DNA from: a virus
Length of the DNA: 36,656 nucleotides
IMG/VR virus record: IMGVR_UViG_3300022752_000192
Span: 1-36,656 of that record
Reading direction: 5' to 3' (one strand)
Each line of letters begins with the position of its first letter. Position 1 is the stretch's first letter. Both the position numbers and the translations under genes were made by a program. This document shows, piece by piece, positions 1 through 36,656 of this stretch. The notes under the pieces were generated by a model. That model worked only from the letters and a program-made list of their open reading frames with translations. It made no database searches and was not told the DNA's origin.

Positions 1-918
1 GCTGTCCCCGTTTTGATCGGGCTGAAGGTCTTCGATGATCGTGACCCCGTGAGGAGCGGAAGCGTATACCGAGTCCACGAACTTCTCAAACAGGTACGGC
101 TTCGTCTTCTGCTCCACGATGATACGCACAAACTTGCCGCGAGTGCGCTCTTCCTCTACCGACAGAGGAACAGTCTCGCTGGCATCGGTGTCATCGTAGC
201 GAATCTGCGTGAAGATCGTATGCGGATTCTTCACGAACTCCAACTGGCGGGTTTCGGTATCAAGAATGTGGAATCCCTTCTTGTCACCGTAGTCGTTCAT
301 GGTGATTTGGTACGGACATCCCAAGTAGTGGATGTTCTCGCGGGAGTGGCGGGTATGAAAATGTCCCGTGTACACAGCCTTGAAACGCTTGAACGGGTCT
401 GCGCTCATGCCTCCGTCAAACGGGGTTCCACGCAGCACCTGATAGCCGTTAAGTTCAAGGTGACCGCACAGTATCTCGGCAGGGGTTTCTGCGATGAACT
501 TCAGAGATTCGGCTTCGTTCTCCTTGTTGATCCACGGCAGCAGCGCAATCGGTGTACCGTCAAATTCAACAGTAGTCGGCTTGTTGTAAACAACGAACTT
601 ATCGGAGAACAGTTCCTGAAGCGAGTTTACCTCGCTCTTGTTCTTGAAGAAGATGTCGTGATTGCCGAGAATGCAGTGCATGACCGCACCGCTCTCCTCA
701 AGCCGCTTGATGAATCCGTTGCGAACCGCGTTCAGGGTGAGGAAGTTCACGAACTTGCGCCGATCAAGAAAGTCACCCATATGAATGATGGTGGTGATTC
801 CCTCCGCTTGGATGCGCGGAAAGAACACGCGATCAAAGAACCGCATGAAGTGTTCCATGAACACAGGGGAATCATTACGCGCACCAAAGTGCGTGTCCGT
901 CACGATGGCAATCTTCAC
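1..918 (-). CDS. 47: gp47-like recombination endonuclease subunit (Mre11/SbcD family), partial
   Basis: Nuclease subunit of the T4 gp46/gp47 (Rad50/Mre11-type) complex that resects DNA ends for recombination-dependent replication. The frame is open without a stop for 306 codons and runs off the left edge, so the C-terminus is missing (T4 gp47 is about 340 aa, so most of the protein is here). Metallophosphoesterase motifs appear in order: DTH at residues 8-10, GDFLD at 48-52, GNHD at 85-88, GH at 152-153 and GHFH at 185-188. These supply the metal-binding Asp, His and Asn residues. The start is a GTG overlapping the gp55 stop as GTGA, and no ATG occurs before residue 21. That overlap suggests translational coupling to gp55. 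gp46 would be expected just beyond the left edge. The family call is firm; the exact start is inferred. Confidence 0.93.
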   Translation of the reverse strand, partial: MKIAIVTDTHFGARNDSPVFMEHFMRFFDRVFFPRIQAEGITTIIHMGDFLDRRKFVNFLTLNAVRNGFIKRLEESGAVMHCILGNHDIFFKNKSEVNSLQELFSDKFVVYNKPTTVEFDGTPIALLPWINKENEAESLKFIAETPAEILCGHLELNGYQVLRGTPFDGGMSADPFKRFKAVYTGHFHTRHSRENIHYLGCPYQITMNDYGDKKGFHILDTETRQLEFVKNPHTIFTQIRYDDTDASETVPLSVEEERTRGKFVRIIVEQKTKPYLFEKFVDSVYASAPHGVTIIEDLQPDQNGDS

Positions 919-1502
919 TTCTTCTTGCCTTTCTTCGCAGGCTTTGGCTTTGCTGCCTTTCGCTTGGGCTTGCTGCTCTTTTTCGGAGCAGGCTCCGCGT
1001 CTACAGGTTCGGTTTTCTTTTCAAAGTTCTGTATGTCTGTCTCGGTAAGGAAAGTGGGCAATGTCTCAAAGTTGTCGCCAACCTTGAGATAGTTCTCGCG
1101 GAACCACTTCTTCATGGACGAATCCACATCGCTCATCTCAATCTTCTTCAGTTTGATGTACGCTTGCTTCTTTTCCTTCTGTATGCGGCGCAGGAACGCA
1201 TAGTAGATGATCTGCGTGAAGTACGAGAACGGATTCTTGGACTTGGACGGATCAAAGTTGTATGCGTACAGCAAACAGTTTTCTATGCCGTCCGAAATCA
1301 TCTCGTCACGATAGGGATAGTTGATGAAGTTAGGCTTGCGGGACAGGTTTTCCGCGATCTTCATAAAGCACTCACCGATGTAGTGCGTCACGGGAGGATG
1401 CTGTTCTCCTGTCTTGTCCGCAGCACGAACAAGCGTTTTCCACGCCCGCATCTCCTCAAAAAATTGCTGATTGTCTATGTAGTGGTCACTCTTCTTTGCC
1501 AT
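915..1502 (-). CDS. 55: gp55-like late-transcription sigma factor
   Basis: T4 gp55 is a minimal sigma-70-family factor that sends host RNA polymerase to late promoters (TATAAATA-type -10, no -35) and works with the sliding clamp. The 195-aa product shows the family core at residues 61-115: YPYRDEMISDGIENCL, an aromatic NPFSYFTQIIYYAF stretch and a basic RRIQKEKKQ end, matching sigma region 2. I chose the ATG at 1502 because AAGGA lies six bases upstream; an in-frame ATG at 1523 has no ribosome site. The last ~22 residues (174-195) are almost only Lys, Pro, Ala and Arg. In T4 the extreme C-terminus is a hydrophobic clamp-binding motif, and I do not see one at the end here. A sigma-70-like promoter sits directly upstream. 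The gene overlaps gp47 by four bases. Confidence 0.92.
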   Translation of the reverse strand: MAKKSDHYIDNQQFFEEMRAWKTLVRAADKTGEQHPPVTHYIGECFMKIAENLSRKPNFINYPYRDEMISDGIENCLLYAYNFDPSKSKNPFSYFTQIIYYAFLRRIQKEKKQAYIKLKKIEMSDVDSSMKKWFRENYLKVGDNFETLPTFLTETDIQNFEKKTEPVDAEPAPKKSSKPKRKAAKPKPAKKGKKK

Positions 1503-1521
1503 CACTGTCCTTTCGGCATAC

Positions 1522-1550
1522 ATTATGAATCAAATCTGCAAGGGTGTCAA
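1522..1550 (-). promoter_or_regulatory. Sigma-70-type promoter for gp55
   Basis: On the minus strand a perfect -35 TTGACA (1550-1545) is followed by a 17-base spacer and a -10 CATAAT (1527-1522; five of six bases match TATAAT). The -35 overlaps the stop codon of the LSm-like gene. The predicted start of transcription falls about 10-15 bases before the gp55 ATG at 1502, leaving room for the AAGGA ribosome site. The near-consensus hexamers at optimal spacing in an intergenic gap make this the best promoter in the window. Host sigma-70 use is inferred. Confidence 0.75.
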
Positions 1551-2428
1551 CCCTCTTCTTCATTTTTTGGTGGTTCGGGCTGCGGTGGCTCGGAGTCTGG
1601 CAGGTAGTCCTTCAAGTACGGCGACCAGTCTTCGTGGCTGTTGCCGTAGTTGGGCTTCTTTTTAAGTTCATCCAAAGGCTCAATCCACTCGTCTTTTGAA
1701 ATCTTTTCGCGCTTGTTCCGCTTTTTCTTTGGCTTCTGTGGCAAGGAGTCACGCTCATCGTTCATCATTTCTTCCATGAACTCCGTTGAGATAAAGTCTT
1801 GAACAGAGTCTTTCAAATAGTCAATGAACCCACTCTCAACCCAACTGCTGAGTATGTCACTTGGAATGCTTACGGAAAACAGTATTCCATCCCCGCGAGG
1901 AGGCATGGGCGGAAGTTTGGGCATCTGAAACGGAGACGGGAAAGGCATTCCCATAGGAAGTGTGTTTTCACCATTTCCCGTTGCGCCATGAACATCTTCT
2001 CGTGCCAACTGCTTGATCATTTCTTCCAGTTTTCGGTCCACATCATCCGAAAGCCGTTGCATCTCTTCCTCGCTCATCTCAAGAGGAAGTTCGGGAGGCA
2101 CAACCGCTGCGGGCTTTCCTGCATTTAAGTCATCGTGTTCTGTCTGCCGTGTGTACAGGCTGATCATGTCTGCATCAGGCGGCAACTCAACCACAATGAA
2201 GTCCAGTGGAATGTCTGCCTCTATTTCAGCAGAACTGCCCAGCCAGTCGGAGAAAAAAATCACATGACGCTTCACCCCGCTGTAGGGATCAGTCTGTATG
2301 TTGTTCATTATCCGCATGGGGCGCAAGAGTTTTATCTTGTCCTTGCTCTTGCCAGACACCTTGGCAATGATCTCTTCGCCGCTGCGTAATTTGAAGACTC
2401 TGAGTTCCGACTTCTTTTTTCTTCTCAT
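1547..2428 (-). CDS. LSm/Sm-like domain protein with acidic, proline-rich C-terminal extension
   Basis: The 293-aa product has a basic start (MRRKKK). Residues about 8-92 look like a small beta-barrel of Sm/LSm type: strand pattern VFKLRSGEEIIAKV, then KIKLLRPMRI, then HVIFFSDW and PLDFIVVELPP. Sm-like proteins of presumed cyanophage origin are known, but their role is not settled; RNA or nucleic-acid binding is the usual family function. The remaining 200 residues include a predicted helical, acidic stretch (118-145), a Met/Pro-rich linker (156-180, MPFPSPFQMPKLPPMPP) and a charged, proline-rich end. The start overlaps the UvsW stop as ATGA, with GGAG seven bases upstream, so it is coupled to uvsW. 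The gp55 promoter begins in its stop codon. No catalytic motif is visible; function is unknown. Confidence 0.7.
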   Translation of the reverse strand: MRRKKKSELRVFKLRSGEEIIAKVSGKSKDKIKLLRPMRIMNNIQTDPYSGVKRHVIFFSDWLGSSAEIEADIPLDFIVVELPPDADMISLYTRQTEHDDLNAGKPAAVVPPELPLEMSEEEMQRLSDDVDRKLEEMIKQLAREDVHGATGNGENTLPMGMPFPSPFQMPKLPPMPPRGDGILFSVSIPSDILSSWVESGFIDYLKDSVQDFISTEFMEEMMNDERDSLPQKPKKKRNKREKISKDEWIEPLDELKKKPNYGNSHEDWSPYLKDYLPDSEPPQPEPPKNEEEG

Positions 2429-3927
2429 GCGTCTTCTCCTAACTGTATCTTGACGAGTTTGTGTTCAAATCCCTCTGCCTCATACAGTTTCATACGCTCA
2501 TTCATGTGCCGAAGGGTGTGATTTTTCCAAGTTTTCCACGAAAGGTCATCGCCTAAATCGTAGAGTCGCGCAACCGTCTTGTCTTGTGATACCCGTAACT
2601 GTCTTCCGATGCTCTGTAGAACGCGAATGCGTGACTTGGATGGCGAAGCAAATATGATGTTGTGGAGGCGGCGGATAGAGATTCCCGTACTGAATGTACC
2701 GTATGAAGCAATGATGACGGCATCGGATTCACTCTCAACAATCTTGCGAATCTCCTCTCTGTCCGCAGCCTCTGTGCCACCATGCACGAAGAATACCTTA
2801 CGCTCTGAAGGAACGCAAGCCCTCACTAGACTATTTAGTACCTTTCCGTGGTCTTCAACGAATTGAAATAGTATGAGCGAGTTACCCTTCAAGCGATTGC
2901 ACATATCGGCAATAAACTTGTTCCGCCTCTGCGAACCAATGATCCACCGTATCTCGTCCTGATACTTGGCGCGTTTCACTGCCTGTCTGTCAAGATCGGG
3001 ATACGACAGCAGCAGGCAGTCAATCTTCAGGTCACTGAGAATGCGCTTCTCCATCAATTCCTTTGTCTTGGTGACCTCGTAAGCGCGTCCAAACAGTCCC
3101 TCTAGAACAAGCCTGTGGGTGTTTGTTCCGTCCAGTGTTCCTGTGGTGCCTACACGATACGGACAGTCCTTAAGTTTGGACATGATAGCAGTAAGGGACT
3201 TGGACTTAAACAAGTGGGCTTCGTCACCAATCACCGCAGAGAACTGCTGAAAGTACTTCTCTGGCTGCTTGAACAGGGACTGCCATGTGGAAACCACCAC
3301 CCGTTTGTCGGTGGTTTTGCTTTCTCCCGCCATGATCTTGTGGCAATTCGTGTCTACGCTCCACCCGTTCACGGACGAGTAGTCTGCGAAATCCGAAACC
3401 ATCTGCTCCACAAGAGAAACGGTAGGTACTACGATCAGCACCTTTTTGCTCTTGGGGATTTTGTCCAGATAGTACCGTATCAGTGCATAGATGATGAGAC
3501 TTTTTCCGCTACCTGTTGGCGACAGCAGCAAGCACCGTTCTTGCGTGAGTGCGTGATGCACGGCATTCACTTGGTGTTCATGTGCGTTCACCTTGCGTCC
3601 TGCCACGGTGACCTGCAAGAAGTTCTCAAGGAAACTCTTCACCGCTGCGGGTGTCATTCCCGATTCATTTCTAGTGGGAAGCGTCACCGTGTAGCCACGG
3701 TCATCCGCGAACTTGCGGATGTAGTCCGTCAGACCAGCGTAAACTAGTCCCGTGTGGACATTGAACAGTTTGATGTCTCCGTTCCACATCCGCGAACGAT
3801 ACGCTGGCATGAACTTGTAGCCCGGAACCTTGAATGTGAAATAGTCGGACAGTTCGTGTGCGATGCCGCGATTGCAGTCCACCCGCACATTCACCGAATC
3901 AACCATGCTCACATCTAGATCAAACAT
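2425..3927 (-). CDS. uvsW: UvsW-like RNA-DNA and DNA helicase (SF2)
   Basis: T4 UvsW is a RecG-like superfamily 2 helicase that unwinds R-loops and branched DNA, driving fork regression and the switch from origin- to recombination-dependent replication. The 500-aa product is almost the T4 length. Motifs appear in order: Walker A SPTGSGKS at residues 136-143, LIVVPTVSLVEQM (motif Ia) at 164-176, DEAH at 235-238, TGTLDG (motif III) at 262-267, and QSIGRQLR (motif VI) near residue 440. The N-terminal ~100 residues match the small UvsW DNA-binding region by position. The ATG follows the deaminase stop directly (TGAATG), and the stop overlaps the next gene, so these genes are translated as a coupled string. 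Confidence 0.93.
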   Translation of the reverse strand: MFDLDVSMVDSVNVRVDCNRGIAHELSDYFTFKVPGYKFMPAYRSRMWNGDIKLFNVHTGLVYAGLTDYIRKFADDRGYTVTLPTRNESGMTPAAVKSFLENFLQVTVAGRKVNAHEHQVNAVHHALTQERCLLLSPTGSGKSLIIYALIRYYLDKIPKSKKVLIVVPTVSLVEQMVSDFADYSSVNGWSVDTNCHKIMAGESKTTDKRVVVSTWQSLFKQPEKYFQQFSAVIGDEAHLFKSKSLTAIMSKLKDCPYRVGTTGTLDGTNTHRLVLEGLFGRAYEVTKTKELMEKRILSDLKIDCLLLSYPDLDRQAVKRAKYQDEIRWIIGSQRRNKFIADMCNRLKGNSLILFQFVEDHGKVLNSLVRACVPSERKVFFVHGGTEAADREEIRKIVESESDAVIIASYGTFSTGISIRRLHNIIFASPSKSRIRVLQSIGRQLRVSQDKTVARLYDLGDDLSWKTWKNHTLRHMNERMKLYEAEGFEHKLVKIQLGEDA

Positions 3928-4479
3928 TCAGAGCAAATCCTTGTTCGTGATCCACTTACCGTCAAATCGGAAAGAGGTTTGCATTCCAAAATCTCCCCTC
4001 CAACCAACAACAGAAACTCCACAGTTTTTTAGCATGGACAGCCCCTCCCATACACTCTTTTTCCACCTATCGGGTGTGCGTTCCACCACAGCAGAAAACG
4101 TGACCACTCTTTTAATCCCAAACTTTATCATGCATCGGGAACACTCGGCGCAAGTAGCCCAGTTACAGTACACAGTCATTCCAGCAACATTTACTCCGTT
4201 TTGAACCGCATCAAATATGAGATTTCTTTCTGCGTGTTCGGTGCAGAAATTCTTGTCTTCTTTGATTACAGGATACCCTGCTTGCACAAGGCGTTCCACT
4301 ACTGCATTACAACGCCCAAAAATAATTCCAGTGCCGTCGTCCACGACAAGCGAAGCACCAACCTGTGTGTTTGGATCTGTGCTTTTGCGAACGTATTTCA
4401 TGGTGTCTTGCAGATACATACGGTCAATCCACCATTTATCGGGATCGCTTTTCAGCAGAGAAGAAAAATCACTGTCCAT
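3928..4479 (-). CDS. cd: dCMP/cytidine deaminase family enzyme (T4 Cd-like)
   Basis: Zinc-dependent deaminase, most likely dCMP to dUMP, feeding dTMP synthesis during phage replication. In the 183-aa product the zinc and proton-transfer motif HAE lies at residues 82-84 and the zinc cysteines at 110 and 113 (TCAEC), followed by a third Cys at 116. The N-terminal DKWWIDRMY and DPNTQVGA stretches are typical of the dCMP deaminase branch, and length is close to T4 Cd (193 aa). The usual Pro before the first cysteine is Thr. I chose the ATG at 4479; a longer reading would need a TTG at 4500. It overlaps the uvsY stop by 11 bases. Specificity for dCMP rather than cytidine is inferred from family and context. 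Confidence 0.88.
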   Translation of the reverse strand: MDSDFSSLLKSDPDKWWIDRMYLQDTMKYVRKSTDPNTQVGASLVVDDGTGIIFGRCNAVVERLVQAGYPVIKEDKNFCTEHAERNLIFDAVQNGVNVAGMTVYCNWATCAECSRCMIKFGIKRVVTFSAVVERTPDRWKKSVWEGLSMLKNCGVSVVGWRGDFGMQTSFRFDGKWITNKDLL

Positions 4480-4903
4480 TTGTGAATCGTCTCCACTCAA
4501 TAGCGTTTCGGATTTTCCAGTGACGGGTGTTTAATTCTTTGATTACTTCTTCTAGCAGAGAAATCTTCTCTTTTTGATACACAATTTTTTGATTGCACTT
4601 GATAACGTCTGTATCAGAATCCAAATACAAATCCAGATCGTTTCTCAGTATCTTGAGCGCAAAAGGTTCCCAACCACGACGATTGAGTTCTTCTTGAGAC
4701 ATCTTGCCCGTATAGTACTCCCACTTTGCACGAAGCATAACACTGCGGTCGGCTTCCGCCTTTCGCAAAGACAGCCGTTCGTCCGTTAAAAAATTCAGAT
4801 ACTTTCCGTGTAACTGAGGAATTTTCAAAGACTCGGTGTCTAGTTCCATCTGATTCAGCACCATGTCTTTTTGTATTTCTGTTCGCAAATCGTCTAGTGT
4901 CAT
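4469..4903 (-). CDS. uvsY: UvsY-like recombination mediator
   Basis: T4 UvsY loads the UvsX recombinase onto single-stranded DNA covered by gp32. The 144-aa product matches UvsY in length (137 aa in T4) and layout: N-terminal TLDDLRTEIQKD, a central IPQLHGKY segment typical of cyanophage UvsY, the conserved RAKWEYYTGK (residues 58-67; T4 has an ARLDYYSGR equivalent), and a C-terminal NTRHWKIRNAIEWRRFTNG with the basic/aromatic end found in the family. GGAG lies six bases before the ATG. It is the first gene of the uvsY-cd-uvsW string. uvsX is not in the window. Confidence 0.88.
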   Translation of the reverse strand: MTLDDLRTEIQKDMVLNQMELDTESLKIPQLHGKYLNFLTDERLSLRKAEADRSVMLRAKWEYYTGKMSQEELNRRGWEPFALKILRNDLDLYLDSDTDVIKCNQKIVYQKEKISLLEEVIKELNTRHWKIRNAIEWRRFTNGQ

Positions 4904-4920
4904 GGGTTCTCCGTGTCAGC

Positions 4921-4948
4921 AGTCTACACGAAATCCCGTGATGGTCAA
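4921..4948 (-). promoter_or_regulatory. Weak candidate promoter upstream of uvsY
   Basis: In the 51-base gap before uvsY the minus strand carries TTGACC (4948-4943), a 16-base spacer and TAGACT (4926-4921). This is a 5/6 match to the -35 and only a 4/6 match to the -10 of sigma-70. The location, between a virion gene and a recombination operon, would suit an early or middle promoter, but the sequence match alone is not strong. Confidence 0.25.
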
Positions 4949-4954
4949 ACAAAA

Positions 4955-5482
4955 TCACAGCACTTCTATATTGTAATATCTGTACGCAAAAGTGGCAGTG
5001 GCTTGAAACGGTTCAGGATCAACAACAGTTGAAGAAAAATCAATTGATGATAGTGTTCGTGGATACAAGCCTTCAAACGTTACATTGATTTTTGGATTTT
5101 TGGTGCTGTTCGTGACTAGTAGATTTGCGGTGGATAGATGGGTGTTGAGTGCGCGTACCTCTGAAAAGTTTTCCACATTTGTAACCGAACGCATCCAGTT
5201 GAATATCTCAAGCCAGTTTTTCATCTCTTCGTCCACTACGAATGTAATGCTCAACTCATCAAAATCCAATTTTGATGGAGCCTTGAGTGGCACAAACGGA
5301 GTAGGCATTTGGACTTCACTCATGGTTACGGTTGGCAGAGAAGCAGTCTGACAAAAATAACTGGTGGTTGGAAGTCTGGCAATCACAAACTTATAGTACG
5401 TTGGTAGTAGCGGATTTATTCGCTCTGGATACCGAGAGGTTATGGTTTCGGGGATGTCTGTGAAATCGTAGGGTATTGCCAT
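4955..5482 (-). CDS. Tail-tube-fold virion protein (gp19-like paralogue)
   Basis: The 175-aa product aligns without gaps to the tail tube protein gp19 of this same window: residues 40-99 here against 41-100 of gp19 show about 14 identities in 60 (shared C, P, P, K, P, F, SIT, D, M and W positions). SYFCQTASLP here corresponds to SFLCKAAQIP in gp19. I read it as a second tube-fold protein, possibly a tube initiator, terminator or head-tail connector piece. In cyanophages gp3 (tail completion) is often listed after gp23, so by position this could be that gene. The ATG at 5482 has no clear Shine-Dalgarno sequence. It lies between the terminator after the capsid gene and uvsY. Tube fold likely; exact role open. 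Confidence 0.65.
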   Translation of the reverse strand: MAIPYDFTDIPETITSRYPERINPLLPTYYKFVIARLPTTSYFCQTASLPTVTMSEVQMPTPFVPLKAPSKLDFDELSITFVVDEEMKNWLEIFNWMRSVTNVENFSEVRALNTHLSTANLLVTNSTKNPKINVTFEGLYPRTLSSIDFSSTVVDPEPFQATATFAYRYYNIEVL

Positions 5483-5499
5483 ACTAGTATGTAGAAACG

Positions 5500-5525
5500 A
5501 AAAGGGGAGGGGTTTCCCCCTCCCC
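5500..5525 (-). terminator. Strong intrinsic terminator after the major capsid gene
   Basis: On the minus strand a perfect 9-bp stem (GGGGAGGGG with CCCCTCCCC) closes a GAAA tetraloop and is followed directly by TTTT. It lies about 25 bases after the gp23 stop and just before the next ATG. This is the only textbook terminator in the window and should end most transcripts of the head operon. Confidence 0.88.
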
Positions 5526-5549
5526 CATCGTGCGGTTTAGTGCAGTCTA

Positions 5550-7004
5550 TTACGATGCAACGCCGTGGAGGTTGTCCACACGGAAGATGCGGTAGTAGAC
5601 GTTTGAACGAGCCTTCAGAGCACCAATACCCTGTGCGCTGCCTTCCGCGAATGGGTTCGCAACCATGCCGTAGCGGGTCTTGAACGCCATCTTGGGCTGG
5701 AAGGTGTCCTGATCAACTGCACGCATCATCTGTAGCGGGACATAGGGGCAGTAGAACAGACCCGCGTCATACGGGCTGGTTCCCTTATATCCAACGCAGA
5801 CGAAGTTGGGGTTCGTCACCGAGGTATCAACATACGGATCAATGTAAACCTTGATCTTACCGTTGAGGGTACCAGCAAAGGTGTTGCCGGTGTCATCAAC
5901 ATCAAGGCTGACATTCAGCGCGGGGCTGATGTTCAGGAAGCCACCCATTGCGAGGGCTGAAGCAACATCTGCCGAGCAGATGATGAAGTTGCCCTTGCCA
6001 CGACGGGTGTCCTTGGCGATCTGGTTGCACTCACGCTCAATCTGGAACATTAGACCACGGAACTTTTCCGCGCTCCAACGACCGTCAGAGTCCTGAATGA
6101 GATCGTAGACACCACCGTAAGCCGAGCCGCTGCTCAGACCACCAGCAACGGTCTTGTAGTACAGATCGGTCTGCTGTGCACCGAGTTTGGCTGTACGATA
6201 GACATTACGGACAACCTCGCGGTTGATTTCAGCAAGGATTTCCGTGCTGAGAATGTTGGCAAGTTCTGTCTCGGCATCAAGACCGTGAACAGCCTTGAGG
6301 TCTTGAGCCAGTTCAATGCTGTACGAGGCAGCAAGCATACGGGTTGCAGCCTGCACACCAACGCGCTCAATGCTGAACGCCATCTCGCTGGGAGCATTGC
6401 CTTCACCAAAGTTTGTGCGAAGAGCCGAACCACTGGTCAAACCACTGCTTGTGATGGGGTTGGTCGAAGTACCAGAGTAGCCGAAGAACGGATCAACGCC
6501 AGTTCCTGGACCAAAGTTGGCAATCGTTCCCGTTGCGCCGCCACCAGCAGTGCCACCAGAGAAACCGCTTTGAGTAACAGCATCCGAACCCGAATAGTTT
6601 GCAGCCGGTTCGTTGTAGAACGCCTCGGTTCCGCTCTGGTTAACGTACTTGCTACGCATTGCGAAGATCAGACCTGTCGGAGCCGACATAGCCTGAACGC
6701 CGCAGATGTCGTAAGCCATGAGGTTAGGCATCGCACGGCGAACCAACTGAATGAGAATGGGGTCGTACCCACGAAGGTTAGCATTCTCTCCACCCGAAGC
6801 CAAGTTAGACATACCTGCTCCAAGGCTGTTGACTGGTGTTCCTGCCTCAACAATCATTTGTTCGCGGATAGACTTCTCTTGGTTTTCAAGAAGCGTGGCA
6901 ATCGTGGCACGCTTGTGAGCGTCCGTGATTGGAGCCATGTCCTTGTGGTCTAGAACAGGCTTCCACTTGCGGAGTGCCTGCTCGGTTAGAAACTTGTTTT
7001 CCAT
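5550..7004 (-). CDS. 23: Major capsid protein gp23
   Basis: Forms the hexamers of the T4-type head (HK97-fold). The 484-aa product has the family's N-terminal pattern: a helical delta region of about 50 residues (LTEQALRKWKPVLDH, LLENQEKSIREQ) followed by IVE-AGTPVNSLGAG. In T4 the protease gp21 removes the first 65 residues after an (I/L)-x-E site; IVE at residues 51-53 fits that rule. Further signatures are RRAMPNLMAYDICGVQ, SGLIFAMRSKY-type GLIFAMRSKYVNQ, a glycine-rich insertion, and C-terminal KTRYGMVANPF. It is encoded after gp21 and gp22 as in T4. AAGGAG lies upstream of the ATG. A strong terminator follows. Confidence 0.96.
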   Translation of the reverse strand: MENKFLTEQALRKWKPVLDHKDMAPITDAHKRATIATLLENQEKSIREQMIVEAGTPVNSLGAGMSNLASGGENANLRGYDPILIQLVRRAMPNLMAYDICGVQAMSAPTGLIFAMRSKYVNQSGTEAFYNEPAANYSGSDAVTQSGFSGGTAGGGATGTIANFGPGTGVDPFFGYSGTSTNPITSSGLTSGSALRTNFGEGNAPSEMAFSIERVGVQAATRMLAASYSIELAQDLKAVHGLDAETELANILSTEILAEINREVVRNVYRTAKLGAQQTDLYYKTVAGGLSSGSAYGGVYDLIQDSDGRWSAEKFRGLMFQIERECNQIAKDTRRGKGNFIICSADVASALAMGGFLNISPALNVSLDVDDTGNTFAGTLNGKIKVYIDPYVDTSVTNPNFVCVGYKGTSPYDAGLFYCPYVPLQMMRAVDQDTFQPKMAFKTRYGMVANPFAEGSAQGIGALKARSNVYYRIFRVDNLHGVAS

Positions 7005-7026
7005 CTTCCTACTCCTTATTTGTGAA

Positions 7027-7039
7027 CGGTCGGTGACCG
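7027..7039 (-). other. Short inverted repeat between gp22 and gp23
   Basis: A 5-bp stem (CGGTC, loop ACC, GACCG) sits in the 54-base gap before the capsid gene. It has no T-tract, so it is not a convincing terminator; it could be an mRNA processing or stability element in the leader, or chance. An AT-rich ACAAATAA stretch lies just downstream, next to the ribosome site. Confidence 0.25.
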
Positions 7040-7058
7040 AAAGAAACTGACTTGAAGA

Positions 7059-8294
7059 TTACTCTTCTCTTTTGCTCATTGAGCGCACATACGCCTCAAC
7101 AAGCGGGGACGCTTCGGTGGCTTCCTCGTAAGACTCCTCAAGGGACTCCTCTTCGGTGCTGTCCTCGGCACTGGTGCCGATGGTTTCAATGTTCTCACGG
7201 AGAACACTCAACTTCTCGGCAAATTGCTCTACTGTGTCAAACTCTAGGTCTTCGGCAAGACGACGGAGTTTTTCAATCTCTGTGTCAGCCAAACCCTCTG
7301 ATAGTTCACGGAACACGATCTCGCACTTCAACTGCTCAACCTCTTCCGTGAGTTGAATGTTCTTCTCTACCTGACCCTGAAGTTCACCGTCCAGGTTCTC
7401 TACCTGCTCAACGGCAGACTCAAACAGGTCAACCTTCTCCTCGGGAACCTCAATGTACGACTCGGCAAAGAGTCCACGAAGGTTCGTGATGAAGTTCTCG
7501 GTGATCTCGGTGCGGAGTCCCTGCTCAACAGCAAGGCGGTTCTCCTGCATCCACTCCTCAACCACATAGTTCAGGTACTCGTCAATGCGCTCAACAAGTT
7601 CTTCAGTAACAGCAACGGTGTGCTGCTCCAGCAGGCTCTCGTACTGCGCCTTCATCTCTTCTTCAATCTGATGGGTGCGCTCGTTCAGGTGCGCCTCAAA
7701 CAGGGTAGCAGCCTGAGCCTTGAAGTCTTCTGACAGTTCCTGACCGCTGAACATGGCAGCAATGTCTTCCTTGACTTCCTTCTTCTTGCCCTGACCAACC
7801 TCTGGATACTTTGCTTCAGCCTTGGCAGCAGAGGGCTTGGGCTTGATGGTGCCCATGTTCTTGCCACTGGCATCACCAGTTGGCTCGGCAATCTGTGCGC
7901 TCTTGCCATTGGCAGTCTTGTATAGTTTTTCGGAAGCGTAGTCGGAAGCGGCTTCTTCAACCTTCTCCTTCTTCTTGCCGAACTTGCCTTTGAGGAAGGC
8001 AGGCATCTTCTTCTTGCCCTTGGACTCGTCTTCGTCCTCGTCTTCTTCCTCTTCCTCGTCTTCTTCCTCTTCCTCGTCTTCTTCCTCGGACTCTTCGTCC
8101 TTGGCTTCGTCTAGTTCTTCCTCTACGAATTCTTCGCCGTCAGCGTCTTCGTAGACCTCTTCCTCTTCAGCGATGGCTTCCTCATCGGAGGTGTCTTCGC
8201 CCTCGGGGATATCCTGTTCCTCGGCGTTCTCCGCGAGGAAGCCTTCGCCCAGGATTACCTTCTTGATGACATCTTCGATCTTTTCGTTAGCCAT
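7059..8294 (-). CDS. 22: Prohead core scaffolding protein gp22
   Basis: Main internal scaffold around which gp23 assembles; in T4 it is degraded by gp21 during maturation. Identified mainly by position between gp21 and gp23 and by composition. Residues ~21-90 are almost wholly Glu/Asp, 92-112 are lysine-rich (KGKKK, KFGKKKEK), and ~185-390 form long charged helices likely to be coiled coil, including EEWMQENRLAVEQGLR and LRGLFAESYIEVPEEK, the part most typical of gp22. At 411 aa it is much longer than T4 gp22 (269 aa), largely because of the acidic N-terminal region. AAGGAG stands upstream of the ATG. A tandem DNA repeat codes part of the acidic run. Confidence 0.9.
   Translation of the reverse strand: MANEKIEDVIKKVILGEGFLAENAEEQDIPEGEDTSDEEAIAEEEEVYEDADGEEFVEEELDEAKDEESEEEDEEEEEDEEEEEDEDEDESKGKKKMPAFLKGKFGKKKEKVEEAASDYASEKLYKTANGKSAQIAEPTGDASGKNMGTIKPKPSAAKAEAKYPEVGQGKKKEVKEDIAAMFSGQELSEDFKAQAATLFEAHLNERTHQIEEEMKAQYESLLEQHTVAVTEELVERIDEYLNYVVEEWMQENRLAVEQGLRTEITENFITNLRGLFAESYIEVPEEKVDLFESAVEQVENLDGELQGQVEKNIQLTEEVEQLKCEIVFRELSEGLADTEIEKLRRLAEDLEFDTVEQFAEKLSVLRENIETIGTSAEDSTEEESLEESYEEATEASPLVEAYVRSMSKREE
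8041..8088 (-). repeat. 18-bp in-frame tandem repeat in gp22
   Basis: Two perfect adjacent 18-bp units (8041-8058 and 8059-8076; plus-strand unit TCTTCTTCCTCTTCCTCG) are followed by a 12-bp partial unit. Each unit codes six acidic residues of the gp22 acidic run, so gain or loss of units keeps the frame and changes only the length of the acidic arm. Confidence 0.85.
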
Positions 8295-8318
8295 GACTGT
8301 GAGTCTCCTTCTAGGAAA

Positions 8319-8325
8319 TATGTAG
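8319..8325 (-). promoter_or_regulatory. Variant late-promoter-like motif upstream of gp22
   Basis: CTACATA on the minus strand, within TTCTACATAT, lies 25 bases before the gp22 ATG and differs by one base from the CTAAATA motif seen before gp13, gp19 and the gp67-like gene. The short length makes the call weak. Confidence 0.3.
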
Positions 8326-8330
8326 AACCG

Positions 8331-8972
8331 TCAGAGTTTTGAAATGAAGTCCTTGAACAGATTCATTGCCTGCTCTTCCAAATTTTTGGAAGAGGTCTTC
8401 TCAATGATACGCTTGTAATTTTCAACTTCTACGGGCTTCAGAACGCCGCCGTCCCAAATCCATTCCCGTCCTTCCATTATGCCGTTGACGAAAGCGTTGG
8501 GTGCAGACGGATCAGCGACCACATCCACCGCAGCAAGCATGAAGTCTTCCTGCACGACATTTACGCCGTCCTGCTCCTTCAGCGAACCCATGCCACGGGA
8601 CGAAACGCCCAGTTTCACGCCCTCGTCAATCAGATTGCGGACAATCTTGCCGTAGGGAGTGTCAAGAATCTTGGCTTTGCCGTACACATCGTTACCCTCA
8701 AGGCGCAAGTCCTTGATAAGGTGGGAAACGCGCTCAAGGTTCACGGTCGGACCCTCGGGGTGACCGAGTTCTCCCATAGCGCGGTTTGTCTTCACATATT
8801 CCTTCTGATACCGATCAAGTTCCTTCTCCATCACAGCCATTGGGTACACGCGACCGTTGCGGTTCTTCGCTTCAGCCTGCATGAACACGCCTTCAATGAA
8901 GTAGTGCTTCTGACCGTTCTTCTCTTCGGTCAGAATGTTGATGTCCTGAACTGTTTCGGTAATGAGTTTCAT
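8331..8972 (-). CDS. 21: Prohead core protease gp21
   Basis: Serine protease that cleaves core and shell proteins at (I/L)-x-E sites during head maturation. The 213-aa product is the T4 length. Family motifs: EAKNRNGRVYP (residues 34-44), MGELGHPEG with the likely catalytic His at 71, and LGVSSRGMG with the likely catalytic Ser at 124 or 125, then VDVVADPSAPNAFV. I chose the ATG at 8972, whose A is also the last base of the preceding stop (TAATG), with AAGGA four bases upstream; a longer reading would need a non-ATG start inside the preceding gene. The coupling to the core-protein gene fits co-assembly. Confidence 0.94.
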   Translation of the reverse strand: MKLITETVQDINILTEEKNGQKHYFIEGVFMQAEAKNRNGRVYPMAVMEKELDRYQKEYVKTNRAMGELGHPEGPTVNLERVSHLIKDLRLEGNDVYGKAKILDTPYGKIVRNLIDEGVKLGVSSRGMGSLKEQDGVNVVQEDFMLAAVDVVADPSAPNAFVNGIMEGREWIWDGGVLKPVEVENYKRIIEKTSSKNLEEQAMNLFKDFISKL

Positions 8973-9415
8973 TAGTCCTTGCCCGCCTTCTTGTTGTGTA
9001 GTTTCCAAGCGGTGGCGTACATGACACTCTTGCCGCGCTTGCCGTACTGCTTGGCGAACGAAGCCTTGACTTTCTTGGAGCCTGTCATCTTCTCCATGTC
9101 AGGGGGAGAGACTTCATCCAACTGCTCGGTGGCTTCCTTCATTGCACCAGCGGGAACACCCTTGCCGAGTCTAACCTTGTAGCCTGCCTTCTTGGTGGCA
9201 GCAGCAGCCGCCTTCATCTTGTCCTTGCTTGCACCAGCAGGAACGCCAGTGTCGGGAGCGGTCTTGGCTTCGTTGAACACGGCGTTAGCCACAGCAAAGC
9301 GAGCCTCGTCAAGAGCGAGTGATGCCTTGGCGTACAGCGACTTGAAGACCAGTTCCTTGGCTTCAGCAAAACTCTTGTTAACAAGTGCCTTTGCAATCTT
9401 TTTGTGGGTATCCAT
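8972..9415 (-). CDS. Prohead core protein, gp67/gp68-like
   Basis: The 147-aa product starts with a helical stretch of about 50 residues (ALVNKSFAEAKELV, then ARFAVANAVFNEAK) that resembles the N-terminus of T4 core proteins such as gp67 (a pattern like AIKSNDLVAARKLF ... ALARNFL). The middle is Ala/Lys-rich with two near-copies of VPAGA (residues ~55-85), and the end (KKVKASFAKQYGKRGKSVMYATAWKLHN) is a basic helix seen at the end of several phage proteins. The ATG at 9415 has AAGGAG six bases upstream, better than the in-frame ATG at 9439. It lies between portal and protease as T4 genes 67 and 68 do. Role in the core is inferred from position and weak similarity. Confidence 0.6.
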   Translation of the reverse strand: MDTHKKIAKALVNKSFAEAKELVFKSLYAKASLALDEARFAVANAVFNEAKTAPDTGVPAGASKDKMKAAAAATKKAGYKVRLGKGVPAGAMKEATEQLDEVSPPDMEKMTGSKKVKASFAKQYGKRGKSVMYATAWKLHNKKAGKD

Positions 9416-9439
9416 GTGTTCTCCTTGTGCAGTCTTCAT

Positions 9440-9446
9440 TATTTAG
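9440..9446 (-). promoter_or_regulatory. CTAAATA late-promoter-like motif before the core-protein gene
   Basis: Minus strand CTAAATA (9446-9440), same core as the motifs before gp13 and gp19, lies 25 bases before the ATG at 9415. Its TAA is the stop codon of the preceding 55-residue gene. Confidence 0.45.
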
Positions 9447-9610
9447 TTTCCGTCTGTGTTTGACTCATTTTCTTCTGCCGAATCATCGGAAAAATCCCCA
9501 CGCATAAGAGTGTTTGAAATATACTCTCGCTCCGTATCTAGTCGTTCTCGTATCTTGTCTGCAAGTGATTTGTGGACGGCAGTTTTGAATTCTTCAAACG
9601 AGTTCAGCAT
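9443..9610 (-). CDS. Small acidic-tailed protein between portal and core protein
   Basis: A 55-codon gene. It starts ATG at 9610 with AGAGG seven bases upstream, 10 bases after the portal stop, and fills an otherwise empty gap. The product has a charged helix (SLADKIRERLDTEREYISN, residues 15-33) and an acidic, serine-rich tail (GDFSDDSAEENES). In T4 the small acidic gp67 lies at this exact place, so a prohead core role is plausible, but there is too little sequence to prove homology. Confidence 0.65.
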   Translation of the reverse strand: MLNSFEEFKTAVHKSLADKIRERLDTEREYISNTLMRGDFSDDSAEENESNTDGN

Positions 9611-9620
9611 GATGCACCTC

Positions 9621-11267
9621 TCAATCGTTCAGGTCTTCTTCATCGGCAGGCACGATTTCCCCAATTGTTACCTGTGGTCCAGCATCACCGCCTCCAGAGA
9701 ATTGGGGTGGGGGTGGCTGTTCGCCCATAGGCATTTGGGGAGCGAGTTCACCGCCCGTTTCCGCACCAACGGGTGCAATGAGTCCTGCGGCTTGCTCTGC
9801 GGAAATCTGCTTGTCGATCTGCTCCACATCGTCTTCGGTCTGACGCAGTATCTTCTTACGCACCCACTCCCGAGAGTAGTACTTGCCCACGAAGTCTTCC
9901 GCATCCCGAGCAGTCTGCAAGCGATCCTTGAGGATTTCGCTCTCCTTGAGTTCGGTGAAGTGCGAGTCTTTTGCGAACTGAAACGCAAGTTGGGACACCA
10001 TTTCGTCCCAATCGCTCTCCTTGATGATGCCCTTCAGCGTCAACTGCACACGCAGGAGTTCAAGGAACAGTTCAGAGAACTTCATGCGGAGGCGTTCAAT
10101 GAACTTGAAGAACTTTACTTCATCGCGTGAAATTTCTGAAGCCTTGCCCAGATTGAAGCCTGTGGTTTCCTCAAGCCGCGATGTGGGAACATTAAGCGAC
10201 TGAAACAGTTTCTTCTGAAAGTACTTCACATCATCCATCTCGGACAGGTTCTGTCCTGCCTCAAGCGTCTGAATCTCCGTGCCGCGACCGCCTTCGCGCC
10301 GAGGCATCCAGAAGTCCTCAAGCATGGACAGGTGCTTGCGCGAATCCTGCACCTCACCAGTATTTGGATCGTACATCAACTTGTTGCGATACCGCTGCAT
10401 CAAGCCGCGCACATATTCCTCTGCCTTCTGCTTCGGCAGGTTTCCCACATCCACATAGAACACGCGCCGCTCGGGAGCGCGAGTGATGCGGTAGATCACG
10501 ACTGCATCCTCAATCATGCGGAGTTGGTTCAGTGCCTTGATTGCCTTGTGCAGGTAGCCGATGATCTTCTTGTGGTAGCCATCAAACAGTCCGCTGTGTA
10601 CAAAGCATATGGCATCAGGCTGAATCTTCAGCCCCTCCATAGACAGTGCTGTGGAGTTTGGCTCGCTCTCGTTGTACACATAGAACTCTTCAACAGAGGT
10701 AACGACCTTCACTCCCCGTGCTTCGTTCTTGTCCAGCGGCTTCTTGTTGATCTTGCGAACCTTGCGAATCTTTGTGGGATCAATGGGACGCAACTCCTTG
10801 ATGCCCCGTTTCTTGTTGCCTTCGTCAATAATGATGTGGTAATACAGGCGACTGTCAATATACCACTTGCGAAAAATCTCGTAGCCGCGCCGAGAGAAGT
10901 TGAGCAGATTCAGAACTTCCTGAAACTCCGCCTCCACCTTGTCCTTGATGGTTTTTGGCTGTTCAAGGCTAGTGGTGTCAATCTTTACCGTTGACAGGGT
11001 TTCATTGTACACGATGGCTTCATTGCAGATGTCCGCGATGGCTGATTCCACTTCAGGATGGAGAGCCATGTCGCGGTATTTGCGAATGAGTTCCATGTCT
11101 GACTTGATCGTGCCGTCAAAGTCAACGACTGCTCCGAAATACCCACCAACCTCAATGGGTATTGAGCCGTCATCGTAATCAGGCGGCACAAAGGAAAGAG
11201 ACTTCTTGGATTCCTCCGAAGAAGTCCCGTCCTTGCTAATGGTAAAGCCAAACAGTTTGATAGCCAT
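9621..11267 (-). CDS. 20: Portal vertex protein gp20
   Basis: Dodecameric portal: the head nucleation point, DNA channel and docking site for terminase and neck. The 548-aa product (T4 gp20: 524 aa) carries the family signatures. These include YRDMALHPEVESAIADICNE (residues ~65-84), SRRGYEIFRKWYIDSRLYYH, LRPIDPTKIRKVR, YLHKAIKALNQLRMIEDAVV, RITRAPERRVFYVDVGNLP, MLEDFWMPRREGGRGTEI with TLEAGQNLSEMDDV, and VPTSRLEETTGFNLGKASEI near residue 370. The C-terminus is Pro/Gly-rich and acidic. The start at 11267 follows the gp19 stop by 27 bases. This gene is a usual marker for T4-like viruses in environmental DNA. Confidence 0.96.
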   Translation of the reverse strand: MAIKLFGFTISKDGTSSEESKKSLSFVPPDYDDGSIPIEVGGYFGAVVDFDGTIKSDMELIRKYRDMALHPEVESAIADICNEAIVYNETLSTVKIDTTSLEQPKTIKDKVEAEFQEVLNLLNFSRRGYEIFRKWYIDSRLYYHIIIDEGNKKRGIKELRPIDPTKIRKVRKINKKPLDKNEARGVKVVTSVEEFYVYNESEPNSTALSMEGLKIQPDAICFVHSGLFDGYHKKIIGYLHKAIKALNQLRMIEDAVVIYRITRAPERRVFYVDVGNLPKQKAEEYVRGLMQRYRNKLMYDPNTGEVQDSRKHLSMLEDFWMPRREGGRGTEIQTLEAGQNLSEMDDVKYFQKKLFQSLNVPTSRLEETTGFNLGKASEISRDEVKFFKFIERLRMKFSELFLELLRVQLTLKGIIKESDWDEMVSQLAFQFAKDSHFTELKESEILKDRLQTARDAEDFVGKYYSREWVRKKILRQTEDDVEQIDKQISAEQAAGLIAPVGAETGGELAPQMPMGEQPPPPQFSGGGDAGPQVTIGEIVPADEEDLND

Positions 11268-11284
11268 AAATAAAGAATCCTGTC

Positions 11285-11304
11285 AAAAGGGGCTTTAGAA
11301 GCCC
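11285..11304 (-). terminator. Possible intrinsic terminator overlapping the gp19 stop
   Basis: On the minus strand a 6-bp stem GGGCTT/AAGCCC with a CTA loop is followed by CTTTTG. The TAA stop codon of gp19 lies across the loop and the stem. Stem and T-tract are short, so termination would be partial, which would suit higher tube than portal expression. Confidence 0.45.
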
Positions 11305-11906
11305 TGACCGAGATTGATTCCTGCGCCCTGCAACAGAGACTGTATGTTTCCCTGTCCCGAACCTGTTGCAGGAACCGCCGCACCAGCAGCAGCCTCCCAC
11401 CAAGAGTAGTTGATGGTAACCGTGAATTCGGCAATTTGATCGTTGTTCTCGTATGAAAGATCAATTGCACTGATTTCACTCGGGAAACAACCGACAAAGT
11501 TGTATGTACGAAGTGCATCTCCCGTTCTCAGCAATTGTGTAACGGACCAAGTGGGCATGAATTGCATGAAGTTGTTTGGAGCAATATTGCTGACATGAGA
11601 ATTGAATCTGGCACTCCAGAATTCAAAAGCAGAACGCAAACTCATGTTTGCGTCAGACATAACAGTAATTGACCAGTCTTGAAAAGTGCGATCACCAGGC
11701 AACTTGATGCGGCGACCACGATACGGAACTTCAATTGTTCCAAGAGACGAGTTGGGAATCTGTGCTGCCTTGCACAAAAACGAAATGGCTCGGTTGTTGT
11801 TGTATCCTGGAATGTTTCCAGTCACCATGAACAAGTTGGTGCGAACACCACCACCGGCAAACGAGTTTACGAATCCCGAGATGTTGTTTGTTGGGTCTAC
11901 TGGCAT
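11295..11906 (-). CDS. 19: Tail tube protein gp19
   Basis: Builds the inner tube of the contractile tail on which sheath gp18 polymerises. The 203-aa product (T4: 163 aa) has family features ISFLCKAAQIPNSSLGTIEV (residues 41-60), YRGRRIKLPGDRTFQDWSIT (62-81), SAFEFWSARFN, and an Ala/Gly-rich C-terminal extension that accounts for the extra length. The ATG at 11906 is preceded by AAGGAG and by a CTAAATAG motif 17 bases upstream. It follows gp18 by 28 bases, as in T4. Confidence 0.94.
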   Translation of the reverse strand: MPVDPTNNISGFVNSFAGGGVRTNLFMVTGNIPGYNNNRAISFLCKAAQIPNSSLGTIEVPYRGRRIKLPGDRTFQDWSITVMSDANMSLRSAFEFWSARFNSHVSNIAPNNFMQFMPTWSVTQLLRTGDALRTYNFVGCFPSEISAIDLSYENNDQIAEFTVTINYSWWEAAAGAAVPATGSGQGNIQSLLQGAGINLGQGF

Positions 11907-11922
11907 GGATTACTCCTTGTTC

Positions 11923-11930
11923 CTATTTAG
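11923..11930 (-). promoter_or_regulatory. CTAAATAG late-promoter-like motif before gp19
   Basis: Minus strand CTAAATAG (11930-11923) ends 17 bases before the gp19 ATG and is followed by AAGGAG. The same octamer at the same spacing occurs before gp13. It matches six of eight positions of the T4 late consensus TATAAATA, with TAAATA intact. Confidence 0.55.
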
Positions 11931-11934
11931 GCGA

Positions 11935-14079
11935 TTAACCGCCCACTTCGCTGAAATTTACGCCGGTCTTCGTTGCCACGAAATTCAGCGAGATAAAGTT
12001 AACGCTTCTGGTGGGTTTGATGAATATGTCTGCCACAAACTCGTTGCGGTCAATTACTTCACCAGTATTATTTGTTTCATCACACACCACCTTGAAGTCT
12101 GTGATGCCTCTTCTTTCCTGTATGGTCTTCAAGAAAGGCACCACCAAACTGCGGAATTGTGCGCGGGTAAACGCATCGTTCTGTTCAAACAAGAAGAACT
12201 TTGAAGCGGTGGCAATCGCCTTCTCAAGCACGATGAACAGGCGGCGAACATTGATGCGGTCAAATGCCGATGGACGGGTCTGCGCGGTTTTGTCACCGAA
12301 CAGAATCACGCCTTCGCCTGGGAAAGACACGACAGGGTTTACCTGACGGGTGTACAGTTCATCGCGGTGGGCTTCTTGTGTTGGGTTATATGCCAACCGC
12401 ACCACATTCTTGATCTGACCACGATTAAAGCCTGCGGGCGAGAACCACGCCTCGTTCGTGAACTCAGTACGAGCAACAAGACCAGCAATATCTGGATTGA
12501 GAGGCATGGCACGTATAACATTGTTGTAAGTATCTAGTTGATACTTCCACCCGCTGTCAATTACCGCATATGAAGTATTGATGTTGAGTGTGTTGTCTCT
12601 GTATCCCTTTATGTTGACCAATGCCTGTTGTGGTGTTTTAAACTCCACATCGGTTTGACGAGGAGACACGAAAGCAATGCAGTCCAAACGCTTTTCGCAC
12701 ACGTTTTGCACCACCAATTGTGCCAGTGTATTTGAAGCATTTCCCATAGGCAATAGAGAAACGTCAACTGTGTCTGCATCTGCAAAGTATTTCCAACCGT
12801 CGTTCCACCTCTCCGAGTCTGTTGGGGCAGCAAGCGCACCACCAGCAAGAGCAATTGAATTTACCTGAGATCCGACAGCACTGCTAGTAGACAGCGGAGG
12901 ACCGATTAGAGTCCAGTCTGTTTTTGTGGATATTCCGCCAGTGTTGTCATTTACATCCGCTGCAATTGCCCAAATATACCGAGACTGCTCGTTGATCACA
13001 GTCTTATAGTAGTTTGCACTGCCGTCACTCTTTCTGGCATCTGATGCACGCGAAAGCCCTTCGAACTTTTCCAACAAGGTGTTTGCAGTTCCAGTCCAAG
13101 TTCCGTCTTCATCGTAAACCAGAATGTTTATGAGATCGCCTGTGCCTCCACGATCAGCAGCGTAAGCAGTAGTGCTAGACTGAATAGAAACCGTACTTGC
13201 GTATACACTCTTGTGTGTAAAATTCGCACCCGCTGACTGACTTGCAGAAATGGGAGCAGAAAGGGTAAGCCTCCATGCTGCGGTGATTCCGTTTGTTCCA
13301 CTGAAAGCAGTGGAAGCCTGATTCCAGCCAGTGGTAACTCCAAAGAAATCGCCGTTGACTGGTGTTACTGTTACCCAAGTAATGTTTGCAAAAGCAGCGG
13401 TGCTACCGCCATTAATTTTTGCCAATCCGCTCACAGAAACATTTGTTCCGTCTGCAAACTCAATGGTGTCGCCCACAGCAAAATACTTGCGATCTGCACT
13501 GTTTCCTGCGTAAACATACAAGAAATTGTCACCGAGCGTGGCAGCGTAACCGAGCGATGCGCCAGTGGTGCCTGCCCCACTGGTAACAACCACTTTCAAA
13601 GCATTTCCGAGAGTTCCACGATACTTTGCTGCAAACAAGACTTTTTGTGCCGCAGCAGTATTGATGTTTGACGCTCCAGAACCGCCTGCATTCACTGCTG
13701 CATAAAACTCGTTTTCGTTATTGATGGTAAGAGTCTGGAAAGTATCGGGGTGGGCTGCTGTAGTTGCCCCTGTTGCAACTGTACCGCCAGCAACAACCGC
13801 GTAGGAATTGAATGAAGCCGTTCCAACAACACGCACAGTCTGGCAGTTGTTGCCGTAGTCCAAAAAGTTTCCTGCGGTGAAAAAATCCACATAGTTGGAG
13901 TCAGTTGGCTTTCCAAAAGTATTTACAAGTTCCGTTTGATTCGTAATCGGAACAATAGTCTTGGTCGGTCCCCACTGAAAGTATCCAGCAAATCCACCAG
14001 GAGTGGTGGCAACTGCTGGAATGATTGTGGTCAAGTCTATTTCTTTAACGCTTACGCCGGGGCTTACTCTGAATGCCAT
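11935..14079 (-). CDS. 18: Contractile tail sheath protein gp18
   Basis: Sheath subunit whose contraction drives the tube through the host envelope. The 714-aa product (T4: 659 aa) starts MAFRVSPGVSVKEIDLTTIIP, the usual sheath N-terminus, with PGGFAGYFQWGP and VNTFGKPT soon after. The C-terminal third holds the conserved sheath core: DIAGLVARTE, AWFSPAGFNRGQI, AYNPTQEAHRDELY, VNPVVSFPGEGVILFGDKT, and FNFISLNF-type SVNFISLNFVATKTG at the end. The middle (~150-330) is Ser/Thr/Gly-rich and looks like an inserted surface domain, which would explain the extra length. I chose the ATG at 14079, with AAGGAG seven bases upstream, over a longer frame without a ribosome site. Confidence 0.95.
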   Translation of the reverse strand: MAFRVSPGVSVKEIDLTTIIPAVATTPGGFAGYFQWGPTKTIVPITNQTELVNTFGKPTDSNYVDFFTAGNFLDYGNNCQTVRVVGTASFNSYAVVAGGTVATGATTAAHPDTFQTLTINNENEFYAAVNAGGSGASNINTAAAQKVLFAAKYRGTLGNALKVVVTSGAGTTGASLGYAATLGDNFLYVYAGNSADRKYFAVGDTIEFADGTNVSVSGLAKINGGSTAAFANITWVTVTPVNGDFFGVTTGWNQASTAFSGTNGITAAWRLTLSAPISASQSAGANFTHKSVYASTVSIQSSTTAYAADRGGTGDLINILVYDEDGTWTGTANTLLEKFEGLSRASDARKSDGSANYYKTVINEQSRYIWAIAADVNDNTGGISTKTDWTLIGPPLSTSSAVGSQVNSIALAGGALAAPTDSERWNDGWKYFADADTVDVSLLPMGNASNTLAQLVVQNVCEKRLDCIAFVSPRQTDVEFKTPQQALVNIKGYRDNTLNINTSYAVIDSGWKYQLDTYNNVIRAMPLNPDIAGLVARTEFTNEAWFSPAGFNRGQIKNVVRLAYNPTQEAHRDELYTRQVNPVVSFPGEGVILFGDKTAQTRPSAFDRINVRRLFIVLEKAIATASKFFLFEQNDAFTRAQFRSLVVPFLKTIQERRGITDFKVVCDETNNTGEVIDRNEFVADIFIKPTRSVNFISLNFVATKTGVNFSEVGG

Positions 14080-14090
14080 TTGTGTTCTCC

Positions 14091-14158
14091 TTCGTGAAGA
14101 AGTCAATACTTTGCGACTGTGCTTCTCATGGTATGTATTATTTTGAAAGCCTCACGAA
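14091..14158 (-). promoter_or_regulatory. Inverted repeat in the gp18 leader reaching the ribosome site
   Basis: In the 83-base gap between gp17 and gp18, TTCGTGA (14158-14152) is complementary to TCACGAA (14097-14091), extendable by a G-U pair on each side. The 3' arm runs into the AAGGAG ribosome site of gp18, so the fold could partly hide it. A 54-base loop lies between the arms, so stability is uncertain. Confidence 0.3.
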
Positions 14159-14162
14159 ACGG

Positions 14163-15833
14163 TCAGAAACTCCACCCCGTATCTAGGTTTTCGCCTCCCG
14201 TCATCTTCCAAGACGTACCACGACCGTCCACAAAGCCTGTTTCCGTGCTGCCGTCATTCACAAATCCGAAGGGTGTCATCTCCTCTTCCAGTGCCTTTAT
14301 CTGATCCTCGTACAGGTCTTTGCGGATATCACTGCCCGTGATCTGTTTGAAATATGCCTGTGTGGTAAGCCATCCAAACAGCACCAGAGTCATTACCAAG
14401 TCATCGTGGTGGTTTTCTTCGGCTTCAAAGGAATCGCCTTTGGCTACAAACGAGCAGAACTCGTCTACTGTGTTAAAGTCCTCCACGATGAGTTTGGTGT
14501 CCTCAACGAGGTTTTTCAAAATAGAGCAACCGATCCGCTTTACGGCAGTGGAGGTCTTTACCCCTTTCATGGAAGACCCCTTGGCACCGAAACCTCCGTT
14601 CACCACCTGTCCTTTGCGTCCCTGGGTGGACACATAAATCACATTGTCGTATTCCAGTTCATCGTGCAGAATGTCTGCCACCTGACCGCCGATGTCGTTT
14701 ACCTCCACCAGACAGTACGCATTGTTGTACTGCCGCAGTATGGGGTAGATGGCATTAGGATACAACATGGGCGGCATCTCGTTGTTGCGAAATGTTGCCA
14801 CCACCCGATACGGCATGGCAGACACATCAATAACGGAAAATGCGTGGTAGTCCAAACCCTGCCCACGCGCCGTGTCCACAACTGTGATGTATTTGTGGTC
14901 GGGGACGGGTTTGTGATACACCCGTAGTCCCTCTCCGTTCCAATACTCGGGAGTACGGTACACCATGCACTTCAGTTTTTCGGGATGCACAAGGGTGTGC
15001 ATGGAGCCAAGGAACTCGCACTCGAACTCCGTGCGGAACTGCTCTTCGCTGGTGTTCGCAATGGTCTGCTTTTTCCACGCATCATCACGACCAGGCACAT
15101 CGCTCCAATGCACCTCCATCGGCACATACTCGTTCTTGCCCTCTTCGCCTGGCTTCTTGTTCGCGTTCACCCAAAAGCGGTAGAACATATTCAAGCCCTT
15201 CGGCGTTGAAATGATCGTCACCTTCGTGCTTTGACCGCTGGTGATCGTTGGGTACACGGACGAGAAGAACTCTTCCGCGACATTCTGCGGCACATACGCA
15301 AACTCGTCAAGGAAGATGTAGTTGAACGATCCACCACGCACCGCAGACGATGATGTGGCGGATGCAAGAATCTTGGAGCCGTTCTCCAGTACGATGGAAC
15401 CCTTGTTCCACTCCACCACGCCCTGCTGCAACCACATGGGCAGGTACTCATACGCCAACTGCAAACGCCCGAGCAGTTCGCGTGCCGTGGTCAACTTGTT
15501 CGCAAGAATCGCAACGCTCATGCTCTGATTGAACAGCACATAGTGGAGCAGATACGCGATGATCGTGGTGGATTTACCTGTCTGACGGGGAAGTTTGCCG
15601 ATCACGAAGCGGTTTTCGTGAATGGTACGGATCATCTCCTCCTGATAGTCATACGGCTCAAACGGCACCAACCCCTTGTCAAGAGACACGATCTTCACAT
15701 AGTTCTTGATGAAGTACAGAGGGTCTTGTGAGCATTTCACATACTCCTCAATCTGCTCGGGCGAGAAGTTGACATTCACTCCCGCTGCCTTCAGATTGGA
15801 GTTGCCCAAATACTTCGTGCTTTTCTTACTCAC
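14163..15833 (-). CDS. 17: Large terminase subunit gp17
   Basis: ATP-driven DNA packaging motor and headful nuclease. In the 556-aa product (T4: 610 aa) the Walker A-type loop is PRQTGKST (residues 82-89), Walker B is IFLDE (173-177), with the C-motif-like IISTPKG at 207-213. The RNase H-like nuclease half starts at VVDTARGQGLDYH; its acidic residues are Asp320, Glu377 (VEVND) and Asp477/478 (HHDDLVM), equivalent to the T4 triad. The start is a GTG at 15833 lying inside the end of gp16 (8-base overlap); there is no nearby ATG in frame. Overlap implies coupled synthesis of the two subunits. Confidence 0.96.
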   Translation of the reverse strand: MSKKSTKYLGNSNLKAAGVNVNFSPEQIEEYVKCSQDPLYFIKNYVKIVSLDKGLVPFEPYDYQEEMIRTIHENRFVIGKLPRQTGKSTTIIAYLLHYVLFNQSMSVAILANKLTTARELLGRLQLAYEYLPMWLQQGVVEWNKGSIVLENGSKILASATSSSAVRGGSFNYIFLDEFAYVPQNVAEEFFSSVYPTITSGQSTKVTIISTPKGLNMFYRFWVNANKKPGEEGKNEYVPMEVHWSDVPGRDDAWKKQTIANTSEEQFRTEFECEFLGSMHTLVHPEKLKCMVYRTPEYWNGEGLRVYHKPVPDHKYITVVDTARGQGLDYHAFSVIDVSAMPYRVVATFRNNEMPPMLYPNAIYPILRQYNNAYCLVEVNDIGGQVADILHDELEYDNVIYVSTQGRKGQVVNGGFGAKGSSMKGVKTSTAVKRIGCSILKNLVEDTKLIVEDFNTVDEFCSFVAKGDSFEAEENHHDDLVMTLVLFGWLTTQAYFKQITGSDIRKDLYEDQIKALEEEMTPFGFVNDGSTETGFVDGRGTSWKMTGGENLDTGWSF

Positions 15834-16323
15834 TGTTCTTGTCTTCCTCTATGGTGTCACGCACATCGGGTCGGTTGTCAAACGCCTTCGTAGACGACCG
15901 AGCAGAGTTGATGATGTCCTGTAGTTCCTTTGTGGAACCCACATAGATGGACTGATTCGTTGTTGTGTTGTTTGTCACGCTCTGATCAATCTTGCGGATG
16001 GTCTTCACGCGATTGTGCAAGTCCATGAGTTCGCGGTTGGTTTCCGAAAGCGTCTTGATCATCTGTGCCACGACCTCGTATGCACGGGGTGAGTCGCCTT
16101 CCTGTGCCACCGCAATCACGCCGTCAAGGGCATTCTTGCCCATGTCAACCAGTTCTTTTAGGTTGTCGCGTACAATCTGGTAGTCTGTCTTGAGGTCTTT
16201 CTCAAGTCGCTCGTCAGTGAGCGGAACAGGATCAACCTTTACCACCACCGCATTTGGAGGCACGGAAACAGGAACCGTTGGCTCTGCACCAAGAGCCTGT
16301 TCTATATTTTCAAATCCACTCAT
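15826..16323 (-). CDS. 16: Small terminase subunit gp16
   Basis: Regulates gp17 and recognises DNA for packaging; in T4 it forms rings. The 165-aa product equals T4 gp16 in length (164 aa). The core at residues ~47-110 is typical: DYQIVRDNLKELVDMGKNAL, AQEGDSPRAYEVVAQMIKTL and NRELMDLHNRVK, which form the central coiled-coil helices. The ends are likely flexible. The ATG at 16323 has AAGGAG upstream and lies 10 bases after gp15; the stop overlaps gp17. Confidence 0.92.
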   Translation of the reverse strand: MSGFENIEQALGAEPTVPVSVPPNAVVVKVDPVPLTDERLEKDLKTDYQIVRDNLKELVDMGKNALDGVIAVAQEGDSPRAYEVVAQMIKTLSETNRELMDLHNRVKTIRKIDQSVTNNTTTNQSIYVGSTKELQDIINSARSSTKAFDNRPDVRDTIEEDKNSE

Positions 16324-16333
16324 GGTCTACTCC

Positions 16334-17203
16334 TTATATGTCCCAATCCACAGTTATGCCACCAGCAGACATACCCTCCGCGTATGTGGTTCCGCCTCCA
16401 GACTGTGCTTGGTATACCTTTGCATACGGACTGTAATCGTTTGCATTGGAACTTGCTCCGCTTGGTCCAGATATTCCAACAAACACATCTCCATACACAG
16501 ACTGTGCAAGCGTGTCTCCAGGATAGTAGGTGACTCCACCAACAAAATCGTCTCCAAACACCCCAGCATTCCACAATCCTGCTTGTGCCACGCGAATTTC
16601 TTTGTAGTTCTTCTTTGCACCAAACAGGTACGTCTTCATTGTGAAATTTAGAGTGAAAATAATAGAGCGACGAGTCTCAAAATCGCCCTCGTAGTCCTCT
16701 TCAGATGAAACCGAGTTCAGATAGATGGGAACATCCACCTTGCGGTTGATATCGTCAAAATTGATCGTGACCACGAACTCGGGGGTAAAAAATGGAAGTA
16801 TTTGCTCCACGATACGCAGACCGTCTTCCATGTTGCGAACGTAAATATAAAGCGCGAAATCAATATTGTACGGCACTTCTGAAAACGTGTAGTCCACCCC
16901 ACTCGGGTACGAAACCGAAGGGCGAACCATGTTTCGTGACAAACTGTTGCGCTTGCGGGCAGAATCGTAAACATATCCTGTGATCTCAAACGCCATGCGT
17001 GGCAGCACAATCTGATTGGGATTGGAGAAATTTGGTTCTCCTGAAAGACGCACCTTGTACTTTTCCTTTGGTGCATATGAAATAGGCACAAGCATGGTCT
17101 TCGTGCCGCTGCTCTCTGCCTTGTCAATGTAAATCTGATTGAACAGGGAGCCGAAGGCAACCACCATGCGGCGAATGGAACCGTTGTAGAAGTTTGTGAA
17201 CAT
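16334..17203 (-). CDS. 15: Tail sheath stabiliser / tail terminator gp15
   Basis: Caps the tail at the head-proximal end and joins it to the neck. The 289-aa product (T4: 272 aa) opens FTNFYNGSIRRMVVAFGSLF, the family's usual start, then MLVPISYAPKEKYKVRL, QIVLPRMAFEITGYVYDS, PYNIDFALYIYVRNMEDGL, QILPFFTPEFVVTIN, and RRSIIFTLNFTMKTYLFG. The last ~60 residues are Gly/Ser-rich. Its ATG shares a base with the stop of the homing endonuclease (TAATG); in relatives it would directly follow gp14, so this junction is probably shaped by the insertion. Confidence 0.92.
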   Translation of the reverse strand: MFTNFYNGSIRRMVVAFGSLFNQIYIDKAESSGTKTMLVPISYAPKEKYKVRLSGEPNFSNPNQIVLPRMAFEITGYVYDSARKRNSLSRNMVRPSVSYPSGVDYTFSEVPYNIDFALYIYVRNMEDGLRIVEQILPFFTPEFVVTINFDDINRKVDVPIYLNSVSSEEDYEGDFETRRSIIFTLNFTMKTYLFGAKKNYKEIRVAQAGLWNAGVFGDDFVGGVTYYPGDTLAQSVYGDVFVGISGPSGASSNANDYSPYAKVYQAQSGGGTTYAEGMSAGGITVDWDI

Positions 17204-17934
17204 TAGTAACCAACCTCATAACCTTCAGCGATAAGCGCATTCCACCTTTCGCTGTCTGGTAGTGCCATCTTTCTCGTTCCGTCTTTTTTCAGATATTTGA
17301 TGCCTCGCTTGGCATCTCGTATCTTTTGAATGTGAACAAGATTATTCATGGCATTGTTCTCTCTCATTTTCTGCTTTGTTTCATCGGTATGACATTTACC
17401 ATGCATACCGATTTTTTTCTCTTTCTGCAATCTCTTGGTATTGTCAGAAATCCTTTTCCTGTATTCCTCTGATCGCGGATTCTCTTTGTAGTATTCTTTC
17501 ATCGCAATAGAAGTAGATTTGCTTATCTTCTTCTTATGTTCTTCTGATAGAGTCTTTCCTCTGCTCCACTTACCAAAATCAGGATTTGCTTTATTTTTCT
17601 TGCTTATCTTCTGCCCAACCGAAAGTCTACTTTCCTTGTTGTGCCACCATAGATTGTTTGTTGTGGAAAAATTGAGGTTGTAGAATTTGTTTTTGCTCTT
17701 GCTCGCTGCCATCTCCAACCAACGATTTTCTACAATCAGTAACTGCTCTCGGTTTTCCGTTTTCTCTAATATTCTTCGCCTGAAGTCGGTTGATCTTCTT
17801 CTGTACGCATCTCTCATCCTATTGGAAGAGCAGATATATCCATCACATTCTGTACCCCAATGAGAACCAATGTAATACATTTTTCGTTTGCAGTCTTTCC
17901 AAATGTACACGAATCCATATTTTTGTGGTTCCAT
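17203..17934 (-). CDS. GIY-YIG homing endonuclease with NUMOD3-type repeats
   Basis: Free-standing homing endonuclease of the kind that spreads by cutting phage genomes lacking it. In the 243-aa product the GIY-YIG core is GFVYIW (residues 7-12) and YYIGSHWG (20-27); Arg residues at 39-48 and Glu69 (LIVENRWL) fit the catalytic Arg and metal-binding Glu. The rest is very Lys/Arg-rich and carries NUMOD3-like DNA-binding motifs: WSRGKTLSEEHKKKISKS (123-140), a related stretch at 154-170 and GMHGKCHTDETKQKM (176-190). I chose the ATG at 17934, with AGGAG seven bases upstream. It splits the gp14-gp15 pair. Two sampled 60-base lines are 38% G+C, against 53% for a line in gp14, a sign of transfer. 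Confidence 0.9.
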   Translation of the reverse strand: MEPQKYGFVYIWKDCKRKMYYIGSHWGTECDGYICSSNRMRDAYRRRSTDFRRRILEKTENREQLLIVENRWLEMAASKSKNKFYNLNFSTTNNLWWHNKESRLSVGQKISKKNKANPDFGKWSRGKTLSEEHKKKISKSTSIAMKEYYKENPRSEEYRKRISDNTKRLQKEKKIGMHGKCHTDETKQKMRENNAMNNLVHIQKIRDAKRGIKYLKKDGTRKMALPDSERWNALIAEGYEVGY

Positions 17935-17972
17935 GAACATACTCCTCAAGAATATGTATAAAACCGAGTGTT

Positions 17973-18857
17973 TCAGTAACCCCCCTCACTAAAAGGATCA
18001 CTCTCGGTGAAATCAAAGATGTCGTCACGCTTCTGCTCCAGTTCCAACTGCTCGTTGTCCTGCTGCTCCTGATGCGTGGCGCGAATAGTTGTGTCGTAGA
18101 TGCCAACGATGGGATATGACGCACCGCTAACAAGTCCCACAAGGATGTCTCCCACCTCAAACACACCTTCCTGCTTGTTGATTCGCATGGACTGGGATCC
18201 AGCCACAGGAACGGTGTACTCGTTGACGCGCCCGTAGGCGTGCTTGTCTGCGGTGGTTCCCGTGTAGACCTCTTCTCCCAGAATGTATGTTCCTGATCCG
18301 CTGCCGAGCGTGATGCCGATGAGGTAATCCGATGCAATGTTCATTACCGCGTCCAGTGCAGACTCGCCAGTGTCTATCTTCTCGCTGGAATACTTGAATG
18401 CTTCACACGAAAGTTTGAATGAATACCGATCACCGCCTGGATAGAACGGATTGTCGTGCTTCACAAACTTGATTTCAAACATGGTGTACGGATAGTCAAA
18501 GTAGATGATGTCGCCTTCGCGCGGGCGACCGTTCTTCTGAATCTCGGGATGGTGTCCCATCACATCCATGAACCGCTTACGGGACACGATGAATGTGGCG
18601 GAATCCTTTACATCAAGACCGAACCGCGACATCTCGGAGTCGCCTTCAAATCCATCCGCGTTCTCAAGGTACATCTCTATGCGGTTCGCATCCAAAAACT
18701 CTGAAACCTCTTCTCCGAGAATGAGGTCTTCCGTCACCTTCTCGCGTGGAATGTACACCATCTCGTGACCGTGTATCTTGATCGCCTCGGTCGTGAGTGA
18801 TTCAATAAGCGTTTGTTCGCCTTTCTTGTTCCTGCGAAAATACGGATTGACTGTCAT
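17973..18857 (-). CDS. 14: Neck protein gp14
   Basis: Head-completion protein that, with gp13, closes the portal and allows tail joining. The 294-aa product (T4: 256 aa) begins MTVNPYFRRNKKGEQTLIES and continues with IKIHGHEMVYIPRE, LILGEEVSEFLDA and a RIEMYLENADGFEGDSE stretch that is diagnostic of the family, then DIIYFDYPYTMFEIKFV and DRYSFKLSCEAFKYSSE. The C-terminus is polar and Gln/Glu-rich. It lies two bases after gp13. The homing endonuclease follows after a 38-base gap containing TATACATA, a one-mismatch match to the T4 late consensus. Confidence 0.92.
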   Translation of the reverse strand: MTVNPYFRRNKKGEQTLIESLTTEAIKIHGHEMVYIPREKVTEDLILGEEVSEFLDANRIEMYLENADGFEGDSEMSRFGLDVKDSATFIVSRKRFMDVMGHHPEIQKNGRPREGDIIYFDYPYTMFEIKFVKHDNPFYPGGDRYSFKLSCEAFKYSSEKIDTGESALDAVMNIASDYLIGITLGSGSGTYILGEEVYTGTTADKHAYGRVNEYTVPVAGSQSMRINKQEGVFEVGDILVGLVSGASYPIVGIYDTTIRATHQEQQDNEQLELEQKRDDIFDFTESDPFSEGGY

Positions 18858-18859
18858 GG

Positions 18860-19624
18860 TTATCCCGTAATGAAGTCGGGCGGCTCTTGATACTTCAACA
18901 GCACCTCTTCTTCAATGTTCTGTATTGCTGTGGTGGCTTCCTCGTACAGCCGCGCACCATTGAATGTAATATTGCCTGGCATGGGAATGCCTTCAAACTT
19001 GGACAGGTTTGCTCCCCACTGCTGCTTGATAAGGGCGGTAGCGTATTTCTTCAGCATGGGATCGTTCCACGCCTCGCTGTATTCCTCTGGATCAACCACC
19101 GCAAATCCCTCAACAAGAATGTACTGACCAGGCGCAAAATCCGTCCAGTTCATGTCCATCTGCAACTTGTTCTTGTACTTGTTGAACCGAATCTGCTTTT
19201 CGGGATCAAGCAGTTGCTGCAACATCTCAATATACTGCATGGTGGACACATAGTAGTTCATGTTCATGTTGCCTGTGCGGAGTCCGTAGAAGTCCGTCAG
19301 TGCCATCTGATAGCGAATGTTGAAAATGTTGTTGATCTGTAGGTTGAAGCCGATCTGAAACACCCGCGTGATGTTTGCAATCTGCGGTCCGTTTGGATCA
19401 AGAGAATTCGTGTCAATGTACTGATTGGTAATGTCCTGCTGCGTGATCTGATACTTCCAGTACTGTCGCTGCATACCAAGCGAGTTCCAGTCATTAAAGT
19501 ATTGGATAGCCTGATCAATGCGGTCTTCCACCTGGGAATCGTCCACATTGATCTCAATAACAGGCGCACCAAGAGCGCGTAGGCAGTATTCCTTGAACTC
19601 TTGTCGGGTTGTTGGTCTAGCCAT
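18860..19624 (-). CDS. 13: Neck protein gp13
   Basis: Head-completion neck protein acting with gp14. The 254-aa product starts MARPTTRQEFKEYCLRALG with APVIEINVDDSQVEDRIDQA next, the family's conserved opening, then YQITQQDITNQYI, YVSTMQYIEMLQQLL and C-terminal VDPEEYSEAWND, IKQQWGANLSKF and LPGNITFNG-type MPGNITFNGARLYEEA. I start at the ATG at 19624, with GGAGG five bases upstream. A longer reading would begin at a GTG that lies next to the Shine-Dalgarno sequence itself. A CTAAATAG motif lies 17 bases upstream, so gp13 may begin a late transcription unit. Confidence 0.94.
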   Translation of the reverse strand: MARPTTRQEFKEYCLRALGAPVIEINVDDSQVEDRIDQAIQYFNDWNSLGMQRQYWKYQITQQDITNQYIDTNSLDPNGPQIANITRVFQIGFNLQINNIFNIRYQMALTDFYGLRTGNMNMNYYVSTMQYIEMLQQLLDPEKQIRFNKYKNKLQMDMNWTDFAPGQYILVEGFAVVDPEEYSEAWNDPMLKKYATALIKQQWGANLSKFEGIPMPGNITFNGARLYEEATTAIQNIEEEVLLKYQEPPDFITG

Positions 19625-19640
19625 CTGTTCCTCCACTAAA

Positions 19641-19648
19641 CTATTTAG
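19641..19648 (-). promoter_or_regulatory. CTAAATAG late-promoter-like motif before gp13
   Basis: Minus strand CTAAATAG (19648-19641) ends 17 bases before the gp13 ATG, in the gap after the 90-residue gene. Same octamer and spacing as before gp19. Likely gp55-dependent by analogy with T4. Confidence 0.55.
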
Positions 19649-19660
19649 AAGAACAGGGTA

Positions 19661-19933
19661 TTACCTTCCGTTCTCTTCTGCTTGTAATCGTACAGACAAT
19701 CGTGCAAGTTCGCCTTCTCGTTCGCAGATATCGTCACAATACGGACACACTTTAGGCAAATACAGAGTGTTTGCTCCATCTGTTATGTAGTGTGCGGATC
19801 CGCGTTTGTAAATTCTAGTATGAAACCCAAAAGGAACCGAGTAATTGGGCAAAAACTTCAGGAAGTGTTGCATGGGATAACATCTTCCGTTTACTGTAAT
19901 CTGCCCTTCCATTCCGTAGTGTATTAATTGCAC
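19661..19933 (-). CDS. Small protein of unknown function with a cysteine cluster
   Basis: A 90-codon frame between the LamG protein and gp13, in line with its neighbours and filling the gap. I do not recognise the family. The product has an aromatic N-terminal half (QHFLKFLPNYSVPFGFHTRIY) and a CPYCDDIC cluster near residues 63-70, then a short helix with REGELARLSVRLQAEE. Three close cysteines could bind a metal, but a fourth ligand is not obvious. The start is GTG at 19933 with GGGGGA about nine bases upstream; the ATG at 19912 is possible but has no ribosome site. Confidence 0.6.
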   Translation of the reverse strand: MQLIHYGMEGQITVNGRCYPMQHFLKFLPNYSVPFGFHTRIYKRGSAHYITDGANTLYLPKVCPYCDDICEREGELARLSVRLQAEENGR

Positions 19934-19953
19934 GACTCATTATCCCCCAAAGT

Positions 19954-21819
19954 TTATTTCAATGATAAGATTCCTCTTGGATTCGTGCTGTACCTGCTTT
20001 CGGAGCGGTTGTAGGTTTTTGTGACTTTGCTTTCAGGATTTAGCACGATGTCTGGATACTGAGATCCACTAAACGGAGCCAGTTTCTGAACAAATGAAGG
20101 TCGTGTAAGACCAGGAATTGACCGCACTGATGAAATGGTGCTGCTTCCAAGCACGGCAGAACGAACCGAAGCAGTGTCCTGATACGCAGCAGAGTAGTAC
20201 GTGACCGCATCAAGGTACAGTTTGGTGATCGCTGTCCCCGACATGGTTACGGTTACTCCTTCTGCCGTCTGTATGTTGAACTGTTCGCCGCTATTTCCCG
20301 AGCCAACAACGTAGTCATTCAGGCTTCGGAGAGTATCAATATTGTACTTGGTGGGAACAAAACTAAAAGACCCTGCGGTGTAGTGTCCGGAATATAGATT
20401 TGGAAAATCTCCAGACGCACCAGTGGTTCCGTTCATGCCACTAGTTACACCAAGCAGAAAGTAAAGGGTGTTGTCTACTAGTTGCGATTTTGCGGAGCGT
20501 GCTTGAGCAACAGTGAGCAACTGTTCCACACCAGAAACAACACAGCACGCTCCACTTTCGTATCCAAATATAGGTCCAGCACCACACACACCGTGTACAG
20601 CATGACCCGAACACACACCCGCAAAAACTGTTACGCCGTGAACGGTATCCTGTAGCGTAACAATGTTTCCTGTGTACAGTAAGTCTGATGAAGTATTCCT
20701 CACAGCCGAAAGGTGACCAATGTTAGACAGTACTTTTGCGGACACATCACACGGAAAATACGATGTGCCAACTGGTCCGTCCATGCTTAGTGCAGCAATA
20801 GTGTACTGTCCCGCCTCTTGGTTTTCTGTTGGAACCGTGTAGGTTGTTCCGTGACCAATTCCGCGAAGAGCAGCAGATGAAGTTCCCCCGCTAATAATGA
20901 GGTTGTCTATGTAACCCTTGAACGGATACGCACCAGAGGGACCGCCACCCACAGAAAAGGGAGCAGAAGTTCTTCGGAAAGAGCCAGACAAACCTGTTAT
21001 CTGACCAATTCTGTTGCCATTCCAGTAAGTAGACACACAACCGGATCCTCCAGAATTGCTGTACGCGAACGCAAAGTGATGCCACGATCCAAGAAGAACA
21101 GAACTGCTGTTTGAAGTAGAGGCATCAACAACGGTTGCAACAAAACCCGCAAGAGTTCTGCCTTGATCCGCCACCTTTAACTGAAACTTCTTGCTGCTGT
21201 TGTCGTATTCCATCAAAAACGAATCGTTCACCGAATCCACCGTGCCACCCTGCACTTTTGCCACCACAATTGGATCATAGTATCCAGATGGGTCTTCATC
21301 CATATACAGAAATCCAGACACCAATAAATGGTCAAGTGTTGCGCCCACCGAATAGGTGTAATCGTTCACCGTTATTGCACCAGCAGATTCGGACAAAAGT
21401 GGAGAACCAGCAAATTGTGCACATCTAAATCCAGCGTTTCCTTTAATCGTTCCTCCGCCAATGTTTTCTGCCACAACAGGAGTGTACGCAGAATCCGTTA
21501 TTCCTCCAGATGTGTACACATTTACTACGGTTGCCGTGATTGGACTCTGAAACGCCAACTCGCCCGAAGAAAACTTACCGTACACGGTTCCTGTTATCTT
21601 TTGTTCTGTTTGTGGAGGTAAAGATACAGTTACAGAAGCCGTTGTTCCATCAATTCTAGCAATTGTGGTCTGGGCAGACAGAGGAGAAAAACTAGCGTCA
21701 ACCACATACGGTATCTGCCCAAAATAGTCGTTTGCCTGAAACGAAGAATCATCAAACGGATAGATTGTATCTTCAATCAGTCCCGTTACAGAATTTACTA
21801 GTAGTAGTTTTTTTGCCAT
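19954..21819 (-). CDS. Tail/fibre-associated protein with LamG-type lectin domain
   Basis: The 621-aa product has a concanavalin-A-like laminin-G fold at residues ~128-311. Evidence is FRCAQFAGSPLLS at its start, the FLMEYDNSSKKFQLKV strand pair, the hallmark GSWHHFAFAYS (244-254), YWNGNRIGQITGL and the closing FKGYIDNLIISGG. Such domains bind glycans. The N-terminal 120 residues look like beta-sandwich material, and the C-terminal 300 residues are Ser/Gly/Thr-rich beta structure with several Cys (GHAVHGVCGAG, GACCVVSG). It sits in the fibre cassette, so a host-surface binding role is likely. No clear Shine-Dalgarno sequence precedes the ATG. Precise virion location unknown. Confidence 0.65.
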   Translation of the reverse strand: MAKKLLLVNSVTGLIEDTIYPFDDSSFQANDYFGQIPYVVDASFSPLSAQTTIARIDGTTASVTVSLPPQTEQKITGTVYGKFSSGELAFQSPITATVVNVYTSGGITDSAYTPVVAENIGGGTIKGNAGFRCAQFAGSPLLSESAGAITVNDYTYSVGATLDHLLVSGFLYMDEDPSGYYDPIVVAKVQGGTVDSVNDSFLMEYDNSSKKFQLKVADQGRTLAGFVATVVDASTSNSSSVLLGSWHHFAFAYSNSGGSGCVSTYWNGNRIGQITGLSGSFRRTSAPFSVGGGPSGAYPFKGYIDNLIISGGTSSAALRGIGHGTTYTVPTENQEAGQYTIAALSMDGPVGTSYFPCDVSAKVLSNIGHLSAVRNTSSDLLYTGNIVTLQDTVHGVTVFAGVCSGHAVHGVCGAGPIFGYESGACCVVSGVEQLLTVAQARSAKSQLVDNTLYFLLGVTSGMNGTTGASGDFPNLYSGHYTAGSFSFVPTKYNIDTLRSLNDYVVGSGNSGEQFNIQTAEGVTVTMSGTAITKLYLDAVTYYSAAYQDTASVRSAVLGSSTISSVRSIPGLTRPSFVQKLAPFSGSQYPDIVLNPESKVTKTYNRSESRYSTNPRGILSLK

Positions 21820-21836
21820 TGGTGCAGGTGGTTGGG

Positions 21837-24800
21837 TTAGATGGATGTGGTTGTTGATGCAGGACTGCTGTAGATGTACGAATCTGTTGTGGTTTGCAGT
21901 GCATTGGATGCTCCCACAACGCTGTACGGAGAAGACCCTACGGGAACACCAGCGTATGTCAGACCGCCGGTAGTGGTTTTACCAGTGGACACAAGCAACT
22001 GACTTGATGACGACAAAGCGTGTTCTGCTATCATTCCCCACCCGACTTTACGCACATTTTCGCCTGATGTAGACCACACTCCTGCGGTTCTGCCGCCGCC
22101 AGTAGAGGGTTTAGTTCCTGAAGTTTTCCACCACTGATAATACTGATTTCCTGTTGCTACACCGTATTTCCAGTTTCCGCGTGTCATTACAGTACCAGTG
22201 TTTGCTGCCCATATGTGGGAAACCCGACTGGCAGAAGCATTCGAATCGCTTGTGCTGCCAATTAAAGAAAAACCTCCAATTGTGGACGAGTATCCGTTTT
22301 TGTAGAATCCAAGCGACTTTGTGTTGTTGATTCCTGTCTGCTCCTGGACGGATCCGCCATCAAAAGCAGAAACTATCACGTAACCAGGAGCCTTTTGAAT
22401 TGTGGAATTGGATTGCGCTTCCAAAACTGTCTGATACATCTGATTGCCGTAAACCACAGAACCAACTGCCACATTTCCGCTTTGGGTGTTTGCAGTCCAT
22501 GCGCCCGTCGTGCTCACGGGAGCAAACACCATTACCATCAGTCCATACGGATCACACAAGTTCACGCGCGAAGAGTCTGTGCAGTGAACGCCCACAGAAG
22601 CGCACAGTTCACCTGTTCCGTATTGACCCTTTCCGTTTTTGACAAGCAGAGTTCCAATGTTTGCCACCGAGTTGTTTTGGCACAGTATTCCGTAAACTCC
22701 ACACCCATTCAACAAAACGGCAGAAGTGCGAGAAGGATTTGTGGATGTGCTGTTTGTGTTCGCACCCGCAAGCAAAACTGATCGGTCCTGAACACAAATA
22801 GCGGATTCCTCTCCACCCACGATGCTTATGTGCTTTCGCACTGTCAGACTAGAGTTTCCGCTTACACGAACTGTGGAGTTTCCGTTGTTTTGATTCCAAA
22901 CAGAGCCAACATTGGAATACGACACCACAGGATAATCTGCACTGCCTGTGGTTGTTCCGATGTATGCAGTTCCTCCCGCAGTGTGAACGGAAACTGCACG
23001 GTAACCGATTTCTAGTTTTCCTGCTGTTAGACCAGACTCATTGTTTGCAGAAAACGCAACAAACTCAAGGGTGTTTCCGCTTGTTCCCAATCCAATCACT
23101 GAATTGTTCCGTATGTCGCCATCAAAACAGTACGTGAGTCCTGTTGCGCTTCCTGCGCGATAACCCCAGATGTTCAGAGTTTGCCAGTACTGCGGGGTAA
23201 CCGCACCACCGTCATAAGTCACAGAGTACTGTCCCGCCTCTGCGTATGTTCCTCCGCCGCCAATAGAAACAATGTATCCAAGCGTTATTCCTGTGCTGCC
23301 ACGCTTGAAAAGAACCGCGCCGCCGTTGTAGGTGTTTTGGAATCCGCTGTAGTAACCGCTGCTCTCACTGCCGCCCCACACAGGAGGATACACAAAGCAG
23401 CGTTGGGTTGAAGCCGCCGCTGTTGCGCCTGAAAACACAGGAACACGAACCTGAAACGAAAATATTGGCAAACACGACTGTGACACACTGCTGATCACTG
23501 CTCCACGAACAGAAACCGCAGAACCGTTTTCGGCATTCAATGCGTTGTACGAGTGCTGTATGTAACAGCCTTGTTCAACGGTATGAGTTTCAGATACTCC
23601 GCGATCAGCACCTGGTTCGTATCCCAACTCTACTTTTGAACCGTAAGCGTTTACTGCTCGTTTAACATTGTACGCCGTAAGAACTGGCGTGTTTGAAATA
23701 GACCCTAGTGCGGCAACACTGTACTCACTGCCGCTTCCCCATGCAGCAGACAGATTTGACGGAGAGTACGTGTACACGGTTGAATTTGTTGCCTGCACAC
23801 CTGCTTCAGCGTGATACACGCCCAAGTGCCGTATTCCTACTTTAGAATTTTCAACCTGCAAAAGGGCAGAAAACCACGATGTGGTGTCTGCGTCAGGATT
23901 GAGGTGTGAGGTGGCAGGGAAAAGTCCAGACAAAGACTTGGTTTTCTTTTCACTGATGTTTGGAGAAGCATACGCCTGTGCAACACCCATGATGTTTTGG
24001 ATTGCACGAATGGTTCCGTTTGTCACCGAGAATATAGGCTTCTTGCCACTCTTCTCTATTACCACAGGGAAGTTTGTCATCAAGAAAGGCTGATCACTGA
24101 TGTGACGATCCGTAGACGCAAGAGACGATTTGGACGGATACTGATTGGATCCGCCCGATCCCCAAACCGTTCCGCTTGGCTCACCATAGAAACCAGACGG
24201 ATCATTCAAACGATTGGACGGATAATTGCTTGCGACTCCGTGCCAACTGGTGGAATTGCCTACACCACTTGAAACCGAACCAGGCGTGTGGGGCGCAAAA
24301 ACAGGTACACGGGGATCAAAATTCGCAGTCTTGAACGCAATCTTTAAATCTGTTGTGCTTGTTGCGTCAAGTATTTGCACAAGTCCAAGTGCTGCAAGCG
24401 CACCCTCATACGAATACCCGTGATTGAAAAACATATTGGCGTAAATGTCGGATGCAGTCACTCCGCCGTGAACGTCAAGACCAGACCAGTACACATTTTT
24501 TGTGCTGTCCCAATACGAGTACTGCGAATTTCCATGCGAACTAATGCTTGGGTTGGATATTACTGCCCACCCGTTTGTGTCTGAAGCACTGTACCCGTGA
24601 GTGTGACCCGAAGCGTCATTGTTTAATGCTGTCAGAGTTGTGAGATTAACCGTGCCTGTGTGTCCGTGAGCAGAAATGTTGCTGATGTCCCACGAATAGT
24701 CTTTTACGCGCCACAGATACCGTTGCTTGATGGCAGACGGATCGCCTTGAATAATAATGTTGCTGCCTTGTGGGTGGTACAGGTTGCTTGGAACCGAAGA

Positions 24801-25037
24801 ATCCGTGAACGAGTACGTTCCACCAAGAAAAGTCACGTACAACACACCATCACCGTAAATGGTGTACTCCTGTGCTCGTTGCCAAGCGCGGGAAAGGGTT
24901 GCAAACGGAGACTCTAGGCTTCCAGTTCCCGAGTCGCTTCCACCAGGAGACAGATATATCGTAACCGAGTCACCCGAATTCACCACATTCAAAGACTCTA
25001 TGAACGGATTTGTGGATACTGTGATTGCTGATGACAT
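21837..25037 (-). CDS. Large fibre or spike protein, probable right-handed beta-helix
   Basis: The 1066-aa product has a start typical of pectate-lyase-like beta-helix proteins: IYLSPGGSDSGTGSLESPFA (residues ~27-46) followed by TLSRAWQRAQ and LYVTFLGGTYSF. The middle and C-terminal parts are rich in short repeats of the type 'NSVANIGTLLVKNGKG' and 'SSRVNLCDPYG', as in stacked beta-helix coils with Asn/Ser turns. Such proteins are tailspikes or fibres that bind and sometimes degrade surface polysaccharide. I cannot identify catalytic residues. The gene has an exact T4 late promoter motif 30 bases upstream, and GGGGA before the ATG at 25037. Confidence 0.7.
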   Translation of the reverse strand: MSSAITVSTNPFIESLNVVNSGDSVTIYLSPGGSDSGTGSLESPFATLSRAWQRAQEYTIYGDGVLYVTFLGGTYSFTDSSVPSNLYHPQGSNIIIQGDPSAIKQRYLWRVKDYSWDISNISAHGHTGTVNLTTLTALNNDASGHTHGYSASDTNGWAVISNPSISSHGNSQYSYWDSTKNVYWSGLDVHGGVTASDIYANMFFNHGYSYEGALAALGLVQILDATSTTDLKIAFKTANFDPRVPVFAPHTPGSVSSGVGNSTSWHGVASNYPSNRLNDPSGFYGEPSGTVWGSGGSNQYPSKSSLASTDRHISDQPFLMTNFPVVIEKSGKKPIFSVTNGTIRAIQNIMGVAQAYASPNISEKKTKSLSGLFPATSHLNPDADTTSWFSALLQVENSKVGIRHLGVYHAEAGVQATNSTVYTYSPSNLSAAWGSGSEYSVAALGSISNTPVLTAYNVKRAVNAYGSKVELGYEPGADRGVSETHTVEQGCYIQHSYNALNAENGSAVSVRGAVISSVSQSCLPIFSFQVRVPVFSGATAAASTQRCFVYPPVWGGSESSGYYSGFQNTYNGGAVLFKRGSTGITLGYIVSIGGGGTYAEAGQYSVTYDGGAVTPQYWQTLNIWGYRAGSATGLTYCFDGDIRNNSVIGLGTSGNTLEFVAFSANNESGLTAGKLEIGYRAVSVHTAGGTAYIGTTTGSADYPVVSYSNVGSVWNQNNGNSTVRVSGNSSLTVRKHISIVGGEESAICVQDRSVLLAGANTNSTSTNPSRTSAVLLNGCGVYGILCQNNSVANIGTLLVKNGKGQYGTGELCASVGVHCTDSSRVNLCDPYGLMVMVFAPVSTTGAWTANTQSGNVAVGSVVYGNQMYQTVLEAQSNSTIQKAPGYVIVSAFDGGSVQEQTGINNTKSLGFYKNGYSSTIGGFSLIGSTSDSNASASRVSHIWAANTGTVMTRGNWKYGVATGNQYYQWWKTSGTKPSTGGGRTAGVWSTSGENVRKVGWGMIAEHALSSSSQLLVSTGKTTTGGLTYAGVPVGSSPYSVVGASNALQTTTDSYIYSSPASTTTSI

Positions 25038-25067
25038 GGATTCCCCTGTGGTGTACGCTTTTCGTTG

Positions 25068-25075
25068 TATTTATA
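25068..25075 (-). promoter_or_regulatory. Exact T4-type late promoter TATAAATA
   Basis: Minus strand TATAAATA (25075-25068) equals the T4 late -10 consensus. It ends about 30 bases before the ATG of the beta-helix gene, leaving a leader with a ribosome site. The TAA inside it is the stop codon of the preceding gene. Confidence 0.65.
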
Positions 25076-26201
25076 CGATCAGAGAGGTCATGTAGCCGTC
25101 ACCAATAAACTTGAAAATCTGAACATATGGTGCATACTTTGCACTTGCTAAATTGTATGTTGCGCTATATTCTGTTTCATTCAAATAGATTCCGAATGTG
25201 TAACGGGTCCACTGGTACAATTCTCCAAAAAATACAGGAGTTATCGTGGATGGTGCGCTTGAACTTCCAGAGGAACGACTCAAAGTGTACGGTGCAGCAC
25301 CAACATTTGAACTCGGTCCATCTTGAGCATTTGTGACAATTGCAATTTCATACGGACCCAAAGCAATGGATCCCGCGCCCACACCGTACAGTGTATTACT
25401 GTAGCGTTGCCATCTTCCAGGCAATACCAGTGTTATTCCATGCGTGGTTGTGTTACTGTTGCCGCCGCCATCATTTCCGTTCCAGTCTCTACCTGTATTT
25501 TTGAACGACGCAGAATTAAGAGACTGTAGAGTGCTAGTAAGCGGCTGATTGTAAACAGCAGTGCAAGTTCTACACGGAGAATTTGTAATTCCTTGATTTG
25601 GATAGCCTGCTGCGTGTATTTTGCCAGGAGCATCTTCTTCAAAAACAGGTGTAACAAGCAAACCGTTAATAGCGAAATCGATAATACTATTTCCACTATA
25701 ATTCCACTGACCGGGTGCTCCACCTTTTCCCGATTGTATGAACACAACCGTATTTCCTCGCGTAACCAATGCGTCTTCATCTATTTCAGTTTTATTTACA
25801 TTTAGAGTGATAGTACGATCCTCTGGCTGTAAGTTTCCGTCGTTTGCTCCACCTTCACTGGAATTGTACACCGCAGGATTGTAAAAGAGCAGTTTGTATG
25901 TGGCGTTGACCCCTCCTGCGTTGGATGTACCAGCAGATCGAAGAAGTTTTACAGGAGTGGTTCCAAATGAGTTTTTGAAAACGGAAATTGCTTTGCTTGC
26001 AGACAAGTGTGCTGTTTTTCCGCGAAAATCCGAAAACGAAACAGGTCCACTTGTTGCCACTCCCTCCACACCGCTTGCCACTTCTGCACTGCTACCTGGA
26101 CGACCACTATATTCAGAAATCGCTGACGGAGCACCATTTACCCGCTTGAATTCCGCTTCTATGTCCGTAAAGGAAATTGCGCCTTGTGACGGAGTAGGCA
26201 T
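25071..26201 (-). CDS. Fibre-like structural protein
   Basis: The 376-aa product begins MPTPSQGAISFTDIEAEFKR, then GAPSAISEYSG and PVSFSDFRGKT near residues 50-65. This paired 'ISF-DI-EF ... ISEY ... SFSDFRGK' pattern is common at the start of short fibre or tail-tip proteins of marine myoviruses and probably is an attachment segment. The remainder is Ser/Thr/Gly/Asn-rich beta structure without a motif I recognise. It lies between the S74 fibre and the beta-helix protein; GAGG lies before the ATG, and its stop is within a late promoter motif. Confidence 0.6.
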   Translation of the reverse strand: MPTPSQGAISFTDIEAEFKRVNGAPSAISEYSGRPGSSAEVASGVEGVATSGPVSFSDFRGKTAHLSASKAISVFKNSFGTTPVKLLRSAGTSNAGGVNATYKLLFYNPAVYNSSEGGANDGNLQPEDRTITLNVNKTEIDEDALVTRGNTVVFIQSGKGGAPGQWNYSGNSIIDFAINGLLVTPVFEEDAPGKIHAAGYPNQGITNSPCRTCTAVYNQPLTSTLQSLNSASFKNTGRDWNGNDGGGNSNTTTHGITLVLPGRWQRYSNTLYGVGAGSIALGPYEIAIVTNAQDGPSSNVGAAPYTLSRSSGSSSAPSTITPVFFGELYQWTRYTFGIYLNETEYSATYNLASAKYAPYVQIFKFIGDGYMTSLIV

Positions 26202-26205
26202 CGGA

Positions 26206-28668
26206 TTACCTCGTTTCTAGTTCGTGTACTCGCGTGGTCAACTCCTTTACCGCTTCAACAAGCAATCCAACCAGATTTCCGTAGGCAAGCGCAAGGTTGC
26301 CTGCTTCATCGGTAGAAACTGCTTCAGGAAGAACAGCCTGAACATCCTGTGCAAGCAAACCCGTTTTTCTGCTGCCGTTAGAGTCCGTATACAGGACACC
26401 GACCAACGAACGAACCTTGTTCAGGGAATCCGCGATGGGAGAGATGTCGCGCTTGTATCGTGCATCAGAGAACGCCACAATGTCGTCGCTTGCGTAAATC
26501 TTTCCTGTCACCGAGAACTTATACGCTGTGGAAGCGGATCCACCCACACCAACATCACCATCCGAAGATATGATCATCCGTTGAGTGTTGTTTGTTCCAA
26601 AACGCAAGTATCCTGCTTCGTAATTCCACATCTGTGCGTTGTTGGATTCTATTGAGAAAAGAAGCCCCCTAACTGCGCTGTAGCCGCTGGTCGCAGCCAG
26701 TTGCAGCACCGGTGCAGTAGCAACAATAGCCAGATTCCGTCCGGGAGTCGATGTGCCGATTCCTACCGCGCCAGATGCAGTGATACGGACTCGCTCTGTT
26801 CCTTGCAGATCAAACCGCATAAACGAGTTTGCGTTGTTTGCTCCCTTGTCTGCTTCCAGTATGAGCGATCCTGCCTGACCACCAGAGGAGTTGCAGTTGA
26901 TCTGTGAATACGCACCCGAGTCATCGGTATCTTCCAACCGAATGATGGGAGCCGCTGATCGTATATGGAGAGTGGAAGCAGGGCTGCTTGATCCAATTCC
27001 CACATTTCCGTTTGCATCTATACGCAACCGTTCTGCGGTGATTTGCCCTGTATAGAAACTCAAAAACGATCCACGAAACGCATTTTCAATGTATTGTCCA
27101 GTGGCACGATTGAATGTCTGTGTAACAACGAAATCGCCACCTGATGAGGGAACAATCTCAAGCCCGCCACCAGAGGGATTACAGACAGACAGCGGTGCTG
27201 ATGGCCCATTGGTGCCGATTCCCAAATACCCAGCAGTACTCAACCGCATCCGCTCCGTACCCAAACCAGAATCACCGCTGGTGTTTGTGTGGAAAACAAG
27301 ATCACTGTTTGAGCCGCCGAGCAGCCGTGTTCGCAGATCACGTATCAGCAGGTTGGAGTACGGAATGTCTATGTCGTCAATGATTGCAGCGCGTGTGTAC
27401 GGTGAGGCTTTAATGATGTACCGCACCACCGTGTACGGCGGCATATTTGCAATATTGCTACTGGATCCAATGTTATTGATAACATTTACAGCGGTTCCTG
27501 TTGCAGCACTGTTAATTGAGACAGGTGTAGCAACCACAAATTCTTGTCCACCCTGCACCCCCATTGAGTATCCGCCAGAGATAGCAGAGTAGTGTGTATC
27601 ACCAGTGAGATCACCGTCAATCTCTCCCCTCGCTGTTGCATTCGAACCAATCGCAAACCGCCCACGCAGATCAGGGGTATTGAAGTGGGTGATTGCAATT
27701 GAAGTAGTGACCGTCAGATTTGCACTTCCGCCACGCCATACTCCGTTACCCGAATTAGAAGTAGATGCCGGTGTGGTTAGTACTCGGTAGTTTCCAGAAC
27801 CAGTACTCGTGGGAGTACCGGTTCCGGATGTAAACACAGTGGTTGGGAACTGAAACTTTTTAGTGGTTGAATTGTAGTTCGGAAGAACCTGTACGGTAAT
27901 TGTTCCTGATGCCGTAACCGTGCCAGATGTACTAATACTAGTAATGATTCCAATTATGTCTGCATTGGAATCGTACAATCCACCAGTGAAAGCACCAGCC
28001 GTTATTTTGAACTGAATCATGTCGCCAGGAGCAAAGTTGGATGAATTTGCACCTGGTCCAGTCAGTGTAGCCACATATCCGTATGCAGGCACACGATCAC
28101 CGCTGCTGTTTTGCAGTTTCGCGTACAGTTGCGGATACGTACTGATATCATAAGAAGCACCGTCGCACGCAAGCCAGGTGTCAGGAATGACCGAACCAGC
28201 AAACGGCATGATCGTACCCACAGGCTGAATCTCGTCCACCGAAATGGTGGACGATCCACCAATCTGCGTTCCCAAATAATTGGTGACCACGTATCCACCG
28301 CCCGTTGTTGTTCGGGTAAGCACAGGCTTTACAACGGTGCCGAGCGCACTAGGCGGACTGCTTGTGAGTCCACCTGGAACTTCTGCACTCAAAAACAACA
28401 CGGGTGCGCTCACGCCAGCGTAACCACTCAAACTAATGAATCCGCTGTACACCACATCAAACGATGTGGCAGACGCATTCTGCACCACACCCACCACTTC
28501 TGCGTTTTCCGCCGAGTTTGCTTGGGACCGATACCAGGTTCCGGCAGCACCCACAGAAGGATCGTAGCGAACCACATCACCCGAAACAAACGAGTTTGCT
28601 CTACTAATTGTTTCCAGTACGGTTTTGGGAGTGGATGCTCCGCCTTTCAATATGAGTGATGATCCCAT
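26206..28668 (-). CDS. Tail fibre with tail-collar domain and C-terminal S74 chaperone
   Basis: The 820-aa product has four parts. Residues ~25-135 hold a fibre module also found twice in the next protein upstream. A phage tail-collar domain follows (PVGTIMPFAGSVIPDTWLACDG at ~149-170, PDLRGRFAIGSN at 332-343, MPPYTVVRYIIK at 409-420), with ~140 residues inserted between its halves. Four repeats of the type ERMRLSTAGYLGIG recur at ~472, 546, 625 and 697. The last ~88 residues are the S74 intramolecular chaperone: SDARYKRDI (734-742), GLLAQDVQAVLPEAV and a final coiled helix. S74 domains trimerise the fibre and cut themselves off near the SDxRxK motif. This is probably a main receptor-binding fibre. 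Confidence 0.88.
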   Translation of the reverse strand: MGSSLILKGGASTPKTVLETISRANSFVSGDVVRYDPSVGAAGTWYRSQANSAENAEVVGVVQNASATSFDVVYSGFISLSGYAGVSAPVLFLSAEVPGGLTSSPPSALGTVVKPVLTRTTTGGGYVVTNYLGTQIGGSSTISVDEIQPVGTIMPFAGSVIPDTWLACDGASYDISTYPQLYAKLQNSSGDRVPAYGYVATLTGPGANSSNFAPGDMIQFKITAGAFTGGLYDSNADIIGIITSISTSGTVTASGTITVQVLPNYNSTTKKFQFPTTVFTSGTGTPTSTGSGNYRVLTTPASTSNSGNGVWRGGSANLTVTTSIAITHFNTPDLRGRFAIGSNATARGEIDGDLTGDTHYSAISGGYSMGVQGGQEFVVATPVSINSAATGTAVNVINNIGSSSNIANMPPYTVVRYIIKASPYTRAAIIDDIDIPYSNLLIRDLRTRLLGGSNSDLVFHTNTSGDSGLGTERMRLSTAGYLGIGTNGPSAPLSVCNPSGGGLEIVPSSGGDFVVTQTFNRATGQYIENAFRGSFLSFYTGQITAERLRIDANGNVGIGSSSPASTLHIRSAAPIIRLEDTDDSGAYSQINCNSSGGQAGSLILEADKGANNANSFMRFDLQGTERVRITASGAVGIGTSTPGRNLAIVATAPVLQLAATSGYSAVRGLLFSIESNNAQMWNYEAGYLRFGTNNTQRMIISSDGDVGVGGSASTAYKFSVTGKIYASDDIVAFSDARYKRDISPIADSLNKVRSLVGVLYTDSNGSRKTGLLAQDVQAVLPEAVSTDEAGNLALAYGNLVGLLVEAVKELTTRVHELETR

Positions 28669-28680
28669 GTGTGTGTCCTG

Positions 28681-30645
28681 TTATGAAATACGCTGACAAA
28701 GGTAATAGTACGTTACGCCTGCGGTTCCGCGATTATCAACTGCGCGTCCACGAGATTTCCATGACCCACTCAGGGTTTTTCCGCTTGCACCCGCAGGATT
28801 GAATCCGGTTCCAAGAGTAAATTCACCCGTGTATCCGCCCGATCCCTGGTAGTACACGTTTGATATTGTGGCATTTGGAGCAAGCGTTCCACCAGTAAGT
28901 CCAATCAAAACGCTGCCAACCGGGTAATCGGTCAAATCAGCATTTGTACCCACATAACCAGTTACAGACAAGTCTCCAACCACATCGCCACGATACGAAA
29001 TAATGTGACCCGTGATCGGGCTAGTTGCAAAGAGAATCGGCTTTCGGACATGACCCACCGTAGTGGGCGCAGTGGACACCAGCGATGGGATAGTGCTTTC
29101 TAGTGCTTGATTGGTTCCTGCGGCATTAGACGCAAGAAAGTACTGTGTTCCTGCCACAAGACCACCGCTGTCCGCACTCATTCCACCCGCAACAGAAAAA
29201 TACCCGTCTGTTGTAACACGGAACTTGTAGTTTGTGGCAGTGCCTCCGACTGCTACTCCCGGACTTATTTCTATGGGGAACACCTCTGTGACAACACCAA
29301 GAGACTCTGCCGCCGCAGGAGTGTTTGCCTGTGCTTTCACGTATACACCAGAAGAGTAGGTGGCACTAGTGCTTCCTGCCGAAGGAGTGGTCCAGTTGTA
29401 CGACAGGGTAGTAGACCCACCGCTAAAGCCCACAACATCGCCCACTCTGAATTGGTTAAACTGTAGTATTTCGGTAGAAACTGTTGCAGCAGAAGCAAGT
29501 TGTGTGGTGTCCGCAATGAGTCCTCCAGTAAACGGCAACACCACTCCGCTACTGGCACCAGTGGCAATCATCACTGCTTTGTGTACGGTTCCAGCCGACC
29601 GAGCAGGAGTAGTAGACATCTTTCCTGCACTGCTGGACAAATAGTACACCGATCCACGTGTAAGCGAAGTGCCCGTGACAAGAGCATTGCCGAATGCTCC
29701 GAAAATCTCTCCAATGTACGTGAGTTCAAACTCGTTTGCACTCACAAGATTTGAAACCAGTCCAATCACTTCGGCAGTGTCTTCTGAATTGCAGTCTGCG
29801 GCAATGTAGTTGCCGTCGGTCTTAAGGTATACAGGAGTGCCAAAAGAAAGTCCGTGAGCAGGCTGAACCACTCGTTTACGGTTGGCTCCATTCCGAATAT
29901 TGAGAAACGGATACGCACCGTATGTGGTCCCGTTCAGCACTTCCATGAACACGGTTGTGCCAGCAAGGGAATACCGCGAGAACTCTATTGCCCGATTAGA
30001 AGTGGTGCCCCGAGCAGCATCACTGCTGATTGATATTGCCAATCCGTGATCGGTGGTGCTTCCGCCGTCCAGACGAATGGCTGTTCCGTGAACTGGAAGG
30101 GTTGCTCCGCTGTGCGGCACGATTCCAAATGTGGTACCAGTTATTCCAATGTTTGCGTTTGCCCTCCACGCACCCGTTGTGCCGTGAACGGGTTGTGGAA
30201 ACCACAAAAACTCTGCGGTGCCGCCAGCAGATCCGCGACGAAGCAGCAAACCGCCTCCACCAGCAGTATCAATCACAGAATCACTTGCACCAGAAGTATC
30301 ACCCAACACGATATTAAAGTCATCAATCGTTACAATGTTTGCGTTCAGAGTAACAACACTAGAGTTGAATGTTACCGCACCATTAAAGGTGACACCATCA
30401 GAAAAACTCACAGGATTGATAAACGTCAACCCCTGCGTGATGTTGGGATTAAGGCTTATGGTAAGAGTTCCACCCGCATCAGTAACCGCCGACACCGATC
30501 CCGAAGAGGTGGCACCGTACACACTCATTTTGTTGAGTTTGTATACGCTTGTGTTTGTTACGTCTCGCCAGAACGAGAAAGTGTCTGCCAAGTCCACTTC
30601 TGGAATGGCGTATGTGTTTACGTCTGGTCCTGTGCTTGCTGCCAT
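28681..30645 (-). CDS. Modular tail fibre protein with repeated ~110-residue domain
   Basis: The 654-aa product has an N-terminal attachment-like region (residues ~1-115: DTFSFWRDVTNTSVYKLN, then FSDGVTFNGAVTFNSS and NIVTIDDFNIVLGD), a form common in fibres of marine myoviruses. The middle has two copies of a module (about 262-375 and 399-560) with the order HGL..G..VY / AEVIGLV / F.L.Y.GEI / G.VYYLS / GTVHKAV / G.V..F. The same module opens the S74 fibre downstream. The C-terminal ~80 residues are Gly/Ser-rich. It lies three bases after the 66-residue gene. No enzymatic motif seen; likely a long or accessory fibre subunit. Confidence 0.7.
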   Translation of the reverse strand: MAASTGPDVNTYAIPEVDLADTFSFWRDVTNTSVYKLNKMSVYGATSSGSVSAVTDAGGTLTISLNPNITQGLTFINPVSFSDGVTFNGAVTFNSSVVTLNANIVTIDDFNIVLGDTSGASDSVIDTAGGGGLLLRRGSAGGTAEFLWFPQPVHGTTGAWRANANIGITGTTFGIVPHSGATLPVHGTAIRLDGGSTTDHGLAISISSDAARGTTSNRAIEFSRYSLAGTTVFMEVLNGTTYGAYPFLNIRNGANRKRVVQPAHGLSFGTPVYLKTDGNYIAADCNSEDTAEVIGLVSNLVSANEFELTYIGEIFGAFGNALVTGTSLTRGSVYYLSSSAGKMSTTPARSAGTVHKAVMIATGASSGVVLPFTGGLIADTTQLASAATVSTEILQFNQFRVGDVVGFSGGSTTLSYNWTTPSAGSTSATYSSGVYVKAQANTPAAAESLGVVTEVFPIEISPGVAVGGTATNYKFRVTTDGYFSVAGGMSADSGGLVAGTQYFLASNAAGTNQALESTIPSLVSTAPTTVGHVRKPILFATSPITGHIISYRGDVVGDLSVTGYVGTNADLTDYPVGSVLIGLTGGTLAPNATISNVYYQGSGGYTGEFTLGTGFNPAGASGKTLSGSWKSRGRAVDNRGTAGVTYYYLCQRIS

Positions 30646-30648
30646 ATG

Positions 30649-30849
30649 TTACTCACCCGTAAGGTTTGATTCTTGGTTTAGTGATTTTCTGATACAGAGC
30701 AATTCTTCCCGCATACTATTTATCTGATTTTGCAAGGATTGTAGTTGCTCTACCACAGAACGTTTTTCACAGTACTCTCTGTACGCCTTTTGATCAACAA
30801 AAACCGCACCGTTTTCTGATTTTTCACGAATGTACCGTATTTCTGACAT
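30649..30849 (-). CDS. Small coiled-coil protein of unknown function
   Basis: A 66-codon gene whose ATG overlaps the stop of the 1660-residue protein (TAATG). The product begins SEIRYIREKSENGAVFVDQK and the second half (EQLQSLQNQINSMREELLCI) has heptad-spaced Leu and Ile, so it should form a coiled coil. It may be a fibre or baseplate accessory or chaperone protein. I do not recognise the family. Overlap and position between two virion genes support that it is real. Confidence 0.65.
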   Translation of the reverse strand: MSEIRYIREKSENGAVFVDQKAYREYCEKRSVVEQLQSLQNQINSMREELLCIRKSLNQESNLTGE

Positions 30850-33800
30850 TACCTAATCCAACTCACGGCACGAACATTCTTTACGGCAGGTGTCTGGTAG
30901 TATGTGAACGCAGTCCCACTCGGAACACTTGTGCCCAGCGAAACCCTGATCTGATACGCATTAAACAGAGATGTGGTTGAGGGTGCAGTGTACGTCACTT
31001 CGCGGAAATCAATTTCCGAAGCACTGTTGAAATCGCTTCCAGTACTCAGTTCAGTCCAAGATTTGGTATAGATGTCGCTCTCTCCGTTAGTACTGGCTCG
31101 GTAGTAAACTTTCAAAGTGCTTCCTGCAAGTTTGTTCGCGTCCACAAAAACCGAAAGCCCGTTAGACAACACGCCAGCAGGTAGTTGCACTATTCGTGAC
31201 ACGTAATTCGATTCTCGTGTTGTACTGTCAGAAAAAATCTTGATTGCAGCAGAATACATTCCTTGCAAATACACTGCCGGAGAAACTGCTCGGCTTATCC
31301 CCCGAGAAAGGGTATACGTAAGCGAAGGATTGCTGGTGATTGGTGTCTTCAGGTACACCGCTTCATTGTTTGCAAAATCAATGCTGTTGTTAATGTTTCT
31401 GGCAATAGAGCAATCAAAGGGAATGATTTCTGGCGAGTAAAACTTCAGTATCTGTGAGTTTGCTCCCGAAGACAGAGGGTTCCAAGTAAAGTAACCAACC
31501 GAATCAAAATCGCATCGGTTAACCGTAAACATAAGGTCGGTGGAATTGTCTGCTACTGCTGGTCCAAGTCCCTGTGGAGTGAACAGTGTTCCCACCAACT
31601 GATTGTTTCCTGCACGTCCAGCCACCGCAGCCGCATTGTCCAATGCGTTCACAGAACTCTGTGCTGCATACAACAAATACTTGTCACTGTTTGCCGTTAC
31701 ACATATTGCGTATTCACCAGGCTCCAAGTACACAGGACTGCTGAATGAAAAAACCGTTTCGGTTGGCTGACTAGCATTCGCCGTGATTTCATCAGGTGTT
31801 TTAACCGATGTACTGAACGGAATAATCACAGACGGAGACGGATACCCCGACACAGTGGGACGGATTTGCACCATAACAGGAACAGCAGCAGTGGCTCCCG
31901 TGTCTTTTTGTGCAAAATACAAGGACACACTCTTGATGTAGACTCCTTCGGGATTCGTTTTTCGGTCTACAAAAAATGTCTGCGACAGTGGATCCGTCCA
32001 GTGCGTTCCTTCAACCACATCAGTGTCGCGGTTGAAAGGGTCTTTTGAAACTGTTTCGCTGGCACTAGTCTGCCTGCGATACTCAGGAAGTCTGACAGAA
32101 TACGAGCCAGAGTCTCGCTGCTCCAACAATCCGTTGCAGAAGTACATTGCATCTGCACCCATTGAGGAGTCTGGTGTGTACGCTGTATCGGTGATACGCA
32201 CCAATTTGTTTCCAGCAAGGTGCTGACCCGAAGGAATGTTAAACGACACGGAACACGATCCGTATTTGTCTGTGCTGATTCCAGTCAGTCCCTCATTTCC
32301 ATCAAAAAGAATACGAAGATCACTAGAATTGGGTTTCAAACCACGAACAGTGGCAGTAACAGTTTTTGATGGTATGTACGGCACCACACTACGATCAATT
32401 TCCCGCGAACCTATTTTTTGCTTTATCCGATTCTTGAGCCGTCTGGCATTAATGAAATCACTTGTCTTTTTGCCAACAGAATCAATATACCGAGCAGAAC
32501 CGAAACTAATGCTTCCCGAGTTGAATGAAGGAATTGCACTCTCCGAAAAAACGTGCGGTACATCCAGTACTCGCTTGAGCACGGGATCCGATTCTTCTTC
32601 AACCACATCAATTCCAGTCCATATGCTTTCCCAATCATTCCACTGTGTGCCGTGTCCACGAGAATTTGATGGATTGGAAGATATCCAGTTGTCGTTTTCC
32701 ATGAGAGCATTGGTTTTTACTGCTGGTCGCTGTGCAGTATCGTAAACAGGATCAACTGATGGCGACAGACTCATGTGACCAATCCAATTTACCGTGTTTG
32801 ATGGATTGATTTTTACTGTTTTTGTGTACTGCTTGTTTTCTATGTACGGTACAAGCGTGTAGTCAATTGTAACCAGACCATCGGGTGATGTAGTTGCGCC
32901 GTTCAGTGATGGAGCCGTCTGAATGGGAGCAGTGGCAGAGAAAAACGGACGCAATTCACCACGCTCGTAGTCAATGGAACACGAATACTGTCCGTCCACA
33001 ACATCGCCCACCGAATGTCCGTAGAATTCATCTGAAAATATAGAAGTCTTCAACGGTTCAATGTCGGCACACGATCCACGTAAACTTCGTGACTCTATAT
33101 CTGCTTCAGACAACGACAATTTTGCAAAAACTTCAACATCGTCCAGCCGCTTCTGAATTTTTCCAATTTCGCCCATCGTGTATCTACGATTTTCCACTGG
33201 TGTAATCACCAAATCGCTTCCATTGTGAGTGTACGCTGGCACAGTAACTGTGGCAAGCACAAGTGCGTCGTCTGGATCAGGAGGCGCAACTGGCGACAAA
33301 TCTGGGGTGCCCGTAACCGAGAAAAACAGAGCAGATCCGTCTTCGGGATCAGCCTTTACACACACTTTGTCAATACGCGGCAGATAGTGCGAGTACGAAA
33401 CAGTTGTTGTGCTGTATGCAGGAAGACTACTCATCTCACTCACTCCATACGGCTTCAGCGTCGGTGTGGCAGATGTAATTCCGTTTCTTCTGAAGTCCAA
33501 GCAGTTTGCAAGTGAAACCGAAACTCCTGTTTTTTCGTCTGTGTACAACGGAATCTCTGAATACGGAATGTTTCCTGTTTGAGAGTGCACATACGAGTGC
33601 TTTCCAATGAACGGCGCAGCAGCAAGACCCAAATGTGAAAAATACTCAAAAGCCACAATAAATTGGGTGTTGCTACTACTTGCGTATTGGGTTTTGTTTT
33701 CAGATGATCGCTTCAGGTACAGACGAGCACGCTGATAGTGCGTGGATCGTTGTCCACTATCCAATTCAAAGTCACCAGCGTAAGACACCGCCCCACTCAA

Positions 33801-35831
33801 AACACTGGTTACGGAATACACATCAGTCTTGTCTAATTCGTAGTAGACTCTGCCGTTTTCATCCGTTTTTCTTGATGAGCCAGTGAATGTATTGCTTGTA
33901 GTCGTTGAAGACTTGTATCGGTACGTGTTAACGTTAGAAATTGTTGGCGTATATTTAACGGGAATTGTTACTCGGGGTTGAGCACCTGATCCGTATCCTC
34001 CAGGAACACTAATTGACGGTACAGTGATGGTAACCGAGTTGCCGTCCGCAGCGGTGGTCATTGAGGCACCCGATACAGCCGGTGCCCAAACCTGTGCTGT
34101 GGTGTTTCCTGCGGTGATAAGGAACACTGGTTGGAGTGCGGGCGAAAGATTGGCTATCTGCGTATTAGAGTACGCATCAAAAGAAAACACCGAAGAACTT
34201 CCAGAAGATATAGTATCAGAAAAGTTTGATTTTGACACCGTGTACACGGTGTTTGTGCCGCTTGTAGTGGCGGCAGTAATCGGTGCGCTTGTCATCTTTG
34301 TCCAGAACGAAACCGCAGACACGTTTTCCACTGCGTATCCAGGCAGCAGTGGAAACACCAACGAAGACGATTCTGTGCCGAGTGGTTGAGAAAAATTGGT
34401 TCCACTGACTGGACCGAACGCGCCAATGGTTGCACCAGCGGCAGCGGTGTTATCGTAAAAATGTCCCTTTGTGGCAAGTGTAATGTTTCCACTCAATCCG
34501 TAGAAATAGGTGGTGTATCTAAGACTGGAAGTACCACTAGCAGGCGACACCGGCACAAGTCCGTGAGAAAACGCGGTGGCAACAACCGTGTTGGCTGCAT
34601 TTCTAAACCGAATGGTAGAAGAACCATTAGAAAGTGCTATGGCGTTTGTGTTCAATTCCGCAGTGGAACCGTTCACCGTGATCGGCAAATAGTTTCCCAC
34701 GTTTGCAAGCAACCCAACAGCGGATTCAGTTTGTGTGGTTCGGGCACGGGGCAGGCTCAAAGACTGCGGATACGTGTTCTCTACTTCATACCCCAAAACA
34801 TAGGCTTTTCCACTACCAACACTCATGGAAACCGATCCAGACTCAACCTCATTCTCATTACTGACAGATATTTCAAACGGTCGCACAACATACGATCCCG
34901 ACTCGTCGTAGGTTCTTCGTGCCAGTGCTCGCTCTATTTCTCCGTAAGTTACCCGTTCCACCTTTTTAGTTATTTTTCCGCCGTCAAACCGCAGCAACTC
35001 TACAAAGTCATCTGGAGTTTCGGAAATATCAGTTTGTGAAAGCACAAGGTTAATCTTGTACCGATCAGCACCAGGCGCATTGTAGTTGTACGAACCCACA
35101 GACGGATCTCGGAGGGTGGAATCCTCTTCATCCGTAACAGAGTCCCGCAACACAGAAAACCCTATCTTCTTGTTTAGGGAAAAGAAGTTAGAAAAATTGA
35201 AGTCTCGTATTGTTATGAGCGGGTTGAACGGAGAAAATCTTTGTGTAGGGGTCTGCACAAAAAATCCGTCCACATAGAATATTCCCTCGTTCACTGTGAC
35301 TAGTTTGCACTTGCCTCTCGGAAACGCTTTTGCAAACGTAAAAACTGGATCCGCAACCGAAACAAGTTCAATAGTGCCCGTACTTGTTCCGTTTGCGTAA
35401 TTAACGGTGGTGTTGGTGAATCCTGTTCCCGAAAAATAGTCAACTATCAGCACCACGTGTCCGTCTCTTTGGGTGTCTGGCGGAACCACGTGTACAATTC
35501 TTGCTTCGGTGTTTGAAGCAGACTCTGTGATCACACCACCAATAAGACTGGTGTAATCACTCAAACCAAGAACCGCAGATCCTGAATTGGACTTGACCAT
35601 CAAGAAATCTGCGTTTCGTACACTTATGCCGCCGCCCGCAATACGCGATCCGTCCTTGAAAAGGTGATCCCCGACAGCAGAAATCTGATTCTGCAAAATC
35701 GTTTGTAGTTGTGTGAGTTCTCGTGCCTGTAGTGCGTATCCTGGCTTGAACAGCACACGCAAAAATCCCTTTGCGGGATCGTGATCATCGTAGTAAGGAC
35801 TAATATTGAACAGACTAGAGTTGTTTGCCAT
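30849..35831 (-). CDS. Very large virion structural protein with DUF4815 domain
   Basis: The 1660-aa product opens with a conserved region of marine T4-like phages: YYDDHDPAKGFLRVLFKPGY (residues 13-32), ALQARELTQLQTILQNQIS, then DHLFKDGS, the DUF4815 signature. Such proteins are virion components thought to belong to the baseplate or fibre attachment. Later parts include a helical segment near RRYTMGEIGKIQKRLDDVEV and a C-terminal region with SQTFFVDRKTNPEGVYIKSV and LEPGEYAICVTANSDKYLLY, beta-sandwich-like and repeated in baseplate-type proteins. GAGGG lies before the ATG at 35831. It is the largest gene in the window; its family is known but its function is not. Confidence 0.82.
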   Translation of the reverse strand: MANNSSLFNISPYYDDHDPAKGFLRVLFKPGYALQARELTQLQTILQNQISAVGDHLFKDGSRIAGGGISVRNADFLMVKSNSGSAVLGLSDYTSLIGGVITESASNTEARIVHVVPPDTQRDGHVVLIVDYFSGTGFTNTTVNYANGTSTGTIELVSVADPVFTFAKAFPRGKCKLVTVNEGIFYVDGFFVQTPTQRFSPFNPLITIRDFNFSNFFSLNKKIGFSVLRDSVTDEEDSTLRDPSVGSYNYNAPGADRYKINLVLSQTDISETPDDFVELLRFDGGKITKKVERVTYGEIERALARRTYDESGSYVVRPFEISVSNENEVESGSVSMSVGSGKAYVLGYEVENTYPQSLSLPRARTTQTESAVGLLANVGNYLPITVNGSTAELNTNAIALSNGSSTIRFRNAANTVVATAFSHGLVPVSPASGTSSLRYTTYFYGLSGNITLATKGHFYDNTAAAGATIGAFGPVSGTNFSQPLGTESSSLVFPLLPGYAVENVSAVSFWTKMTSAPITAATTSGTNTVYTVSKSNFSDTISSGSSSVFSFDAYSNTQIANLSPALQPVFLITAGNTTAQVWAPAVSGASMTTAADGNSVTITVPSISVPGGYGSGAQPRVTIPVKYTPTISNVNTYRYKSSTTTSNTFTGSSRKTDENGRVYYELDKTDVYSVTSVLSGAVSYAGDFELDSGQRSTHYQRARLYLKRSSENKTQYASSSNTQFIVAFEYFSHLGLAAAPFIGKHSYVHSQTGNIPYSEIPLYTDEKTGVSVSLANCLDFRRNGITSATPTLKPYGVSEMSSLPAYSTTTVSYSHYLPRIDKVCVKADPEDGSALFFSVTGTPDLSPVAPPDPDDALVLATVTVPAYTHNGSDLVITPVENRRYTMGEIGKIQKRLDDVEVFAKLSLSEADIESRSLRGSCADIEPLKTSIFSDEFYGHSVGDVVDGQYSCSIDYERGELRPFFSATAPIQTAPSLNGATTSPDGLVTIDYTLVPYIENKQYTKTVKINPSNTVNWIGHMSLSPSVDPVYDTAQRPAVKTNALMENDNWISSNPSNSRGHGTQWNDWESIWTGIDVVEEESDPVLKRVLDVPHVFSESAIPSFNSGSISFGSARYIDSVGKKTSDFINARRLKNRIKQKIGSREIDRSVVPYIPSKTVTATVRGLKPNSSDLRILFDGNEGLTGISTDKYGSCSVSFNIPSGQHLAGNKLVRITDTAYTPDSSMGADAMYFCNGLLEQRDSGSYSVRLPEYRRQTSASETVSKDPFNRDTDVVEGTHWTDPLSQTFFVDRKTNPEGVYIKSVSLYFAQKDTGATAAVPVMVQIRPTVSGYPSPSVIIPFSTSVKTPDEITANASQPTETVFSFSSPVYLEPGEYAICVTANSDKYLLYAAQSSVNALDNAAAVAGRAGNNQLVGTLFTPQGLGPAVADNSTDLMFTVNRCDFDSVGYFTWNPLSSGANSQILKFYSPEIIPFDCSIARNINNSIDFANNEAVYLKTPITSNPSLTYTLSRGISRAVSPAVYLQGMYSAAIKIFSDSTTRESNYVSRIVQLPAGVLSNGLSVFVDANKLAGSTLKVYYRASTNGESDIYTKSWTELSTGSDFNSASEIDFREVTYTAPSTTSLFNAYQIRVSLGTSVPSGTAFTYYQTPAVKNVRAVSWIR

Positions 35832-35840
35832 ATTTCCCTC

Positions 35841-36656
35841 TTAGAAACCCAAACGAATACGAAATTCGTCTTCTTGTCCCACTACTCTTTGAACGGGGCG
35901 GACATTGTTTATGTATAAGACCTCTCCGGAACTAGGTGCGATTTCAGGAAGACTCAACCCAGTCACCACATACGCAGAAAGAGTAGATCCACTTAAGCCG
36001 TGTGTAGCCACACTTCGGAAAGACCCTTGCACTTCTGTTAAATATAGAGTTCCGCTTGAAGCGTTCACAAAATCCCAGTTGTACACTTTTCCTGTTGCGT
36101 AGTGCCCGAATGCTCCAGTTACGCCCTGATGAATCGTTTCACCGTTCGTAAATGAGTTGGGAGTAAGCGGAGCGTAACTAATGTCCGCCCCACCAACAGA
36201 AGAGTTGACGCTTGTGCCGATACGAAGAGCGTGTAGTCCCGAGTAAACCGGTGCCGCGTTTTGATCAAAATAAGCCAGTCCTGTCTCCACCACTTTATAC
36301 TGCTTTACTGCGCTGTTGTATGTCTGAAACTCGGGTATTCCCGCACTGCCCTTTTTTGTGATCCATACACTTTCTCCAAAACGGGGAAGAATACCGGAAA
36401 CCAAAGACGATGCAGCACTACGCAGACCCACAACCGATACGGATCCTGTCACAAAATTTCCGCCTGTGGTGAGCCGAACCACCAGTTCGGTGCTGCTCAC
36501 AGAAATAACCGTGCCTTCCACTGTTACGGCGTATGTGTACACCACCTGATTTCCCGTAACATTGGTTATTGCTGTTCCCGCAGGAATCACCTGACGCACC
36601 GTTTCACCCACTTGAAAATTTGCATTGGGTGGCATTGCTGCCGAAAGCGTAAGAAC
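35841..36656 (-). CDS. Baseplate/structural protein, C-terminal part (5' end beyond window)
   Basis: The frame stays open to the right edge, seven codons beyond the first ATG at 36635, with no ribosome site seen there. I therefore treat it as the last 271 residues of a longer protein. The visible part is beta-rich. Early residues GETVRQVIPAGTAITNVTGN and FGESVWITKK are followed by NGETIHQGVTGAFGHYATG. The end, GEVLYINNVRPVQRVVGQED then EFRIRLGF, matches a C-terminal pattern (G.LLY.DNR.P..R...Q.E....I..F) found in structural proteins of marine T4-like phages encoded near baseplate genes. A baseplate wedge role is inferred only. Confidence 0.6.
   Translation of the reverse strand, partial: VLTLSAAMPPNANFQVGETVRQVIPAGTAITNVTGNQVVYTYAVTVEGTVISVSSTELVVRLTTGGNFVTGSVSVVGLRSAASSLVSGILPRFGESVWITKKGSAGIPEFQTYNSAVKQYKVVETGLAYFDQNAAPVYSGLHALRIGTSVNSSVGGADISYAPLTPNSFTNGETIHQGVTGAFGHYATGKVYNWDFVNASSGTLYLTEVQGSFRSVATHGLSGSTLSAYVVTGLSLPEIAPSSGEVLYINNVRPVQRVVGQEDEFRIRLGF

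Follow-up and report, generated by a model that had tools for sequence, protein, structure and literature searches.

The uvsW-LSm-gp55 locus

The window, a 36,656-nt stretch of DNA from an uncultured T4-type phage (IMG/VR record IMGVR_UViG_3300022752_000192, positions 1 to 36,656), carries an Sm-like (LSm) protein gene within a block that reads, along transcription, gp23, a gp3-like tail protein gene, uvsY, a dCMP deaminase gene, uvsW, LSm, gp55, and gp47 (Table 1). An earlier note on this DNA had described an ORF coupled to uvsW by an ATGA overlap and followed by gp55, and this layout is borne out by the coordinates, by the relatives, and by the phrog_234 match of the downstream gene. We conclude that the 293-aa ORF is a genuine gene rather than a chance ORF, because relatives were found (25 close ones in a first search, 74 distinct proteins overall), the 4-base overlap with uvsW is kept in 61 of about 71 distinct junctions among them, and dN/dS lies well below 1 (~0.03–0.15 in the LSm domain, 0.01–0.21 in the middle tail block, and 0.08–0.12 at the C terminus). 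For the downstream gp55, the start codon is at either 1523 or 1502, and the end of this gene overlaps gp47 at the stop codon.

Table 1. Features of the LSm gene and its neighbors in the window
Feature	Position	Strand	Description and basis
Sm-like (LSm) protein gene	1547..2428	-	293 aa, ATG to TGA; N-terminal predicted Sm fold plus ~195-aa tail
Predicted Sm/LSm-fold domain, residues 1–97	2138..2428	-	3BY7 superposition, profile match, alignments
Tail helix, residues ~120–146	1991..2071	-	Helix predicted in both models
Middle tail block, conserved, helical, residues ~181–222, ILFSVSIPSDILSSWVESGFIDYLKDSVQDF...	1763..1888	-	Conservation, pLDDT, dN/dS
C-terminal tail block, conserved, residues ~250–276, EP..ELKKKPNYGNSHEDWSPYLKDY	1601..1681	-	G, D, and W identical in all of 45 diverse tails
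ATGA overlap, uvsW stop/LSm start	2425..2428	-	Also in 61/~71 distinct relatives
uvsW (SF2 helicase), immediate upstream neighbor	2425..3927	-	phrog_16 E 1.1e-97, PF21241 UvsW_N
gp55 late sigma factor, immediate downstream neighbor	915..1523	-	phrog_234 E 1.5e-57
gp47 (SbcD-like), conserved neighbor, extends past contig end	1..918	-	phrog_100 E 1.4e-97
uvsY, conserved neighbor, two genes upstream of uvsW	4469..4903	-	phrog_231 E 6e-43, synteny

Across 108 loci encoding 74 distinct proteins, with some contigs represented repeatedly, essentially all relatives with sufficiently long contigs preserve the order gp3-uvsY-(deaminase)-uvsW-LSm-gp55-gp47. The same uvsW/gp55 slot is occupied by a short family member in S-RSM4, S-WAM2, S-SKS1, P-TIM40, Syn1, S-SM2, Syn9, and DSL-LC03; in S-SSM7, an inserted carbamoyltransferase gene separates the Sm-like gene from uvsW. 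Cyanophage GenBank records number uvsW, the Sm-like gene, and gp55 as T4-like GC 138, 139, and 140. Linkage to uvsW, as the earlier note had proposed to check, is thus upheld, among cyanophages as well as in the relatives studied here.

The dCMP deaminase gene (3928–4500, minus strand) lies between uvsY and uvsW and overlaps uvsY; most close relatives have it and the cyanophage block lacks it. Elsewhere in the window, a homing endonuclease gene (17203–17949, minus strand; phrog_314, E 2e-18) sits between the gp14-type neck and tail sheath stabilizer genes. A Stenotrophomonas Menderavirus (L226 4479–4904) and Xanthomonas phage X1 (L229 2998–3396) encode an unassigned 130–140 aa protein in the uvsW-gp55 slot; the layout is similar by eye, and an Sm-like identity for this protein is unsupported (hhalign probability 1.5%).

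Predicted fold and family membership

AlphaFold2 predicts five strands followed by a helix over residues 9–101, with pLDDT mostly 65–85. The predicted Sm/LSm domain (residues ~7–97) superposes on PDB 3BY7_C with Z 13.6 and 1.3 Å over 82 of 82 residues (Foldseek, VIA-align), matching the entire 3BY7 chain, and the next natural fold matches, spliceosomal and archaeal Sm/LSm subunits, fall far below at Z ~7. Three TIP60 entries, which are designed cages, also match by fold, and these contain the 3BY7 domain, given the sequence match in common. Homology to 3BY7 is detectable in sequence as well: a profile of family N-domains matches it at E 2.1e-4 (hmmsearch). The Sm fold on which the earlier note had staked its reading is upheld by both the superposition of the model and this profile match.

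3BY7 is a solved Sm/LSm-like protein from an ocean metagenome, reportedly the homopentamer ECX21941 of Das et al. 2009, of cyanophage origin. It differs from the window protein in its length, ~100 aa without a long tail. Closer counterparts in position are the phrog_471/PF16243 proteins of the Kyanoviridae (GC 139), which share the uvsW/gp55 slot and a homologous N-terminal domain but measure ~130–145 aa and lack the YGN..DWSP..KDY tail described below. Residues common to the window protein and the cyanophage orthologs include K13, L14, S16, G17, E18, E19, P37, W62, and Y92, and the window protein matches phrog_471 (E 2.4e-5), phrog_527 (E 3.7e-5), and phrog_431. The reference orthologs from S-RSM4, S-SKS1, and P-TIM40 exceed the cut-off of the Pfam model PF16243 (Sm_like). 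A Pfam scan does not list PF16243 for the window protein, so we regard the window lineage as far diverged; its relative L025 scores 13.7 bits against a cut-off of 29.4. The lineage falls outside the curated model and is not assigned to PF16243 itself. Given its predicted fold, profile homology, and slot, the window protein is, on this modeling, a tailed member of the wider phage Sm-like family (3BY7/PF16243/phrog_471).

A single-sequence PDB search with the window protein returned only a ubiquitin-conjugating enzyme at E 0.056, which we regard as a chance match. The "methylamine utilization" label attached to phrog_471 and the cyanophage orthologs has no support from the fold; the S-RSM4 ortholog (L027 5974–6372; NC_013085 63895–64293) carries this label, which is widely copied across the Sm-like family. 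No Hfq family match appeared in the Pfam and PHROG scans or among the fold matches listed, a result with which a relation is still compatible. Bacterial Hfq resembles the window protein in belonging to the Sm-fold family and in having an unstructured C-terminal tail, and it is reported in the T4 neck (PMC12270204). It differs in that no sequence match was found between the two, and the window protein is phage-encoded, with a far longer tail that bears conserved blocks.

A tail with two conserved blocks

The earlier note had described an acidic, proline-rich tail of about 200 residues. That composition holds for residues ~98–293 (net charge ~−16, computed on the near-identical protein L002), but the tail is not featureless: it contains a helix (~120–146), a helical conserved block (~181–222) whose core reaches pLDDT ~88–89, and, toward the C terminus, a YGN..DWSP..KDY block whose G, D, and W never vary among 45 diverse tails. 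Recognizable versions of the middle and C-terminal blocks are retained even in divergent relatives (L092–L098), and the linkers between blocks are proline-rich and poorly conserved. The tail is therefore real and under purifying selection, with two conserved blocks, a pattern that would be expected of a tether displaying docking segments. A docking motif common to other genes is rejected, in that the YGN..DWSP..KDY pattern, when sought in the other genes of the collected loci, was found in the LSm gene only. A PDB fold search with the tail alone gave no match, a result of little weight given the low confidence of the tail model.

A second Sm-like gene beside gp43 and uvsX

Each of five large relatives carries a further Sm-like gene, encoding ~109 residues. 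In every one of the five it has gp43 on one side and uvsX on the other (e.g., L138 6156–6485), and 3BY7 is closest to this branch: the short gp43-side protein matches the 3BY7 sequence at E 1.1e-5, nearer than the uvsW-side gene. The gp43-side and uvsW-side domains align with an hhalign probability of 95.6%. Among 77 loci, the short gene directly adjoins gp43 in 76; uvsX is the next known gene in 66 and lies slightly further on in three more of the window-like group. In cyanophages, one or two Sm-like genes occur just upstream of gp43. The window contig, a 36.7-kb fragment, includes the uvsW-side gene only.

On the basis of both placements, the Sm-like genes of these phages adjoin uvsW and gp43/uvsX, and the gp43-uvsX-side gene points to recombination/replication at least as strongly as to transcription. 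In one relative, L176, ~2 kb separates the gp43 match from the short Sm-like gene (5215–5532), perhaps through an insertion within or after gp43, and S-RSM4 carries a further phrog_431 Sm-like gene (L146 4128–4463) directly adjoining the tail assembly chaperone gene.

Sm-like genes and UvsW.1 do not co-occur in 22 records

T4 UvsW.1 (PF11637) is likewise a small protein whose gene lies immediately after uvsW. It has been proposed as the DNA-binding partner of UvsW, occurs in a single subgroup of the group 2 phages, and has an unrelated helical (trihelical) fold (Iyer et al., PMC7824862). UvsW.1 directly follows uvsW in the T4-type phage RB7 and in phiAS5, and no PF11637 match was found by Pfam scan in the window protein or in the window record. 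Across 22 records, 13 have Sm-like genes, three have UvsW.1, six have neither, and none has both. This exclusivity fits replacement, and it also fits a plain lineage difference. Because six records lack both, neither protein is obligatory for UvsW.

Candidate functions

Sm rings bind single-stranded nucleic acid. We tentatively favor a role for the LSm protein as a nucleic-acid-binding ring that works with the UvsWXY recombination/replication machinery and whose tail recruits partners. LSm subunits would assemble into a ring with affinity for single-stranded RNA, single-stranded DNA, or both; co-produced with UvsW, this ring would be active in the UvsWXY recombination-dependent replication pathway, where it might, for example, hold the strand that UvsW frees in opening R-loops or in regressing branched DNA, thereby preventing re-annealing. 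The two conserved tail blocks, one set per subunit around the ring, would recruit protein partners in the manner of SSB or Hfq tails. Since the cyanophage orthologs have no such tail, whatever the tail mediates cannot belong to the core function of the family. In phages that encode an LSm protein, the ring may take over the job proposed for UvsW.1 in T4. The UvsW of T4 is a late-expressed helicase that unwinds R-loops and processes branched DNA (PMC3016281). Co-production with UvsW, together with the sister gene at gp43/uvsX, makes recombination-dependent replication our first choice; linkage does not single out UvsW, since head, tail, and late-transcription genes share the neighborhood.

The earlier note had suggested an RNA-linked role, which is plausible, and its interpretation is partly supported overall. 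One form of such a role would be an Hfq-like post-transcriptional regulator, in which a phage Sm ring binds phage or host mRNAs and switches their stability or translation at the early-to-late shift, a function that would be of use in hosts whose own Hfq is a poor RNA binder. The predicted Sm fold is in keeping with this, as is the position of the gp43-side paralog, close to the translational repressor gene regA in S-RSM4 and S-WAM2. Marine myophage Sm/Lsm proteins have been listed among regulation genes (PMC7029224), and according to the title of a work cited in PMC6202907, RNA binding is altered in cyanobacterial Hfq homologues. Conserved placement nonetheless tracks recombination and replication genes more closely than regulators, and we consider a regulator of this kind somewhat unlikely.

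We judge it unlikely that the LSm protein is a late-transcription accessory that works with gp55, through antitermination or by bridging RNA polymerase and the clamp. The gp55 gene is next in nearly every relative, and the Sm-like transcription regulator Rof, which acts on Rho, offers a precedent (PMC11018626). The gp55 of this lineage also ends in a Lys-rich extension (…KKGKKK), which most close relatives retain and which is absent from gp55 of S-RSM4 and S-WAM2. Electrostatic pairing of this extension with the acidic LSm tail was attractive at first, given that neither feature is present in the two cyanophages used for comparison; however, in this lineage the charges of the two tails do not covary (rho 0.02, p 0.91, n = 39). 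Nor is the second Sm-like gene near transcription genes. Cyanobacteria are not known to have Rho, which makes Rho an unlikely target for the cyanophage orthologs.

The whole gp3-uvsY-uvsW-x-gp55-gp47 block is conserved, so that any gene within it would look linked, and the LSm gene could encode an Sm-like protein of unrelated role, kept in a late operon merely by slow rearrangement. Such a passenger is hard to square with the ATGA coupling that most relatives show, with the persistence of the gene in both the cyanophages and the window lineage, and with the separate association of its paralog with gp43/uvsX, and we regard it as quite unlikely. Very unlikely is an assembly factor that stands in for host Hfq, which in T4 adds another genome gate to the neck (gp13/gp14/Hfq): the LSm gene is grouped with recombination genes rather than neck genes, and a pentamer, as reported for 3BY7, would mismatch the six-fold gp14 ring. 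In its favor, genes for neck proteins of the gp13/gp14 type are present in the window (18860–19636 and 17973–18857), and Hfq hexamers occur in T4 neck complexes, with phage yield ~2-fold lower without Hfq (PMC12270204).

The fold, the family, and the uvsW-gp55 slot are already known, as is occurrence of the family in cyanomyophages and pelagimyophages (PMC7029224). The earlier note's claim of novelty is weakened accordingly, with both family and slot on record (3BY7, PF16243, phrog_471, GC 138/139/140). Searches of open-licence papers yielded no account of the tailed variant and its conserved blocks, of the paired uvsW/gp43-uvsX arrangement, or of the Sm-like/UvsW.1 non-overlap, and no text on what the phage Sm-like family does or function assigned to it; because the literature searched consisted of open-licence papers, description elsewhere is possible.

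Returning to the recombination-dependent replication reading, a bolder form of it, rather unlikely as a whole, is that two dedicated Sm-like rings, one on the UvsW side and one on the gp43/UvsX side, constitute an undescribed part of the T4-type recombination-dependent replication machine that replaces UvsW.1, and that the UvsW-side ring evolved in this lineage into a tailed hub tethering partners via two docking blocks. Marine T4-type phages commonly encode Sm-like proteins: a tblastn search with the S-RSM4 protein hit 414 phage records, each bearing the name of a cyanophage or marine virus. Their paired placement and alternation with UvsW.1 make it a testable proposition that Sm rings act in viral DNA recombination and the control of R-loops, and not as RNA regulators of the classical kind.
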